Source of the DNA: Thermogutta terrifontis
GTDB taxonomy: Bacteria > Planctomycetota > Planctomycetia > Pirellulales > Thermoguttaceae
DNA: 64,000 bases
Direction: 5' to 3'
NCBI RefSeq assembly: GCF_002277955.1
Contig: NZ_CP018477.1
Location: forward strand, 2,067,206-2,131,205
The notes beneath the pieces were generated by a model. That model made no database searches and had not been told where the DNA came from. It saw nothing but the letters and a program-made list of their open reading frames with translations. Both the position numbers and the translations under genes were made by a program. Position 1 is the stretch's first letter. The number at the start of each line of letters is the position of its first letter. This document shows, in pieces, positions 1 to 64,000 of this stretch.

Positions 1-8
1 TGCACGCA

Positions 9-1358
9 TCACACCGTGTCTGGATTGGGATGTTGCCACGGGGCCCGGTAGGGGCGTGCCAGCCGTTGGTTGGCGGCTTCGTCCCCAACCGCCCGGAGCT
101 TTTCCGGATCCCAGGTGATATCGCGCCCTAGCTCTAGGGACACATTGGCGAGGATACAGCAAGCGGAGGAAATGAAACCCTGCTCGATATCGGCCACCGG
201 GCGGCTCCGGGAATCCACGGCGTCCAGGAAGTTTCGAATGTGCCTGCGGATCGCCGGCGCTACGTGACGTTCGAGGTCCTTTTCCGTCCGGTCCTCGGGG
301 TATTGATCCAGCTCGTACTGAACGTCCTGGTGCACCGGTTCCCCCTGGCCTTCCGGAATAAAGTCGTAGCGGAAGACACTCGCGTGGAGCGTGCCTTTGT
401 CCCCGTAGAACGTAGCTCCCCATGGATAGTCTGGATTGGGAGCCTTGCCCCATGTGCGGTGCTCCCACACGACCGTGACATCTCCGAAATCAAACACGGC
501 CGTTTGTGTGTCCGGAACGTTGGCCATGCTCTCCCTGTCTACGAGGATACCACCGGCCGAAGAAATACGTTTTGGCCAGCCCAGATCCAGCATCCAGCGG
601 ACCATGTCCAGCATATGGATGCACATATCCCCGATGATTCCGTTGCCGAATTCTTTGAAGGAACGCCATCCCCGGGGATGAATGGCGGGGTTATACGGTC
701 TGTAGGGGGCGGGACCACACCAGAAGTCCCAGTCCAGGTACTCAGGCGGGGGCTGGTCGGGCACACTTCCCCGCCGTCTCATGTGGTAGTAGCAATAAAT
801 CTCCACATGGCCGATCTTACCAAGTTTGCCCTCTTTGATGAAACGATCCCGCGCTTCAATGAGATGAGGAGTGCTGCGTCGCTGCGTGTTGACCTGCACC
901 ACACGGTTGTATTTCCGCGCGGCGGCGACCATGGCGGCCCCCTCCATGACGTCCACACTGATAGGTTTCTCCACGTAGACGTCTGCTCCCGCTTTCATGG
1001 CCTCGATGGCGGCCAAGGCATGCCAGTGATCGGGAGTGGAAACCTGGACAATATCGAACTCGTTTTCCGCCAACATCTTGCGGAAATCGCGATATGTTTG
1101 TGGCTTTTTGCCGGATTTCTGGCGCTCCGCCACAATCTGCGCTGCTTCCTCAAGCATTCGGCCATCCACGTCGGCCAGGGCCACAACTTCGCACGGTTCT
1201 ACCTGAAGAAAGCGAAGGAGGACGCTCTTTCCGTACCATCCGCATCCGATCAGACCTATGCGGCGAGGTTTGGTTCGGGTCAAGCCCACGGCATAGCCGG
1301 GCATCGTGGATAGTGTTAGGCCGGCTGCTCCCAGTTTGAGAAAATCGCGTCTGCGCAT
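9..1358 (-). CDS. Tat-exported Gfo/Idh/MocA-family oxidoreductase
   Basis: Predicted NAD(P)-dependent sugar or polyol oxidoreductase of 449 residues. The N-terminus MRRRDFLKLGAAGL is a twin-arginine signal, so the folded enzyme should act outside the cytoplasmic membrane. A Rossmann motif (GLIGCGWYGKS) lies around residues 34-44 and the family EKP motif (VEKPISVD) around 130. The C-terminal half is the usual alpha/beta dimerisation and substrate domain. I chose the ATG at 1358 because AGGAGG sits 6 bases upstream and the Tat motif begins there; an in-frame start 30 bases further up lacks both. Planctomycetes carry many exported paralogues of this family, usually linked to sugar breakdown. The substrate cannot be read from sequence. 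It is divergent from folE. Confidence 0.9.
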   Translation of the reverse strand: MRRRDFLKLGAAGLTLSTMPGYAVGLTRTKPRRIGLIGCGWYGKSVLLRFLQVEPCEVVALADVDGRMLEEAAQIVAERQKSGKKPQTYRDFRKMLAENEFDIVQVSTPDHWHALAAIEAMKAGADVYVEKPISVDVMEGAAMVAAARKYNRVVQVNTQRRSTPHLIEARDRFIKEGKLGKIGHVEIYCYYHMRRRGSVPDQPPPEYLDWDFWCGPAPYRPYNPAIHPRGWRSFKEFGNGIIGDMCIHMLDMVRWMLDLGWPKRISSAGGILVDRESMANVPDTQTAVFDFGDVTVVWEHRTWGKAPNPDYPWGATFYGDKGTLHASVFRYDFIPEGQGEPVHQDVQYELDQYPEDRTEKDLERHVAPAIRRHIRNFLDAVDSRSRPVADIEQGFISSACCILANVSLELGRDITWDPEKLRAVGDEAANQRLARPYRAPWQHPNPDTV

Positions 1359-2017
1359 GGCGTGCCTCCTCATCTTGCGATAAGTCAACCAGTTCGTAAG
1401 GTTCGCATGATGTAATGACAGCTAACTCCCTTATCAGAACGGTAGTGCGTTCCTGCTGTTAATTCGGTACAAGTTGCCGCGCTCCAGTCTGTTCAATGTT
1501 CGCGCAGCCGACGTACTCCCCACAAGTGGTGAAGTCTGCGCTCAATGATGGTTTCTTCGCATCACTCAGCACCGGCTTGCGGTAGGATACCGGCCGACAT
1601 CGGTCTTGTCCAGTATCGGCCCTTTTTTGATGTTTCTCTTTGGCACACCACGGCTGCAGCGTCAATGCCTACAGAGTTTCCCGGCGAGGCGGTATGATAG
1701 CGCACGGGCCCGTAAAGTATTGTGGAAAGGCGAAATGAAGGCTGATCCAAAATGAGTGTCCGCGTCGAACTGCTGAAGCTTCCTTTCCAAAAGGAGCTGT
1801 CCGGAAGTGTTCTGGGGAGTATGATTATTGGTTTGGGACAGTTGGGCCACAGGTGTTGCTGCCGTCCAGAAACCAGGCGGGCACCGCGACAGCGGTAGCA
1901 AGGAATTCCCGACTGAATTACCTCCGGATCGAATAGTCAGAGCCTGAACTGGGCTGGTATTAAAGGAGTTTTTTGACGGCGAAGCACATGGAGCTTTGTT
2001 GTCGAGGGTGATTGCCA
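1359..2017. other. Long divergent intergenic region, no gene seen
   Basis: About 660 bases separate the exported oxidoreductase from folE. Open frames here are short or run antisense into folE and resemble no protein I know. One short inverted repeat (GGCCGA/TCGGCC, 1592-1621) is followed by six T on the plus strand. I see no convincing sigma70 boxes and no tRNA-like fold. Confidence 0.5.
1592..1628 (+). terminator. Weak terminator-like hairpin
   Basis: GGCCGA at 1592-1597 pairs with TCGGCC at 1616-1621 and is followed by C and six T. The stem is only 6 bp with an 18-base loop, and no plus-strand gene lies upstream. It would be meaningful only if a small RNA is made from this region. Confidence 0.2.
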
Positions 2018-2686
2018 ATGAATCGTGAAGTTGATCATATTGAAGCAACGCGATCTTGTCGGGATGCCAAGCAGGCGGGTCAAGAGCCGAGAGACAAACT
2101 GTCGGCGACGCAGGAGTATCAGGTGGATTTGCCCCGCATCGAGCGGGCTGTGCGGGAAATCCTTCTGGCTGTAGGCGAAGATCCCGATCGAGAAGGTCTG
2201 CGGGAGACACCCGCACGTGTGGCCCGCATGTATGCTGAGCTCTTCCGCGGATTACGACTGGATCCGCGTAGGCATCTCAAAAAAGTCTTCACCGAAAAAT
2301 ACGACGAAATCGTTGTCGTCAAGGACATCAGCTTCGAGAGTGTTTGCGAGCACCATTTGATGCCTTTCATGGGCAAGGCCCATATTGCTTATCTACCAGG
2401 AGGAAAAGTGGTTGGCCTGAGCAAACTGGCGCGGGTGGTGGAAGACGTTTCGCGGCGTCCGCAGGTCCAGGAGCGCATGACGGAAGTCATTGCCGATCTG
2501 CTGATCGAAGAGCTTGACGCGAAGGGGGTGGCTGTGGTTGTGGAGGCCATTCACACCTGCATGACGGTGCGGGGAATTCGCAAACCGGGTGCCATCTGTG
2601 TGACGTCAGCGTTGCGAGGGGCGTTTCGCACAAATCCTTCCACCAGAGCGGAGGTCATGACCCTAATTTATAATGGCCGTCAGTAA
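2018..2686 (+). CDS. folE: GTP cyclohydrolase I
   Basis: Converts GTP to 7,8-dihydroneopterin triphosphate, the first step of tetrahydrofolate and pterin synthesis in the cytoplasm. The 222-residue product has the full family signature: [10 protein letters not shown], which carries the zinc Cys and His; the [17 protein letters not shown] block; and HTCMTVRGI, which carries the second zinc Cys. All catalytic positions are present. The ATG at 2018 is preferred: GAGG lies about 10 bases upstream. A TTG two codons earlier is also possible. The next gene follows after 2-26 bases depending on its start, so co-transcription with the FAD/Fe-S dehydrogenase is likely, although the two have no obvious metabolic link. 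Confidence 0.96.
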
Positions 2687-2712
2687 AGGTGTGCTTCTCC
2701 GGTGGTTATGGC

Positions 2713-5700
2713 ATGGCGATCGAAGCCTGGGAGCAACAGCGGGTCCGCGTTTACGAGGACCTTTCCGGGTTGGTCAAGGGAAGGGTCCTGGCGGAGCCTG
2801 TTCTGCTTGAATTGTTTGCCCGGGATGCCAGCATCTTTCATATTCGTCCCCTCGTGGTAGTTCGGCCTCAATCCACGGCCGATGTATCGGCGTGTCTCCA
2901 GTACTGTGCCGAACACCGTCTCCCGGTCCATGCACGAGGCGCGGGGACAGGGTTGGCAGGAGAGTGCCTGGGACCCGGCGTGGTGCTCGATTTTTCCGCC
3001 TACATGCGGCGGTTGATTTCTGTTGAAGAGCGCGGCCGATTCGTTCGCGTCCAACCAGGGGTGGTGTTGGAACGTCTCCAGCGGCATCTCAAAAGTTTTG
3101 GCAGAAAAGTGGCGCCAGAGCCGTTCAATTCCGAGGTGACCACTGTGGGCGGCTCCATCGCCCGGGAAGCGTGGACCAGTCGATCTCTCAAATACGGACT
3201 GTTGGGTGACTATGTGCGCGAGGTGACCGTGTGTCTTGCTGACGGTACCCGCGTCCATTTTGGCCAGGAATCTCTCGCGGAACATGCCGCGTCGCCGACT
3301 TTGGCACCCAAAAGTCGTCTTGTGTTGCAGGTTGCCCAATTGCTTCGGACCTATGAAGAGAATCGCACCATAAAAGGACGACCGAGGCTCCGCTCCGGGT
3401 ATCGGCTGGAAGGCATTCTCGCGGACGGCAAACTTAACATGCCGAAACTGCTGGCTGGATCGGAGGGGACTCTGGCGGTAATTGTCGAGGCGACCTTGGA
3501 AACCGTTCCCACACTGCCGGGCAGAGCGGTGGGACTTTTGCTCTTTGACAAACTGGAACCGGCATTTGATGCGGCGCTTGAGATATTGAGCTTTCGCCCG
3601 CTGGCGTGCGACCTGATGGACCGCCGTCACCTGGGACTTGCTCGGGAGGCGGAATCATGGTTTGAGCGTTTGATTCCCGAAAGCGTCGAAGCCGCGGTAT
3701 TGATCGAAATTGAGGGATTGGATGTCGAGGAAGCCCGTCAAGAACTTCAAGGCCTAATTGAAAACCTGCGGACGCGCAAGCGATTGGAGTTTTCTGCGCG
3801 GATAACAACTGACGAGTCAGAAATCACTTTCCTGTGGAAGCTGGCGCGAATTCCGCAACCGATCCGATCTCTCGGATCACGGAAATCGCGGCCGTTGCCG
3901 GTGGCGGACGACGTGGCGGTTCCGCCTGAGCAACTTGGTACCTGCGTCTTCGCCCTGCAACACCTTCTCAACAAGCTGGAAGTCTCTGCCGCCGTCTATT
4001 GCCAGGTCAGTCAGGGACAGATTCATCTCCAGCCGTTTCTCCAGGAGTCGGAACTAAGTGATGCCCAGCGGATCCGCCAGGTCTGCGATGCAGTGTACGA
4101 GCATGTCCTCAGTTGTGGAGGAAATGTGGGCCTGGGCCGAGGCTGTGGGCTGAGTCGCAGTGCCTATCTGGCTCGGCAGTGGGGACCGGAATACGCGCTC
4201 CTTGTAGAGCTCAAAAGAATATTTGATCCCCTGGGACTTCTGAATCCCGGAAAAATTGTCGCGGATTCCTACACCCGTGAATGGTGGCAATTCCTGGGCC
4301 GCCACGTGCGAGCCGACTGGACCGCCTCTACTGTTGCAGTGACCAATTCGGTGAGCCTGGAAGACTCACTCGACCATGGAAGCACACGTGACTATGGGCC
4401 GACTCCGGAAAGGAACTCCTCGTCTTGTCCCCCCATCGACACAGTCCCTCAGGAGCAGCAAGGATCTGGAGCCACAAATGGAGGGACGGCGCTAGATTGT
4501 GTGAACTCGGTAGAAGGAGATGATTCGGATTCTCCTCCCGAGGCCGACAGGCCGGATGAACGGCTGCCAGACATCCTTGTTTCGCAACTGGATTGGCATC
4601 CCCAGGCGGTTGCGTCCGTGGTGTCTCAATGTACTGCCTGCGGTCATTGCCGGACGCAGGGGCCCGGACTACGCATGTGCCCGCTTTTTCGTGCACAACC
4701 CTTCGAAGAGGCGTCGCCTCGAGCCAAGGTGACTCTGGTGAGGGCCATTTTGACGGGGGACTTGCCGCTCGAGACCATCACCGAGGACACCTTTCGCGCG
4801 ATCGCCGACCTGTGTGTACACTGCCACATGTGCCGGGTAGAGTGTCCCGCGCAGGTGGATGTGCCTCACCTGATGATGGAGGCCAAAACAGCGAACACCG
4901 CCGCACATGGCCTTCCGTTTTCAGACTGGTTGCTTAATCGGATTGAGATAGTGGCTGCATGGGGCGCGCGTGTAGCGCCGTTTGTCAATTGGGCCTTGCA
5001 AAATAAACAATTGCGGTGGCTCTTGGAAAAGGTTACTGGCATTGCTCAGGCACGGAAATTGCCTCGGCTGGAAAAAACAAGCTTTCTGCGCATTGCGGCA
5101 AGACGCCACCTCCATCGACCCCCGCGCCACGGTGGTCCCAAGGTGGCCTACTTTGTTGATGTCTTCGCGACCTGGTTCGATCACCGATTGGCCGAGGCTT
5201 TAATTGAAGTATTTGAGCACAACGGAATTGGGGTATACGTCCCTCTAGACCAGCGAGGTGCAGGAACAGCGGCCCTCACATCGGGAGATGCCGATTATGC
5301 CCGGCGGGTGGCACGTCGGAACGTGATGGTACTGGCGGAAGCCGTTCGTCAGGGATATGACGTGGTGACGACCGAACCGGCGGCGGCCCTCAGCTTGACC
5401 CGGGAGTATCCCGAGATCCTTGATGAAGAGGATGCACGGCTTGTCGCCGCTCACACGTTTGACGCCTGCGATTATTTGTACCGGCTGTATGAAGCGGGCA
5501 AATTGAGGTTGGACTTCCAAGAGATACCGCTCAGGTTGACGTATCACTGGCCCTGCCGTCTTCGTGCGCTGGGTGTGGGACAGCCTGGACGTCAGCTCCT
5601 TGAACTGATTCCCGAGCTTCGCGTCACAACGGGGCCGGACGGATGTTCGGGAATGGCTGGGACGTACGGATTGAAGCATGCCCATTACCGAACCAGTCTC

Positions 5701-5913
5701 CGGGTCGGCTGGCCACTTCTCAATGCAATGCGCGACGCCCAGGTGGAAGCCGGAGTGACGGAATGCAGCACCTGCCGGATCCAGATGGAGCAGGCCACGG
5801 CGAAGCCCACGCTTCACCCAATCAAGATTTTGGCGGTTGCCTATGGCCTTTGGCCGGGCGGAAAGAATGCGTTGCTTCGACCGAGCCAGGAACGCACATT
5901 GGCCGAAAATTAG
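2713..5913 (+). CDS. Fused FAD-linked / iron-sulfur dehydrogenase (GlcD-GlcF or YdiJ type)
   Basis: A 1,066-residue flavin dehydrogenase of the 2-hydroxyacid class (D-lactate, glycolate, D-2-hydroxyglutarate or similar). The N-terminal half is a PCMH-type FAD domain (residues about 40-220, with RGAGTGLAGEC) plus an FAD-oxidase C domain to about 530. A charged, Ser/Pro-rich linker follows (about 537-630). Next come two ferredoxin motifs, CTACGHC...CP near 639 and CVHCHMCRVECP near 700, and a GlpC/GlcF-like cysteine-rich region. Only its second half keeps cysteines (GPDGCSGMAG, ECSTC); the first CCG motif has become DQRGAGT. Electrons should pass from substrate through FAD and [4Fe-4S] to quinone or an unknown carrier. 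ATG 2713 is chosen over GTG 2689 because of its GGTGG ribosome site. The substrate is unknown. Confidence 0.88.
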   Translation: MAIEAWEQQRVRVYEDLSGLVKGRVLAEPVLLELFARDASIFHIRPLVVVRPQSTADVSACLQYCAEHRLPVHARGAGTGLAGECLGPGVVLDFSAYMRRLISVEERGRFVRVQPGVVLERLQRHLKSFGRKVAPEPFNSEVTTVGGSIAREAWTSRSLKYGLLGDYVREVTVCLADGTRVHFGQESLAEHAASPTLAPKSRLVLQVAQLLRTYEENRTIKGRPRLRSGYRLEGILADGKLNMPKLLAGSEGTLAVIVEATLETVPTLPGRAVGLLLFDKLEPAFDAALEILSFRPLACDLMDRRHLGLAREAESWFERLIPESVEAAVLIEIEGLDVEEARQELQGLIENLRTRKRLEFSARITTDESEITFLWKLARIPQPIRSLGSRKSRPLPVADDVAVPPEQLGTCVFALQHLLNKLEVSAAVYCQVSQGQIHLQPFLQESELSDAQRIRQVCDAVYEHVLSCGGNVGLGRGCGLSRSAYLARQWGPEYALLVELKRIFDPLGLLNPGKIVADSYTREWWQFLGRHVRADWTASTVAVTNSVSLEDSLDHGSTRDYGPTPERNSSSCPPIDTVPQEQQGSGATNGGTALDCVNSVEGDDSDSPPEADRPDERLPDILVSQLDWHPQAVASVVSQCTACGHCRTQGPGLRMCPLFRAQPFEEASPRAKVTLVRAILTGDLPLETITEDTFRAIADLCVHCHMCRVECPAQVDVPHLMMEAKTANTAAHGLPFSDWLLNRIEIVAAWGARVAPFVNWALQNKQLRWLLEKVTGIAQARKLPRLEKTSFLRIAARRHLHRPPRHGGPKVAYFVDVFATWFDHRLAEALIEVFEHNGIGVYVPLDQRGAGTAALTSGDADYARRVARRNVMVLAEAVRQGYDVVTTEPAAALSLTREYPEILDEEDARLVAAHTFDACDYLYRLYEAGKLRLDFQEIPLRLTYHWPCRLRALGVGQPGRQLLELIPELRVTTGPDGCSGMAGTYGLKHAHYRTSLRVGWPLLNAMRDAQVEAGVTECSTCRIQMEQATAKPTLHPIKILAVAYGLWPGGKNALLRPSQERTLAEN

Positions 5914-5953
5914 ACCGCAAAATTTTCGTACGTTTTTTTCGGGACCTGAAAGG

Positions 5954-6418
5954 ATGAAAAAGACCAGCACGCAAGCCAGACGGACTTCCAAACCCCGGAC
6001 TGCTCCCGAGCCCTGGTACGCGGCCGGGCTCCGATTTGAATGTACGGGATGTGGGTATTGTTGTTCGGGACAGCCGGGCTATGTGTATGTCACGGAGGAA
6101 GAAATTCGTGTACTTGCCGATCGGTTGAAGATGGAAGTGCAGGAGTTTGAAGCCCTGTTTGTCCGCGAATTACCCGGCGGAGAGAAGAGTCTTGTAGAGC
6201 GTCCCAATGGAGACTGTGTTTTTCTGGACCTCTACAGCCGACGATGTCTGGTGTACGAAGTCCGTCCGCGGCAATGCCGGTCATTCCCTTTTTGGCCCTC
6301 TCAATTACGGAGCGAGCGAGATTGGGAGAAGGTATGCCGCACTTGCCCCGGTTGCGGACGGGGAAGGCTCTACTCCCGGGAGGAGATTGAGCAGTGGGCG
6401 AGCCTCATCGATATCTAA
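5954..6418 (+). CDS. YkgJ-family cysteine-cluster protein
   Basis: A 154-residue protein with the Zn/Fe-binding Cys cluster of the YkgJ family: CTGCGYCCSGQPGYVYV near residue 31, then C (DCVF), RPRQCRSFPFWP, and a final CRTCPGCGRG. Family members bind a metal or Fe-S cluster, and the biochemical role is mostly unsettled. The ATG at 5954 is preferred because the metal cluster follows a short basic tail; upstream in-frame starts overlap the preceding gene and encode unrelated sequence. The ribosome site is weak (AAAGG directly before ATG). It lies 40 bases after the FAD/Fe-S dehydrogenase and probably shares its transcript, so a role in its cluster or metal supply is possible but is inference. 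Confidence 0.8.
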   Translation: MKKTSTQARRTSKPRTAPEPWYAAGLRFECTGCGYCCSGQPGYVYVTEEEIRVLADRLKMEVQEFEALFVRELPGGEKSLVERPNGDCVFLDLYSRRCLVYEVRPRQCRSFPFWPSQLRSERDWEKVCRTCPGCGRGRLYSREEIEQWASLIDI

Positions 6419-6967
6419 CGCCTCAGGTTTGCTATGTCGATTGGTGTAAATTAGTTAATTGCGGCACTTTGCGAGGTTCGCGCGGGCTTTGGAACACGGC
6501 CCAATCGGTTCGGATTTTTGCCACTATTTTTTCGGGAAGATTTACAACCCGCGCTGGCAGTTGTCGCCACCGCGTTCTTGTCGTGATCGCGTGTCGTCTG
6601 ACATCGGCGGGATCGAGCCATCCAGCTTCCCGTTGCCCCATCGCAGTCGCGGGGAATTTTCAATCTGGTTAGAGTTTTCCGAAGTTTGCGCCGATAATGA
6701 TTTTGAGCAGAGAAGCGGCAACCATGCCCGACGCAGTAGCTCCACGTGCGACTCAAATGCGTTGGTATCTCGCCATCGAGGTTAAGACAGTGCCCGGCAG
6801 CGTCCACTTGGAACCGCCAAGGCGTGCCTCCAGGACGGATTGAGGTTAGCTTCGGGAAAATCGGGGGCTTGACACTAGTTTCGCTCTGGCCTAATGTTAC
6901 AACTGGCTGGTAGCAACACGAAACGGCGTGGAAGCGATTTGACCGGAGCTAATCGGAGGAGCCAATT
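6419..6967. other. Intergenic region ahead of the HU gene
   Basis: About 550 bases with no credible gene. Several short frames exist on both strands but have no recognisable sequence or ribosome site. The only clear signal is the promoter at 6869-6897. Confidence 0.5.
6869..6897 (+). promoter_or_regulatory. Sigma70-type promoter of the HU gene
   Basis: TTGACA at 6869-6874, a 17-base spacer and TAATGT at 6892-6897 match the housekeeping consensus closely. Transcription would start near 6904 and give a 5' leader of about 64 bases before the GTG at 6968. This is one of the two strongest promoters visible in the window. Confidence 0.75.
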
Positions 6968-7297
6968 GTGACTAAGCGAGATATCGTGCGACAGATTGCG
7001 GAGGAACTAGGACTCCCCCAGTCGCAGACGCGAGAGGTTGTTCAGCGCACATTTGACGCCATCATCGATATCCTGACGACGGAACACAAAATTGAGCTGA
7101 GAAACTTCGGGGTTTTCAAGATTAAGCTGCGAAAATCGCGACGAGCGATGAATCCGAAGAAAAAAACGGAGATTCGGGTCCCAGAGAAGTTTGTGGTCCG
7201 CTTTAAACCCGGCAAGGAGTTGAGAAAACGACTGGAGGCGATGTCGAAAAAGCTCAAATCCGCGACTAAGGAAAGCGTTCCCAGGACGCCCGCCTGA
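6968..7297 (+). CDS. HU/IHF-family nucleoid DNA-binding protein
   Basis: A 109-residue histone-like protein that bends and compacts DNA as a dimer. The helical N-terminal half (MTKRDIVRQIAEELG, with TREVVQRTFDAI) and the beta-arm region (IELRNFGVFKIK, then NPKKKTEIRVPEKFVVRFKPGKEL) follow the family closely. The arm carries NPKK instead of the usual NPRTG. About 18 extra lysine-rich residues follow the normal C-terminus, ending KESVPRTPA. The start is GTG at 6968, fixed by GGAGGA 7 bases upstream. It is a monocistronic gene with its own strong promoter, as expected for an abundant protein. Confidence 0.93.
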   Translation: MTKRDIVRQIAEELGLPQSQTREVVQRTFDAIIDILTTEHKIELRNFGVFKIKLRKSRRAMNPKKKTEIRVPEKFVVRFKPGKELRKRLEAMSKKLKSATKESVPRTPA

Positions 7298-7512
7298 TGC
7301 AGTGGGGCCAGTCCGAGGGCAGTTATTGGGAAAAACGGGCTTGAAGCAATGGAAATATGACCAGGATGGATAAATGGGGCTGAGTGGGGGTTGCGAGGGT
7401 TGGATCTGATTTTTGAATGATAACAAACACCGCAGGCAAGGGAAAACAAATTAGCCGCGACCACGGTCTTCAGAGGGCCAAATCTGGATTTTGGTGCAAC
7501 GGAGTGCGCCTT

Positions 7513-7731
7513 ATGCAAAAGCTTGTTCTCGCTGTGATTTCCTGTCTTTTGCTGACGATGGCTGTCGGGTGTGTGGTGCCGATCTACTCGGCCGACCCGG
7601 ACCGGAGAGTCCAGCAGTTGATCTACACGTCTGAGGACTTGCGGTTGCTGCTGGATGAATGGGAACGGGCGTGGATGCTGGACCATCCCGACCATATGAC
7701 GCCGTACCGTACCCACGGCGGTATTATCTGA
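7513..7731 (+). CDS. Small secreted lipoprotein, planctomycete type
   Basis: A 72-residue protein. Residues 1-20 form a lipoprotein signal (MQKLVLAVISCLLLTMAVGC) whose lipobox ends at Cys19-20, so the mature part is only about 52 residues and membrane-anchored. The tail WERAWMLDHPDHMTPYRTHGG resembles, from memory, the ending of tiny uncharacterised planctomycete proteins (DxPSHLTPxRxHGG). No function is known to me. GGAG lies 8 bases before ATG 7513; a start 96 bases upstream would bury the signal peptide. A strong hairpin terminator lies about 240 bases downstream. Confidence 0.75.
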   Translation: MQKLVLAVISCLLLTMAVGCVVPIYSADPDRRVQQLIYTSEDLRLLLDEWERAWMLDHPDHMTPYRTHGGII

Positions 7732-8344
7732 ACCGATGTTGATCCATACGAACCGCCGGATAACCGATCGGCTGGTGGGTTGCTGGTCCGCCCAGGATGG
7801 GCCGTCAGAGCCGGGGGAAGCCGGTAACCAAATGTTGCTTTGACGGCTGGCCGGCCCTGCCGTTACAGCCGGCCGGAGTTCCGGATGTTCGTCGGGTTGA
7901 CGTTTCGGGAACAGAACCACGATGGTGTAGTTTTATTGATGGCGCGCCCTGCACCGCGCGGGAGTCAGCATAAGCGATAGGACCGGCGATGAAGTTGGTC
8001 CTATCGCTTTTTCGCTTTTCCAATCCCGCACGCATGACGTCGCCTTGGCGGCGCTCCGATCGAGTCCAAGCGGCATCACGAAGGCCTGTGCGAGAAACCG
8101 ACTCGAAATTAAGTGCGATGCCGAAATCGGAACGCAGTTCCGGCCTTTGACAGAAGCCGATCTCCCGCCGAGGCGAGCATTGTCGCAAACCGCCGAAGTA
8201 AAGCCAGCCCGCGTTGTTAGCTCGTCCGCGGTGTAATAGATTGAAAAGAATCGGACGCAGCCTGCACGTCCCGATGGCTTGTCGGCAAGCCGTCGGACTC
8301 CGTGTTTTTCTCGCATATTTTCGCCTGGGTTGAGTGTGACATTG
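7732..8344. other. Intergenic region with a terminator, no gene seen
   Basis: About 610 bases between the small lipoprotein and pyrD. It holds the hairpin at 7972-8016 and otherwise only short frames without ribosome sites. The part after the hairpin must contain the pyrD promoter, but I cannot place its boxes with confidence. Confidence 0.5.
7972..8016 (+). terminator. Intrinsic terminator
   Basis: A perfect 13-bp inverted repeat (AAGCGATAGGACC at 7972-7984, complement at 7997-8009) with a 12-base loop runs into TTTTT and then CGCTTTT. It is well placed to end transcription from the HU/lipoprotein side before pyrD. Confidence 0.75.
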
Positions 8345-9283
8345 ATGGAACCGGACCTCAGTATCGAGATAGGTGGCTTGAGGCTGAAGAATCCTGTGAT
8401 GCTGGCCTCGGGCACCTTCGGGAACGCCGTTGATTGTTACGCGTTCGCTGACCTGAACCGATTAGGCGCTATCATCCCGAAGACGGTGACTCTGTCCCCA
8501 AGAATAGGGAACATTCCACCCCGGACCGTGGAGACGGCGGCTGGGCTTTTGAACTCCATTGGTCTCGACAACGAGGGACTCGAGGGGTTTCGCACCCGTC
8601 TGTGGGGCAGATTATCCTCCCTTAAATGTCCGGTGATCGTGAGCATCGCGGGAAAAGCCGACGGAGAATTCGTGGAGCTTGCCCAGGCTATTGGTGAATT
8701 GGAAGGGGTTAAGGCGATTGAGCTGAACCTCTCCTGCCCCAATGTGGCGGGAGGAATTGATTTTGCGACCGATCCGGCCCGCTGTGCCGCGGTGGTGGCG
8801 GCCGTCCGACGAGTTTACGACGGGCCAATCCTTGCCAAACTGACCCCCAATGTGACTGATGTGGCGGCGGTAGCCAGAGCGGCTGAAAGCGCGGGAGCCT
8901 CGGCCATCACGGCGGTCAACACGCTGCTGGGAATGTCGGTGGACTGGCGTCGCCGAAGGTCGAGGCTGGGGCAAGTGTTTGGCGGTCTCAGTGGGCCGGC
9001 GATCAAACCGGTGGCCTTGCGGATTGTCTACCAGGTCGCCCAGGCGGTGAGCATCCCCGTGGTGGCGGCGGGGGGAATCACGACAGTGGACGATGCGATG
9101 GAGTTTTTCGTGGTCGGTGCCAGCGCGATTCAGGTGGGAACGGCTTCGTTTTATCGTCCAACCGCGGCTTGGGAAATTCTCGACGGTCTCCCTGGGGCGC
9201 TCATGGAACTGGGGGCACGTTCGTTGCGGGAGGTCGTGGGCAGCTTTGGTAGCCCGAGGATCTCCTGTGAAATTCAGTGTTAG
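8345..9283 (+). CDS. pyrD: Dihydroorotate dehydrogenase, class 1
   Basis: Oxidises dihydroorotate to orotate in pyrimidine synthesis. The 312-residue FMN TIM-barrel has ASGTFGNA (FMN phosphate region), the active-loop NLSCPNVAGG, LTPNVTD, TAVNTLLG, and the C-terminal FMN phosphate-binding AAGGITTVDDA and GASAIQVGTASF. These features and the length fit cytosolic class 1, probably 1B, which in many bacteria pairs with the Fe-S/FAD subunit PyrK. No pyrK is seen in this window. The start at 8345 fits family length and alignment (MEPDLSIEIGGLRLKNP). The ribosome site is poor, so a start a few codons away cannot be excluded. Confidence 0.93.
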   Translation: MEPDLSIEIGGLRLKNPVMLASGTFGNAVDCYAFADLNRLGAIIPKTVTLSPRIGNIPPRTVETAAGLLNSIGLDNEGLEGFRTRLWGRLSSLKCPVIVSIAGKADGEFVELAQAIGELEGVKAIELNLSCPNVAGGIDFATDPARCAAVVAAVRRVYDGPILAKLTPNVTDVAAVARAAESAGASAITAVNTLLGMSVDWRRRRSRLGQVFGGLSGPAIKPVALRIVYQVAQAVSIPVVAAGGITTVDDAMEFFVVGASAIQVGTASFYRPTAAWEILDGLPGALMELGARSLREVVGSFGSPRISCEIQC

Positions 9284-9465
9284 CGACTGTTTCTGTGCTG
9301 AGATTGTTCAGGGCTTTTCCTGAGGTGGGCTCCGGGCTTTTTATTGAAACTGCTGACAGGGAAAATGATGAAGAGGGGGAGTGTTTTTAAGGTCGCTCGG
9401 GAAACACAGGCAGTTTCATCACTGCGAATGGATTGATACACACGGAGAAAGATGGGTCGAGAGAT

Positions 9466-10437
9466 ATGATCGTCGTTTCTGGCATTCAACCCACTGGCCG
9501 ATTTCATTGGGGGAATTATTTTGGTGCCATCAAGCAATATGTTGAGCTGCAGGACCAGGCAGATGCCTCGTACTATTTCATTGCCAATCTCCATGCGCTG
9601 ACGACCGTGCGCGATCCTGAGGTTCTGCGACGGAACACCATTGATGCCGCGATCGACCTTCTGGCTTTGGGGATCAATCCAGATCGGGCCACGCTCTTCG
9701 TCCAGTCCGACGTGCCGGAAGTGACCCAGCTCTGCTGGCTACTGATGACCTGCACCCCGATGGGACTTCTGGAGCGGTGTCACGCGTACAAGGACAAAAA
9801 AGCCAAGGGGCTACCGGCCGATGCCGGTCTGTTTACCTACCCGGTGTTGATGGCTGCCGACATCCTCGCCTACGATGCGGACACCGTTCCGGTCGGCGAG
9901 GACCAGATTCAGCACATTGAGGTGTGTCGGGACATTGCGGGAAGCTTCAATCATCTTTATGGCGAAGTCTTCGTGATGCCTCGCGCCAAAATCATGGAAA
10001 AGGCGGCCCGCGTGCCGGGGACGGACGGCGAAAAAATGTCCAAAAGCTACAACAACACGATCGGTATTTTTGATGATCCCAAGGTGGTGCGCAAAACCAT
10101 CATGCGAATCGTCACGGATTCGCGTCCCATCCACGAACCGAAAGATCCGGAGACAGATCACCTCTTCCAGTTGTATTCCCTATTTGTGGGAGAAAAAGAG
10201 CGAGAAGCGATGGCGGCGCGCTATCGCGCAGGCGGATTCGGTTACGGAGAGGTCAAGCAGGCCCTGGCCGATGCCGCCGAGAAATACTTTGCAGAGGCTC
10301 GCGAGTACCGCAAAGAATTGGAAGCGAAGCCGCAGTTTGTTCGAGAAGTCCTGGGAGATGGGGCGGCGATGGCGCGCAAAAAGGCGGCGGAGGTTCTGGC
10401 GCGTGCGCAGGCAGCTTGTGGGATCAAGTATGCATGA
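9466..10437 (+). CDS. trpS: Tryptophan--tRNA ligase
   Basis: Charges tRNA-Trp with tryptophan using ATP. The 323-residue class I synthetase has the HIGH-like motif in [17 protein letters not shown] (residues about 5-21) and the KMSKS loop as [10 protein letters not shown] near 187-196. It also has the tryptophan-binding block with [16 protein letters not shown]. The length matches bacterial TrpRS. ATG 9466 is chosen because homologous sequence starts at [11 protein letters not shown]; 11 codons further upstream there is only a TTG and unrelated sequence. It is a single gene with about 180 bases of leader region after pyrD. Confidence 0.96.
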
Positions 10438-10705
10438 TATTGTGTGACCGGAGGATGCACAGGCTTTTGCACCAGCCGCGGTGAGTCCCCAAAGGGGCGC
10501 AATTGCGGCAGGACCGATTTTTTTCGATTTTTTGAGTTTTGGTTTCGATGAATGGCCGGTGACGACTTGGCTCATTCTGAGGAAACAGGATACCGCTAAG
10601 ATTTATCGGCATTGATTGACTTGCATCGTCAGGACACCAGCAAGACTTGCAGCTGCTCAGAGTAGCGGCCATTTCTGGCCGTATGGAGTTCGATAATCGC
10701 CGACG

Positions 10706-11116
10706 ATGAGGGTACTCGGGGTTGGCACAGACATCACCGAATGCCTCCGGATTGCCCGCATGATTGAAAGGCATGGGGAGGTGTTTTTGCAGCGGGTGTA
10801 CACACCGGCGGAGATCGCCTATTGTCAGAGTCGCCGGCAGTCTGTGCAGCATTTCACGGGAAGGTGGGCAGCCAAAGAGGCCGTTTTGAAGGCGCTGGGA
10901 ACTGGTTGGGTGAAAGGGATCAGTTGGCTGGATGTTGAGATTCTCAATCGGCCCGGTGGGCGGCCGGAGGTGATACTCCGGGACGGTGCCAAGGAGGTAG
11001 CAGACAAACTGGGTGTGAAGGAGGTTTGGATTTCGATTTCGCACTGCCGGAGCCATGCCACGGCATTTGCAATTGCCATGGGACCGGATTCAAAAAACGA
11101 CATGAATGAGCCGTGA
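10706..11116 (+). CDS. acpS: Holo-[acyl-carrier-protein] synthase
   Basis: Transfers 4'-phosphopantetheine from CoA to the serine of acyl carrier protein. The 136-residue product carries both metal-binding signatures: GVGTDITE with Asp9, and FTGRWAAKEAVLKALGTG with Lys57 and Glu58. The C-terminal ISISHCRSHATAFA block is also typical. The length is normal. A small hairpin (CGGCCA-TTTC-TGGCCG, 10666-10681) ends 24 bases before the ATG, and I see no good ribosome site. Its end faces the LptF/LptG gene at a distance of 51 bases. Confidence 0.94.
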   Translation: MRVLGVGTDITECLRIARMIERHGEVFLQRVYTPAEIAYCQSRRQSVQHFTGRWAAKEAVLKALGTGWVKGISWLDVEILNRPGGRPEVILRDGAKEVADKLGVKEVWISISHCRSHATAFAIAMGPDSKNDMNEP

Positions 11117-11167
11117 AGGAACGTTGAGGGTTACCAGCGGTTTAATAGGGCACCAGGGGAGACCTCG

Positions 11168-12310
11168 TCAGGTTTCACAGTAGAGGTACAAGAGCACACT
11201 TCCGGGAATGGCTATTCCGAGATTGGCAAGCCAGAACCCGGGAGGCGGAATGGCTCCGGAAGATGTCAGGCCATTGGCGAGCATGAGCAACGGGTAGTAA
11301 ACGATCACAATGGGCAAGAACGACAAAAAGAATATCGCGAGGAAATTTTCACTGCGGCAGTACATAGCAAGGGGGCAACCGAGGAGCACGAAACACAGGC
11401 TGCTGAATCCGTTGGCCCACCGACGGTAGGGCTCTGTCTTGAGCTTGCGGCATTGGATTTTCAGTTGTTCCAGTTGATACTGCCAGGTCCTTTTCTGCTC
11501 GTCCGTGGCTTCGGCATGGCGGATGAGCATCTCAAGCTGGTGGGCGTCCTTTTCCAGTGTTTTCACTGCCTCCGGGATCTGCCACGTGGCAAGCCAGTCC
11601 CGATGGAGTGGTTCGATCGGTTTATCGAAGGGAATGAGCTGGGAATAAATATCAGACGCCCGCACCACCGCGGAATTTTCAATCCTGGCCTCCGGTTTGC
11701 GACACGTGATGATAAGGCCGCCCGCCTGGCGGTCCGTTGTCAGTTCGGCTTCCTCAGCGGAGAGCACGATGGCCGGCATATCAGGCTGGGTCTGGATCGT
11801 GATGAGAGGATTGATCAAGGTTTTCCCCTGCACATCCTTCACGACGATGGAGAACTTCGGAGATGTGTAACTCCGTCGCGTCCGCAGCATGCTGTAGGCA
11901 ATCTGTTCAACCGACTCCACGACCACCCGGCGGGCTCCGGGCCGCCCCCACGTGGCCGCAACATCGTACATCCAAACGGTAAACAAACTGACAAAAAACG
12001 CGAACACAATGGTAGGCCGAACGGCGTGGATCGGAGACAGCCCCAGGGCACGGAGAGCGACGATCTCGTTGGCTCCCGACATGCGGCCCAGAACCTGACT
12101 GACAGAGAGGAGCACGGCAATCGGGATGGTGATTCCGAGAATTTCGGGCATCAGATAGGGCAACATGCGAACAATTAAGATAGGGGGCAGGCCACGGCTG
12201 ATGCCCTCCCGAGCGCCAATCCCCAGCGCAAGCAGCAGCGTTAGGACCGTCAGGGCGGCCCCGAAGATTTTGAGTAGCTCGGTGGTAACATAGCGAGTAA
12301 AAACAGCCAT
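11168..12310 (-). CDS. LptF/LptG-family lipopolysaccharide export permease
   Basis: A YjgP/YjgQ-type inner-membrane subunit of the ABC exporter that extracts lipopolysaccharide and sends it across the periplasm. The 380-residue protein starts with the usual cytoplasmic lead-in and first helix (MAVFTRYVTTELLKIFG, then a Leu-rich segment). It has a second helix pair near 60-130, a soluble beta-jellyroll region (about 135-270) and three helices at the C-terminus (SSLCFVLLGCPLAMY, FFLSFLPIVIVYY, and the final segment). Whether it is LptF or LptG cannot be decided. ATG 12310 fits the family start; an upstream TTG at 12379 would add a charged tail. No other Lpt gene is nearby. Confidence 0.85.
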   Translation of the reverse strand: MAVFTRYVTTELLKIFGAALTVLTLLLALGIGAREGISRGLPPILIVRMLPYLMPEILGITIPIAVLLSVSQVLGRMSGANEIVALRALGLSPIHAVRPTIVFAFFVSLFTVWMYDVAATWGRPGARRVVVESVEQIAYSMLRTRRSYTSPKFSIVVKDVQGKTLINPLITIQTQPDMPAIVLSAEEAELTTDRQAGGLIITCRKPEARIENSAVVRASDIYSQLIPFDKPIEPLHRDWLATWQIPEAVKTLEKDAHQLEMLIRHAEATDEQKRTWQYQLEQLKIQCRKLKTEPYRRWANGFSSLCFVLLGCPLAMYCRSENFLAIFFLSFLPIVIVYYPLLMLANGLTSSGAIPPPGFWLANLGIAIPGSVLLYLYCET

Positions 12311-12763
12311 GATGCGCGCAACAATATCAGGCCACTTTCTGGAATGTTGTTCTTTATCAAAAAGTGACGGTTTTGCCAAGGCGGCTTGGAATTGTCCCGT
12401 GGGTTCCGGGTTCCCCTCCTGGGAATGCTACGCAGATTCTGCGAGCGCGGCCCTGGTGAAGGTCGGCCCGCCTCGCGGCCAGAAACGATATCCGAGTGGG
12501 TTGACGTGGACTGGGGGTGAGGAAAGAGAAATGCCGTGCGGCAAAATGGGGACAGCAAGGGGATAAATCAAGCAATGTTGACACGGTGGCCAAGGGTGTT
12601 AGAATCCAGTTGAATCGCTCGGGCTGAGTATAACTTGCCTATCCTCGTGTGAGAGAGGCGGGCTGAAGACCCGCGATGAAGAGTTCGACGTGCGAGGTAC
12701 CCGGGATGCGAAACAGACATCGCGGGTGTCCCGTTCTGTAATCTTCCAAAGAGGATTGTCTGT
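12311..12763. other. Divergent region with the mcsA promoter and a structured leader
   Basis: About 450 bases between the permease and mcsA. It carries the promoter at 12578-12605 and then a leader of about 150 bases in which GCGGG (12658-12662) pairs with CCCGC (12670-12674), and CGGGA pairs with a later TCCCG. No leader peptide was recognised. Confidence 0.5.
12578..12605 (+). promoter_or_regulatory. Sigma70-type promoter of mcsA
   Basis: TTGACA at 12578-12583, a 16-base spacer and TAGAAT at 12600-12605. Transcription would start near 12612, leaving an unusually long leader of about 150 bases before the mcsA ATG. I see no CtsR-type or CIRCE-type operator here. Confidence 0.6.
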
Positions 12764-13282
12764 ATGAAGTGCCAACGCTGCGATCGACCGGCGACCTACC
12801 ATATCACGGAGTTGACGGGGCCAACCCCGGTAGAGGTGCACTTGTGCGAGCAGCACGCGCACGAATATTTGTCGGGGGGAAGCAAGGCCACTGTCGAAAT
12901 GACCCAAGTGGCGGAGCAGGTGGCTCAGCACTATGCCAAACATATGGCGGTGGGACAGGCGGCCGAGGAGATGAAGCGGGCCGATCAACAAACCTGTCCC
13001 TGCTGCGGGATCAGTTTCTACAAGTTCCGGAGTCAGGGACGGCTGGGCTGTCCGTACGATTACAAGGCCTTCCGCGAACAGCTAGAGTTCCTTCTGGCTA
13101 ATATTCATGGGGAGACGCGGCATAAAGGGAAGCGCTCATCCAAACCTCCCGAGCTTGCCGCGCGGCGCACGGAACTGATTCGCCTGCGGCGCGAGATGCG
13201 TGAGGCTGTGGAAGCCGAAGAATACGAGCGAGCATCTCAGATCCGCGACGAAATCCGTCGCATTGAGTCGGAGGCTGTTTAG
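12764..13282 (+). CDS. mcsA: McsA-like activator of protein arginine kinase (UVR domain)
   Basis: A 172-residue partner of the arginine kinase McsB. Zinc-finger halves are MKCQRC (Cys3, Cys6) with LCEQH (Cys28, His31), and CPCCG (Cys78, Cys81) with GCPYD (Cys96, Asp99). In Bacillus McsA these are four CxxC pairs, so here two fourth-ligand positions have become His and Asp. The C-terminal UVR motif (RLRREMREAVEAEEYERASQIRDEIRRIE) matches the UvrB/UvrC and ClpC-interacting helix pair. In firmicutes McsA activates McsB and helps target proteins to ClpCP; the same role here is inference. The mcsB gene follows 185 bases later. Confidence 0.87.
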   Translation: MKCQRCDRPATYHITELTGPTPVEVHLCEQHAHEYLSGGSKATVEMTQVAEQVAQHYAKHMAVGQAAEEMKRADQQTCPCCGISFYKFRSQGRLGCPYDYKAFREQLEFLLANIHGETRHKGKRSSKPPELAARRTELIRLRREMREAVEAEEYERASQIRDEIRRIESEAV

Positions 13283-13467
13283 AATCTCGAAAACATGTGT
13301 GGTGCTCAGCCGTTGGCTGAAGGAGGCGTTGACCGTAGGCCTACCGCAGTACCCGAGTTTGGCCGCTTTCAGTGTGAACCACAAGCGTGGGGGCGACGAG
13401 CACGGAAGGAAGCGGGGAGATTGGCTTGCTGGTGCGAAAAGTTAGTTTTGTGAAAGAATAGCAATCT

Positions 13468-14538
13468 ATGATCTCAACACTCGATGACCTGATGCATGGT
13501 TGTGGAGAATGGCTCCGCGGTGAGGGGCCGGAAAACGATATTGTCATCTCTACGCGAATTCGACTGGCAAGAAACCTCGCAGATTTTCCATTTACGAGCA
13601 TCGCCACTGAAGCGGATCGGCGTCAGATCCTGGATCGCGTGAAGGAAGTTGTCAACAACAGCCCTTTTCGCGAGCAAGTATTTTACGTGGACGTGGACGC
13701 ACTGTCGGATTTGGATCGCCATTTTTTGGTGGAGCGACAGTTGATCAGCCGGGAACTGGCCGAGGGACAGGGACCGCGTGGAGTTTTTATCGATCGGGCA
13801 GAGCGCTTCAGCATCATGATCAACGAGGAGGATCATCTGCGGATCCAGGCTGTGCAAAGCGGTTTTCAACTTCAGGCCACTTGGGAGTTGATCAAGCAAT
13901 GGGATGATTATCTCGACCAGCATCTCGTGTTTGCGTTCGACGAAGAATGGGGCTTCCTGACGGCATGTCCTACCAATGTGGGGACGGGCATGCGGGTCAG
14001 CGTGATGCTGCACCTTCCCGCCTCCGTGATCACCCGCCAGATGGACCAGACCCTGCGCAGCCTCGAGAAGTTAGAGTTGGTCGTGCGGGGACTCTATGGA
14101 GAAGGCTCCCAGGCGATGGGAGATTTTTACCAGGTCAGCAACCAAGTCACGCTGGGAAGGAGTGAGGAAGAACTCATCAATAAGATGGCCCAGGTCGTAC
14201 CGGCCGTGGTTGCCGCAGAAAGAAAAGCCCGGGAGTTCCTCCTTGCCGAAGGGCACGAAAATCTCCATGACCGTGTGAGTCGTGCCTATGGAATTCTCAA
14301 GACTGCCCAAACAATTTCCGCCGAGGAAACGCTTCACCTGCTGTCGAGCGTCCGCATGGGAATCCATCTGGGACTCATTCAGGAGATTCCAATCCAACTT
14401 CTCAATGAACTTTTCCTGTTCACCCAACCAGCTCACTTACAGAAACTGGCGGGTAGCGAGCTCGACAGCGCCGACAGGAATATCGAACGGGCGCGATTTC
14501 TACGACGCAAGTTAGGCGAACTTTCGAAGAAAGTCTAA
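13468..14538 (+). CDS. mcsB: Protein arginine kinase McsB
   Basis: Phosphorylates arginine residues of damaged or regulatory proteins; phosphoarginine is a degradation tag for ClpCP in Bacillus. The 356-residue protein is of the guanidino-kinase fold: DIVISTRIRLARNLADFPF near residue 24, the catalytic loop INEEDHLRIQ (Glu120/121), and CPTNVGTGMR with Cys167. A C-terminal DRNIERA near 340 corresponds to the phosphoarginine-sensing RDxxRA motif of firmicute McsB, with Asp replaced by Asn. The length equals the family norm. The ribosome site is weak. Gene order mcsA-mcsB is as in firmicutes, but neither ctsR nor clpC is adjacent. Confidence 0.93.
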   Translation: MISTLDDLMHGCGEWLRGEGPENDIVISTRIRLARNLADFPFTSIATEADRRQILDRVKEVVNNSPFREQVFYVDVDALSDLDRHFLVERQLISRELAEGQGPRGVFIDRAERFSIMINEEDHLRIQAVQSGFQLQATWELIKQWDDYLDQHLVFAFDEEWGFLTACPTNVGTGMRVSVMLHLPASVITRQMDQTLRSLEKLELVVRGLYGEGSQAMGDFYQVSNQVTLGRSEEELINKMAQVVPAVVAAERKAREFLLAEGHENLHDRVSRAYGILKTAQTISAEETLHLLSSVRMGIHLGLIQEIPIQLLNELFLFTQPAHLQKLAGSELDSADRNIERARFLRRKLGELSKKV

Positions 14539-14627
14539 GCACGCCCGTCACGCCCTCCGGCGGGTTAGAATGCTCGCGTCATGGTGGTAAACGCTGCCGC
14601 TCAATGCGGGCGCTTGTAACGTCACCG

Positions 14628-16169
14628 CTATCGAGAGTGACCACTCTCGCGGATGTTTTCCAGGAGTTTGCTCAAGCGAGCTACGATGTTCGGATAGTGG
14701 TGGAAAAGGTTATTCTTTTCCCCGATATCTTCGCGGAGGTTGTACAGTTGGGCGGGGGGAGCACTCTCGGGCACCTTGTTTTCCGGCAATGACCAGCCTC
14801 CCGAACCTCGACAAAGGAGGAGCTTCCAATCACCCTCGCGTATCGCAAAGTGGCCATCAACGGAGTGCATGACCACGGGCGGGCGTTCCCAGGATGCCTC
14901 AGGATTTGTTAACAGATTGAGGAAGCTCACGCTATCTTCGCCGGCATTCTCCGGCAGGGATGTGCCCATTAACTCCGCGAAGGTGGCCAGGCAATCCGTC
15001 AAACAGATCGTTCTGGAACACTGACTTCCCGGTGGGACATGCCCTGGCCAGCGGACGATGAACGGCACGCGGTGCCCCCCTTCCCAGATGTCCGACTTTT
15101 GGCCCCGGAAGTGATAGTTCGTGGCATGATTGAATTTCTGGAAAAAGGGGCGGATCGTCATCGTGGACCCGTTGTCACTTGTTACGATGACGAGGGTATT
15201 CTGGCGCATCCCAAGATCATCGAGGGCATCGAGAACCTTGCCAACGCAGTCATCCACCTGCACGACGAAGTCCCCGTATTCCCCTGCCCTGCTCTTCCCA
15301 TGATATTGGGAAAGCGGGAGGACGGGTGTGTGAGGTGCTGTGAGGGCGAAATACAGGAAAACTGGCTGGTCGGGAGACTCGCGGCGGCAACTCCGCAGCC
15401 AAGCTATGGCCTTTTCAGTCAGCGTTGGGAGCACCTCCTCGTGGGCGAAATCTTGGGCCTTTTTCCCGGGTCGCCAGTTGAAGGGAAAGTCCCTTCCCTT
15501 GGTGTCTTCGGTGGGCGGCTGGGTCACGTGATCATTCTCGATGTAGCAGTAGGGTGCCATATCCAGAGAGGCGGCGATGCCAAAAAAGTAGTCGAATCCC
15601 ACTGTAAGAGGCCCTTCGGTGAGAGGTTTCGAATAGTCAACGCCGGGGTCATTCGTTGTGCCGTCAGAGTCCGTGACGGGTTGGCCGGTCGGAGATTGCC
15701 ATCCCAGACCAAGATGCCATTTTCCGACGCACGCCGTTCGGTAACCGTGGGATCGAAGCAACGAAGCCAGAGTCATTCGGTTCGGTTCGATGAGGGGGCG
15801 GTCAAACCCAAGCAAGACCCCACGCTGAAGGCGGGTTCTCCAGGCATATCTCCCGGTGAGTAATCCATAACGTGTGGGAGTGCACACGGAGGATGGCGTA
15901 TGGGCGTCGGTAAAGATCATGCCCTCCCGGGCTAATTGATCAATCCGGGGCGTGGCAATTTTTGATTCCGGGTTGAGACAGGAGAGGTCCCCATAGCCGA
16001 GGTCGTCCGCCAGGATCAGCACGATGTGAGGCGGGTTGGCCTTCCGTGATTCTTCGGCGTGGGTTTGTCCGCCCTGCGGCATCCAACCCCAGCAAAGTGC
16101 GAGTGCCAAACCCAAAGCGAGGTGCTTTCTTTTGTTGCAGCACCGAATCGTCGCCGATAATCCACGCAT
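14628..16169 (-). CDS. Secreted sulfatase (arylsulfatase A-like)
   Basis: A 513-residue type I sulfatase that hydrolyses sulfate esters. A signal peptide (hydrophobic stretch LALGLALALCWGW) is followed by the metal site HIVLILADDLGYGD, and the nucleophile motif SSVCTPTRYGLLTGR whose Cys is converted to formylglycine. The conserved KWHLGLGW, HTPVLPL and SDNGS metal or substrate blocks are present, so it looks active. The second of two adjacent ATG codons (16169) has better spacing from GAGGG. It is the last gene of a leftward run with the PPC, DUF1501 and DUF1549 genes, 81 bases after the PPC protein. The substrate is unknown; carbohydrate sulfates are likely in planctomycetes. Confidence 0.93.
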   Translation of the reverse strand: MRGLSATIRCCNKRKHLALGLALALCWGWMPQGGQTHAEESRKANPPHIVLILADDLGYGDLSCLNPESKIATPRIDQLAREGMIFTDAHTPSSVCTPTRYGLLTGRYAWRTRLQRGVLLGFDRPLIEPNRMTLASLLRSHGYRTACVGKWHLGLGWQSPTGQPVTDSDGTTNDPGVDYSKPLTEGPLTVGFDYFFGIAASLDMAPYCYIENDHVTQPPTEDTKGRDFPFNWRPGKKAQDFAHEEVLPTLTEKAIAWLRSCRRESPDQPVFLYFALTAPHTPVLPLSQYHGKSRAGEYGDFVVQVDDCVGKVLDALDDLGMRQNTLVIVTSDNGSTMTIRPFFQKFNHATNYHFRGQKSDIWEGGHRVPFIVRWPGHVPPGSQCSRTICLTDCLATFAELMGTSLPENAGEDSVSFLNLLTNPEASWERPPVVMHSVDGHFAIREGDWKLLLCRGSGGWSLPENKVPESAPPAQLYNLREDIGEKNNLFHHYPNIVARLSKLLENIRESGHSR

Positions 16170-16250
16170 CATCGCCCTCGTGTTTCTGTAGCGCAGAATA
16201 ATGGATTTCGAAAATGCTCGACTGCTGCCGGAGAAAGGACGCGTCCTATC

Positions 16251-18635
16251 CTACTCCGATACCACTTCGAATGGAAGAGCTGGCAAGCATCCGGCGAAGA
16301 ATCGCTGAGTGCGTAGAGCAGTCGAACCAGCGGTGCGAGGCCTGTTTTCCACGAACATTCCCAATATCAAATTGCCCCGCGTGCCCGGTTTGATTTTCTC
16401 CTTGTCGGCTTGAAAAACGAGCACGTATCCCGATTGTCTGCGATCGACCTTCGCCAAAGTGATTCCCTCGGGAGCAGAAGTTAGCTGAAGTGTCGTATTT
16501 TCCGGGAACCAGGCACTGCCAAGGGGAAGTCGGAACTCCGCTTCCCCGCCTGCTGGTATTCGCACTGCTTCGCTGGCCCCGAAGGTCCACGGCACAGGAT
16601 AGCGTGCACGGCCGCTCAGATTGAGGGCAAATCTCTCGGCAGGAACCAGGTGATGGTAATAAAAGGCCTGCATCATATCGTCGGCCGGCACGGCTTTTCG
16701 CACAATTTCCTGTCCGTTAGCCGTGGCTTTACCCGCCAGCTCGATTTCCACCAATCCCGAATCCGCGTTCCGTGGCACGGTTAACGTGACGACAACGTGG
16801 TCGGTGCCCGGTGGGATCCATCCTCCACTGAGACGAGTCCCTTCCGGACCTTTTGTGATCAAAAGCTCAATGCCCTGATCAAACCCGTCACGACGCACGG
16901 CATACACGTCCACCGGTACCACCGTTCCCGGAGAGGTATTGATAACTGAGGGAACCACACGGAGTTCAAAATCCGGCCGTGGTAGGCTGAGCCGAAGGCG
17001 ATAGACGAACGCCTCACCGCCCTGATGCTGCATATCGGTGACCTCGACAAAGTAAGCACCATCACGGGGAAGTGTCACTTCCAAATAAGAGTCGGCGTGG
17101 TGTGTCAGGAGACCCACGCTCTTGTCTTCAAAATCATCGTTGACACCTACCACGTTGCCCTGCTCATCGAGGATGCGAAGAAGAGAATCAACTGGCGAAA
17201 AGACGCGGCGTCCAATCACCTCCGCGACCAATTTTTGGCCCTTGGTGCCGGTGAATCGGAATACATCCTGGTCACCGGGCCGATCTATCCGCGCATTAAT
17301 CACCGTGCCGATAGAGATCTTTTCCGCAGATTCGGGAGTGTCATTGGGTTCATGCTCCATTGCTTCTGGCCACTCGGAGAGTGCGAATTGAACCGGGTGA
17401 GCCCAACGGGCCCAGGCGGGAAGCTCAAGTGACCGGATGCCCGGTTGGCCTTTAAGTCCCCGCAAGAAAATCTGTTTCTCGGGCAGGTTCCAGCCCATGA
17501 GCTGGAGCGTGGCATTCTCTCCGACTCGCCCACCAACGGGGAAGACGCCGGTTACGTAGGGAACTTCTCCTACCACGATGCGATAGACAAAGTCGTCCCG
17601 CCCTCGGTAGACGGCGTCCTTTATCTCGATGACATAATCGCCGTCAGACGGCACATCAAACGCCAGCACGGGATCGGGATGGAACCAGAAGTCGTCGACA
17701 TAGGCCATTTCGCGTCCTGAAGAATCCAGAATTCGTAACGTAGCCTGAAACCACCCGGGAACCGCGTCTGCAAGGTAGGGAATCAGTTCCCGGGCGAGAA
17801 CTGCCACCACCAGATGTTGCCCCTTTTTGGCATGGATGCGAAAGTAGTCCACATCTCCCGGTTGAATTTGACCATTAAGCACCACGGGGAATTCTTCATT
17901 AACGACGGTGGGCGATTCCTTGTCGTTTGGTTCACTTTCCAGAATTTCCTTCCACGAAGTGACGTGGAACCGCACGGGATCTGAAATGCCGTTCACCGTT
18001 TTTAAGCGGAGCATGTACCAACCGGGCTGGACGTTCGGGGACAGCGATACCTGCACTGTTGCGCGTTCCGCAATCTGCGGGTTGAACTGCCGCTTGGGGT
18101 CGGTCCGATACTTTCGGAATTCCTCCAGGGCCTTCAACATTTCCTCTGTGATGCCTTCTTCTGCCGCGAACTTGACGAGAAGCTGGCGATAAGCCACCAC
18201 GTTGAAACCGGCACGCCGCTGTCGCAACTCGCGCCGAACCTTGTCCTGAATCTCCCGCAATTTTTGAGCGAGATCGTTGGCCTGTTTGTTTGTGAGCGGT
18301 TTGGTCAGTCTCACGAACGTCCCTTTGGGAAGTTCTGTGCCTGAGATTTCCGGCGACAGCGGTGCGATCAACACATCCGTCACGCCATCTAAATACTGGC
18401 CGCCTACAACGATTTGCACGCTGGTCCCCAATTGCGCGCCTGCGGGATAGGCATACCCAATGTGCGGCTCTCGTCGCGTTCTCATCTGCTGCGCCCAAGC
18501 CGTCGTGGACCAGAACAGACCCGCGATTACTGTAAGGACGCCGGTGATTCTATACGCTGTGGACACGGATTCTCGGCGGAATAACCGAAACAACCCGCGC
18601 GGTGTCGGTTTGAAATAAGCCTTCACGCACTTCAT
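16251..18635 (-). CDS. Exported protein with pre-peptidase C-terminal (PPC) domains
   Basis: A 794-residue surface or periplasmic protein. After a basic lead a membrane or signal segment (ITGVLTVIAGLFWSTTAWA, about residues 29-47) precedes a beta-rich module. A coiled, Arg/Lys-rich helical insert (about 125-190) follows. At least two PPC-type beta-sandwich domains are marked by EPNDKESPTVV...GQIQPGDVDYFRI and EPNDTPESAEKI...DRPGDQDVFRF. No catalytic motif is visible. Such proteins accompany DUF1501 and DUF1549 genes in planctomycetes and are thought to bind or present carbohydrates or proteins at the surface (inference). ATG 18635 has GGGAG upstream; an earlier start adds 12 residues without a ribosome site. 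Confidence 0.82.
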   Translation of the reverse strand: MKCVKAYFKPTPRGLFRLFRRESVSTAYRITGVLTVIAGLFWSTTAWAQQMRTRREPHIGYAYPAGAQLGTSVQIVVGGQYLDGVTDVLIAPLSPEISGTELPKGTFVRLTKPLTNKQANDLAQKLREIQDKVRRELRQRRAGFNVVAYRQLLVKFAAEEGITEEMLKALEEFRKYRTDPKRQFNPQIAERATVQVSLSPNVQPGWYMLRLKTVNGISDPVRFHVTSWKEILESEPNDKESPTVVNEEFPVVLNGQIQPGDVDYFRIHAKKGQHLVVAVLARELIPYLADAVPGWFQATLRILDSSGREMAYVDDFWFHPDPVLAFDVPSDGDYVIEIKDAVYRGRDDFVYRIVVGEVPYVTGVFPVGGRVGENATLQLMGWNLPEKQIFLRGLKGQPGIRSLELPAWARWAHPVQFALSEWPEAMEHEPNDTPESAEKISIGTVINARIDRPGDQDVFRFTGTKGQKLVAEVIGRRVFSPVDSLLRILDEQGNVVGVNDDFEDKSVGLLTHHADSYLEVTLPRDGAYFVEVTDMQHQGGEAFVYRLRLSLPRPDFELRVVPSVINTSPGTVVPVDVYAVRRDGFDQGIELLITKGPEGTRLSGGWIPPGTDHVVVTLTVPRNADSGLVEIELAGKATANGQEIVRKAVPADDMMQAFYYHHLVPAERFALNLSGRARYPVPWTFGASEAVRIPAGGEAEFRLPLGSAWFPENTTLQLTSAPEGITLAKVDRRQSGYVLVFQADKEKIKPGTRGNLILGMFVENRPRTAGSTALRTQRFFAGCLPALPFEVVSE

Positions 18636-18745
18636 AAGGCTGACTCCCGCTGAGGGAAATAAAACATGCAAGCCTCAATCCGAACGCTGATCTTCTTGAT
18701 CAGCGCCGTTGCTTAACGCCCCGAATGGAGGACCCAGACCTGGGG

Positions 18746-20140
18746 TTACATAATTTCTCTCAACAGGCCGCCTGATGTGGCCCCGTTTTCCGGCTCGGGG
18801 ATCAGTCGGACCATGTATCCCTGCGGATGGCGGATGGTGGTCCCAGGATCAATTCCCAAAAGCTCATACATGCTGGCGATCAGGTCGGTTGGATGCACAG
18901 GTCGGTCTTTGACTTCGGAGCCCGTCCTGTCTGTTGCCCCCACCACATGGCCACCCTTGAACCCACCGCCCGCCACAAGAGCAGAGAACGCCGGGCCATA
19001 GTGGTGCCGACCGCCGTTCCACGGAGCTTCCCATGCGATCTTTGGAGTCCGGCCGAACTCTCCGCAGCACCAGACGATCGTCGAGTCAAGCAGGCCGCGA
19101 TCGGCCAGGTCCTGAATCAGGGAGGCCAGTCCGCGATCGAATTCGGGCAGCTTACGCCGCATGACCACGAAGTTCTCTTTATGGGTGTCCCAGCCTTTGT
19201 AGTTGATTGTGATGTAACGGACACCGCGTTCCACCATCCGCCGAGCCACCAAACAGGATTGACCGAAGGTGGTCGTCCCATATTTCTCCCGCACTTCCTG
19301 CGGTTCCTCGCTCGGATCAAAGGCCTTACCGCTGGTGCCCAGAATCAGGTCGTAGGCCTGTTCCTCGGCCTGTTTGATTTCTTGAATTTGGGGATCATCC
19401 CCCATAACCTGGCGCAGAAGATCCAAGTTTTGCAAGAGTTCCCGGCGACTTTTTTGCCGGGCCACAGTCACTCCGGGTGTTACAATCCCTTCCACGGTGA
19501 ACGGGGTTCGGGCTGGATCGCCGCCCGTGGCGAACGGTTTAAAGCGTGGGCCCAAAAATCCCGCCTCAGAGAACCGCCCTTGCGGTTCGGTCAGCACGAT
19601 ATACGGAGGAATCAAACCCTCGTATTCTGGTGGTTGTCCCTTGAAGTAGGCCACTACTGCCCCCACGGCGGGATAGACGATCCGGTCTCCCGGCATGCGT
19701 CCTGTTTGCACCAGGTAGGAAGCCGTTTCATGGGCGTTGACGCCGTGCGTCATGCTGCGGATGAGACTGTACTTATCCGCGATTTTTGCCAGTTCCGTGA
19801 GCAGTTCGTTGATCCGAATGCCACTGACGTTCGTTGCGATGGGGCTTGTGAATGGTCCGCAGTAATCGCTGCCCGCCTCGGGTTTTGGGTCGAACGTGTC
19901 CAAGTGTGGCGGACCGCCCCACATCCAAATTTGGATCACGGCTTTTGCCTTTGCAGGTTTGGTGGCCGGAAGAGTCGGATCAAAGGCCCAAGCATGACGG
20001 GGGAGAACTCCCGAGCGGCCGAGGTAGAGGGCCAGCGCGCCGAAGATTCCCCGCTTGAGCGCAGCACGCCGACTCAATCGGGTCGAAAGTTGAGGCCCTT
20101 CCGCATTGAGAACCACATGGGTATTGGCGACATCGCTCAT
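18746..20140 (-). CDS. DUF1501 protein (Tat-exported, sulfatase-fold-like)
   Basis: A 464-residue member of DUF1501, a large planctomycete and verrucomicrobial family distantly related to alkaline phosphatase/sulfatase folds. The N-terminus has a twin-arginine signal (SRRAALKRGIFGALALYLG) and then PKAKAVIQIWMWGGPPHLDTFDPKP, the family hallmark. GWDTH and CCGEFGRTPK supply likely metal ligands and the C-terminus has the usual HPTDLIASMYELLGIDP. ATG 20140 follows a clear GGAGG; the gene begins 20 bases after the DUF1549/1553 gene ends, which is the standard two-gene arrangement. Their joint function is unproven, with proposals centred on surface polysaccharide processing. Confidence 0.93.
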   Translation of the reverse strand: MSDVANTHVVLNAEGPQLSTRLSRRAALKRGIFGALALYLGRSGVLPRHAWAFDPTLPATKPAKAKAVIQIWMWGGPPHLDTFDPKPEAGSDYCGPFTSPIATNVSGIRINELLTELAKIADKYSLIRSMTHGVNAHETASYLVQTGRMPGDRIVYPAVGAVVAYFKGQPPEYEGLIPPYIVLTEPQGRFSEAGFLGPRFKPFATGGDPARTPFTVEGIVTPGVTVARQKSRRELLQNLDLLRQVMGDDPQIQEIKQAEEQAYDLILGTSGKAFDPSEEPQEVREKYGTTTFGQSCLVARRMVERGVRYITINYKGWDTHKENFVVMRRKLPEFDRGLASLIQDLADRGLLDSTIVWCCGEFGRTPKIAWEAPWNGGRHHYGPAFSALVAGGGFKGGHVVGATDRTGSEVKDRPVHPTDLIASMYELLGIDPGTTIRHPQGYMVRLIPEPENGATSGGLLREIM

Positions 20141-20159
20141 GAGCGAACCTCCCTCCATT

Positions 20160-21752
20160 TCAGTGGCGGTAGAGAAACTCCGTACTATTCATCAAGGCCC
20201 AAATAAGATCGACGACCATTTCCCGTGAAAGCCGCGAAGACTTTGCGGTGGTTTGTTTAAGAATTTGCCACTCTTTCTCGGTCGGATACCGAGAGAGAAT
20301 CGTGAGGTAGAGTCGGGTAACCGTTTGCCGAGGATTTGCGTAAGAGGTACGGGCCCACTCCAACCCCGGCCCCTCCTCGATCTTTCGCAATATATGGCTG
20401 GAGTTGAGAAGATGGAGCCGCTGCGATGCCGTCATGCGGTTCGTTCGTTCGGACACGAGTCCCACATCGCGCGGTGGTCGTCCAAAAAGCTCCAGGAAAG
20501 CACTTGTAATGCTGGCATCCCCCAGACGGATTGCTCGTTCTCCCTGGGGAATGATGGTGTAAGGCTCGGGCACCATACTCCAGTACTCTTCGCTGGTCCC
20601 CGTAATTTGGCAAATAGCGTCGATGAGCACCTCGGCGTCAAGACGGCGCATCGGATAGTAGGCAAAGTAAATGCTTGCTTGAGGGTTCTGGCTTCTGGAG
20701 ATACACGACAATTGATACGTGGCGGAATTGCAGATAAGACGATAGATGTGTTTGAGGTCCCAGCCGGAACGAACCAGCTCCGACTCCAGATAAGAAAGAA
20801 CCTCGGGAGCCACGGCAGGATTGTCGTCTCGGATATCATCCGGCTCGTGGATGATCCCCCGGCCGAACAGCCAGTACCAAATTCGATTAACCGCGTTCTT
20901 AGCGAACCACGGATTCTTTGGCGAGATCAACCAGTCCGCGAACACCTGGCGGGGATCACGATCGGCCGGCAATTGAATTTTGACCCCGTCAGGAAACATC
21001 GCTTCCCTGGGCGGAGCCTGCTGTGTTGCGGCGCTGCCAGCGTAAGGATCCCAGCTCACGATCTCCTCTTTCCATTCCATTGTCGGCTTAAAACTGATCT
21101 GCGAGAAAAAGGCCGCCATGCCTTCAAGTTTTTCCCGCGGCCATTGATCTGTCCGAACGCCCATGAAAGTGAGTGCAACAACCTGGGCAATGCCTTTGGG
21201 ACTTCGATCTTGCGTGGCGCGATAAAAATTCACAGGCCCCACCCGAAAGTTGCTGCCGCTCGACGTGAGAAGTTCCCGCACAAACTGGTCGTAAGGCTTA
21301 TTTCTCGCCAGAGAAGAATACAGCCACCTGTTATACGCTTGCACGGCGTTAGGCCACAGGTTAATGGGGAATTCTGCCTTGATTCGGAGAACGTCTCCCC
21401 ATCGCATGGTCCAGTAATCGGCGTACTCCGGCCGATTGAGCAACTCGTCAATCAGCCGTTCCCTCTTTCGCGGATCGCGATCTTCGAGAAACTTCCTCGC
21501 CTCGCTTTCCGTGGGCAATGTGCCAATCAGATCGAGATAAACCCGTCTGAGAAAGACTGCGTCCGAACAGATGAGTGCGGGAGTGATGCCCTGCTCCTTC
21601 CACCTCGCCGCCAAGAGTTCGTCAATCCGATTGCGGACGCTGAACTCCTGGTTGCTGTCGAACGGCTCAACCGGTTCGGGAGGAATGGCGGCAAACGTCG
21701 CCGTAACTGTCAAGGCAGCCAAGAGGAAACCGATCGGGACGGGGTTCCGCAT
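20160..21752 (-). CDS. DUF1549 / DUF1553 exported protein
   Basis: A 530-residue exported protein with a cleavable signal (VPIGFLLAALTVTATFAA). DUF1549 covers about residues 40-235 (RVYLDLIGTLPTESEARKFL, WGDVLR, SGSNFRVGPVNFYR, LTFMGVRTDQWP). DUF1553 covers about 260-520 (DPRQVFADWLISPKNPWFAKNAVNRIW, LFGRGI, ATYQLS, R-rich PMRRLDAEVLIDAI, NSTEFLYRH). Many relatives have an N-terminal cytochrome-c-like domain (PSD1) and this one has none. It is the first gene of the four-gene leftward operon and is paired with DUF1501. The biochemical activity is unknown. Confidence 0.92.
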   Translation of the reverse strand: MRNPVPIGFLLAALTVTATFAAIPPEPVEPFDSNQEFSVRNRIDELLAARWKEQGITPALICSDAVFLRRVYLDLIGTLPTESEARKFLEDRDPRKRERLIDELLNRPEYADYWTMRWGDVLRIKAEFPINLWPNAVQAYNRWLYSSLARNKPYDQFVRELLTSSGSNFRVGPVNFYRATQDRSPKGIAQVVALTFMGVRTDQWPREKLEGMAAFFSQISFKPTMEWKEEIVSWDPYAGSAATQQAPPREAMFPDGVKIQLPADRDPRQVFADWLISPKNPWFAKNAVNRIWYWLFGRGIIHEPDDIRDDNPAVAPEVLSYLESELVRSGWDLKHIYRLICNSATYQLSCISRSQNPQASIYFAYYPMRRLDAEVLIDAICQITGTSEEYWSMVPEPYTIIPQGERAIRLGDASITSAFLELFGRPPRDVGLVSERTNRMTASQRLHLLNSSHILRKIEEGPGLEWARTSYANPRQTVTRLYLTILSRYPTEKEWQILKQTTAKSSRLSREMVVDLIWALMNSTEFLYRH

Positions 21753-22085
21753 GAGATACCTTTTTCAAAAGCCAGCAAGACGGAAAACAAATCCACCTGT
21801 CATTTCCCTCCAGAGAGTAATAGCGCGAGACGGCACGAGTGCACGAAAGCCGAGAGTCTCAAAAAACGAGACGCTCAAGGGAGGCCCTTGAAAAGACCGC
21901 CGAGCCTACAGTGACCGAAAATGCAACTCCAAAAGGTGACCAATCGCAGAGAACCAGCAGCCCGGGGGCCACGGCTTATCGCAAAGAATGGTCATTAACC
22001 GCGGGCGTCCAACCGGCAGGTACCGGTTCCGTTCCAAGTTCAGAAATCACCATTTCCCACTCGGAGGGATCCCTTGGCAATAGCG
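21753..22085. other. Intergenic region between glyQS and the DUF1549 gene
   Basis: About 330 bases with no gene. It contains the minus-strand terminator-like hairpin at 21861-21891 and should hold the promoter for the DUF1549 operon, which I could not define. Confidence 0.45.
21861..21891 (-). terminator. Probable terminator downstream of glyQS
   Basis: Read on the minus strand, TCAAGGG and CCCTTGA form a perfect 7-bp stem with a 3-base loop (21875-21891), followed after 8 bases by six T. It lies about 195 bases after the glyQS stop. The gap before the T-run makes it a moderate candidate. Confidence 0.35.
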
Positions 22086-23714
22086 TCATTCAGGAACCAC
22101 ATACGTACCCCGAATGAGCCCGCGAATGACCTCCACGCAGTCATCTGCCTTAATTCTCCACTGCCGGAGGGAATCGCGATCCCTCACAGTTACGGTATCG
22201 TCCTGGAGAGTTTGGCTGTCCACAGTGATGCAGTAGGGCGTGCCGATCTCGTCCTGGCGCCGATAGCGTCTCCCCACAGCCCCTTTTTCGTCATAAAAGC
22301 AGTTAAAATGCGGTTTCAGATCCGCGTAAATTCGCTGGGCAATTTCCGGCATGCCGTCTTTCTTTACGAGAGGAAATACTGCAACCTTGATGGGAGCCAA
22401 CCTGGGGTGGAGTCGCAACACCACCCGTTTTGTGGGGACTCCCTTTTCATCGGGTACCATGTCCTCGGCATATGCCTCGCACAGAAACGCCAAGGCTGCC
22501 CGGTCTGCCCCAGCCGAGGGTTCGATCACGTGCGGAATAAACCTTTCCCGAGTTTCCTCATCAAAATAAGTAAGGTCTTTCCCGCTGCCCCGGTATTTTG
22601 GCTGACCATCTGGTCCTAGTTCGACCACCAGCTCATTTCCTTTTCGGATGAGTTTTCCTTCCATGTGACTCCGCAAATCAAAGTCACCGCGGTGGGCGAT
22701 TCCCTCCAATTCTCCGAAATCCCCCGGAGCAAGGAACGGAAAAGCATATTCCACATCCGCTGTGCCGCAGGAGTAATGACTCAGCTCGTCTGGTGAGTGA
22801 TCCCGCAGACGCAACCGCTCGCTGGCAAGGCCCAAACTGATGTACCAGTTGAATCGGCGCTGCCGCCAGTACTCGTACCAGGCCCGAGATGTTTCGGGCC
22901 GGCAGAAAAACTCGATTTCCATCTGTTCGAATTCTCGCGAGCGGAACGTGAAATACCGCGGCGTGATTTCGTTTCGGAAACTCTTGCCCACTTGGGCGAT
23001 TCCAAAGGGAATCTTTACCCGGGTGCTGTCAAGTACGTTTTTGAAATTCACAAAAATGCCTTGAGCTGTCTCGGGCCGAAGAAAAGCCACGTTTTCCTCC
23101 CCGCTTAAGGCGCCGACATAGGTTTTAAACATCAGGTTAAACTCCCGGGGAGGCGTGAGTGTGCCCAGGGTTTTGGCATCCGGGGCGAGCACCTGCGAAA
23201 AGTCTTCTACTGTGGTAAGCGACACCAGCGGCGAATGCCACACCAGACGATCGGCTTCCTTGCTCCGAAGATTGAAAAAACGCAGGGCTTTGTGCTCCAC
23301 GTCGGCCAGGGCCTCGTCGCCCACGGCTTCGGTAGTCACAAAAATTCGCTGGCCGTTGTATTCTACCCATCTTCCCTGAACCTGATCATAGCGATACCGT
23401 TTTTTTGTCTCCCGGCAGTCAACCATGTAATCGTGAAAGAGGTCGTAATGCCCGGAGCATTTCCACACCTGGGGATGCATGATAATGGTCGAGTCGATGC
23501 CCACCATTTGAAACGCGGACGGCGCACCCGGCGGCACGACAAGTTCGTTGTGAGAGGTCACGTTGTCGTACCACCACGCTTCGCGAATATTGCGTTTGAG
23601 CTCCACCCCCAGCGGACCGTAGTCCCAGAAACCGTTAATCCCGCCATAGATTTCACTCGATTGGAAAAGAAACCCCCTCCGTTTGCACAGTGCAACAAGC
23701 GCATCCATGTTCAT
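22086..23714 (-). CDS. glyQS: Glycine--tRNA ligase, dimeric type
   Basis: A 542-residue class II synthetase that charges tRNA-Gly, of the alpha2 type rather than the alpha2-beta2 type. Recognisable blocks are FWDYGPLGVELKRNI near residue 30, motif 2 (FRNEITPRYFTFRSREFEQMEIEFF), SHYSCGTADVEY, motif 3 (EPSAGADRAALAFL), and a C-terminal anticodon-binding domain (LAPIKVAVFPL). The strong GGAGG 10 bases upstream supports the ATG at 23714; a second ATG two codons on is also possible. It is divergent from the trehalose operon, with no functional tie. Confidence 0.95.
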   Translation of the reverse strand: MNMDALVALCKRRGFLFQSSEIYGGINGFWDYGPLGVELKRNIREAWWYDNVTSHNELVVPPGAPSAFQMVGIDSTIIMHPQVWKCSGHYDLFHDYMVDCRETKKRYRYDQVQGRWVEYNGQRIFVTTEAVGDEALADVEHKALRFFNLRSKEADRLVWHSPLVSLTTVEDFSQVLAPDAKTLGTLTPPREFNLMFKTYVGALSGEENVAFLRPETAQGIFVNFKNVLDSTRVKIPFGIAQVGKSFRNEITPRYFTFRSREFEQMEIEFFCRPETSRAWYEYWRQRRFNWYISLGLASERLRLRDHSPDELSHYSCGTADVEYAFPFLAPGDFGELEGIAHRGDFDLRSHMEGKLIRKGNELVVELGPDGQPKYRGSGKDLTYFDEETRERFIPHVIEPSAGADRAALAFLCEAYAEDMVPDEKGVPTKRVVLRLHPRLAPIKVAVFPLVKKDGMPEIAQRIYADLKPHFNCFYDEKGAVGRRYRRQDEIGTPYCITVDSQTLQDDTVTVRDRDSLRQWRIKADDCVEVIRGLIRGTYVVPE

Positions 23715-24248
23715 GTCCGTGTTTCCTCCAAATGGTTGCGATGGGCACTCTTTCTCAGTGCGGACGCCCTTCGGAGTGGCGGTTTGCCGAAGCGATCGGG
23801 TTTGTGAATGGCCGCGTAAACGCTCTAATTTACCTCGAGGCGGAGCGGACGTCTATTCACCACATAGCGAATGGAGATCGCGGGGGTGAGATCGCGGCGA
23901 AGGTCTCGGTAGGCTTGACTCGGCCAATCTTGGGGCCCAAAATAAAGTCACCGCAACAGTCTGGCAAAAAAGTGTTATCGTTTTCACCTCATGCCGCAAT
24001 TATTAGACCTCTTAATGTCTATTCAGATCACTCACCCAAAGCGGTAGGTGGTCGGTGGAGAGCCTCGCACGTATATTCACCGTACCAGGCGACCTCCGGA
24101 GCGGCGCCGGTGGCCGGTTGCACTCTGAACGCTTGAATGATTCACGCGGCAACCAATACGCATCGTTTGGACAGTCATCCCCTAGAAAATCGATCCTCGA
24201 GTGCTGTGCCACCGGCAGCGAGCACAACTGGAAAAGGAGATACCCAGA
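23715..24248. other. Divergent region between glyQS and the trehalose operon
   Basis: About 530 bases with no gene. A small dyad (TAGAC/GTCTA, around 24005-24020) is visible. Possible but unconvincing -35/-10 boxes occur ahead of the operon (TTGGAC near 24167), and I do not assign them. Confidence 0.4.
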
Positions 24249-24902
24249 ATGACTTTCATTGTCAAAGACTGCGCACTGATTCCTCTTTCAACAGGGCTCA
24301 GGGCAAGCAATCTCAGTGAGTTCAAAGCGGCGCTGGCCATGGCGCCGACCGAGTGCATCTACCATCATTTCTGGGGTGCCCTGCTTCAGCCCCGGTTTGA
24401 CGACCCGGAGTTCAAAAACGACTTCGCGGTTTGGGTGTATCGGGAAATCCGAGACGAAGTTTTGGCAGAATTGCTGGCGATCATTGATCCGGCGGATTAT
24501 AGCGACCTGGAGGTCCTTCGCGGCGAAATCATTGAGCTGATCGAACAGAGAATCGAACAGAAGGAGTGGCTGGCGTGGATCCCCGCGACCCGGCCGTTTT
24601 ATTTCCTTCGAGCCCAAATTGTGGTGTTCGATACGGGGCGCCGGGCGGAGACCGTCGAGGACCTGGCGGCTTTGCTGCCGGAGCTTTCGCCGGGCTCGGT
24701 GTTCTACCATGTCATCGACGCCAGACGACGATCTCCAGTGTGCTGCGACGACTTCTCGGCCTGGCTGGAGGGGTTAGGGGAGGGTTATGAGCCTTTACGG
24801 CATGCTCTGTCTGAAATTGATCCGTATTTCGGCAGTCTGACCGATCTACGCTCACAGTTGATCAACGCATTCCACTCTTTCTTGCATGCGGAGAAGGTAT
24901 GA
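24249..24902 (+). CDS. DUF5752 family protein, trehalose-operon leader gene
   Basis: A 217-residue cytoplasmic protein without signal or membrane segments. It looks like the DUF5752 family, which I associate with glycosyltransferase/trehalose gene clusters. It shows two similar halves: residues about 10-80 (LSTGLRASNLSEFKAAL, SIYHHFWGALL-like ECIYHHFWG) and about 120-200 (DTGRRAETVEDLAALL, SVFYHVIDARRR). This suggests an internal duplication of an AETLxDL...SIYYHxx unit. No catalytic motif is known. AGGAG is 10 bases before ATG 24249. Its stop overlaps the next start by 4 bases (ATGA), so it is translationally coupled to the TreT-like gene. A regulatory or scaffolding role is a guess. Confidence 0.75.
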   Translation: MTFIVKDCALIPLSTGLRASNLSEFKAALAMAPTECIYHHFWGALLQPRFDDPEFKNDFAVWVYREIRDEVLAELLAIIDPADYSDLEVLRGEIIELIEQRIEQKEWLAWIPATRPFYFLRAQIVVFDTGRRAETVEDLAALLPELSPGSVFYHVIDARRRSPVCCDDFSAWLEGLGEGYEPLRHALSEIDPYFGSLTDLRSQLINAFHSFLHAEKV

Positions 24903-26152
24903 CGGAACTACTTGAACGCTATGCAGAGGTTGCTGGTCCCGACGCGGTGGCCCAGTTACGACAGTTGGCTGAGCCACTCAAGGGGATGAAAGTCGTCCAC
25001 GTCAACTCGACAAGAGTGGGTGGAGGGGTCGCTGAGATTCTCAATCAGTTGGTTCCTCTCCTCCGCGAACTTGGCGTCAATGCGGAATGGCATGTAATCG
25101 AGGGGAACGCGGCGTTTTTCACCTGTACGAAGAAATTTCATAACTGTCTTCAGGGCGCTGTGGATCGACCCAGCGAACAGGATCTGGCGATTTACGAGCA
25201 GGTCAACGCGGAGAATGCCGAGCGGTTGGCTCCCGTGCTCAAGGAAGCGGATGTCGTTTTCATCCATGATCCGCAGCCGGCAGCACTCATTCGGCACTTT
25301 CCTGAACGGAAAGGGAAATGGATTTGGCGGTGTCACATCGATGCCAGTCATCCGGACCGAAGCGTGTGGCGGTACCTGCGTCAATTTCTGAAAGACTACG
25401 ATGCCAGCATCTTTTCCCTTCCGGACTTTGCACGGGCGCTTCCTCACCCTCAATACCTGATTGCGCCAGCGATCGACCCGTTCAGTGGAAAAAACTGTGA
25501 TCTCTCGGAAGACTTCATTGACGCGGTAGCCAGCGATTTCAACCTGGACAGGGGGCGTCCCTTGCTTGTTCAGGTGTCGCGATTTGATCGCTTCAAGGAT
25601 CCGCTTGGGGTTATCCGCGCGTACCAGATCACCAAGCGATTTTTCCCGTCTGTTCAGCTCGTGCTGGCGGGCGGTGGAGCTACCGACGATCCCGAGGGCG
25701 GCATGGTCCTTGCCGAAGTTCGCGCGGCAGCCGCGGGCGATCCCAACATCCACGTTTTGGAACTTCCTAGTGATGCCCACCGCATTATTAACGCCTTTCA
25801 GCGTCTGGCCACGATTGTCCTTCAGAAGTCCACCCGGGAGGGATTTGGATTGACGGTGACCGAAGCTCTCTGGAAAGGCAAACCGGTGATTGGGGGGAAT
25901 GCAGGGGGAATCCGACTCCAGGTGATCAACCACCACACCGGTTTCCTGGTGAGTTCTCCGGAGGGGGCCGCCATGCGAATTCGCTACCTCCTGGAACGCC
26001 CTGATCAGGCCCAGCGTATGGGCGAGAAAGGGCGGAAGTACGTGCGAGAAAATTTCCTCATGACTCGGCTGGCGCGCGACCATCTGACCTTGATGGTGGC
26101 CCTGCTCCGCCGGGAAATCGAAAGGATTGACACGACCCAATGGAGATCCTGA
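24899..26152 (+). CDS. treT: Trehalose synthase, TreT-like GT4 glycosyltransferase
   Basis: A 417-residue GT-B retaining glycosyltransferase that would make trehalose from NDP-glucose and glucose in one step. TreT signatures are HVNSTRVGGGVAEILNQL with the invariant GGGVAE, AFFTCTKKFHNCLQG, and IWRCHIDASHPD. The sugar-nucleotide site has QVSRFDRFKDPLGVI and the EX7E-like block STREGFGLTVTEALWKGKPVIGG. It overlaps its upstream neighbour by 4 bases and otsB by 13 bases. A related activity (for example trehalose phosphorylase in the synthetic direction) cannot be excluded by sequence. Confidence 0.85.
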   Translation: MTELLERYAEVAGPDAVAQLRQLAEPLKGMKVVHVNSTRVGGGVAEILNQLVPLLRELGVNAEWHVIEGNAAFFTCTKKFHNCLQGAVDRPSEQDLAIYEQVNAENAERLAPVLKEADVVFIHDPQPAALIRHFPERKGKWIWRCHIDASHPDRSVWRYLRQFLKDYDASIFSLPDFARALPHPQYLIAPAIDPFSGKNCDLSEDFIDAVASDFNLDRGRPLLVQVSRFDRFKDPLGVIRAYQITKRFFPSVQLVLAGGGATDDPEGGMVLAEVRAAAAGDPNIHVLELPSDAHRIINAFQRLATIVLQKSTREGFGLTVTEALWKGKPVIGGNAGGIRLQVINHHTGFLVSSPEGAAMRIRYLLERPDQAQRMGEKGRKYVRENFLMTRLARDHLTLMVALLRREIERIDTTQWRS

Positions 26153-26946
26153 AAAACCCTCACAAATTGCCAGCGATCCTTGATTTGCTGGCACAAGGGG
26201 CTCAGGGGGTTCTCCTTTGCGATTACGACGGGACGTTGGCACCTTTTTGTGAGGACCCACGAAAGGCCGTTCCCTATTCCTGGGTTCCTGCCCTTTTGGG
26301 GGAGATTCAGCGAGAAGGAACCCGAGTGATTGTAGTGACGGGACGGCTCGCTGAGGATCTCACGGTTCTTCTTCCCCTCTCAGGAGTTGAAATCTGGGGC
26401 AGTCATGGCCGCGAGCGGCTTTTTCCGGATGGCCGACGGTGGGTGTGGGAACCGGATCCACACGCCGAGCAACTCCTCGACACTATTAAAACGGAGCTTT
26501 CTCGAGAATGGCCGGATGTGCGGATGGAACGGAAAGTGGGATGCCTCGCAATCCACTTCCGCGGCCTGCCCGACCAGGACGTGCAACGGCTGCAGCAGTC
26601 AATCGCGGACTTTCTCCATCGGCAGGATTCCAGCGGCCTTTTGGAGAGGAGAGCTTTCCATCTTGGAGTGGAACTCCAGATATCGGGACCTACAAAAGGG
26701 GACGCCGTGCGGGGAATTCTTCAGGAACTGGGGGATCGGAGAACGGCGGTGGCTTTTCTGGGAGACGATCGGACGGACGAGGATGCCTTTCGTGCTCTGG
26801 GAGAAGCGGGGCTGAGCGTGCTTGTCAGTCCGACACCACGAGAGACGTACGCAGACGTTCGTCTGGAAAATGAAGGGGAAGTTCACGACTTCCTTCGTCG
26901 CTGGCTGAACGCTGCGAGGAAAGGAGGAGATCATGACCGGCAATAA
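26140..26946 (+). CDS. otsB: Trehalose-6-phosphate phosphatase
   Basis: A 268-residue HAD-superfamily phosphatase that removes phosphate from trehalose 6-phosphate. The nucleophile motif is LLCDYDGTLAPF (Asp28, Asp30), motif II is VIVVTGR, and the C-terminal metal motif is FLGDDRTDEDAF. The cap region carries GSHGRE and ELQISGPTKGDAV, both typical of OtsB. The length is normal. It overlaps both the TreT-like gene (13 bases) and otsA (14 bases), so all four genes form one tightly coupled translational unit. Confidence 0.94.
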   Translation: MEILKNPHKLPAILDLLAQGAQGVLLCDYDGTLAPFCEDPRKAVPYSWVPALLGEIQREGTRVIVVTGRLAEDLTVLLPLSGVEIWGSHGRERLFPDGRRWVWEPDPHAEQLLDTIKTELSREWPDVRMERKVGCLAIHFRGLPDQDVQRLQQSIADFLHRQDSSGLLERRAFHLGVELQISGPTKGDAVRGILQELGDRRTAVAFLGDDRTDEDAFRALGEAGLSVLVSPTPRETYADVRLENEGEVHDFLRRWLNAARKGGDHDRQ

Positions 26947-28453
26947 AAAAGGTCAACGGTTGCTCATCGTTTCCAACCGTTTGCCTCTCAAACTCACCCG
27001 AGAACGGAGCGGGACCTGGCGGCTCGACCGCGGCAGCGGCGGTCTGGTGACGGCCCTGGCCCCGGTGTTGCGGAACCGAGGGGGAGTGTGGATTGGCTGG
27101 CCGGGCATTCCCCAGGAAAAAGCGCCCCCGAATCTCGGTGAGCTCCTCGATCGCGCAGGCCGCGACCTCGGCTACCGCATTGCACCAGTTGGATTGTCCC
27201 GCCGGGAACAGCGACTTTTCTATGAAGGATTCTCCAACGAAGTGATTTGGCCATTATTCCATGAATTGCCGACGTTAGCCAACTTCGATCCAACTTATTG
27301 GCTTGCTTACCACCAGGTGAACCGCAAGTACGCCGAGGCTATCGCCGCAGAATCACAACCCGATTATTTCGTCTGGGTCCACGATTATCAGCTCATGCTG
27401 GTGGCCCAGGAGTTGCGTGCTCTGGGCGTGAACAGCTATGTGGCTTTTTTTCTTCACATTCCCTTTCCGCCGCTCGACGTCTTTCTCAAAATTCCCTGGC
27501 GGTTGGAGATTCTCAATGCCCTTCTCCAGTTTGATCTCCTGGGCGTGCAGACAGCGCGAGATAGGCGAAACCTGCTGGATTGCTTCCGTGCGCTGATGCC
27601 GGACGTGAAATGGCACGGACGTGGTCGCGTGGTCGTGGGACAGGTCAACGACCGATTCGTGCGGATTGGAGATTTCCCCATTTCCATTGATTATCGGTCT
27701 TTTGTTCGCCGGGCAGGCTCTAAAGAAGTCCTGGCAGTCAGAGATGGGATCCGCAAAACATTGGCCAACTGTAAAATCCTGCTGGGAGTGGATCGGCTCG
27801 ACTACACGAAGGGGATTCCTCACCGGCTGCAGGCATTCCGTGAGGCATTAAGGGAGTATCCCGATCTGGTAGGCAAGACCACGCTGATCCAGGTTGTGGT
27901 GCCCAGCAGAACGGGCGTTCCGCAGTACCGCCGGTTGCGTGCAGAAATCGAACGGCTTGTGGGGACCATCAATGGTGAGTTTACCAAACCGGGCTGGGTC
28001 CCCATTCATTATATCTTCCGTTCTCTCGCTCCTGACGAGCTTCTGGGGTATTACCGCGCGGCTGATGTGGCGCTCATCACGCCGCTCAAAGATGGTATGA
28101 ACCTGATCGCCAAAGAATACTGCGTGACGAACGTGGATAATGACGGAGTGCTGATTCTGAGTGAATTTGCCGGAGCAGCTTCTCAACTTCAACATGGGGC
28201 CATCCTTGTGAACCCGTTCCATGTCCAGCAGGTTGCCTCCGCGATTCATCAAGCATGTACGATGCCGATCACAGAGCGCAAGCGGCGAATGAAAAAACTG
28301 CGGCAGTCTATTCGGAAGCAGGATATTTTCTGGTGGGTGGACTCTTTTCTGCGGAGTGCAATCGCCAAAGACCTCAGCGAGTTTCCCCAGTTGGACGAGT
28401 ACATGCCCCTCACAACCCGGCCGGAACCTATTGCCAGTATCCCTGGGGCATAG
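26933..28453 (+). CDS. otsA: Trehalose-6-phosphate synthase (GT20)
   Basis: A 506-residue enzyme that joins NDP-glucose and glucose 6-phosphate to trehalose 6-phosphate. The GT20 motifs are all present: [62 protein letters not shown] and [14 protein letters not shown]. It therefore looks fully active, with otsB directly upstream. The cell would have two routes to trehalose from one operon, the OtsAB route and the one-step TreT route. It ends 200 bases from the convergent EF-hand gene, with hairpins between. Confidence 0.94.
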
Positions 28454-28474
28454 TCAGGCTTTCCACGGTCCGGA

Positions 28475-28518
28475 AACGGCCAGGCCGTTACCAACGGGGG
28501 GCAATCCCGGGAATTGCC
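28475..28518. terminator. Candidate bidirectional terminator
   Basis: Two adjacent inverted repeats lie between the convergent otsA and EF-hand genes: AACGGCC-A-GGCCGTT at 28475-28489 and GGCAAT-CCCGGGA-ATTGCC at 28500-28518. The second is followed by CTCTTTC on the plus strand. Neither has a full T-run, so this is only a candidate. Confidence 0.3.
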
Positions 28519-28653
28519 GCTCTTTCTGCGGAGTAGTGGTTCGTTTATCTCTGCGAAAAGCTTTCCAGCGCTGCTTTTGACAGTCGCGATAGGATAAGGA
28601 AGGTGCCATCTACCGCACCGGCCGTAATGCGGGGCTAGCAGGAGCGGCCAGCA

Positions 28654-29832
28654 TCACTTTGCTTTAAGGCATTCTTCTGGCGTGATAACCCCGTCTCCAT
28701 TTCGATCGTACTTTTGGAATTCGCGAAGCTTATCGGGTGTCCATTTATCTGCAAACTCGGCCATTAGCACTTGGCCATCCTTATCCTTATCGCGGTCTTT
28801 GAACCAGGATGGAAGATCTGGAGGCAGCCGCTCCCAGGGCAGTCTTTGAATGAATCGTTTGCCCGTGCGGCTTGACACCTGCGTGGCGGTGGGCTGTCCG
28901 CTCTGCGACGAACCAGCACCCGATTCGCCGGCGAGATGTCGGCCAATTTCTTCGAGAGTGAGTTCACCATTCCCGTCCTGGTCTGCCTTCGCCCAATCGC
29001 TCCCCCGCATTTTCGACCACTCATCTTTTTCCAACTTGCCGTTACGGTTTTCGTCGTATTGACGCATGAGACTTTCCGCGTATCGACGAATTCTTTCATC
29101 GAGCGGAGGTGGCGGGGGAAGGCCCAGCCCGCTTTCACTTCCACTTTGACCCTGTGGTGCCGCGGCCACCGTCCCACCTGTGTTCTGGACGGTTCCTGAA
29201 GTCGTCGTTGCCCCGCTGGGAAGTCCAAATCCCGGGACGGTTGGAGTGGTAGAAGTGGTACTTGCACCGGGTGGCCCGAATCCCGGCACCGGCACATTGG
29301 GACCAATTCGCAGAACGGCCACCTGCTGCGACTGAGCTTGATTAGTCGGCGTTGATCCGCTGCTCGGAGTAGGTGTGCTCTGCTGTGACTGGCCGCCTTC
29401 GTACCGTTGCTTGTAGTAGTCGATGACCTTTTGGCGGACTTCGTCGATGCGGAAACCTCGGGAGACGTCTACTCCGAACCGCTCGCTCAGCCGGGAAGTG
29501 AGGAAACTGCCCATCCGGGATTGGTTAAGTTCTTCCGGAGACACGGTTCCGTCCTGATTGGTGTCCAACTGGCGAATCATGTTTTCGTAGAACGACACCC
29601 GGCGATCGATTTCAGGGTTGCCGGTGATCGACTGCGGCTGAGGGCTCGGCATACCCGGTGGGCCGCCCGGCCCCCCGAACATACCAGGAGGCCCCCCACC
29701 AAACATGCCCGGAGGTCCACCTCCCATCATCCAGGGGGGTTGGGCGTGAACCAGTAGTCCCCCTTGTAGGGCGAGTAGCAGACCAGCCAACACCACGTTG
29801 ATCCGAAAAATCGCTATGACGCCTCGAAGCAT
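28654..29832 (-). CDS. Secreted EF-hand protein with Gly/Pro/Met-rich repeat
   Basis: A 392-residue exported calcium-binding protein. Residues 1-30 are a signal peptide ending VHA. A low-complexity segment (about 33-64) repeats PPGMFGG-like units. Five EF-hand loops follow: DTNQDGTVSPEE near residue 90, DENRNGKLEKDE, DQDGNGELTLEE, DKDKDGQVLMAE and DRNGDGVITPEE at the C-terminus. A Ser/Thr/Gly/Gln-rich linker (about 145-235) separates the first from the rest. Proteins of this design are common in planctomycetes and their role is unknown. AGGA precedes the ATG. It is divergent from a sulfatase gene 260 bases away. Confidence 0.88.
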   Translation of the reverse strand: MLRGVIAIFRINVVLAGLLLALQGGLLVHAQPPWMMGGGPPGMFGGGPPGMFGGPGGPPGMPSPQPQSITGNPEIDRRVSFYENMIRQLDTNQDGTVSPEELNQSRMGSFLTSRLSERFGVDVSRGFRIDEVRQKVIDYYKQRYEGGQSQQSTPTPSSGSTPTNQAQSQQVAVLRIGPNVPVPGFGPPGASTTSTTPTVPGFGLPSGATTTSGTVQNTGGTVAAAPQGQSGSESGLGLPPPPPLDERIRRYAESLMRQYDENRNGKLEKDEWSKMRGSDWAKADQDGNGELTLEEIGRHLAGESGAGSSQSGQPTATQVSSRTGKRFIQRLPWERLPPDLPSWFKDRDKDKDGQVLMAEFADKWTPDKLREFQKYDRNGDGVITPEECLKAK

Positions 29833-30092
29833 TTTTGTGTTCCTAAGCTACGCAATTTATCTAAAAATCGCAAATTGACATGCTGCGTGCTTCTCATCCT
29901 TTGTTTTGGTTCGCCCCTAGTGTCAAACGGCTTGGCGGCCGAAAAGTTTCGTTTTTGGATTTCCCCTCTCCATTGTAATTAATGTCCAATTCCAGTGCCC
30001 TTCAGCCCATTGACGCAATAACTATGTGGCAGGAAACTTGAGCGCGGACCGAAGATTCGTCGAATGCACCCGCAACTGGGGAGGGCCATCCG

Positions 30093-32141
30093 ATGAAGAG
30101 ATTCCTTTTGTATGTTCTGCTGTGTGTGCTTGGAGGCGGATTACAAGGTAGATGGGGCGGCGTAGCTATGGCGGCGGATCGCCCCAATTTTTTGATCCTC
30201 ATCACCGACGACCAACGGTACGACGCCCTCGGCGTGGTTCAGAGGGAACTTGGTGAGCGCGGCCGTTTTCCCTGGTTTGAAACTCCCCATATGGATCGCC
30301 TGGCGGCCGAGGGGGTGCGATTCCGTAATGCGTTTGTCGTGAATTCGCTGTGTGCGCCCAGTCGCGCTGTGATGTTGACCGGTCGTTATAACCATCTGAA
30401 CGGCGTCGCTTCCAATTTTCGCCCCTTTCCAGTGGATAATGTGACCTATGCCACACTTCTCCAGCGCGCCGGCTACGTGACAGGTTATTTTGGTAAATGG
30501 CACATGGACAGTCAGCGGGAGCGACCGGGATTCGACTTTTTTGCCAGTTTAGTTGGCCAGGGGCAATACTTCGATTGCCCACTCCTGGTTCAGGGTGTGG
30601 AAACTGCCACCACGGGCTGGGTGGATGATGTCACCACCGACCACCTCATTCAGTTCATTCGCGAGAATTCTCGGAAAGAACGTCCATGGCTGGCCGTCCT
30701 GGGGTTTAAGAGTCCTCATGGTCCTTTCACACCACCGGAGCGGGCAAAAGAACGCTTTGCTGGATGTCTGGCCAAACGCACGCCAAACTTCGATGTTCGG
30801 CCGCCCTACCTGGGTGCCGGCCGCAACCCGACAAAACCGGTGGCCGATGAGGTTGCGCCGGGTGAGGTACCAGTGAATCTGGATTATTTCCGCTGCATCA
30901 GCGCCGTTGATGATTGCGTGGGACGAATTCTGGAGGCACTCGATCAGTGTGGAGTCGCAGACAACACGTTGGTTATCTTTCAAAGTGACAACGGATTCTA
31001 CCTGGGCGAACACGGTCTGGGGGACAAGCGCAGCGCTTACGAGGAGAGTCTGCGGATTCCTCTTCTGGCCCGCTATCCGAGAGCCATTCCGAAGGGGTTA
31101 GTCCGCAACGAAATGGTGCTCAACCTCGATCTGGCTCCGACGATTCTCGACTTCGCCGGTGTTCCAATTCCCCGGGAGATGCAGGGGCAAAGCTGGCGGC
31201 CTCTGGCTGAAGGAAAACAAATCCCTTGGCGGAAAGCCTGGTTGTATGAATATTTTGCGGAAAAGCAGCGAAACAGCCGGGTTCCAGACATCGTGGCTGT
31301 GCGCACGGAGTCCGCCAAGCTGATCACGTATCCTGGACACGAGGATTGGACCGAGTTGTTTGATCTGAAGACAGATCCTTACGAAACAAAGAACCTCTAT
31401 AACGAGCCGTCGGCTGCAAAACTTCGGGCCGAATTGGAAGCTGAATTGACTCGCTTGCGGCAGGAGCTGGGATACCGCGTGCCCGAGTATGTGGACCGGC
31501 CCGACTGGTGGGGAGGAACGCCGCCCGACCCCAACGCACCACCGGAAATCTGCCTCGACTATCGTTTTGATGCCGCCTCTTCGGTAGATAGGATTCTTGA
31601 TCAATCCCCGCACGGCAATCACGGCGTTAACCATGGTACGACCGTACGGTCTGTGCCAGGAAACGGGGCCGTCCGTGTCTTCGCCGGGAATTCCCATATC
31701 GAGGTCCCCAAATCATCGAGTCTCAATCCCGCAGGAATGTCCTGGACCGTGGAAGTGACTTTTCATCCCGAAAAGCCTGATGGGGTACTCGTGGCACGCG
31801 GAGGACAGTCGCACGGATACGCCCTCTGGCTTCGTCAGGGACACCCGGTGTGGACTGTTGTCATCGAGAACAAACCGTTTTCCGTTGAGGCAAATGAATC
31901 CGTGGAAGGGTGGGTGACATTACGGGGCGTCATCACACCGCAGCACACCGCCGAGCTTTACATGAACGGCAAACTGGTTGCACGGCGTCCCCTGCCGGAT
32001 TTCATCGTTACGGATCCCAATGACTCGATGCAGATCGGGGCTGACACAGGAAGCCCGATTGTCCCTCCGGGTACGCCGAAATTTCAGGGGGAAATCAGGC
32101 GAGTAACGATTTGGAGGGGTGCTCAGCGCCCGTCGCCCTGA
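30093..32141 (+). CDS. Secreted sulfatase with C-terminal LamG/concanavalin-like domain
   Basis: A 682-residue sulfatase. A signal peptide (LLYVLLCVLGGGLQG) precedes the metal site NFLILITDDQRYD and the formylglycine motif NSLCAPSRAVMLTGRYNH, then FGKWHMDSQ and FQSDNGFYLGEHGLGDKRSAYEES. This pattern is close to the iduronate-2-sulfatase/heparan-type group. The catalytic part ends near residue 480 (GYRVPEYVDRPDWWGG). Residues about 485-680 form a beta-sandwich of the LamG type (LDYRFDAASSVDRILDQSPHGN, SWTVEVTFHPEKPDG, AELYMNGKLVARR), likely a glycan-binding module. GGAGGG is placed 7 bases before the ATG. Its stop is 23 bases from that of the convergent aminotransferase gene. Confidence 0.92.
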   Translation: MKRFLLYVLLCVLGGGLQGRWGGVAMAADRPNFLILITDDQRYDALGVVQRELGERGRFPWFETPHMDRLAAEGVRFRNAFVVNSLCAPSRAVMLTGRYNHLNGVASNFRPFPVDNVTYATLLQRAGYVTGYFGKWHMDSQRERPGFDFFASLVGQGQYFDCPLLVQGVETATTGWVDDVTTDHLIQFIRENSRKERPWLAVLGFKSPHGPFTPPERAKERFAGCLAKRTPNFDVRPPYLGAGRNPTKPVADEVAPGEVPVNLDYFRCISAVDDCVGRILEALDQCGVADNTLVIFQSDNGFYLGEHGLGDKRSAYEESLRIPLLARYPRAIPKGLVRNEMVLNLDLAPTILDFAGVPIPREMQGQSWRPLAEGKQIPWRKAWLYEYFAEKQRNSRVPDIVAVRTESAKLITYPGHEDWTELFDLKTDPYETKNLYNEPSAAKLRAELEAELTRLRQELGYRVPEYVDRPDWWGGTPPDPNAPPEICLDYRFDAASSVDRILDQSPHGNHGVNHGTTVRSVPGNGAVRVFAGNSHIEVPKSSSLNPAGMSWTVEVTFHPEKPDGVLVARGGQSHGYALWLRQGHPVWTVVIENKPFSVEANESVEGWVTLRGVITPQHTAELYMNGKLVARRPLPDFIVTDPNDSMQIGADTGSPIVPPGTPKFQGEIRRVTIWRGAQRPSP

Positions 32142-32164
32142 ATGGTGCGTTGCGCTGAAAAGAC

Positions 32165-33415
32165 TTACCATTCCGTCGCGACACGGAGAACCTTCTCCAC
32201 GGCCATAGCTGTCTCCAGCATTTCCCGTGCACCGAGGGTGGGATGCACGAGAAACATGAGACTTGTTTCGCCAAGCTGTTGCGCCACCCGGCATGGGCGG
32301 GCAGGAATCAGACCGCGTTGCTGGAAGAGGCGTTCCCGGTAAATCTCGGGACAGGCACCCGAGCCACACGGAATCCCCTCTGCATTAATGGCCGCGATGA
32401 TCCTGTCACGGTTCCAATCCGGTCTCAGATATTCCTCGCGAAGAAATGCATAGAACTTGTAATAGCTGTGCTCGATGGAAGTAGGAGGTTGCGGAATGCG
32501 CAGGGACGGAATGGCAAGCAGATATTGCCGCAGAAGTTGCGCGTTGGTCTGCCTCGTCCGGACCCACTCATCGAGCTTCCCTAACGCGATCCGCCCGATC
32601 GCTCCCTGCACCTCCGTCATTCGCCAGTTCGTTCCAAGGTTGTCATGCAACCAGCGGAAAGTGCCGTCAGCGGGCTGGTGTGCCCTGTCGAAATCTTTTC
32701 CGTGGTCTTTGAGGCTCCACACCTTGCGCCAAAGAGCGGGGTCGTTCGTGGTGACCATCCCCCCTTCCCCGCCTGTGGTGATAATCTTGTCCTGACAAAA
32801 GGAAAAGGCCGCGATATGACCCAGGGATCCGACTGACCGGCCCTTGTAACCAGCGCCGTGCGCCTGGGCACAGTCTTCTACCACAAAGAGGCCTTTGCGC
32901 TCGGCAAGATCCATGATGGGATCCATGTCGCACGGCCAGCCGGCCAGATGGACACAAATAACCGCACGAGTCCTTGGAGTCAGGACCGCTTCGATGCTTT
33001 CCCGGGTGATGTTCTGGCTGTCCGGATCGACATCGGCGAAAACAGGTCTTGCCCCCACGCGAAGAACACAAGCGGCGGAGGCAACGAAGCTCCGGCAGGT
33101 CACCACAACATCATCGCCGGGACCAATGCCGAGAGCTTCGAGAGCCGCCTCAAGGGCCACCGTCCCGTTGGCAACCGCCACGGCATAACGGCAACCCACG
33201 GCCTGAGCAAATTCCTCTTCAAACCGGCGAACCTGTTGACCGGTCCAGTAGTTGACTCTGCCACTCCGCAGTACGTCAACCACCGCTGCAATCTCGTCCT
33301 CTTCAAAAACCGGCCAAGGTGGAAAGCGGGTTTCGCGAATTGGGGCTCCGCCGAAGATCGCTAATTGATCGGATCCGCTTGTATGAAAACACTCGATTAA
33401 ACTTATTTCGCTCAT
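32165..33415 (-). CDS. DegT/DnrJ/EryC1/StrS sugar aminotransferase
   Basis: A 416-residue PLP-dependent transaminase that aminates a nucleotide-linked ketosugar for surface polysaccharide or glycoprotein synthesis. The fold type I features are present: AVANGTVALEAAL near residue 80, VVEDCAQAHGAGYKG (Asp181), and the PLP Lys in FSFCQDKIITTGGEGG (Lys210). The 416-residue length is near the upper end for the family. It is the third gene of the leftward run GT4 - FemAB-like - aminotransferase, 48 bases after the second. I see no ribosome site before ATG 33415, which fits translation following the upstream gene. The precise sugar is not readable. Confidence 0.92.
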   Translation of the reverse strand: MSEISLIECFHTSGSDQLAIFGGAPIRETRFPPWPVFEEDEIAAVVDVLRSGRVNYWTGQQVRRFEEEFAQAVGCRYAVAVANGTVALEAALEALGIGPGDDVVVTCRSFVASAACVLRVGARPVFADVDPDSQNITRESIEAVLTPRTRAVICVHLAGWPCDMDPIMDLAERKGLFVVEDCAQAHGAGYKGRSVGSLGHIAAFSFCQDKIITTGGEGGMVTTNDPALWRKVWSLKDHGKDFDRAHQPADGTFRWLHDNLGTNWRMTEVQGAIGRIALGKLDEWVRTRQTNAQLLRQYLLAIPSLRIPQPPTSIEHSYYKFYAFLREEYLRPDWNRDRIIAAINAEGIPCGSGACPEIYRERLFQQRGLIPARPCRVAQQLGETSLMFLVHPTLGAREMLETAMAVEKVLRVATEW

Positions 33416-33463
33416 ACGCCAATAAATCTACATTACTTTAGCGATTTAAAAACTGTTATTTTA

Positions 33464-34558
33464 CTAAGCGGCCTTCTTCACGCTTGGAGAGCGATACGCG
33501 GGAAACCAACCATTGGCCGTAGACAGAGCCGCGTCGTTTCCAAAACGGCGTCGCACAAGCTCGTTGTAAACCTCTGGTTCTACGATGTAGTTAACCACCG
33601 AGTAGTCGCAGCGCAGGTGGGAAAATCCTGCTTTGAATTGAAAGAGCGAGTCTTGCCGCGCCCCGAGTCCGCCTCCCAGATGCAGCCACCGAAAACCATT
33701 GGCCGTTCCCCAGCGTCGGACGGTATCGATGATCATTTTGGTTGCCATGGCTCTTTCCCGGCCGAGTGTGGGATCTGCCCCGCTGAGGTGATATTGAAGC
33801 ACGCTGCCGCAGTGAAAGAACAAAGAGCCGGCGATTGATCTGCCTTCATGTACTGCAAAAAAGAGCTTGATTCTTCCATTGAGGTGCCGACGGAGATCAT
33901 CATAATATGACCTTGGAAAGAAGTAATAAGGCTCGGCGTTGACTGCCTGCATCGTTAATTCGTAAAGTTTCTGAAATTCATGCATTCGGTTCAGGTGTTG
34001 ATCCTCGACGATTGTTATGCCTCGTTTCGTGCCTTTCTTTATGTCGCTGCGATGGTCATGCCGAATCATCTGGAGCTGCTCGGCTTCGGTTAGGTGGAGG
34101 TCGAGCACAACCGTTTGCCCGAGAGGTTTCACAGTGGCGATTCCCTGCCACATCCATTCCGTTGGGTGCAGTGGGTGTTGGCGGACGAAGAGGGCGACGG
34201 TTCGCAAACTTTTCAGCGCATGCTGCAACGCCTTTTGCCAGTTATTGCGAAAGGCTTCCGCTCCCGGCGCCTCGGGGCGACAGTTCGTCAGAAGCCCGGG
34301 ATAACCATAGGCCGAACTGGCGTCGTACCAGTGATCGGCGTTTAGCTCCGGTATACTGCCGAGGCCACGAATCAGGATGGGAAGTGCCGCGATGTAGGGA
34401 TCTTCCTCATATACCAACAAAAGCGCGGTTCCCTCGTCCACCGTTCGAACGGCCAGATAATACTCGGGTAGATGATAGACGTCGAACCAGCCGCAGCGAG
34501 TCAAGACATCACACCAGATTTGCCGTTGATAGGGCTGAAGGATTTGCATTTGTGCCAT
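33464..34558 (-). CDS. FemAB/GNAT-like acyltransferase of the polysaccharide operon
   Basis: A 364-residue protein of the FemAB-like, double-GNAT acyltransferase class, often seen in exopolysaccharide loci. The N-terminal half has WFDVYHLPEYY and DASSAYGYPGLL. The C-terminal half has IRHDHRSDIKKGTKRGI, AGSLFFHCGSVLQYHLSGAD and FRWLHLGGGLGARQDSLFQFKAGF, which is typical of the BioF2-like acetyltransferase domain. Activity could be transfer of an amino acid or acyl group to an amino-sugar. The ATG at 34558 with GAGGAT about 10 bases upstream is preferred over a TTG three codons earlier. It begins 17 bases after the GT4 gene. Confidence 0.78.
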   Translation of the reverse strand: MAQMQILQPYQRQIWCDVLTRCGWFDVYHLPEYYLAVRTVDEGTALLLVYEEDPYIAALPILIRGLGSIPELNADHWYDASSAYGYPGLLTNCRPEAPGAEAFRNNWQKALQHALKSLRTVALFVRQHPLHPTEWMWQGIATVKPLGQTVVLDLHLTEAEQLQMIRHDHRSDIKKGTKRGITIVEDQHLNRMHEFQKLYELTMQAVNAEPYYFFPRSYYDDLRRHLNGRIKLFFAVHEGRSIAGSLFFHCGSVLQYHLSGADPTLGRERAMATKMIIDTVRRWGTANGFRWLHLGGGLGARQDSLFQFKAGFSHLRCDYSVVNYIVEPEVYNELVRRRFGNDAALSTANGWFPAYRSPSVKKAA

Positions 34559-34575
34559 AGGAGCCAATATCCTCT

Positions 34576-35817
34576 TTAAGCAGCCGCTTTGTGACGTTTC
34601 AGCTCGTGATCTCCAATGGCAGCATAGAGCGTGGCTTCTACCTCATCCACGCACTTTTGGGCGTCAAACTGTTTTCGTCCCAGTTGATAGGCGCGGCGCC
34701 CGGCTTCGCGAAGCCATGTCGGATCTTTCAGGGCCGTGACCATCATCTGAGCGGCCTTGCAAATCTTTTTGGCCGGCAGCACCAGCCCGCAGTCATGCTC
34801 TCTGATCAGGTCCGCCAGCCAGCCTTCATGGTTGATGGCAATGGGGCGCCCGGCAGCGAGGCTGTCAAAGAACTTGTTAGCACAGTTCTTATGAAGCGCA
34901 GGTACGTCGATAACGGTTGACATTGTCATATCGGCCGCTGAGAAAAACCGCGGTACTTCATCCTTGGGGACCGGTGGGTGGATGTAGAGCGTCCGATTGA
35001 GAACCCCCAGTTGTTCGGCCAGTTCGCGAATAAGTGATTCCTCTCGGCCGCGTCCTAACAGAAGAAACCGGGCTTCGGGAAGGCTCTTTTGTACTTCCGC
35101 TGCGAGACGAACGATGTAGGAACAACCATTGACCAACCCGAAAGCGCCCGCGTACAGGACGAGGGGCCGGTTGGCCAGCCATTGATTCTCCTGGCGGAGC
35201 GAGCGCCCCCATTCACCAGGGACGTCGAATCGCTTGAAGTCACAGGCATTGGGCACTACTCGCACCCGCTCTCGCGGATAGCCCGTGGCCACCACGCCGT
35301 CAGCCATCATGGGCGAGCGAGCGATCACGAAAGCAGCGTTGCGGTAGGCGAACCGTTCTAGCCATCGGGCCGCCGCTATGCTGAGGGGACTTCGCAAGGC
35401 CCCCAGAGCGATGGGGACCTCCGGCCAGAGGTCACACACCTCAAAAACCATGGGACAGCGCCAGCGCCGGGAGGCGTAAACGCCGGGCAGGGCCACGGTG
35501 AGCGGTGAGCTGGCCGCATACACCAGATCAAATGGCGGAAGCCGTCGAATGTGCCGGATGCACCAGGCGGCAAATGCGAAAAAAGCCACAATCCTGCGCC
35601 AGTAGGGCATCTTGTTTGAATAGGCGATCCGGGCCCAATGAACCTCGACGCCTTCCTCGTTCGTGACATAACTCCCACCGCGTCCTGCCGCTTGATCAGT
35701 CGTCAACACCGTGACCTGATGGCCCCGGCGCGCAAGGCCCGACGCTAGCACGAAAGGAAAAGTACCGGTTGCCAACCGGGGAACTGCAAAATGCTGGTTG
35801 ATAAGCAGGATTCTCAT
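34576..35817 (-). CDS. Glycosyltransferase family 4 (WbuB-like)
   Basis: A 413-residue GT-B glycosyltransferase, first gene of the polysaccharide operon. The start MRILLINQHFAVPRLATGT and FVLASGLARRGHQVTVLTT give the N-terminal nucleotide-fold donor or acceptor domain. PMVFEVCDLWPEVPIALG and YPRERVRVVPNACDFKRF are typical of the WbuB/L-fucosamine-transferase-like group. The donor site is KDEVPRFFSAADMTMSTV with NKFFDSLAAGRPIAINHEG. ATG 35817 is preferred because family sequence begins there; an upstream frame adds 13 basic residues. It would transfer a sugar to a lipid-linked or nucleotide-activated intermediate at the membrane surface. Confidence 0.9.
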   Translation of the reverse strand: MRILLINQHFAVPRLATGTFPFVLASGLARRGHQVTVLTTDQAAGRGGSYVTNEEGVEVHWARIAYSNKMPYWRRIVAFFAFAAWCIRHIRRLPPFDLVYAASSPLTVALPGVYASRRWRCPMVFEVCDLWPEVPIALGALRSPLSIAAARWLERFAYRNAAFVIARSPMMADGVVATGYPRERVRVVPNACDFKRFDVPGEWGRSLRQENQWLANRPLVLYAGAFGLVNGCSYIVRLAAEVQKSLPEARFLLLGRGREESLIRELAEQLGVLNRTLYIHPPVPKDEVPRFFSAADMTMSTVIDVPALHKNCANKFFDSLAAGRPIAINHEGWLADLIREHDCGLVLPAKKICKAAQMMVTALKDPTWLREAGRRAYQLGRKQFDAQKCVDEVEATLYAAIGDHELKRHKAAA

Positions 35818-36075
35818 AGCAACGCGCCATCTCCTCTTCCGTGAGCAAACAGACACCGCGAGTCCTCAACCCAGGCAGAGCCCCATTGGCGGTTATAGCT
35901 GCTTGGCGGCGATCATAATGGATACCGCGCTGCCTGGACAATGCCGATTCTTTAAGAAGGAAGACTGCGTTGCTTTGGAGATGAAAAGAGCCTTGGAAAA
36001 TGAGCTGTTCTGGAGAAGAAAGAAAACTTTTCTCAATAACGTCTCGCCGTGAAGTGAGACTTCATACAGTGGCCG

Positions 36076-37320
36076 TTACTGCAGGGCCTTGGCCGCTTCC
36101 GATCGTTTTTGCTCCGCGTACCATTGCTTCCACAGACGGACGTCAAAGCTGAAATTCTTACCGCCGCTCAGCTCCACAAGTGCCTCAAGCACGCCCCGAT
36201 TCGGGATCGCCCGCTCGACGATCTTTGTGCTGTCACCGCCGCCCCCAGCACCGAACGTCATGCCTGACTGGCCCGTGCTGGAACTACTGAATCCCGCGCC
36301 AATAGCGCCGGGGGGCCGCCTACCCGGTATGACGAACTTGTGGCGTGTGATCAGGGCGTCGATAAGGGCCGGGATGGCAGATGGGTCACCCATCTTTTTC
36401 AGGGCCTCCCCCGCGCGATTGACGATCACGTTGTCTTTATCCTTAAGGCGACTCACAAAGTAGGAGACCACTTCCCCCGATTTGGTTGGAGCCAGGAAAT
36501 CGAGGGCCCGGAGTCGGATTTCCTCCACGGGGTCTTCGAGGGCGATGATTGCAAGGGCCCGCAGGGCCTCTGGCGAACCGATTCCCCCCAGAACATCCAC
36601 CAGCAACAGGCGGACGGCATCCCGCCGTTCATCCTTCATTGCAAGCACCAGCGGCTTGACGGCGGCCGGATCTTTGATGGAGCGGAGTTCGTGTTCTGTG
36701 CCCACCGGGTCAGCCTCAAAGCGGGTCAACATCCGGTGGATTTTCTGGGCCCACTCCCGTTGCACAGCCGACTGCTGCTCCTTTTCTTGCTCCAATTGTA
36801 CCTGCTGCGGGAGCATCCATCGGCCTTTGTAAAGGACATAGCCCATCGACTTCATGATCTCGTCGCGGGTCTTCCACTCGTTGCCCACCTTCTGGTAACC
36901 GAGAAGCGCCCGCGCCCGGGCGTTCTCCGGGTCCAACTCGATGATTCGCCGGAGGTGTGCCTCACGCTGCTCCGGGAGATGATGATCGCGACACCAATCG
37001 GCCAGTTTGAAATGGCCTTCCACGGTATCCGGCGTCTGGGCCTTTAATTGTTCGTATTCTGCTTCCACTGGACTGACCCGAATGATATCGGCGATCTCTT
37101 CGCGGGGAATGCTTAGGACAATGTTGTCCTTGGTCTGTATGCGGACGGCATCCTCATTCCCAGGATTCTCTTCCGAAAGCACCGCTCCTGTCACTTGACC
37201 GCCCGACTTCAGGATGATGGTGTCGCCAAACGCGGGAATGGTACCAGCTGCTGCAATCCAGGCGAGGAGAATGCCAGCACTCAATATCCGAATTGTCAGG
37301 AGATGGTACATGTTTTTCAT
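36076..37320 (-). CDS. Exported HEAT-repeat protein
   Basis: A 414-residue protein with an N-terminal signal (LSAGILLAWIAAAGTIPAFG), then a short beta domain (DTIILKSGGQVTGAVL...IPREEIADIIRV). A TPR-like helical segment follows near residues 90-165 (KLADWCRDHHLPEQREAHLRRIIELDPENARA). At least three HEAT/PBS-lyase-type repeats then span about 205-320 (AAVKPLVLAMKDERRDAVRLLLVDVLGGIGSPEALRAL, SGEVVSYFVSRLKDKDNVIVNRAGEALKKMGDPSAIPALIDAL). A Gly/Ser-rich loop interrupts the last part. It probably acts as a scaffold; no enzymatic motif is seen. ATG 37320 follows AAGGTG; the upstream GTG lacks a site. Confidence 0.8.
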   Translation of the reverse strand: MKNMYHLLTIRILSAGILLAWIAAAGTIPAFGDTIILKSGGQVTGAVLSEENPGNEDAVRIQTKDNIVLSIPREEIADIIRVSPVEAEYEQLKAQTPDTVEGHFKLADWCRDHHLPEQREAHLRRIIELDPENARARALLGYQKVGNEWKTRDEIMKSMGYVLYKGRWMLPQQVQLEQEKEQQSAVQREWAQKIHRMLTRFEADPVGTEHELRSIKDPAAVKPLVLAMKDERRDAVRLLLVDVLGGIGSPEALRALAIIALEDPVEEIRLRALDFLAPTKSGEVVSYFVSRLKDKDNVIVNRAGEALKKMGDPSAIPALIDALITRHKFVIPGRRPPGAIGAGFSSSSTGQSGMTFGAGGGGDSTKIVERAIPNRGVLEALVELSGGKNFSFDVRLWKQWYAEQKRSEAAKALQ

Positions 37321-37614
37321 CGTGCGGTGCACCTTCAGAATAGCTTCCGGGGCGGATCGAACACTTTCCCCTCATGCCCCTCTTTTAGTATAGGTCCAAG
37401 GGCCGACGGCGGCCAATCACGAAGGGGCCTGACAAGCGGGTTTTGCGGAGAAGTCCTTCGGAGGGGCACGCCTGTCGTGCCCGCCGAAACCAGGTTGAAT
37501 CTCGCTCACACACGAACACCTGTGGAGGTCCGCGTCCTCGTTAGCAAAGGAAAAAGGGGATCGCTCAGCGACTGTGGCGTGGACAATATTACTTTGGCGG
37601 ACGAGTTAGAGAAG

Positions 37615-40506
37615 TCAGGGAAGAATAGGGAAAAGGTCCGGAAACCGCCCCTCCGCATCATCCTCCGGCGGCCAAAAGATTCCCTGCCGAATCTTCCGAA
37701 TAACCTCCGCCGCCGTGGCGTCGGCCTCAGCTAACTCTTCCTCGCTCCACTCCGCCTCGTACAGGCCGGTTTGCTGGACGTCCTTAGGAAGAACGATGTA
37801 GCCCAACTTGAGTGGTGCGTGTGTGGTTACCGATTGAGCGAGATGACGGTAAAGCGGCAACTGAAGATCAACCCATTTGAGAACACCTTCTTCGCGCCGG
37901 CGGTGAGTCTTTTCTGGCGGCATTGGGTCTTCACTCACTTTGTAGTCGATAATCAGGAATTCCGAGCCATCCCGCCGTCGGTCAATGCGATCGATTCGGC
38001 CGACAAGTGTGATGGGTTCACCATCAACGGTGAATGTAACCTCTTTGCTGGGGGTGTACTCGGAGTGAAGGATTTGCCATTCCTGCGCATGGAAGGCCTG
38101 AAAATTCGCGAAGGCCCGGAGTCGCTCGCGGAGTTGCTCAAGCTGAAGTGGTACGGACGGCCGCGGGGTGTGTGCCAGGGTTTTCTCAACCGTGCGATCC
38201 AATGCCCGTATGAGAAACTCAGCGATTTCATCGGCGGCGGTGCTATCCCGATGTTGAGATCGGGCGAATTGACAAAGCACCCGGTGTGCCAGATTTCCGA
38301 AGCTGAGCGGGTCCAATTCTTCCACGTCGTCGGAAATCGTCCCCAATTGAAGCACGTGGCGTAGATAAAATCGGTACGGGCAGGCAAGATAATCACGGAA
38401 CTGAGTGACGCGGATTTCCGAAAAGGGCACGATGACGGTCGGTGCGGGGGGAGCGAGTGCCTCGCCACTTGGGGAATACTTGCACCATCGCGGGGGCCGA
38501 CGTGGCGGTCCTTCGACACCCCCGAAAAAGGCCGTCACCCGTCTCACCATGCTGCCATCGTCGCAGGAAAAAAGAAATCGGCTGGGGAAAAGGGGGTTTC
38601 CCTCTGTGTCCTGCCGCCCGACGACGAGATGGAACTCCTCCCGACTGAAAGTGATCAGACTCAGCAAATAGGCATCCCGCGCGATACGCCGAGCGCTTCC
38701 CTCCAGTTGCAGCCACTCTCTCAATTCGGCCGTCAGGAACATTTCATTGCGCGTGATTGAAGGCACAAAACCCTCGTTGACGCTCGTCAAAACGGTTACC
38801 GGTGCATCATCCCAAGGGATGTCAAGCCATCCCATAATCTCCACGGACGGCCCTTTCAGGGGAGCAGGGACACGACTGTTGGCCAAATGATACCGAACCC
38901 ACCGCAGTAACTCCCCAGGCGTTGTTTGCCATCCCAAGAAACTTTGCACTCGCTGGGGTACCTGCATCCATTCCCCAAGAGTCTCCACAATGGCGCGACA
39001 GACTTGAATAGTCTCTTCCTTTACATCGGAGTCGTTTCCGGATGGCTGGCATGAGGCATCCAGCACTGGCCCATAGAATTCGAGCAGAATGTCGCGGAGT
39101 CGTTCCGCGCATGCTGAGATCGGCTGAGCACGAGTCCAGGTTTGGGGCGAGAAACGTTGCCAGAGACTCAGCCACGCCTCTGTGACGGCGTTTTTCTCAC
39201 CCTGCATGTCGCACTCGTCCATAAGAAGCGGGAGTCGTTCAGCACACCAGGTGTCGAACTCTGTGAGCAGATCAACGTTTCCGCCAGCGCGTCGAGCCAG
39301 CCACTGTTCCGCCACAGGGTGCCGGAGGAGCGAACCAAATGCTTCGACAGTTTTTTGCTCCAAAAAATCACCCAGTGCCTCGAAAAGTCCCCACACCGAA
39401 GTACGAATGACAGGCCGTCCCGGACCGTACCGGGCAGGCAATCCGTGGTGCTCGAGGGCATCCAGAATCAGGGGGACAAGCGACTCGTCAGGCGCCCCCA
39501 CCGTGATATCTTCGATGCCGTATCGCTCATCCAAACGTGAAAGAAACCGGACGACGGCATACGCCTGATCTGACGGCTGCTGGCAAAGCGCGATTCGATC
39601 ATCGGGGATGGGCTGCGGCAACTCCTGCCAGCATTCCGGGATCAAACAGCCAAGCTCGTCAAAGCGATCGGCGAACTGCCGCGGAGCCACGGTCAGAACC
39701 TTGATTTGGTCGCGGACCTGAGCCAAAAGCTGGCGGACAATCGGCGGAAGGTCCACAAGCCCGACAAGGAGTGTCTCCCGGTCCAAGCTGCATGCATTAC
39801 GGGAACGCGCTTCAAAACGGGCGGCCACCACATCGCAAAGGCCTTCCCGGTCGAGAGTTTCCAGATACAGCCGTTCCAAGAGGTCGAGCGTCTCCCATCT
39901 GCCACGGTCAGGGAATTCTGGATCACGTTGAAGCGCGATCTGGAGGACGTCATGAAATGAGAATCCTCCACTACTTACTTCGTACCTCAACTGAGCGAGG
40001 CATTGAGCCAGGGACAACCACCGCTGGCTCTCCGTGGAGGTTGTCCAGTGGGGGAAAAGCCGTCGCAGGGCCGATTCATCTCGATATGCCAGCTCCTGCA
40101 GTGCGATGCACCATGCCAGAAGGCAGGTGGGCTCGCTAGCCGGTGGCTTTTCCGGCGAATAAAGGCGTTCAGGAAGCTGCCCCACTGTCATGACATCCGG
40201 TGGAAGCAAAATCACGCTGTGAGTTTGGGCTTTTTCCGCCAATTGGGCTAAAAGGCGTCGAACGGCCCAACCGGTCGGCAATACGATAGCGAGTCGAGAA
40301 AGGTCCCAGAGCTTCCCACCGGCGTTAGGCGGGTTGTTCTGGCATATGTAATCCAAGACGAGTTGAACAACTGGCCGCGACCAACCCAAAAAGATATGCT
40401 GAAAATCGCGGGATTTGCCGGCTGCTCGAAGCTGGGGCGTCAAATCACCCTGTGGCACTTCCGTTTTGACCGACTTGGAATCTCGACGTGGTCCCTTACT
40501 CACCAT
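37615..40506 (-). CDS. AddB-like PD-(D/E)XK nuclease
   Basis: A 963-residue protein resembling the AddB/RexB subunit of recombinational repair nucleases. The N-terminal half is a degenerate helicase-like region (LAIVLPTGWAVRRLLAQL). Residues about 710-963 form the RecB-type nuclease: ACPYRFYLRHVL, GNLAHRVLCQF, the metal Asp in GRIDRIDRRRDG and the catalytic IDYKVSE. Only one Cys of the classic AddB iron-sulfur set is obvious. The ATG at 40506 has GGTGGGG upstream and overlaps the stop of the MetF-MetV gene by 11 bases, so the two are translationally coupled despite unrelated roles. No addA partner is in view. It could alternatively be a stand-alone nuclease. Confidence 0.8.
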   Translation of the reverse strand: MVSKGPRRDSKSVKTEVPQGDLTPQLRAAGKSRDFQHIFLGWSRPVVQLVLDYICQNNPPNAGGKLWDLSRLAIVLPTGWAVRRLLAQLAEKAQTHSVILLPPDVMTVGQLPERLYSPEKPPASEPTCLLAWCIALQELAYRDESALRRLFPHWTTSTESQRWLSLAQCLAQLRYEVSSGGFSFHDVLQIALQRDPEFPDRGRWETLDLLERLYLETLDREGLCDVVAARFEARSRNACSLDRETLLVGLVDLPPIVRQLLAQVRDQIKVLTVAPRQFADRFDELGCLIPECWQELPQPIPDDRIALCQQPSDQAYAVVRFLSRLDERYGIEDITVGAPDESLVPLILDALEHHGLPARYGPGRPVIRTSVWGLFEALGDFLEQKTVEAFGSLLRHPVAEQWLARRAGGNVDLLTEFDTWCAERLPLLMDECDMQGEKNAVTEAWLSLWQRFSPQTWTRAQPISACAERLRDILLEFYGPVLDASCQPSGNDSDVKEETIQVCRAIVETLGEWMQVPQRVQSFLGWQTTPGELLRWVRYHLANSRVPAPLKGPSVEIMGWLDIPWDDAPVTVLTSVNEGFVPSITRNEMFLTAELREWLQLEGSARRIARDAYLLSLITFSREEFHLVVGRQDTEGNPLFPSRFLFSCDDGSMVRRVTAFFGGVEGPPRRPPRWCKYSPSGEALAPPAPTVIVPFSEIRVTQFRDYLACPYRFYLRHVLQLGTISDDVEELDPLSFGNLAHRVLCQFARSQHRDSTAADEIAEFLIRALDRTVEKTLAHTPRPSVPLQLEQLRERLRAFANFQAFHAQEWQILHSEYTPSKEVTFTVDGEPITLVGRIDRIDRRRDGSEFLIIDYKVSEDPMPPEKTHRRREEGVLKWVDLQLPLYRHLAQSVTTHAPLKLGYIVLPKDVQQTGLYEAEWSEEELAEADATAAEVIRKIRQGIFWPPEDDAEGRFPDLFPILP

Positions 40507-42133
40507 GCGTATTTGCCCCACCTGAGGTATCTTGACCGAGATCCCTCTTCTCAGTGACTCCGTGATGATCGCGATTGAGGTAGGTATTTGCCCAGGAAGA
40601 AGTATGGGCCAATTCTGCATTGTACAAAACGGGTGGTCCGCTGAGCATCTCTTCGGATTCCCCGTACGCTTTCAATCGTTCGTAGACAATAGCCCACAGG
40701 CACTCCTTGTTGCGAAGCTCACACTCGCCATCCACGGAGCCTCCGCATGGTCCATTCCGGCTGCACTTGGAGCACCAGCGTTTGGGACAAATATAGGCAC
40801 AGTCCGGCAAACTGCAGTCTCCGCAGTCCTGACAACCGTACATCACGTATTTGGAGAATTTTTCCAGACCATATAAAACACGAGCCGGAGCAGGCGGCCG
40901 CGGTTTACCGGCCCAGCGTTGGTAGAGCCTCTGCGCAAGATTCCACAGGCCCTTCCCTCTTGTAAAGGCCAGTCGATGTACCAAGCGGGAAAGGCGGTAT
41001 CCTAGCGTGACGTACCGGGAACGCCTCGGTTTTCTCAACGATTCAAGGTATTGCCGATTGATTTTCTCAGGTCCACTCAACCCCGTCTCGGGCTCGTGCT
41101 CAAAGAAGAAAAACTCGTCGGGAAACGAGAATTGGATTTCTTTTAAAAATTGACGCCAATCATCGGGGGCGAAAGAGTCCAGATGTCGGAGGACCTCCTC
41201 TAAGGACTCCAGCTTGTGGATTCCTCCCAAGTAGCCTGCGGCGAAGCCCAGCCCTCGCAGCACGGCCAGTTGTTTGGCAGCCAGTTCGGCGAAAAATTTC
41301 TTTCCGCGATCGGGACCGGCGGCGTATTTTTGGCAGAGTTCCCACAGTTCATCTGTGACGACGCATCCGGGGAGTTGGCGGTCGTGGAAAAGTTTGGCAA
41401 CGGTTTTGGTGAGAAGATACACGTTACCAATGGCCGGAATACCCGAAATACCTCTTGCTTGGAGGAAAAGTTTCACCTCGTGGTATTTCCGCATATCGTA
41501 GCCGAGCTGGGTGATCACCCACTCCGCCCCGGTGGCGATTTTACGCACAAGCTTGAAGTATTGTGGGACAAGTTCGCGTTCGTAACGTTTAAAGGGAGAA
41601 ACGGCACAACCTATGTAAAATCGCGTGGGCGGAAGGGTCTCACGTTTTCCTGGGCGAGTTGTGACACTCAGCCCCTCGTTCATGGCCTTAAGCAGCGCGA
41701 TCAAACCAACCGAGTCAAGATCAAACACCCCTTGAGGTTTGCCACCGAAACCCGCTGTGGGATAATCGCCCGTCAGGGCCAGCACGTTGTGGAGTCCTTC
41801 TGCCGCCAGCCGCCACGCGAGGCTTTCCAACCCGGCTCGGTTGGTGTCCTTGCACGTCATGTGAATGACGATCCGATCCCGCTCGTTGAACAGAAATTGG
41901 GCTATCCAATCTGCCGGTAACATGGGGTTACCGCCAGGATTATCGGTGATCGAGATCCATCCGATACGAGGATGCGAGAGAAGTTCCCGGGCTAAGATGA
42001 TCGGGGGCGCATCACCGGGATTCGCCGGGAAGCCTCGCGTGGAAACAATCTCCACCCCGATCGGGAATCCACCGCTCTCCAGAAGGCGTCGAAAGCTCAA
42101 CCCGGAGGGCTCAGCGGTCGCCCCACCTGTCAT
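40496..42133 (-). CDS. metF: Fused MetF-MetV methylenetetrahydrofolate reductase
   Basis: A 545-residue reductase that should interconvert 5,10-methylene- and 5-methyl-tetrahydrofolate. The N-terminal ~290 residues are the MetF TIM barrel (FPIGVEIVSTRGFPAN, GWISITDNPGGNPML, HMTCKDTNRAGLES, VLALTGDYPTAG, AEWVITQLGYDMRKYHEVK). The C-terminal ~130 residues are the MetV-like (MTHFR_C) cysteine-rich domain: YGCQDCGDC, PDCAYICPKRWCSKC and NGPCGG from residue 433 on. In acetogens MetV is a separate zinc-binding partner of MetF, so this is a single-chain version. ATG 42133 has GGAG 8 bases before it. A corrinoid protein gene lies 183 bases upstream and an AddB-like gene overlaps its end. Confidence 0.88.
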   Translation of the reverse strand: MTGGATAEPSGLSFRRLLESGGFPIGVEIVSTRGFPANPGDAPPIILARELLSHPRIGWISITDNPGGNPMLPADWIAQFLFNERDRIVIHMTCKDTNRAGLESLAWRLAAEGLHNVLALTGDYPTAGFGGKPQGVFDLDSVGLIALLKAMNEGLSVTTRPGKRETLPPTRFYIGCAVSPFKRYERELVPQYFKLVRKIATGAEWVITQLGYDMRKYHEVKLFLQARGISGIPAIGNVYLLTKTVAKLFHDRQLPGCVVTDELWELCQKYAAGPDRGKKFFAELAAKQLAVLRGLGFAAGYLGGIHKLESLEEVLRHLDSFAPDDWRQFLKEIQFSFPDEFFFFEHEPETGLSGPEKINRQYLESLRKPRRSRYVTLGYRLSRLVHRLAFTRGKGLWNLAQRLYQRWAGKPRPPAPARVLYGLEKFSKYVMYGCQDCGDCSLPDCAYICPKRWCSKCSRNGPCGGSVDGECELRNKECLWAIVYERLKAYGESEEMLSGPPVLYNAELAHTSSWANTYLNRDHHGVTEKRDLGQDTSGGANTHGE

Positions 42134-42316
42134 GGTTCGACTCCAAAGATAAATGGGATTTTGTCGATCGCTGCCCCAAAAGTTCCCGGTGTGTGTTCGC
42201 TTTTCCGGGAAGCCGGCGGCTGCTTTCCAGTCGTGCTGAACAAAAGCACAGTATTCCCCGCGGAAAGACCTCAAAACCAACCAGCTTGATATGATCGGGT
42301 GCTTGACCAGCGGGTA

Positions 42317-42979
42317 TCAGCCAGTGGTAGCCGCTACGGATCCCAGTTCGGCAGCGAGCCGTCGCGCGACATCAACGGCCTCGGTGGCGTTCTCGCCGTA
42401 GCCGTCGGCGCCGATTTGCTGGGCAAACTGCGGGGTGATGGGGGCTCCGCCGACCATGACGCGGACCTTATCGCGAAGACCACTTTGCTGAAGAGCCTCG
42501 ATCACGTTTTTCATATTGAGCATGGTGGTGGTGAGGAGCGCGGACATCGCCACGATTGTGCCCGGTCTTTCTTGGGCAGCCTGCACGAACTTTTCTGGGG
42601 GCACATCCACCCCCAAATCCACCACTTCAAATCCGGCACCTTCCAGCATGGAGGCGACCAGGTTTTTGCCAATGTCGTGGAGGTCGCCCTTGACTGTCCC
42701 AATCACCACTCGCCCGATGCGTTTAGCACCAGTTTCTGCCAGTTTCGGGGTGATGAGTTCCAGAGCCGCTTTCATTGCCCGAGCGGCAATCAGAAGTTCC
42801 GGAACAAAATACTCATTACAGGCAAACCGCTGCCCTACTTCGTTCATCGCCGGGATCATGTATTTGGAGATCAGCTCCGAGGGATCTACATTAGCCTCCA
42901 AAGCGGCCTTGGTTACCTCCACCGCAGTTCGATGATCTCCGGTCACGATCGCGTCATAGAGTTTAGAGTAATCGCTCAT
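42317..42979 (-). CDS. Corrinoid (B12-binding) methyltransferase protein
   Basis: A 220-residue corrinoid protein of the MtaC/MtbC/MetH-cap type that carries methyl groups on cobalt. Residues 1-85 are the helical cap (B12-binding-2). The Rossmann B12 domain has the base-off ligand motif GDLHDIGKN (Asp99, His101, Gly104), with later MSALLTTTM and VMVGGAPI contacts. A GGAGGGG site 5 bases before fixes ATG 42979; an upstream start adds nine residues. It is followed by MetF-MetV on the same strand, so a methyl-THF/corrinoid exchange is the simplest reading. The partner methyltransferase is not in the window and its substrate is unknown. Confidence 0.9.
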   Translation of the reverse strand: MSDYSKLYDAIVTGDHRTAVEVTKAALEANVDPSELISKYMIPAMNEVGQRFACNEYFVPELLIAARAMKAALELITPKLAETGAKRIGRVVIGTVKGDLHDIGKNLVASMLEGAGFEVVDLGVDVPPEKFVQAAQERPGTIVAMSALLTTTMLNMKNVIEALQQSGLRDKVRVMVGGAPITPQFAQQIGADGYGENATEAVDVARRLAAELGSVAATTG

Positions 42980-43208
42980 GGACCCCTCCGAGTCGCTGTG
43001 GGCCAAAAGTCGTCATGCGGTCAACAAAGTGAGTCCGACCAACCGGATCTGTCAGGACTCGCCTCCAACCCTGCCGGGCAGTGTTCCCCTCAACTCCCGG
43101 GCGCTTCCAATATTAACCGGTTTGCCAGTCGCCTGCCAAGGGTGGTTGGCTCACCCCCTGCGATCCGCCACCGTCTCGAAGCAGAGCGGTTGTGGCGTCA
43201 CTTCGCAA

Positions 43209-44270
43209 TCACGCATACCAGGCGCGTTCACGTTGTCCTACCTTGTTGAGAGCTTCGATGGCTAATCGCACGTCCATCTCAATTTGAAAATCGAACATTC
43301 CCACCACGATGAAATCGGCCCCGTTTCGAAAAGCGTAGGCGAAACCCTGCTGCGGATGGATGGCGCCAGCGGCAAGCACCTTGAAGGCCAACCAGGGTTT
43401 TTGCACCGTTTTCATGAAAGCGGCGGTTTCTTCTGGGTTATTGCACCACATGTTGTCGTTATTGGCGTCATGGTCGCTGGGGTTGCCCCGCATCCAGTCA
43501 AACTCCTGCCGTCTTTCCTTCGGCGTTGCCGACCAGTAACGATCCGAATGGAACGTTTTCATGTAAAAGTCGACGGGAAGTTTTGCCTGTTCGCACGCCT
43601 TGACCACTTCCAGGGAGTGGCAGCCGATCCCCGCTGGGCGGCCCGTTTCGTGGATCAGGTCCAGCATTTGAGCGAGAGCATCGAGACCGCCGCCATTCAT
43701 GAAATGGGAATCCGTCGATCCGCCGTGCGAATAGATACAGGTGGCCCCACGCTCAACCTGCTGCTCGATCACCCTCTTCATTTCAGCCCGGTCTTGGATG
43801 ACGGGCACACACACAATTGTCTGAATGGGAGGATTGCGGTGTCGATTGTACTTGGCGATGACATCCCAGCAAGCTGGGTCAAGTTGGATCGTGTTGATCC
43901 CACAGGCCATGGCAAGGTCCAAAGTTTCGAACACCTTGGGTTCGGTGTTGTACTCGCGGAAGAGGCGAGACACGTAGATGAGGTCTCGACTGTGCGCCCA
44001 CCCACCGATGAGATTTCCACCGATAATCAGGCGACTGATTGTGACGTTCCCAATTTTTCCGGTTGGCAAAGGTCCCGGCAGAGGTTCCGAGGGTCGCCGT
44101 GTCGCCGGTGGAACGCTCTCCGTTTGCGAGGCGGGTTGTGCCTTTCCTTCTGCTACGGCGGCACGAAGGATTTCTTCCTCGATACTTGTGTACGCCAGCC
44201 CCAAACCCGCCGCGCCTGCTAATCCATGGGCAAGAAAACACCGCCGATCTGTCTTGCGGACGTCGTTCAT
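43209..44270 (-). CDS. Tat-exported TIM-barrel (aldo/keto-reductase-like) protein
   Basis: A 353-residue exported protein. The N-terminus DRRCFLAHGLAGAAGLGLAY resembles a twin-arginine signal with the pair as RR in DRRCF. After a Pro-rich linker a TIM barrel starts at ISRLIIGGNLIGGWAHS, and IGCHSLEVVKACEQAKLPVDFYMKTFHSDRYW and FKVLAAGAIHPQQGF complete a fold like that of aldo/keto reductases. The catalytic Tyr/Lys pair of the classic family is not obvious. GGGAGG 7 bases before supports ATG 44270 over an upstream TTG. It lies 230 bases ahead of the corrinoid gene on the same strand; whether it takes part in methyl metabolism is unknown. Confidence 0.72.
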   Translation of the reverse strand: MNDVRKTDRRCFLAHGLAGAAGLGLAYTSIEEEILRAAVAEGKAQPASQTESVPPATRRPSEPLPGPLPTGKIGNVTISRLIIGGNLIGGWAHSRDLIYVSRLFREYNTEPKVFETLDLAMACGINTIQLDPACWDVIAKYNRHRNPPIQTIVCVPVIQDRAEMKRVIEQQVERGATCIYSHGGSTDSHFMNGGGLDALAQMLDLIHETGRPAGIGCHSLEVVKACEQAKLPVDFYMKTFHSDRYWSATPKERRQEFDWMRGNPSDHDANNDNMWCNNPEETAAFMKTVQKPWLAFKVLAAGAIHPQQGFAYAFRNGADFIVVGMFDFQIEMDVRLAIEALNKVGQRERAWYA

Positions 44271-44438
44271 GATCAAGCCTCCCGGTCAATTGGAACCCGT
44301 TCAGACAACAACATTTTTTGCTCATCTCAGCAGCCAGCCGCAGTGGGCGCAAAAACTCACTCACTGTGGCCGCGCCTCATCCGCTACTCATTGTGTTCTA
44401 CCGAAGGGCCGTCGATCAATCAGCGCGTTGCCCGTTCC

Positions 44439-45614
44439 TCATCGCGGCTCCACCCATGACAGGGAGACCGCGGCAAAAATGATCTCCTGGTACGCTTTCT
44501 CCCATAAGATGCCGAGGGTCTTATCGGGGAGGACCGCCAGGTCGGAGTAGGCCCCGGGTCCTTCGCTTATCAGACGTGGATTTTGAAACGTTTGCAGTTC
44601 GTCATAGCTAATCCAAAGCGTGAGGTTATTTCGCCCAGGACCGCGTGGACCCGTCCAGGCAATGCGATTGCGATCATCCCCCCTTTTCACCGAGGTCCAC
44701 CGTTCCACGGCACAGCACACGGGAGTAACCTCCTGGCCAGGCCGTGGCTCTGACCAGGTTTGGCCACCATCGCGACTGAAGCTAACCCAACGGTGGGGAC
44801 CATTCTGCTGCCGCATATCCAGGGCAAGCCTGCCGTCAGCCAATTCCACGAGCTGGCACTCGTCCACCCCCATTTCACCGGGGACAAATCCGCCTCTCTG
44901 CCAGGTTGCCCCATGGTCGTCACTGAAGAGGACAAAATCCCGGAAAGGACGGTAACGCCACATTGGGATGACGAGCCTCCCCGATGACAGTTGAATCCCA
45001 CCCCCCGGCCCTGGGACGCTCGTGCCCCATTCCTTGTCCGCCATATCCCTAGCCACCGGCGTCAAATCGACAGGATCGGACCAGTGTTCCCCGTGGTCGT
45101 CGCTGAATCGGACGAGATTGAGGACATCGCGTGAACCCGGGCGGGCACGGTGGGTATTGGCTCCCGGCGCGCAGCGAAGGTAAAAAAGCCAGATTCGCCC
45201 CGTGGTTTTGTCGACCACCGTGGCAGGATTGGCAGAGGACCACTGGGCGCCCGAATGTTCAATCACACGTATCGGCGACCAGGTGCGGCCCCCGTCGCGA
45301 CTGGTTTTCAACAGTAAGTCAATCTCCTGGCCAGGCCAGCCGGGGTCAGCACTGCTGTTGCGACGGCCTTCGGCAAAAGCCAGGAGTGTACCGTTGGGAG
45401 CGACCTCCAGAGCGGGAATCCTGATCGTGTGGTAACCTCCTTCTCCGGACGTAAACACCGTCACATGCTGTAAGCCAGGTTCATTGGCCGGTGCACGACA
45501 TGGCCCAAACAAGATCACGCCCCACAGGATCGGAATAATAACCGTGTGCACGCGTGTCTTCCGCACAGATGCGCAAAAAGGAATAATCCCTGTGAGCGTC
45601 AACCAGGTTTTCAT
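44439..45614 (-). CDS. Secreted exo-alpha-sialidase (BNR repeat)
   Basis: A 391-residue GH33-type sialidase that removes terminal sialic acids. After a signal segment (VHTVIIPILWGVILFGPCRA) it has the sialidase RIP motif YHTIRIPAL and four Asp-box repeats, SRDGGRTW, SDDHGEHW, SDDHGATW and SRDGGQTW. An acidic loop (DECQLVELADG) and the tail GAYSDLAVLPDKTLGILWE, with the Tyr-containing nucleophile region, are also present. It should be secreted or periplasmic. It follows 57 bases after the beta-helix gene on the same strand, so the two are likely co-transcribed for glycan breakdown. ATG 45614 is preferred; upstream starts add residues outside the signal. Confidence 0.88.
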   Translation of the reverse strand: MKTWLTLTGIIPFCASVRKTRVHTVIIPILWGVILFGPCRAPANEPGLQHVTVFTSGEGGYHTIRIPALEVAPNGTLLAFAEGRRNSSADPGWPGQEIDLLLKTSRDGGRTWSPIRVIEHSGAQWSSANPATVVDKTTGRIWLFYLRCAPGANTHRARPGSRDVLNLVRFSDDHGEHWSDPVDLTPVARDMADKEWGTSVPGPGGGIQLSSGRLVIPMWRYRPFRDFVLFSDDHGATWQRGGFVPGEMGVDECQLVELADGRLALDMRQQNGPHRWVSFSRDGGQTWSEPRPGQEVTPVCCAVERWTSVKRGDDRNRIAWTGPRGPGRNNLTLWISYDELQTFQNPRLISEGPGAYSDLAVLPDKTLGILWEKAYQEIIFAAVSLSWVEPR

Positions 45615-45671
45615 CCGTGGGAACCTTTCGATTGTTAAGGTAATGGAAGTGAGTACATCAATTCTCACTCT

Positions 45672-46994
45672 TCAATTGCTTTTTTGAAGCGGAGACTCTT
45701 TCGGCCATTCATCGGCTCCGATGTCTGGCCGGCTGTCACGCGGTTGCCGGTCGAAATCCTCGGTCACCTGAGGTAACGGGGTGCCCCCGTCGCAGACTGC
45801 TAATTGAGGGGTTTTGAGGTGCAAGTCGCCACGCTTGGGATCCGCAAATAAGTCTGGACTGGGTGGCAGTACCAGATTCTGCAATAAGCGTATTTCGCTG
45901 GTGGATTCGTTCCGAATAGGACTTCCCACGAGAAGATTGCTGGCCACTACGGTGCCTGAATTATCATGAACCAACCTGATGAGCCTTCCAAGGCGATTTT
46001 CGGGATCAAAAATCGTATTATTGGCAATAAGGCAGTCACGGGTATAGTCGGCGACAATATCTGATTCCGGACATTGAACGACAAAATTATTCCTCACAAC
46101 AATATTGGTCGCGTGTACCGGAACGTCTGGCGGCTTGTATGAGTTACCGATCGCAATACCCACGTCACAGTTGATGATCACGTTGCGTTCCACGATGCAG
46201 TCCCGACTGTCGTGCCACAGGAATATGGCCCCGCGACCCTCTCGTGTACGGCCCTGAATGTTGTAAAAAACATTGTCCGATATAGTCCACCTCATGGCGA
46301 ACATGACGTCAATACCGCCAATATAGTTACCCTGAAAATTCTCGGGCGTATCTGCGGGATCATCTGCGTAACTTTTGGGGCGATCATTATAGAAGAGACA
46401 ATACATGACTCGGAAGCCTTCCGGACGAGCGACTGTGGCTGGAACCCGGACACCCTTGACCCCGCGTTGCCATATATTGTGCAGAATGCAGTTGTAAATG
46501 GTGACGCGATGCACTCCCGAGTCTGTATCCAGCTTGATGCCGTTCCATCGAACGTTTTCAATCGTAAGATCCGCGACAACGACGTCCGAACAACCATGGA
46601 TGGCGAGAAGTTCGCCGAGTTGGTGCGGCCCGCCGTCGAGGATGACTTCTTCCCGTCGACCGGTGGCACCGCGAAGCGTCAGCCTGTCGGTGCGAATTTC
46701 CAGCCGACGAGGGAGCATGTAGCGACCGGGACTCAGAAGAATCGTTGTTCCTTCTTTTGCGGTCTCCACAGCCCGAAAGAGTTCCTCCACGGACTGGACG
46801 CCAACGACCGGCTCCGCTGGTGGCGGTAATGGCGGGGCCACGCGGATAACTGCCGCGGCGATGGGCAACTCAGGCTGCTGTGCGGGAAGCCGTGATAGAG
46901 ATGGAGGCACGAGGTACGCCACGAGACTCAGGTGCAGTGCAATCGTCCACATAACCCGGGCCGATGATCGCCTGGGACGTCGGTACCACCCCAT
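45672..46994 (-). CDS. Secreted right-handed parallel beta-helix protein
   Basis: A 440-residue exported protein. A signal region (VMWTIALHLSLVAYLVPPSLS) precedes a Pro-rich linker and then PbH1-type repeats: VQSVEELFRAVETAKEGTTILLSPGRY, LTIENVRWNGIKLDT, VTIYNCILHNIWQRGVKG, WTISDNVFYNIQGRT, RDCIVERNVIINCDVGIAIGN, NIVVRNNFVVQCPESDI and CLIANNTIF. Such folds are typical of pectate/alginate lyases and other polysaccharide-acting proteins. No clear lyase signature is visible, so the activity is open. AGGAAA precedes the ATG at 46994. It is the first gene ahead of the sialidase. Confidence 0.85.
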   Translation of the reverse strand: MGWYRRPRRSSARVMWTIALHLSLVAYLVPPSLSRLPAQQPELPIAAAVIRVAPPLPPPAEPVVGVQSVEELFRAVETAKEGTTILLSPGRYMLPRRLEIRTDRLTLRGATGRREEVILDGGPHQLGELLAIHGCSDVVVADLTIENVRWNGIKLDTDSGVHRVTIYNCILHNIWQRGVKGVRVPATVARPEGFRVMYCLFYNDRPKSYADDPADTPENFQGNYIGGIDVMFAMRWTISDNVFYNIQGRTREGRGAIFLWHDSRDCIVERNVIINCDVGIAIGNSYKPPDVPVHATNIVVRNNFVVQCPESDIVADYTRDCLIANNTIFDPENRLGRLIRLVHDNSGTVVASNLLVGSPIRNESTSEIRLLQNLVLPPSPDLFADPKRGDLHLKTPQLAVCDGGTPLPQVTEDFDRQPRDSRPDIGADEWPKESPLQKSN

Positions 46995-47546
46995 GATTCT
47001 GTTTCCTTGTTACCTCGGGAACCACCAAATTGCGAATCGAAAGTCGCTGCCTATTATGGCCGGGTTGCGAGACAGATGGCAACTGGTTTTGCAAAATATT
47101 TGTTTCCCGAATCGCACGCACGGCGGAACGGAATCTAACTCATCCCCCATTTTTCTCTACCGGTGAAAAAGGATGCCGACCTCGTCAACAGCTTGCGTGG
47201 GAGCGAGATTCAGCTTGGAAGGAGCTGGTTGCCAGGTCCCTATTCCAACGGCGGATAGTCGCTTTGACCCACCGAGCTCTATCTACTTGAACCTATAGGG
47301 GAATTCATGAATTGCCCATGAGGGAATGCGATTCGTCGATACGAGGCATTTGAGCGACGCGACTCGGGAACTGCCCCGACAGCCCGTTGGGCCTTTGGCT
47401 TGTGGCAGATCGCTAAAAGTGCGGGGATGGGTCTGGTTTTCACCGGGTTGCCGTCGAGATGAGAAGCACATTATCCTAGACAGGCGAAACAGGCGGTGCT
47501 TGGCTGGTCACTGGTCGCAACAACCAGCTCGGGGAGGGTGTGTACC
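46995..47546. other. Divergent region, beta-helix gene / sulfatase
   Basis: About 550 bases without a recognisable gene, promoter or repeat. Both flanking genes are divergent, so two promoters must lie here but I cannot place them. Confidence 0.4.
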
Positions 47547-48989
47547 ATGCCGCGATCGATGATCTTTATTCTCGCCGGACTTGTTGCGGTTAGCACTTGG
47601 GCTTATGCCGGGGAAGAACGACAGGTCCGCCCCAATGTCATTGTGGTGTTTATTGACGATATGGGCTGGGGCGATTTCTCCTGTTTTGGGAACACGGAAG
47701 CGAAAACACCCAATGTGGACGCCTTGGCGGCCGAGGGGATTCGATTCTATCAGTTCTACGTCAATTCGCCGATTTGTTCGCCCTCGCGCTGCGCGATCAC
47801 CACTGGCCAGTTTCCCACACGATGGCGGATCACGTCGTACCTGAACAATCGGGCGGACAATGCTCGTCGCGGGATGGCCGATTGGCTGGACCCATCCGCA
47901 CCAACGCTGGCGCGGATTCTCAAGGAAAATGGCTATGCCACTGGGCATTTTGGAAAATGGCATCTCGGCGGGCAGCGGGATGTCGATGATGCCCCACCAA
48001 TTACTGCTTACGGTTTCGACGAATCACTGACAAATTTCGAAGGGATGGGCCCCAAGCTGCTCCCCCTCACACTTCGCCCGGGTGATAAGGAGTATGGCAG
48101 AATTTGGGCAGACGCCGAGATTCTGGGAGGGCCCGTCGTGTGGATGCCCCGTTCTCAAATCACCAGCGGATATGTGAATGCCGCCATGGCGTTCATGCGC
48201 AGGGCGATTCGGGCAAACAAGCCGTTTTATGTCAATATCTGGCCCGACGATGTCCATGCGCCATTCTGGCCGCCGGTGGACAAGTGGGGGGACGGGACCC
48301 GGCCTCAACTCTACAGGGCGGTCTTGGAAGAGATGGACCGACAACTGGGGCCCCTGTTCGAATTCGTCAGGAATAATGCCAACCTAAGAAATAATACCCT
48401 GATACTCGTCTGCTCAGATAACGGTCCGGACGTCAATGCGGGAAAGAGTGGTCCTTTCCGCGGTGGGAAAGCCACGCTGTACGAGGGTGGCATACGGTCA
48501 CCTTTAATCGTTTGGGGCCCCGGACTGGTGGTAAAAGAAGCGATCGGTACCTGGAACAGAACTTCTGTTTTCTCCGCCATGGATTTAGTTCCATCTTTAT
48601 TGTCTATCGCAGGAATCCCAGTGCCAAAGGAAATCTCTTTCGATGGCGAGGATATCTCCCCTGCCCTGCTGGGTAAGCAGACTGTTTCCCGCAGCTCACC
48701 CCTATTCTGGCGGAGGCCACCGGATCGAAAGTTTTTTGCCGGCACCGGCCCGTATCCGGATCTGGCGGTCCGCGAAGGACGTTGGAAACTCCTTTGCGAA
48801 TACGATGGTTCCCGCCCGGAACTCTACGACGTGGAGACCGATCCCGGAGAAAAGACGAATCTGGCCGATGCACAGCCCGCGGTGGTTGCGTCGCTGCGAG
48901 AAAAGCTGCTCAAATGGCACGCAAGCATGCCACAGGACAACGGGCCACAACTGGGTGAGGAAGATGGCCGCCGGAGCCGAAGTCAGTGA
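47547..48989 (+). CDS. Secreted sulfatase with variant active-site segment
   Basis: A 480-residue type I sulfatase with a signal peptide (MIFILAGLVAVSTWAYA). The metal site NVIVVFIDDMGWGDFSCFGN is followed by the formylglycine motif NSPICSPSRCAITTGQ. The usual pattern is CxPSRxxxLTGR, so the final Arg is Gln and the Leu is Thr here. FGKWHLGGQ, HAPFWPP and VCSDNGPDVN are otherwise normal. The Arg to Gln change sits where the active site stabilises formylglycine, so substrate or rate may differ. GAGGGT about 8 bases before ATG 47547 fixes the start; the frame is open 51 bases further but without a signal peptide there. Confidence 0.9.
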   Translation: MPRSMIFILAGLVAVSTWAYAGEERQVRPNVIVVFIDDMGWGDFSCFGNTEAKTPNVDALAAEGIRFYQFYVNSPICSPSRCAITTGQFPTRWRITSYLNNRADNARRGMADWLDPSAPTLARILKENGYATGHFGKWHLGGQRDVDDAPPITAYGFDESLTNFEGMGPKLLPLTLRPGDKEYGRIWADAEILGGPVVWMPRSQITSGYVNAAMAFMRRAIRANKPFYVNIWPDDVHAPFWPPVDKWGDGTRPQLYRAVLEEMDRQLGPLFEFVRNNANLRNNTLILVCSDNGPDVNAGKSGPFRGGKATLYEGGIRSPLIVWGPGLVVKEAIGTWNRTSVFSAMDLVPSLLSIAGIPVPKEISFDGEDISPALLGKQTVSRSSPLFWRRPPDRKFFAGTGPYPDLAVREGRWKLLCEYDGSRPELYDVETDPGEKTNLADAQPAVVASLREKLLKWHASMPQDNGPQLGEEDGRRSRSQ

Positions 48990-49255
48990 AGGGAAGGGAG
49001 TGCCGGTAAAAGACAGTGCCCCAGGCGGTGATGCTGCAGGAGAACCATCGCTGCGGAAAAAACTTCGGTCGCGAAGCATAGCAGGTGTGAGATGCATGGT
49101 CACCAGCCGTGATCCACGACTTACTGGTTCGCTTGCTCTTTTGTGACGTCACTCCATAGAATCTTTTGAGTGCGGCGAGAATAGGCGACACAAAACGTCT
49201 GCGGCCAGTGGGGTGTCAAGTTTCACCCGCGTCAGGTGAGCAGGATACCGTGGAT

Positions 49256-52024
49256 ATGCTCAGGAAGGTACTTGTCCCTTTTTGGTGCTGCACGCTCTTT
49301 TGGTTAGGCTGTTCAGACAACAGGGATCAGCTTCCCATTGCGGACAAATACTCGGCACCGGCTGCGAAAAGTACACACGAGAGGTCCAACGATGAGGGGA
49401 GAAATGGGGCGGCCGGGTCTGGTCGTTCCCGGTTGATGTTTTCCAAAACGCTGCGGGAAATCCTCGTAGGAAGGTTAGCTTCAACCGATTCCGATGCTCT
49501 GCCACTTGACACGGCCTGGACAGCAGTCGCCGCGCAACTTCACGAAAGCGTACCTGGGGCCGACGGTGCCCAGCTAACCATCGACTATCCTCTCGATGGT
49601 TCAATCTTCCCGCCCGAAATTGTGCCGCCAACGATCCTTTGGCATGACGAGACGCCCGGGGTAGACTCCTGGTTGGTAGCGTTTGTCCTGGCCGACGGCA
49701 GGTCCTGGCTGGGCGCTTTAGTGCCCGGTGACTCACCTCCAGAAGGTGAAATCGACCCCCGGTGTGTTACCGAGACGAATGAGATTTACCGGGGAACACC
49801 CTATCAGCAAACGGCAAAGGCCTGGACGGTTCACAAGCAGGTGTGGGAAATAGTCAAACGACGCTCCGTAGAAGTTCCGTATCAACTGCAGATTGTGGGG
49901 TTTTCCAGTGCAAATCCCACACGGGTTCTTTCCTTCGGGAGCATAACGTGTGTGACATCCAAAGACCCGGTAGGTGCTCCGATCTTTTACCGGGATGTCC
50001 CCCTTGCCCCGTCGCAGACGGAACGCGGCGTCATCAAGCCCCTCAGCGAAGCCTTTCTCCCGCTAATCGCGTGGAGGTTGCGTGATATTTCACAACCGGA
50101 AAGCCGGTTGGTTTTGACGGGACTGCTAACCTGCGCGAATTGCCATTCTTTCTCCACAGATGGAAAAACGCTGGGTATGGACGTGGATGGGCCTGCCGGG
50201 GATAAAGGCGCCTACGCCATCGTTCCGATAAAGAAGGAGACGGTCATCGAGCAAAAAGACATCATCAGTTGGAACTCATTTGAAGGTAAACCGCCGGGCC
50301 AGAAAACCATTGGATTCCTTTCGCAGGTCTCGCCAGATGGACGCTATGTCATCACGACTTTGAATGAGTCGGTTTACGTTCAGAATTTTGCCGACTATCG
50401 TTTCCTTCAGGTTTTTTATCCTACTCGGGGAATACTCGGGTATTACGACCGGGAGACGAAGCAGATCAAACCGCTGCCCGGAGCCGATGATCCTCGATAT
50501 GTGCACTGTGATCCGGTGTGGACTCCCGATGGGCAGACAATCATTTTTGCCCGCGCGGAGGCTCGAGATCCTTATCCGCCGGGTTACCGCCCTGCTGCTC
50601 GGGCAAATGATCCTAACGAACCTCAGATTCAGTACAGTCTGTATCGCATTCCGTTTCGAAACGGCCAGGGCGGAGTGCCTGAGCCGATTCCTGGGGCGTC
50701 TCACAACGGAATGAGCAATACCTTCCCCAAGGTATCGCCCGATGGCAGGTGGATTGTTTTTGTGAAATGTCGGAACGGTCAACTTCTGCGCCCCGACAGT
50801 GAACTGTGGATTGTTCCCACCAGTGGTGGTGAGGCCCGGCGAATGCGGTGTAATACCAGTCTGATGAACTCCTGGCACAGCTTCTCACCAAATGGCCGCT
50901 GGCTGGTTTTTTCTTCGAAGGTCAACACCCCGTACACACAGATGTTTCTCACGCACATTGACGAGAACGGTAACGACAGCCCACCGATTTTGATTCCCAA
51001 TTCGACGGCCGCTAACCGTGCGGTCAATCTCCCGGAATTTGTGAACCGCCCGTATGAAGAATTTGTCGCCATTCGTGTTCCTGCCACTGAGTATCTCGAG
51101 ATCGGCATGCAGGGGATCAAACTGTATGAACAGGGCCGACTGGACGAGGCTTTGCAGCGGTTCGAGTTGGCCCTCCAAAAACAGCCGGACTACCTCGAAG
51201 CTTACGTGAGCATCGCAGTCATTCTGATGGATCAGGGACGGTGGGAAGAAGCCATTCCAAAGCTGGAAAAGGCGTTGGATCTTGATCCCAATTGCTGGTT
51301 TGCCCACGCTAATCTGGGCATTATTAGAGAAAGACAGGGGCGTAAAGCGGAAGCTCTGTCGCACTTCCGCAAGGCTGTGGAATTAATGCCGACCAACCTC
51401 AACGCGAGGTTGAATCTCGGCCGCGCACTCGCCGAGGCAGGATCGCTCCAGGAGGCAATCACACAATTTGAAGCGGCGACCAAATTGGCTCCTAATTATG
51501 GACCGGCCCATTTGAATCTCGGGAATGCCTATCTTGAGCTCGGAAAGTACGAGGAAGCGGCAACCGCCTACATGCGTGCATTGGAACTGGAGCCTTCACT
51601 GATTGATGCACGGCTGGGACTGGCCGAGGCCTTGGCCCGGTCGGGGAAATATCCGGAAGCCCGAGCTGAGTTTGAACGTGCCCTATCGGAAGCCAAAGGC
51701 GATCCGTACTGTCAATCGCTGGTCGCCCTCTTTCTGGCGACATGTCCCGACGACGCCATTCGCGATGGGCCGCGCGCCAAAGTGCTTGCAGAAGCCGCCA
51801 GTGAGGCCACCAATCATGCCGATCCAGTCTGTCTGCGGAGTCTGGCGGCGGCCTGGGCAGAACTAGGTGATTGGGAAAATGCTCTCAAAACGATAGACCA
51901 GGCCATTCAGCACTGCACAAGAAGTGACGCACAACTTGCCAACGAGTTGCAGAAATACCGGGAGGATTTTCTCCAGAAAAAGCCAGTTCGTCGGCCGGCC
52001 GCGGCCAAAATCCCCAGCGGGTGA
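49256..52024 (+). CDS. Lipoprotein with c-type haem site, PD40 propeller and TPR repeats
   Basis: A 922-residue lipoprotein. The lipobox is in CCTLFWLGCSDNR, so Cys near residue 17 is lipidated. The centre has one haem c-type motif (LTCANCHSFS, Cys293, Cys296, His297). PD40/WD-like propeller blades follow (SPDGRYVITT, TPDGQTIIFARAEARD, SPDGRWIVFVKCR, SPNGRWLVFSSKVN). Residues about 640-890 are six or seven TPR repeats (QGRLDEALQRFELALQKQPD, GRWEEAIPKLEKALDLDPN and onward). It probably sits outside the membrane and organises other proteins. ATG 49256 is preferred; a GTG at 49250 is two codons earlier. Two hairpins follow the stop. Confidence 0.82.
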   Translation: MLRKVLVPFWCCTLFWLGCSDNRDQLPIADKYSAPAAKSTHERSNDEGRNGAAGSGRSRLMFSKTLREILVGRLASTDSDALPLDTAWTAVAAQLHESVPGADGAQLTIDYPLDGSIFPPEIVPPTILWHDETPGVDSWLVAFVLADGRSWLGALVPGDSPPEGEIDPRCVTETNEIYRGTPYQQTAKAWTVHKQVWEIVKRRSVEVPYQLQIVGFSSANPTRVLSFGSITCVTSKDPVGAPIFYRDVPLAPSQTERGVIKPLSEAFLPLIAWRLRDISQPESRLVLTGLLTCANCHSFSTDGKTLGMDVDGPAGDKGAYAIVPIKKETVIEQKDIISWNSFEGKPPGQKTIGFLSQVSPDGRYVITTLNESVYVQNFADYRFLQVFYPTRGILGYYDRETKQIKPLPGADDPRYVHCDPVWTPDGQTIIFARAEARDPYPPGYRPAARANDPNEPQIQYSLYRIPFRNGQGGVPEPIPGASHNGMSNTFPKVSPDGRWIVFVKCRNGQLLRPDSELWIVPTSGGEARRMRCNTSLMNSWHSFSPNGRWLVFSSKVNTPYTQMFLTHIDENGNDSPPILIPNSTAANRAVNLPEFVNRPYEEFVAIRVPATEYLEIGMQGIKLYEQGRLDEALQRFELALQKQPDYLEAYVSIAVILMDQGRWEEAIPKLEKALDLDPNCWFAHANLGIIRERQGRKAEALSHFRKAVELMPTNLNARLNLGRALAEAGSLQEAITQFEAATKLAPNYGPAHLNLGNAYLELGKYEEAATAYMRALELEPSLIDARLGLAEALARSGKYPEARAEFERALSEAKGDPYCQSLVALFLATCPDDAIRDGPRAKVLAEAASEATNHADPVCLRSLAAAWAELGDWENALKTIDQAIQHCTRSDAQLANELQKYREDFLQKKPVRRPAAAKIPSG

Positions 52025-52028
52025 TTCT

Positions 52029-52073
52029 CCCAGCTTGCTGGGTCAGGCCCGGAAGGCTGAGCGCCCTCAGCCT
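52029..52073 (+). terminator. Twin hairpins after the PD40-TPR gene
   Basis: CCCAGC-TT-GCTGGG (52029-52042) and AGGCTGAG-CGCC-CTCAGCCT (52054-52073) lie directly after the stop at 52022-52024. There is no T-run, so a Rho-independent stop is uncertain; they may protect the mRNA end. Confidence 0.35.
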
Positions 52074-52231
52074 GTAATGAGGCCATAAAACGGCTTTCTG
52101 TCCTTCCTACGGGCTCAAACTTTGACGCATCGGCCGTGCGCGGAGGAGATAGCGGCGAATCCACGCCGAGAGCGATGCAGCCCACCCGAGATTCTCGCTG
52201 CTACAGGCGGCCTGGCCGCAGTGGCATTTCT

Positions 52232-52693
52232 TCAATCGGTAAGTTCGAACTTGAGTTCGACCGGCCCCGGTTCCTTGATTTCTGCTTTCAAACCGGAGGT
52301 AGCCGCCACCTTGTATTTCGGCGGAAGCAGGTCCTTGGAAACACGTTTGTCCGGCTCGACCCCACCGGTGTTCTGCGGATTCTCCGGTGGTGGTTCGCCT
52401 TCCAGAATGGTTTTTGAAATGGCCACATTGTAAGTTCCGGGAATAGCTCCATCACCGGGATCGAAGGTCGTCAGCGTGAACTTCCCTGAAGCGTCCGTTT
52501 TGCCCACTGCTCCGCGGCCGTTAGGATCTGTGGACACCAACATGACGAGAGCCCCCTCGACCGGTTGCCCGTTGTAGAGGACCACCCCATTCACCTTGAC
52601 CGTCTTCGGCCGGTTTGCCGACGTCTTACCACATCCAAACACCAAAAGAGCCCCGATCACAGAAAGCAACAGACAAGACCTTGGAAAACGCAT
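52232..52693 (-). CDS. Transthyretin-like (carboxypeptidase-regulatory-like) small lipoprotein
   Basis: A 153-residue lipoprotein. The signal (LLLSVIGALLVFGCGKTS) has a clear lipobox. The mature part is one beta-sandwich domain (VKVNGVVLYNGQPVEGALVML...GKTDASGKFTLTTF...IPGTYNVAISK) of the carboxypeptidase-regulatory type, with a Pro-rich insert. It is widespread in planctomycetes next to DUF1559 genes; here the DUF1559 gene lies beyond the IS element and on the other strand. GAGGAGG about 8 bases before the ATG confirms the start. Its role is unknown, perhaps surface adhesion. Confidence 0.85.
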   Translation of the reverse strand: MRFPRSCLLLSVIGALLVFGCGKTSANRPKTVKVNGVVLYNGQPVEGALVMLVSTDPNGRGAVGKTDASGKFTLTTFDPGDGAIPGTYNVAISKTILEGEPPPENPQNTGGVEPDKRVSKDLLPPKYKVAATSGLKAEIKEPGPVELKFELTD

Positions 52694-52748
52694 GGCTCAC
52701 ACCTCCTCACGGAACCTGACTGCGAAACGAGTGTTTATCACACCGGGG

Positions 52749-52778
52749 ATTATACTTCGCTTACGCGCGAGAACGCAA
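52749..52778 (-). promoter_or_regulatory. Promoter of the transthyretin-like lipoprotein
   Basis: On the minus strand TTGCGT (52773-52778), an 18-base spacer and a perfect TATAAT (52749-52754) form a good sigma70-type promoter. Transcription would begin near 52742, about 50 bases before the lipoprotein ATG. Confidence 0.65.
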
Positions 52779-52862
52779 CGTGCCAGTAGTGAGTGGTATC
52801 ATTCAACCATACTGTGGGGTAAAAGCCGGGAGGACAAAAAGATGTGTTCACTTACCAATTTG

Positions 52863-52891
52863 TTGCGGAGGTGTGGCCTGGATGCTAGAAT
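52863..52891 (+). promoter_or_regulatory. Putative original promoter of the DUF1559 gene
   Basis: TTGCGG at 52863-52868, a 17-base spacer and TAGAAT at 52886-52891 point right. Transcription would start near 52898, about 73 bases ahead of the IS left end. If real, the IS element sits in the 5' leader of the DUF1559 gene. Confidence 0.4.
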
Positions 52892-52971
52892 TACGGTCGC
52901 TCCACAGGGGGTTTGCGAAAAACTCGTACCGTGCTCTTCGCGTCCGTTTCGGTTCTTTCTGTGACACGCTA

Positions 52972-52999
52972 GTGCTCCGTCACAGGATAATTTTGGGAT
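52972..52999 (+). repeat. Left inverted repeat of the IS630 element
   Basis: Twenty-eight bases starting GTGCTCCGTCACAGGA. They match the reverse complement of 54185-54212 except for one T/A difference at position 17. The transposase stop codon lies inside this repeat. Confidence 0.95.
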
Positions 53000-53771
53000 A
53001 AACAGACTTCAGTTTGCAGCGGGCATCTTCCGCGGTCATTTGCCAGTCGACACCCCGCTGCCGAGCGTTTAGGTCTCCCGACCACGCCGCAATTTCCTCC
53101 TGAAGAAGACGTAACTCTCCCACACGACGCCCCGCTAGACACTGCCGGGTCAAACAGCTCAACTCGCACTCCGCCACGTTCAGCCAACTGCCGTGTTTCG
53201 GCGTGTAAACAAACTCAATGCGACGAACGTACTGACGAGCCCGCTCCGCTGGGAACACCTCGTAAAACGCCCCTTTCGTGTGCGTGTTCAGGTTGTCGCA
53301 GATCAGCGTGATCCGCTCACAGTCCGCGTAACGCCCGTCCAAAAGCGCCGCCACCTCCGTGGCCCAGTCACTCTTCGTCCGACGTTCCCGCGCCGTTGCC
53401 TGACGCCAACCGACCAAGGGCTCGCAAAACAGGAAGATCGCCGCCGTCCCCGCTCGTTCATACTCGTAATCCACTCGCTGGGCATGCCCTCTCGTCGCCG
53501 GAATCGGACGCCGCACTTCCTTCACCAACTGCACCGGCTGCTCATCCATGCAAACGACCGGATGCAACGGATCATATGGCCGACAATACACCTCCAGCAC
53601 CTCTTCCATCTGAGCGGCAAACTCCGCATCCGCCTCCGGCGGTATCACCCAGTACTGAATCTTCCGCGCCGTGATCTCGTTTTTTTTAGCGCCCGGCGTA
53701 CTGTCTCGTGGCTGATCGATTCCACCACTTTCAGTTCCACCAACCGACGGGCCAGGAGGCGAAGCGTCCAC
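52980..53771 (-). CDS. IS630 transposase, C-terminal part (DDE domain, frame B)
   Basis: The second reading frame of the transposase. It has no start of its own and is probably reached by a -1 frameshift from frame A at the A8 run (53680-53687). It carries the catalytic triad: Asp in VVCMDEQPVQ, Asp in ITLICDNLNTH, and Glu in HGSWLNVAECE. A fusion read through the slip site would be 378 residues, slightly longer than the common IS630 size of about 345. Residues read before the slip point in this frame are not expected to be real protein. Confidence 0.85.
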   Translation of the reverse strand: MDASPPGPSVGGTESGGIDQPRDSTPGAKKNEITARKIQYWVIPPEADAEFAAQMEEVLEVYCRPYDPLHPVVCMDEQPVQLVKEVRRPIPATRGHAQRVDYEYERAGTAAIFLFCEPLVGWRQATARERRTKSDWATEVAALLDGRYADCERITLICDNLNTHTKGAFYEVFPAERARQYVRRIEFVYTPKHGSWLNVAECELSCLTRQCLAGRRVGELRLLQEEIAAWSGDLNARQRGVDWQMTAEDARCKLKSVYPKIIL

Positions 53772-54115
53772 TGACCGTAACCCGCAGGCGGCGGCCCCAA
53801 ACGGGTGGCAATGATTTTCGCTTCCACCTCCCCATCCAGAATCTTGTTCGCTGGTGGCCCCGACCGGCTCTTCCCTTCCAGCGTCTCCTCAAAACCCCGT
53901 TCCACAAAACGCTGACGAATCTTCTCCACCGTCTGTCGCCGACACCCGAACGCTTCGGCAATCTGTTGGTCCGTCCAGGCCGGACCGTCCGCGTCCGCCT
54001 TCAGCAGAATCTGAGCGCGACGGACCTTCTGGCTGGTCCCCTTCAGCTTGCGAATGACCTCCTGGCATTTCTGACGTTCTTCCTCGGTCAGCCGGACAAT
54101 ATACTTCTTTCGCAT
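53645..54115 (-). CDS. IS630 transposase, N-terminal part (HTH, frame A)
   Basis: A 156-residue product holding the DNA-binding part: MRKKYIVRLTEEERQKC, then a helix-turn-helix around WTDQQIAEAFGCRRQTVEKIRQRF and a second HTH with YGQWTLRLLARRLVELKVVESISHETVRRAL. AAGGAGGG precedes ATG 54115. At the 3' end A_AAA_AAA in zero frame (minus strand, 53680-53687) is a slippery heptamer that allows -1 frameshifting into frame B; without it this truncated product could act as a repressor. Confidence 0.85.
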   Translation of the reverse strand: MRKKYIVRLTEEERQKCQEVIRKLKGTSQKVRRAQILLKADADGPAWTDQQIAEAFGCRRQTVEKIRQRFVERGFEETLEGKSRSGPPANKILDGEVEAKIIATRLGPPPAGYGQWTLRLLARRLVELKVVESISHETVRRALKKTRSRRGRFSTG

Positions 54116-54184
54116 GGCAACCCTCCTTGGCAAAAGGGAACGGAAACGACCACCCATCCTATCCCATCCCACCCACCCAAGACA

Positions 54185-54212
54185 ATCCCAAAATTTTCCT
54201 GTGACGGAGCAC
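54185..54212 (+). repeat. Right inverted repeat of the IS630 element
   Basis: Partner of the left repeat. It ends CTGTGACGGAGCAC directly before the TA at 54213-54214. Confidence 0.95.
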
Positions 54213-54225
54213 TAGGAGGTGACCT

Positions 54226-55344
54226 ATGCGAAGGTTGGTCAAGCTGAAGGCGTTTACGCTCGTCGAATTGCTCGTAGTGATTGCCATTATTGGCATTCTC
54301 ATCGCGCTGCTATTACCAGCGGTGCAGGCGGCCCGGGAGGCAGCGAGGCGTTCCCAGTGCACCAACAATTTGAAGCAACTGTCTCTGGCGGCGCACAATT
54401 ACGCAGACGTCCACAAGATGCTACCCCCGGGGGAAATTGGCACGGGTATCATGTGGGGCGGTGACCCGGTGAATACCAATACGGAGCGTTTGTCCACGTG
54501 GGTCTTGCTCCTGCCCTTTTATGAACAGCAGGCGCTTTACCAGCAAATCAGCGGGCCGCTAAACGTGGGAGGCACTGTGTTACCGGCATGGGGTCGTGAT
54601 CCATCCACCAACACGCCAGGGGATCCAGCTAATAGCCGGTTTTATCCACCCTGGACCACGCAGATTGACGTCCTTTTGTGCCCGTCCGACGGTAAGGTGA
54701 GGCAAAAAGGAGTCAACGATCAAGGCCGTACAAACTACCGCACATCGGTGGGTGATTCCATTTATCGTGGATGGGCGCGGGATGGTAACTCTCAAACGTG
54801 TCGTGGGCTGTTCGGTCTTCGTCAGGGCGTTCCTTTCGCGGCGATCACCGACGGCACCAGCAACACGGTCATGTTCTCCGAACGGTTGTTCGGCGGTAAC
54901 GCAAATTTGATCAAAGAGGGGATGGCCACCAATGTGACCAGCCTGAATCCCAACGCCGCCGTTGCCCCCGCGGAATGCCTGCAAACCAGGAATCCTGCCC
55001 GTCCCAACGAGTACCTGACGGGGACCTATGGCACGGCCAACTGGTCAGGACGACGCTGGGCAAGCGGCATTCCCCAGTATACACGGTTTAACACCGTGCT
55101 GCCGCCCAACAATCCCTCTTGCAACGACAGCACTTGGGATGAGCGGAACGCTGTCATCACGGCGACCAGCAATCACCCAGGAGGTGTGAACGTGGCGATG
55201 GCGGATGCTTCCGTTCGCTTCATCTCGGAAACTATCAACGCCGGTGACCCCACGTTGATCGAGGTCCAATCAGGACCCAGCCCCTACGGGGTATGGGGAG
55301 CTTTGGGGAGCAAGGACGGCGGCGAATCGGTCCAAGCCCCGTGA
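54226..55344 (+). CDS. DUF1559 prepilin-like secreted protein
   Basis: A 372-residue protein with a type IV pilin-like N-terminus: KAFTLVELLVVIAIIGILIA, with Glu5 of the mature helix and cleavage likely before FTLVE. A family block AVQAAREAARRSQCTNNLKQ follows. The DUF1559 body contains CPSDGKV, ITDGTSNTVMFSE and the C-terminal ADASVRFISETI. Planctomycetes have many paralogues; pseudopilin or surface fibre roles are proposed and unproven. GGAGG 6 bases before the ATG is preserved, but the IS630 element sits directly upstream. The FG-GAP haem lipoprotein gene follows 39 bases later. Confidence 0.93.
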   Translation: MRRLVKLKAFTLVELLVVIAIIGILIALLLPAVQAAREAARRSQCTNNLKQLSLAAHNYADVHKMLPPGEIGTGIMWGGDPVNTNTERLSTWVLLLPFYEQQALYQQISGPLNVGGTVLPAWGRDPSTNTPGDPANSRFYPPWTTQIDVLLCPSDGKVRQKGVNDQGRTNYRTSVGDSIYRGWARDGNSQTCRGLFGLRQGVPFAAITDGTSNTVMFSERLFGGNANLIKEGMATNVTSLNPNAAVAPAECLQTRNPARPNEYLTGTYGTANWSGRRWASGIPQYTRFNTVLPPNNPSCNDSTWDERNAVITATSNHPGGVNVAMADASVRFISETINAGDPTLIEVQSGPSPYGVWGALGSKDGGESVQAP

Positions 55345-55383
55345 TCTGACCGTCTCGGCTGCTGAAATCAAAGTTTCTTATAC

Positions 55384-57003
55384 GTGAAGACAGCGCTGAA
55401 ATCCCTGAGATTCCAGAGCGCGTGGGGGATCTGCGTTAGCATATCCCTCACGCTTGTTTTTTGTGGGGCAACAGGTTGTGGCAGGAAAGTTCCGCTCAAT
55501 GCTCGTGCCATTACGGGGCCGGCCCGCTCGCAGCCCGAAAGTCTTGCGGAAGTGGAGGAGCACATCCGGAGGTTCTGCGGCGATTGCCATGCTGTACCGC
55601 AGCCGGAGTCTTTTCCCCGCGATCGCTGGGCGGAGGAAGTTCGAATCGGCTATCAGCAATACGTCCGTTCAGGACGCGATGACCTGACCCCACCGCCAAT
55701 CGCAGAAGTTGTCGACTACTACCGCAAACGGGCGCCGGACAAGCTGGTCTTTCATCTTCCCCAAGATTCGGCGCAGAACCTGCCCTTGTCATTTCGTCGG
55801 GAAGATGTGGATTGGGAGGAACGGCCTCGTGTGGCACCGGCGGTTTCGGGGCTTGCCTACCACAAGCTTCCAGGTAGCGATCAGCCCTGGCTGGTTATTT
55901 CAGACATGGCCACCGGCACAATCACGGCTTTGAACATAAGGTCACGACAATCGCGCGTCCTTGCCAGGCTTCAATTCCCCTGCCGGATTGAGCCCTGCGA
56001 CCTGGAAGGCAATGGGCGAGTTGGATTCGTGGTTGCCGAATTAGGTAGCTTTTTTGCAATGGATCACCACGATGGGAAGGTGATCTGGTTGCGTCCAGAA
56101 GAAATGGGACTGCAATTTCGGGTGATTCCGCTCGCTGAAGGTCTGGGTCGCGTGGCCGATGTGAGAGTTGCCGATTTTGATTGCGATGGCGACCCGGACG
56201 TTCTAGTGGCAGAATTCGGGCACTATCGCACGGGTGGAATTCTGCTGCTGGAAAACGAGACTACCAAAGAGGGACAGCTTCGTTTTGTTCCACATCGCCT
56301 TGATCATCGCCCCGGAACCATCCACATCCCAGTAACGGATTTGAATGCCGATGGTCGGCCCGATTTTGTCGCGCTAATCAGTAATGAGTGGGAGGCAGTC
56401 GAATGGTTCGTCAACTTGGGAAATAATCGATTTCTCTGTCGTCCCCTCTGGCGGGGACCGGACCTGACGTTCGGTTCCAGTGGGCTGGAACTGGTGGATC
56501 TCGACGGAGACGGCGATACTGACATTTTGTTCACCAACGGAGACAGCTTCGATAACCTCTACGCGAATCCGTCTCACGGAGTGCAGTGGCTGGAAAATCG
56601 AAACTCCGAGTCGCCCGAAGGTTTTCACTACCATCGACTTCTGGATTGGCCTGGTGCCTATCGCGCTGTGACGGGAGACCTCGATGGGGACGGTGACCTG
56701 GATATCGTTGCCTCGGCCTGGCTACCGAAAAGCGTTCGGCCGCAGGAGTTGCAGCGGATGGAAATACCTTCCCTGATCATTTTGGAACAGAAACCCGGGC
56801 CGACGTTTAGCTGCCATATTGTCGATAGGAGCTGGCCGCAATTTCCGATTCTGCTGCTTGCGGATTTGGACGAGGACGGCGATCTTGATATCGTTGCTGG
56901 CCGACATTCCGGCCTCGACGGCGGGGCCTCTGACGTGGCTGCTCCGCTTTGTGTGTACTGGAATGAAATGAAATCTGTTGCGGGATCTCCTGGAAAGCAC
57001 TGA
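55384..57003 (+). CDS. Lipoprotein with one c-type haem site and FG-GAP repeats
   Basis: A 539-residue lipoprotein. Signal and lipobox are in ISLTLVFCGATGC, with lipidation near Cys32. A single haem c motif follows at Cys65 (FCGDCHAVPQP). The rest is a beta-propeller of FG-GAP/VCBS-type units with calcium loops: DFDCDGDPDVLV, DLNADGRPDFVA, DLDGDGDTDILF, DLDGDGDLDIVA and DLDEDGDLDIVAG. No redox partner domain besides the haem is visible. The start GTG at 55384 is the only plausible one in frame and has no Shine-Dalgarno, so translation may follow the DUF1559 gene. The stop lies 2 bases from that of the convergent TPR-dihaem gene. Confidence 0.85.
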   Translation: MKTALKSLRFQSAWGICVSISLTLVFCGATGCGRKVPLNARAITGPARSQPESLAEVEEHIRRFCGDCHAVPQPESFPRDRWAEEVRIGYQQYVRSGRDDLTPPPIAEVVDYYRKRAPDKLVFHLPQDSAQNLPLSFRREDVDWEERPRVAPAVSGLAYHKLPGSDQPWLVISDMATGTITALNIRSRQSRVLARLQFPCRIEPCDLEGNGRVGFVVAELGSFFAMDHHDGKVIWLRPEEMGLQFRVIPLAEGLGRVADVRVADFDCDGDPDVLVAEFGHYRTGGILLLENETTKEGQLRFVPHRLDHRPGTIHIPVTDLNADGRPDFVALISNEWEAVEWFVNLGNNRFLCRPLWRGPDLTFGSSGLELVDLDGDGDTDILFTNGDSFDNLYANPSHGVQWLENRNSESPEGFHYHRLLDWPGAYRAVTGDLDGDGDLDIVASAWLPKSVRPQELQRMEIPSLIILEQKPGPTFSCHIVDRSWPQFPILLLADLDEDGDLDIVAGRHSGLDGGASDVAAPLCVYWNEMKSVAGSPGKH

Positions 57004-57005
57004 AT

Positions 57006-59057
57006 TCAATCTTGTCCATTCATCGCGGGACTGGAAGAAACGTAGGCCGGTGACCACGCAAGTGATTCGGCATGAAGCCACCGTTCGTAGTTGGTCATAT
57101 ACGATGCCGGTCGCATCCGCAGACTCTGGCAGAATATGACAAGCGCAGTCGCTTGATCAGGCGGAGCACTCAAACAGGCAGGATGGGCAGTGCCGGGCAT
57201 TCCCAGCCGAATTCTTAAATAGAGTTCCGCGAAACTCTCCCCGCCCTTAAATGAATCGTGGCGAAGATTTCGCGGTGGATTCGGAAATCCCCAGTCGTCC
57301 CAAAGGGCCAGATCGCAATAATTCGCTCCTTCCACTCCGTGGCAGTTGGAACAACCCAGCTCATGGTAGGCAGCTTGGCCGCGCGCCAGTAATTCCTCGG
57401 AAAATTTCGGCGCAAGAGGAATGGCCACTCTTGGGCCGGGAGTGCTCTGAATTTCGGCCACAGACCTGAGTTCTTCGGGGGAAATTTCCTCGTCAAGTTT
57501 TTGATACTCTTCCAACAGGCGATCCTGAACCCCCTCACGCCGCATTTTGATAACAAGTTGAGCAAGGCCGAAAAGTTCCTGGGGAGAAAGCTCGTCGAAA
57601 CCCCGCATGCTGGTCCCAGGCATTCCGTAGCGAATAACAATCGCGATATCCTCCACGCTGGGAATGGCATTTTCAGTACTTACAATACGGAAGAAGTCGC
57701 GGCGAAGATTGCGGGGCCTCGGAAATAAAAACCGCGATGCCACGCCATCACCATTTCCTTTTTCTCCATGGCAGGAAGCACAAAACCGAGCGTAGAGGTC
57801 CTCGGGTGTTCGGGAATCGCCGAACTTTCGATCCTGAGATGGGGTCCGCTCATTCTCGCGAGCAACCAAGAACGACGCTGCATGTCCCGCAGTGGACTCC
57901 CCGGCATCTTCTGTCTGCTGCTGAATCGGTCCCAAAACGCCCATCGAACTTCGGAGCTGGGATTCTTGACGGCGACATAGCTCGCGGAAGAGTTGATCGG
58001 CGCGCTCCATGAGCTGGAGCCCGACGATGGCGCTGCCGGATAGCCCTTCCGCAAGGGCCGCCGTATGGAGGAGTGCTCGATCCGATGTGTGATGATAATC
58101 AATGTGGCGGAGCCATTGCCGTGCCTGTGCCGCACAGCCCAATTCGAGCTCGAGTTCCGCTATCTCGCGAATCAACTCTGGAGAGGCGAAGAGCTGTCCG
58201 ACATCAGATCGCAGAATGGCCAGCGCTGTTTCCCAATCACCGTTGGAGCGCAAAGCCCGCGCAAAACAGGCGTTGGCAAGATCGCTTTGGGGAAGGGATT
58301 CATACCACTGCTGACTTACCGCGAGCACCTCGCCCCACCGATCCTGCTGCTCCAGCAATTCACACAGCGCAAGCAGGGCTAGCTCATGATGGGGTTCCAG
58401 AGCCAGCGCTTTGCGATAGGCATTTTCTGCTTGGACGAGGTCTCCCCGGTGCTGGTGATAAACACCCTCCATGTAAATGACATTCGGATCATTCAACCTG
58501 TCCGCCCGCCACGCAGTCAGAACCCGCTCCGCCTCCTCAAAGTGTTTCCTGGCAATAGCTCCGTATATGAAAGCCTCCGCCACCTGGTTTGGATCGTAAC
58601 CCTGGGCGATGAGGTCTCCCACATCGTTCCCCTTGCCAGGCGTTAAACGACCTGCCTGGATCAGCGCGAGACGCTGTTCCTGCTCAATGAGACCGGAAGG
58701 TGCACCCAAACGCTTGGCCTGTGAAATTGCCTCGCCGAACGCCTGCGGTTGATTCAGGCGGCGGTAGAGTGTGGCCCGGAGAAGGAAAACACGCCCATCG
58801 CGTGGCGCAAGTTTTTCCGCCCGATCGAGCCATTGTTTCGCAGATGTCACCTGGCCTTGCCGAATCGCTTCTGCGGCACGGCGGCGTGCGTCGGCGGCCA
58901 GGGCTCCAGGCAGAAAAATCACGCCTGCAATCGCAACCACCACACTGAAAAGCCCGACAACCAACGCAATTTGCCAATGTGCTTTCAGGTGCTCGCTCAA
59001 TGTGCGAAAACGCAAACGTGCATTCGTCACGGCGGCTCTCGACTCGAAACGTCCCAC
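57006..59057 (-). CDS. Membrane-anchored TPR protein with two c-type haem sites
   Basis: A 683-residue protein. A single membrane helix (ALVVGLFSVVVAIAGVIFLPGALA, about residues 32-55) anchors it. Residues about 55-350 are TPR units (AAEAIRQGQVTSAKQWLDRAEKLAPRDGR, EAERVLTAWRADRLNDPNVIYMEG, ALALEPHHELALLALCELL). Two cytochrome-c domains follow: CASCHGEKGNGDG near residue 425 with the Met-ligand region GMPGTSMRG, and CSNCHGVEGANY near 569 with RIRLGMPGTAHP. The periplasmic part could pass electrons. The best start seen is a GTG at 59057 without a ribosome site. It is divergent from a sulfatase. Confidence 0.83.
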   Translation of the reverse strand: MGRFESRAAVTNARLRFRTLSEHLKAHWQIALVVGLFSVVVAIAGVIFLPGALAADARRRAAEAIRQGQVTSAKQWLDRAEKLAPRDGRVFLLRATLYRRLNQPQAFGEAISQAKRLGAPSGLIEQEQRLALIQAGRLTPGKGNDVGDLIAQGYDPNQVAEAFIYGAIARKHFEEAERVLTAWRADRLNDPNVIYMEGVYHQHRGDLVQAENAYRKALALEPHHELALLALCELLEQQDRWGEVLAVSQQWYESLPQSDLANACFARALRSNGDWETALAILRSDVGQLFASPELIREIAELELELGCAAQARQWLRHIDYHHTSDRALLHTAALAEGLSGSAIVGLQLMERADQLFRELCRRQESQLRSSMGVLGPIQQQTEDAGESTAGHAASFLVARENERTPSQDRKFGDSRTPEDLYARFCASCHGEKGNGDGVASRFLFPRPRNLRRDFFRIVSTENAIPSVEDIAIVIRYGMPGTSMRGFDELSPQELFGLAQLVIKMRREGVQDRLLEEYQKLDEEISPEELRSVAEIQSTPGPRVAIPLAPKFSEELLARGQAAYHELGCSNCHGVEGANYCDLALWDDWGFPNPPRNLRHDSFKGGESFAELYLRIRLGMPGTAHPACLSAPPDQATALVIFCQSLRMRPASYMTNYERWLHAESLAWSPAYVSSSPAMNGQD

Positions 59058-59466
59058 CAGAAATATGGCCAGGAAGCCGAAGAATGATTCATCTTGGAAA
59101 CTTGGTTGACTTTGTAAACGTCCTTAGCAGATTTTAGGCTGACAATCCGGTGAGCAGAAGCTCTTTCCTCGCAATCATCGCTGAAAAGTATACGTCGTTA
59201 ACTGTTTGGATGGCATCCAGTCACGGCACATGGCGGCTGGGAAGATCAAGGATTTGCGATGACACTTCTATCAAGTCGGGCTGAGGCATTGGGGAACTCT
59301 CCGTCAAAAAACAGCGATCGTAGAGACTCCCAGGTTGGCGGACAGCATCGACCAGACGTGGAGGTCTTTCCGAAACCCGTGCGCCCATAAGGTCGGGAGT
59401 TATAAATACTTTGGCGTGGCGTTAACAGTGAGATCGCGTGGTCTTGTCTGGGAATGGAGGTGTAAT
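59058..59466. other. Divergent region, TPR-dihaem gene / sulfatase
   Basis: About 410 bases with no gene. An AT-rich patch (TATAAATA near 59402) lies 60 bases before the sulfatase start, but a matching -35 box is not clear. Confidence 0.4.
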
Positions 59467-60909
59467 ATGCACGTGCCGAAGATGAAGATAGTGTGGGGTC
59501 TGGTTGCTTCTGCCGCGATAGTGGGGGCACTGAGCATCCGCTGCAGCGTCCTGGCTGGTGAAACGGAGGATGAAGCCTCGCGGCCCAATTTTCTCTTCAT
59601 CCTGGCAGACGATCTGGGATGGGGTGATCTCAGTTGCTATGGAAATCGCCAGTTTCGTACCCCCAACCTGGACAGGCTTGCACGGGAGGGCATTCTTTTT
59701 ACCCAGTACTACCAGGCGGGATCGGTGTGTTCTCCCACCCGGGCAGCCCTGATGACGGGGCGTTATCCGGCGGAATTGCGGATTCATGGTCATCTGGCCA
59801 CGCCCGAGCAAAACGCTGCCCGAGATATGCCAAATTATCTGGACCCGCAAGTCCCCACGTTGCCCAGGCTCTTGAAAGCGGCGGGTTACACAACGATCCA
59901 CGTGGGTAAATGGCACCTGGGGCGTCCGCCCGCGGCGGGGAGCGGGTTGGAAGTATATGGTTTCGACGTGGCCCGATGGATCGATTGTCAGGAGGGCGGT
60001 AGAAATCTTTGGAGTGTGGAGGAACGGCCGGTTGCGGCCAGGGAACTTGTTGACGCCACAATCGAGGCCCTGCGAGGCGTTTCTGGAAAACCCTTTTACT
60101 GCCAGTTGTGGCTTAATGATCCCCACGCTCCTTTGGCACCTTCACCGGCGCAAATGGCGCCGTTTCGCCGTCGGGTGCCCGACGGATTCACCAGTCCCTT
60201 TATGGTCTATGCGGCCACCGTCGTGGAAATGGATCGCCAAATAGGGCGGCTCCTCGCTGCGCTCGACGAGCTCAGCCTGACGCGAAACACGGTGGTTATT
60301 TTCTCCTCTGATAACGGACCGGAGGATATTGATATCGCAAACGCCTCGTGGTCGGCTTATGGCAGTGCAGGACCGCTTCGCGGTCGCAAGAGGAGCCTTT
60401 ACGAAGGCGGCATCCGGGTACCGTTCATTGTGCGCTGGCCCGCTAAAGTTCCCGCTGGCCTTGTGAATAATACCACCGTCGTTTGCGGTGTCGACTTGCT
60501 GCCCACGCTGTGCGAGTTGGCCGGAGTGAGTTTGCCCGCCGAGGTGAAAGCAGCCTGCCGCGGCGAAAGCATGGCCCAGGCCTTCTGCGGGGACAAGAAT
60601 GTTCAGAGGAGCGGAACGCTCTTCTGGGAGTGGCGATTCCGAATATTCAATCACCCCTGGAATCGGAGTCCAATCCTTGCCGTGCGCGAAGGACCGTACA
60701 AGCTTCTATTTAATCCGGATGGCTCACGAGTCGAGCTCTACGACATTCCTCGTGATCCCGGCGAGTACAACAATGTTGCCCCAGAGCACCCCGACGTCGT
60801 CCAGCAACTCATGAAAAAAGGGATCGCGTGGCAGAAGTCCCTCCCTCCCGGGCGGTTCGATAAAGAAGCGGGACGGGCTGATTATCCCTGGCCGCAAGAG
60901 CAGGATTGA
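59467..60909 (+). CDS. Secreted sulfatase (arylsulfatase-like)
   Basis: A 480-residue type I sulfatase. A signal segment (IVWGLVASAAIVGALSIRCSVLAG) precedes the metal site NFLFILADDLGWGDLSCYGN, the formylglycine motif GSVCSPTRAALMTGRYP and VGKWHLGR. NDPHAPLAPS and FSSDNGPED complete the active site. All canonical residues are present. GGAGGTG 5-7 bases before ATG 59467 fixes the start; the frame stays open upstream but encodes no signal. A strong hairpin lies about 110 bases after the stop. The sulfated substrate is unknown. Confidence 0.93.
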   Translation: MHVPKMKIVWGLVASAAIVGALSIRCSVLAGETEDEASRPNFLFILADDLGWGDLSCYGNRQFRTPNLDRLAREGILFTQYYQAGSVCSPTRAALMTGRYPAELRIHGHLATPEQNAARDMPNYLDPQVPTLPRLLKAAGYTTIHVGKWHLGRPPAAGSGLEVYGFDVARWIDCQEGGRNLWSVEERPVAARELVDATIEALRGVSGKPFYCQLWLNDPHAPLAPSPAQMAPFRRRVPDGFTSPFMVYAATVVEMDRQIGRLLAALDELSLTRNTVVIFSSDNGPEDIDIANASWSAYGSAGPLRGRKRSLYEGGIRVPFIVRWPAKVPAGLVNNTTVVCGVDLLPTLCELAGVSLPAEVKAACRGESMAQAFCGDKNVQRSGTLFWEWRFRIFNHPWNRSPILAVREGPYKLLFNPDGSRVELYDIPRDPGEYNNVAPEHPDVVQQLMKKGIAWQKSLPPGRFDKEAGRADYPWPQEQD

Positions 60910-61017
60910 AACGAGACGGACGCGGTCGGCTTCGCACGCTGCGGAACGCACCGTGGCACGTGGCCTGGAGTGCTTGACCGGCCGTCGCGGAAGTCACACG
61001 TAACGCGTTATTGTGGG

Positions 61018-61054
61018 CGAATGCCCGAAGCGTAAAAGAAAGTTCGGGCATTCG
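61018..61054 (+). terminator. Hairpin, probable terminator of the sulfatase transcript
   Basis: CGAATGCCCGAA (61018-61029) and its complement (61043-61054) form a perfect 12-bp stem with a 13-base loop. It is followed by TCATTTCTT, a poor T-tract. Shape and size resemble the hairpin at 7972-8009. Confidence 0.5.
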
Positions 61055-61266
61055 TCATTTCTTGTTGGTTGCCGACACACCTTGTTGTTCATGAACAGCC
61101 GAGCGTGACTTTCCAACAGGACCACCCCGTCGCCGGCTGTGCCCGATGGTAGCCGATTCCGTAAGGCAAACCACTTGAGCGGTTCCATATTCATCCGGTG
61201 TCTCGTCGGCCATAAAAGATCAAACGCGTGCGGCGTTGGACCGGTTATTTTTGCCAAAGGAAATAG

Positions 61267-61323
61267 ACAGAAATTCTTTTAAGATGTCTGTGTCAGAAAA
61301 ATTGTTGACCTGAATGTCAGAAA
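61267..61323 (+). repeat. Three CAGAAA motifs overlapping the Rrf2 promoter
   Basis: CAGAAA occurs at 61268-61273, 61294-61299 and 61318-61323, in the longer form TGTCAGAAA for the last two. Spacings are 26 and 24 bases. The second lies directly before the -35 box and the third in the promoter spacer, a position expected for a repressor site. Confidence 0.45.
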
Positions 61324-61333
61324 GGTATATACT
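61305..61333 (+). promoter_or_regulatory. Promoter of the Rrf2-FeS-NrfD operon
   Basis: TTGACC (61305-61310), a 17-base spacer and TATACT (61328-61333) match the housekeeping consensus well. The start would be near 61340, only about 18 bases before the Rrf2 ATG. The TGTCAGAAA repeats around it suggest autoregulation by the Rrf2 protein. Confidence 0.7.
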
Positions 61334-61357
61334 TGAGCACGATGGAGGGATACTGGG

Positions 61358-61888
61358 ATGCTCGCGCTCTCTCAAACGACTGGCTACGCGGTACTGGCGC
61401 TGGGGTGTTTGAGCCGCACCCCGGATTCGTATGTTTTGGCCAAAGATATCGCCAGGTGCACCGGTATTCCCTGGGCTTATCTGTCAAAGGTCTTACACAC
61501 TCTGGAAAAGCACGGCATTGTCGAATCGCGCCGGGGCTATCGCGGCGGCTTCAAGCTCCGGCGTCCGGCCGAGCAGGTCACTTTGGAAGATATCGCGGCG
61601 GTTCTGGAGAGACAATGGCCACCCCGGTGCCTGCTGGGTTTTCAAGATTGCCAGGGCGAACGGAATTGCCCATTCCATGATTTCTGGCAGCGCGAGCGTG
61701 AGGTCATTCGGGAAAAGCTCCGCAGCACCACGCTTGCAGATTTGACAGCCTCTTCCCCGGTGATTGGGCAGGTGCATTTGGAATGGTGTGACTGCGCGAC
61801 ATTGCAGTCCCCCAGGAGAAGCCGCCAGCGCAAAACAAGTGGTTCAACAAGAGAGAGGAGAAAAAGCGATGGGAGCTACTCGCCGTGA
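61358..61888 (+). CDS. Rrf2-family Fe-S transcription regulator
   Basis: A 176-residue winged-helix regulator. The HTH part ([57 protein letters not shown]) is standard Rrf2. Three Cys at 91, 98 and 104 ([14 protein letters not shown]) match the positions that hold the [2Fe-2S] or [4Fe-4S] cluster in IscR and NsrR, so it may sense Fe-S status, oxygen or nitric oxide. The C-terminal 40 residues are basic and low-complexity ([18 protein letters not shown]). GGAGG lies 10 bases before the ATG. Its end overlaps the next gene by 20 bases, so it is co-translated with the ferredoxin subunit and likely controls this operon. Confidence 0.9.
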
Positions 61889-62774
61889 GTTTCTGGAAGC
61901 CGGAGCCATCATTGGGGCCGGTGCTGCCGTCGCAGCGACAGCCGCAGTAACGGCCCGGCTTGACCACCGGACGACCGACCCGGTGGGGGAAGAGACGGTT
62001 CGCCACATTGACGTGCTTCCCAGTGTTAAGCCATCACCCGAGGAAGATGTTCTCATCCGCATGCAGCGGGACCTGGCCCGCGCTATGGCCAAGCCTATGG
62101 AGCAGCGGCGGTGGGTGATGATCATCGACACGCGCAAGTGTGTGGGATGTCATGCGTGCACCGTGGGCTGTGTGGCTGAAAATCATCTTCCGCCAGGGGT
62201 AGTCTATCGTCCCGTCGTCACTGAAGAGTATGGGGAATATCCGCATGTTCAGATGCGTTTTTTTCCGCGGCCCTGCATGCAATGTGACGTACCACCCTGC
62301 GTGCCAGTTTGCCCAGTTCATGCCACGTGGAAACGCCCGGACGGCGTCGTTGTAGTCAATTATGACCGGTGCATCGGATGCGGTTACTGCATCACGGCCT
62401 GTCCTTACAACGCCCGTTCACGGGACCTGGGAGAATACTGGCTGGACGGAGCTGCGGAAGCGGACACTCCCAGTGAACTCCCCATTCTTGGGCAAAACGC
62501 ACCCTGGGAAAAAATTGCCTCCAATGAGTACGCCAAGTCATGGGATCGGACTAAAGGTTCGCCTCTTGGAAACGCCCGCAAGTGCCACTTTTGCTTGCAT
62601 CGTTTAGAAGTGGGCCAGCTTCCCATGTGCGTCACCACCTGCATCGGACGAGCGACATATTTTGGCGATGCCAACGATCCTGACTCCCTGGTCAGTGAGT
62701 TGATGGCAGCTCCAAATGTTATTCGGCTTCTGGAACATCTGGGAACAGAACCGCGCGTACGCTATTTGATTTGA
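61869..62774 (+). CDS. Tat-exported four-cluster ferredoxin subunit (NrfC/PsrB-like)
   Basis: A 301-residue electron-transfer subunit of a molybdopterin or related membrane oxidoreductase. The N-terminal [19 protein letters not shown] is a twin-arginine signal. Four Cys sets would bind four [4Fe-4S] clusters: [37 protein letters not shown] and [20 protein letters not shown]. This is the DMSOR/PSR type II arrangement. GAGGAG 8 bases before ATG 61869 fixes the start, which overlaps the Rrf2 gene. The quinone-interacting partner follows directly; the catalytic subunit is not in the window and its substrate (polysulfide, nitrite, tetrathionate or another) cannot be told. Confidence 0.93.
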
Positions 62775-62827
62775 TCAAGGCGACACCAGGTATCCAATAA
62801 CGCAATAGCTACTGAGTGAGGGATGCC

Positions 62828-64000
62828 ATGCAAAAAGAAAGTGCACGACTTCTCGGCGTGAGGATTTTCCAGGTGCTCGTAATAATTGCCTGGATTTTCT
62901 TTGCAGTGCTCGGACTACAGGGAATCGCCGAGCGCTTGTGGCATGGGCATCATGCAGCCAATTACGGGAGCTATGTGGTGTGGGGATTGTGGGTCTCGGC
63001 CTACATTTATTTCATCGGTCTATCTGCGGGAGCTTTTCTTCTGTCCTCTTTGATCTATGTTTTCGATTTCAAGCAACTGGAAAACCTCGGGCGATTGTCG
63101 CTATTCGTCGCGATAGTGACCCTATTTATGGCACTTCTCTCTATTTGGTTCGACCTTGGGCGCATGGACCGATTTTACAACGTCTTTTTGTACCCAAATT
63201 TTACTTCCATGATGGCATGGATGGTGTGGCTGTACACCATTTATACGATCATTATGATTCTGGAACTGTGGTTTTCTTTGCGGCCTGACCTTGCGCGAAT
63301 GCAATCGGTTGGCGGAATTAAGGGTATGATAGCCCGGGCTCTCGCGTTTTCTCGCGGGCCGCTGTCCCCGGAGCAGGAGGAGCGGTGTCTGCATTATCTT
63401 CGGATTTTAGCCATCACCGGAGTACCTCTCGCGATTACGTTTCACGGTGGCGTGGGCGCGCTTTTCAGTACCCTGGCGGCACGCCCCTTCTGGCACACGC
63501 CGCTGATGCCGATCCTGTTTCTGACGGGCGCGCTTGTGTCTGGAGGGGCCTTGATGACATTTATTGTGGCAGCATTCTGGAAAAACGGGGACGCTGAATA
63601 TCGGGAAATGCTCACGCTTCTGGGAAAGGTCGTCCTAGGGCTCCTCATTTTTGACGTGGTGCTGGAATGGGCAGAATACTCGATCCCGATGTGGTACGGG
63701 GTGGGACATGAGGTCGATCTATTGAATAAAGTGCTGTTTGGCGAATTTTGGTGGGTATTCTGGATTATTCACCTGGGACTGGGAACGCTTGTGCCTCTGC
63801 TGCTATTGGTCTTTGGTGGTAATCGTCCCGCGGCGGTGGGGCTGGCAGGTCTCCTCATCGCCGTCACATTCATGACGGTGCGTTTGAATATCGTCATTCC
63901 AGGACTGATTGTGCCCCATGTCCGTGGCCTGGAGTCTGCCTACGTGCATCCTCGACTGGTCTTCCATTATGTGCCGAGCTTTTTCGAATGGAAAGTTACG
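62828..64000 (+). CDS. NrfD/PsrC-family quinol-oxidoreductase membrane subunit (partial)
   Basis: The reading frame stays open for 391 codons to the window end, so the C-terminus is missing. It is strongly hydrophobic with repeated helices: VRIFQVLVIIAWIFFAVLG, YVVWGLWVSAYIYFIGLSAG, LSLFVAIVTLFMALLSIWFDLGR, MVWLYTIYTIIMILELW, RILAITGVPLAITFHGG, MPILFLTGALVSGGALM, VVLGLLIFDVVLEWAEY, FWIIHLGLGTLVPLLLL and others. WFDLGR with a Tyr/Phe-rich stretch and HGG are family features. It would exchange electrons between quinone and the ferredoxin subunit. GAGGG 5 bases before the ATG at 62828 supports the start. It is co-transcribed with the two upstream genes. Confidence 0.92.
   Translation, partial: MQKESARLLGVRIFQVLVIIAWIFFAVLGLQGIAERLWHGHHAANYGSYVVWGLWVSAYIYFIGLSAGAFLLSSLIYVFDFKQLENLGRLSLFVAIVTLFMALLSIWFDLGRMDRFYNVFLYPNFTSMMAWMVWLYTIYTIIMILELWFSLRPDLARMQSVGGIKGMIARALAFSRGPLSPEQEERCLHYLRILAITGVPLAITFHGGVGALFSTLAARPFWHTPLMPILFLTGALVSGGALMTFIVAAFWKNGDAEYREMLTLLGKVVLGLLIFDVVLEWAEYSIPMWYGVGHEVDLLNKVLFGEFWWVFWIIHLGLGTLVPLLLLVFGGNRPAAVGLAGLLIAVTFMTVRLNIVIPGLIVPHVRGLESAYVHPRLVFHYVPSFFEWKVT

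Follow-up and report, generated by a model that had tools for sequence, protein, structure and literature searches.

Methyl-transfer systems that resemble parts of the locus described here are known from several bacteria. Phaeobacter inhibens, described as having no complete MetH, has a split methionine synthase in which the homocysteine methyltransferase (HCY), the pterin-binding protein and the corrinoid protein are separate; a RamA-like activase and DUF1638 belong to it as well, and the genes are spread over more than one locus (as outlined in PMC5764234). In Ruegeria pomeroyi, demethylation is reported to be tied to methionine synthesis, and metF is found beside metF2 (PMC12478193). The MetFV-type methylene-THF reductase (MTHFR) is described as a two-subunit enzyme whose metV gene precedes metF; the hallmarks given for MetV are NGPCGG and two [4Fe4S] sites (PMC8515935). 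Type 1 mlp clusters, which have at least an Mlp2 and an Mlp3 together with a corrinoid protein and an activase, are described from obligate anaerobes (PMC10418091). In Thermogutta terrifontis, a pair of adjacent genes and its candidate partners have parts resembling these demethylation and methionine-making systems, in what is, at the sequence level, a new arrangement. The pair lies in the window (the whole 64-kb stretch of DNA analysed) and has the following features.

42317 to 42979, minus strand: corrinoid (B12) carrier protein, MtgC/MtbC-like, 220 aa (Pfam, TIGR02370 and structure match)
42668 to 42685, minus strand: DLHDIG cobalamin lower-ligand motif, followed by S-x-L and GG (pattern D.H..G / S.L / GG)
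40496 to 42133, minus strand: single-chain MetF-MetV methylene-THF reductase, 545 aa from its likely start (PF02219 and PF12225)
41258 to 41959, minus strand: MetF (MTHFR TIM-barrel) domain (PF02219 match)
40646 to 40879, minus strand: MetV-type cysteine-rich domain with RNGPCGG and eight invariant cysteines (PF12225/DUF5981)

The first-pass annotation had read the pair as a methyl-transfer module made of a fused MetF-MetV reductase and, just upstream, a corrinoid protein with a complete DLHDIG motif, and this reading is upheld. Both reductase parts are in one frame, the MTHFR family scoring 55.6 bits (PF02219, cut-off 24) and the DUF5981/MetV-type family 76.5 bits (PF12225, cut-off 23). The open frame begins at 42280; alignment with relatives, and a GGAG 7 bases 5' of the ATG at 42133, suggest that this ATG is the start. 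Numbered from it, the MetF residues E28, D123 and Q209, which we take to correspond to E. coli E28, D120 and Q183, are kept in 77/77, 78/78 and 78/78 of the relatives whose sequence covers the respective position; all 78 aligned relatives share the eight MetV-type cysteines. The predicted model (pLDDT 78.4, pTM 0.83) has Thermus MTHFR as its top structural match (E 1.1e-11). The fusion is not a sequencing accident, since the MetF residues and the eight cysteines stand within one open frame in all 78 aligned relatives. These come from other genomes and are 78 of the best 80 among at least 462 relatives; the remaining two, on contigs of G353 and G277, are also single frames (locus L134, on the same contig as G277, was left out of the alignment). 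At least 462 GTDB contig stretches encode a relative, the fusion being checked in the 78 aligned, and by this measure it is no rarity. Its distribution within the host's order is patchy as judged from genome searches, with no match in the ten same-order genomes listed. A 1202-aa frame in G235 was considered as a further fusion and rejected; its N-terminal extra reads, by eye, as GC-rich read-through and not as a domain. The reductase shares with the acetogen MetFV type a MetF barrel in which the conserved residues are kept, as well as the NGPCGG motif and a cysteine-rich MetV domain (PMC8515935; PMC9430772). It differs in being one chain with the order MetF-MetV, and the MTHFR groups as set out in PMC8515935 include no single MetF-MetV chain. 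Neither Hdr, RnfC nor Nuo was found among the scanned immediate neighbours of the pair.

The corrinoid frame runs from an ATG at 42979 to a stop at 42317, with a Shine-Dalgarno-like GGAGGGG ending 3 bases 5' of the ATG. Its product is over the Pfam cut-offs for B12-binding_2 (PF02607) and B12-binding (PF02310) and over that of TIGR02370 (219.7 vs 215.3 bits); two MtgC models score under theirs (221 vs 370 and 200 vs 310). The closest solved structure is 1y80 (E 1.5e-61). The DxHxxG...SxL...GG signature is complete, as it is in 39 of 40 homologs near fusions. A 355-aa protein further upstream (43209 to 44276) was dropped as a part of the module because it has no Pfam or NCBIfam match and no homolog in 80 loci at 1e-6.

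That no methyltransferase or activator was in view holds for the 64 kb, where none was found among the families searched; it does not hold for the genome, in which the search that the first-pass annotation had called for gave candidates for both. A cluster at 3.94 Mb, about 1.83 Mb from the window pair, encodes a methyl-THF:corrinoid-type methyltransferase (MeTr) and, directly after it, HCY (both named by family), two URO-D proteins (UROD_a and UROD_b), DUF1638 (PF07796, over cut-off) and an Fe-alcohol dehydrogenase. The gene of a RACo activase lies at 1.37 Mb (PF14574, over cut-off); we take PF14574 to be the DUF4445 of the P. inhibens activase. HCY (PF02574), the pterin-binding protein (PF00809) and the corrinoid protein (PF02607 and PF02310) are each on a separate chain, over cut-off. 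MeTr, HCY, RACo and both URO-D pass Pfam cut-offs, yet are under the NCBIfam cut-offs of function-named models. The UROD_b site is His-Cys-Cys, His239, Cys241 and Cys319 aligning with the HxC and C of MtaA 4ay7; among UROD_b-like neighbours this site is present in 15/26 only. The UROD_a site is His-Asp-His; UROD_a has no PDB match by sequence, and a moderate model made from the homolog at the planctomycete locus L075 (pLDDT 66.8) resembles the folds of URO-D and MtaA but gives no hint of the substrate. By sequence, the closest solved structure to MeTr is 4o0q, which presumably belongs to an O-demethylase. The genome also has a full-length metH (1245 aa, 2015 bits vs cut-off 1497) and a second MTHFR, a bifunctional HCY-MTHFR (664 bits vs 453), which could supply methionine; its presence next to MetF-MetV is similar to that of metF beside metF2 in R. 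pomeroyi as reported in PMC12478193.

The four families of the corrinoid demethylases of Desulfitobacterium type, of which we take 4jgi and 4o0q to be entries, are all found in the genome, by family only: URO-D (candidate methyltransferase I), corrinoid protein, pterin-binding protein and RACo. The corrinoid protein and methyl-THF methyltransferase sequences are similar, but here HCY and MetF-MetV are included and the genes are dispersed. Like type 1 mlp clusters, the system has an MtaA-like protein with a His-Cys-Cys site (that of UROD_b, by alignment to 4ay7), a corrinoid protein and an activase (PMC10418091). In contrast to those clusters, one such protein lies in the cluster here, beside MeTr, and MeTr, HCY and MetF-MetV are not part of the mlp core as described in PMC10418091. 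The corrinoid protein and RACo are at other loci. T. terrifontis also differs from the obligately anaerobic mlp hosts of that report in growing aerobically as well.

Gene neighbourhoods of the fusion were compared among relatives, nearly all of whose record titles say MAG. At locus L075, of a planctomycete MAG, the counterparts of the pair and of the 3.94-Mb cluster form one eight-gene run, in the order corrinoid protein, fusion, MeTr, HCY, UROD_a, DUF1638, UROD_b and Fe-alcohol dehydrogenase, which are 81, 65, 74, 70, 76, 64, 73 and 57% identical, respectively, to the T. terrifontis proteins. The same gene set is seen in other arrangements at L074 and L154 (contigs of ~5 kb from one Thermogutta MAG) and at L157, with corrinoid-MeTr-HCY-UROD_a-DUF1638. 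Given the unbroken run at L075, the window pair is probably a fragment of a larger operon that came apart in the Thermogutta lineage. MeTr directly follows the fusion at 54 of the 74 loci with room and is itself fused to MetF-MetV in six genomes. The corrinoid gene directly precedes the fusion at only 22 of the 73 loci with room, and is present anywhere within the fetched stretch in 40/79 (in these counts L088, on the same contig as G353, was left out and L134 kept). RACo is present in 61 of 63 fusion-bearing genomes vs 1 of 14 controls. A search at E<=1e-20 gave no MeTr in 14 of 57 fusion genomes: G076, G110 and G141, plus 11 that belong to Poribacteria, Latescibacteria and Acidobacteria; in these 11, a MeTr-like protein near the fusion is 26-32% identical only or (L127) absent from the stretch. 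An amidohydrolase in 14 loci and a 213-aa protein in nine are further conserved neighbours, which give no substrate clue.

We favor, with some reserve, a relay that transfers methyl groups by way of a corrinoid protein as the function of the complete module, the window pair being one piece of its broken-up operon. RACo, helped by DUF1638, would hold the corrinoid protein as Co(I), and a URO-D-type methyltransferase would pass to it the methyl of an S-, Se- or O-methyl donor. MeTr, which could also run backwards, would transfer the methyl to tetrahydrofolate, and the single-chain MetF-MetV would oxidize methyl-THF to methylene-THF, feeding C1 metabolism. As an alternative outlet, HCY may draw on the methylated corrinoid protein for methionine synthesis. 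The position of HCY directly after MeTr also fits a methionine role, and counts against the relay reading. So do the low share of loci with the corrinoid gene next to the fusion, the fusion genomes in which MeTr was not found, the scores under the NCBIfam cut-offs, the presence of His-Cys-Cys in only part of the UROD_b-like neighbours, and the reliance on MAGs and, for L074 and L154, on short contigs. The relay rests on the families, the conserved motifs, the one intact run, the adjacency and fusion of MeTr, the presence of RACo and the absence of acetyl-CoA synthase, and we infer the ancestral run, the direction of the reactions, the pairing of the proteins in the cell, the identity of the donor and the roles of each URO-D and of DUF1638.

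The presence of metH and the absence of acetyl-CoA synthase argue against both a purely methionine role and the Wood-Ljungdahl pathway. In a split methionine synthase, MetF-MetV would make methyl-THF, MeTr would load the corrinoid protein, HCY would make methionine, RACo and DUF1638 would reactivate, and URO-D would be incidental. The genome has counterparts of all five P. inhibens components, on separate chains, with a RamA-like activase among them and at dispersed loci as in that system; it differs in its full-length metH, the URO-D in the cluster and the single-chain MetF-MetV (PMC5764234). MeTr and HCY adjoin, and 22 of 54 fusion-bearing genomes, including that of the same-family G353 (99% complete), have no PF02965 match. 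However, HCY does not follow PF02965 absence: PF02965 is present in 13/18 genomes with HCY and 17/32 without (50 genomes, p 0.24, HCY being scored within fetched stretches that were longer for some loci only). At L022 and L075, URO-D genes lie inside the run. At Rfam gathering scores, neither the window nor nine relatives gave a riboswitch, and nine more loci (five of them own) gave only a tRNA, so that the hint of a riboswitch was rejected; promoter and terminator scans were at chance level (2 vs 1.4 and 4 vs 3.7). Methionine synthesis as a stand-in for a missing MetH is rejected, as metH is complete and HCY does not track lack of the MetH activation domain. The presence of metH weakens the first-pass suggestion of a split MetH; we keep methionine synthesis as a rival reading, but hold it to be an unlikely main role. 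That annotation had set a full-length metH with no need for the corrinoid protein against its own reading; the metH is there, but it does not make that protein needless, since separate MeTr, HCY and RACo exist.

A Wood-Ljungdahl methyl branch, in which MetF-MetV, MeTr and Fhs would feed acetyl-CoA synthase, is suggested by an Fhs-like gene (formate-THF-ligase-like, named by eye) after MeTr in many relatives, such as L062 and L077, and by CdhC (PF03598) in 9 of 63 fusion-bearing genomes. CdhC is absent from the other 54, that of T. terrifontis included, which rules the branch out for this genome unless an uncharacterized enzyme replaces acetyl-CoA synthase; the chance of such a branch we put as very slight. 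The pair might also be a leftover without a joint role, merely aiding the full-length MetH or folate metabolism at large, as it stands alone in the window in a genome with a complete metH and a second MTHFR. Yet motifs are intact in both proteins, MeTr, HCY, DUF1638, URO-D and RACo are retained elsewhere in the genome, and 22 of the 73 loci pair the two genes likewise, and we consider a leftover improbable. A glycine betaine MtgB system is ruled out, as the MttB family (PF06253) has no match in the genome, the Methanosarcina acetivorans control being positive. The R. pomeroyi MtgB/C/D/E and MetF2 system is otherwise similar in its corrinoid protein, bidirectional pterin methyltransferase, HCY, RamA, DUF1638 and extra MTHFR; it differs in that T. 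terrifontis has no MttB/MtgB, URO-D would handle the donors, and the MtgC models are under cut-off (PMC12478193).

With the relay reading, a gene pair that stood by itself becomes part of a pathway open to testing, and the relatives delimit a shared gene set for methyl transfer. Chances seem about even for a broader proposal: that a corrinoid module built on single-chain MetF-MetV, occurring across Planctomycetota, Verrucomicrobiota, Poribacteria and other groups (with a MetF-MetV-MeTr chain in some planctomycetes), strips methyl groups from an S-, Se- or O-methyl compound via URO-D for folate oxidation or methionine, in bacteria mostly without acetyl-CoA synthase. The MetF-MetV and MetF-MetV-MeTr single chains enlarge the MTHFR types as grouped in PMC8515935. 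PMC5764234 notes as a puzzle that RamA-like and DUF1638 proteins occur in certain genomes whose MetH is complete; the present case bears on it, as these proteins might act here on a second corrinoid protein. If the relay is true, a hot-spring planctomycete that degrades polysaccharides and can grow both in the presence and in the absence of oxygen would draw on methyl groups along a route known mainly from acetogens and methanogens.

The corrinoid protein and the reductase form a pair on the minus strand of the window (G000:C1:2067206-2131205):

42317-42979, minus strand: corrinoid protein, both B12-binding domains above cut-off; TIGR02370
40496-42280, minus strand: MetF-MetV reductase ORF, likely start ATG 42133; MTHFR and DUF5981 domains

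The corrinoid protein passes the TIGR02370 cut-off (219.7 against 215.3) and falls under those of the MtgC and MtbC models. The start of the reductase was placed at ATG 42133 because of its alignment with relatives and a GGAG. The MTHFR and DUF5981 domains both lie in this one ORF, which bears out the first-pass annotation that MetF and MetV are a single polypeptide here. Among the best 80 of at least 462 relatives listed, the eight MetV-type cysteines are invariant (78/78), and the Glu, Asp and Gln that we take from the E. coli residues to be the MTHFR active site are kept in 77/77, 78/78, and 78/78, respectively. The predicted structure (pLDDT 78.4, pTM 0.83) has a barrel matching Thermus MTHFR, and its cysteine-rich region is partly under pLDDT 50. 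Pfam describes PF12225 as the MTHFR C terminal, so the authors of that family were probably aware of fused forms. A 355-aa protein (window 43209-44276), separated from the corrinoid gene by about 230 bases on its upstream side and twin-arginine-like by eye at its N terminus, had no Pfam or NCBIfam match and no homolog in the 80 loci. Directly downstream of the fusion is an AddB-like PD-(D/E)XK protein (37615-40620, a 1001-aa frame, AddB models below cut-off), which overlaps the fusion end by 125 bases if its first start is used.

Thermogutta terrifontis R1 is described in passages of PMC5673643 as having one circular chromosome of 4,810,751 bp and as growing on xanthan gum with oxygen present or absent; our genome is a single contig of that length, 4,810,751 bases. 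The earlier statement that no methyltransferase or activator is in view holds for the window but not for the genome, which has one RACo (corrinoid activase) match and, at 3.94 Mb, a methyl-THF:corrinoid-type methyltransferase (MeTr), a homocysteine methyltransferase (HCY) and URO-D proteins. Three pterin-binding proteins were found in the genome, one at 249.8 kb, one inside metH, and one standing alone:

3941326-3942009 of the genome: stand-alone pterin-binding protein (MeTr), from the own-genome search

MeTr, HCY, UROD_a, DUF1638, UROD_b and an Fe-alcohol dehydrogenase (Fe-ADH) form a same-strand cluster with gaps of 54-431 bases, 1,831,016 bases from the window pair one way round. All its proteins exceed Pfam cut-offs. 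Function-named NCBIfam models score below theirs for MeTr (108 against 259, PRK07535), HCY (288 against 453, 228 against 338), UROD_b (183.5 against 235.4, TIGR01463) and RACo (422 against 800), so we infer the exact functions of the cluster proteins and RACo. The same genome has nine URO-D proteins, B12-binding_2 at four places (metH, the window, 840.9 kb and 4.33 Mb), no MttB match, and two MTHFR genes, in the window and at 669 kb, the latter a bifunctional HCY-MTHFR (664 bits against a cut-off of 453). The first-pass annotation had offered methionine synthesis by a split MetH, a reading against which a full-length metH elsewhere, with no need for this corrinoid protein, would count; metH is complete here (1245 aa). 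A second URO-D and corrinoid pair, the latter with DVHDIG, lies at about 838.9-841.5 kb (L020:6872-9534), with no MeTr or RACo match nearby in the own-genome searches.

Full-length fusion matches occur in 13 of the 392 genomes in the phylum search, own included, and in none of the ten same-order genomes listed. GTDB genome contigs were also scanned with the fusion alignment, and the best 80 of at least 462 relatives were kept; 79 loci were counted, L088 being the same contig as G353. In a MAG labelled Blastopirellula marina (L075) the genes run corrinoid, fusion, MeTr, HCY, UROD_a, DUF1638, UROD_b, Fe-ADH, with proteins 57-81% identical to their counterparts in our genome. This run is the two halves of our genome joined, and the halves probably belong together. 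One Thermogutta MAG has fusion and UROD_b on L074, and MeTr, HCY, UROD_a and DUF1638 on L154 (contigs of about 5 kb each); a third arrangement, in a further MAG, has corrinoid, MeTr, HCY, UROD_a and DUF1638 on L157, and the fusion with Fhs, a formate-THF-ligase-like gene, on L091. The gene that follows the fusion in G353, G277 and G235 is a MeTr 66, 56, and 55% identical to the own one. In six genomes (G157, G209, G142, G261, G388, G127; L068-L073) a single chain of about 820 aa unites MetF and MetV with a MeTr-like part that is 28-30% identical to own MeTr. In acetogens the MetFV enzymes consist of two chains, metV first, according to PMC8515935 and PMC9430772; neither the single nor the triple chain is among the MetFV-type groups in section 13 of PMC8515935.

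Within these loci from the best 80 of at least 462 relatives, MeTr is directly downstream of the fusion in 54 of the 74 with room, and in 22 of 73 with room a corrinoid gene directly precedes it; when the whole fetched stretch is counted, MeTr is found in 60/79, corrinoid in 40/79 and RACo in 23/79. Genome-wide, RACo is present in 61 of 63 fusion-bearing genomes (no match in G405 and G406) against 1 of 14 controls, figures that describe these genomes and controls only. MeTr at E<=1e-20 was found in 43 of 57; the 14 missed are G076, G110 and G141, which have none near the fusion either, and 11 genomes of Poribacteria, Latescibacteria and Acidobacteria; where these have a MeTr-like neighbour, it is 26-32% identical. 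Of 54 fusion-bearing genomes, 32 have the MetH activation domain, and its absence does not track with HCY in the stretch (domain in 13/18 with HCY, 17/32 without, p 0.24). Nine of the 63 fusion-bearing genomes have a match to acetyl-CoA synthase (CdhC); ours has none. Three of the matches are in fusion-bearing planctomycete MAGs (G396, G398, G402; L078, L080, L084), two titled Thermoguttaceae; a genuine Wood-Ljungdahl pathway may therefore exist in some relatives. An amidohydrolase (representative PF01979) recurs in 14 loci, mostly of Verrucomicrobia (e.g., L132:10597-11892), and is a possible substrate clue. In nine loci of Poribacteria, Acidobacteria and Latescibacteria a 213-aa protein (L146:3613-4254), whose representative has no Pfam family, precedes a URO-D gene.

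By model score UROD_b comes nearest to the MtaA/CmuA/MtbA group, yet below all cut-offs. Its His239, Cys241 and Cys319 align with the HxC and C of MtaA 4ay7, which we take to be the zinc ligands of MtaA. UROD_a has His-Asp-His at positions taken as equivalent. In the URO-D superfamily, according to Kountz and Balskus (PMC10418091), His-Cys-Cys marks the S-methyltransferases; O-methyltransferases are marked by carboxylate ligands or missing ones. By this analogy UROD_b would fit an S or Se substrate, and the UROD_a residues would suggest one of oxygen type. His-Cys-Cys is found in only 15 of 26 UROD_b-like neighbours in other genomes; of the UROD_a-like neighbours there, 7 of 10 have His-Asp-His. 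Donor enzymes therefore vary. CdmB, a chloromethane enzyme with URO-D as nearest structure, works without zinc according to PMC13222342, which calls for caution.

The split methionine synthase of P. inhibens has five genes (PMC5764234), each of them matched here by family. The R. pomeroyi scheme of MtgB/C/D/E and MetF2, in which demethylation and methionine synthesis share a single corrinoid protein and a single pterin methyltransferase (PMC12478193), is likewise matched part for part by family, except that MtgB is absent from the own genome; URO-D proteins would stand in its place. No description of the gene set in these phyla was found among the titles and abstract starts of the papers listed from the open-licence literature, most subscription journals being outside that scope. 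We infer the direction and the donor: methyl groups would move in the demethylation direction, to folate. Demethylation to folate would rank first and methionine synthesis second, given that the genome also carries metH and another MTHFR.
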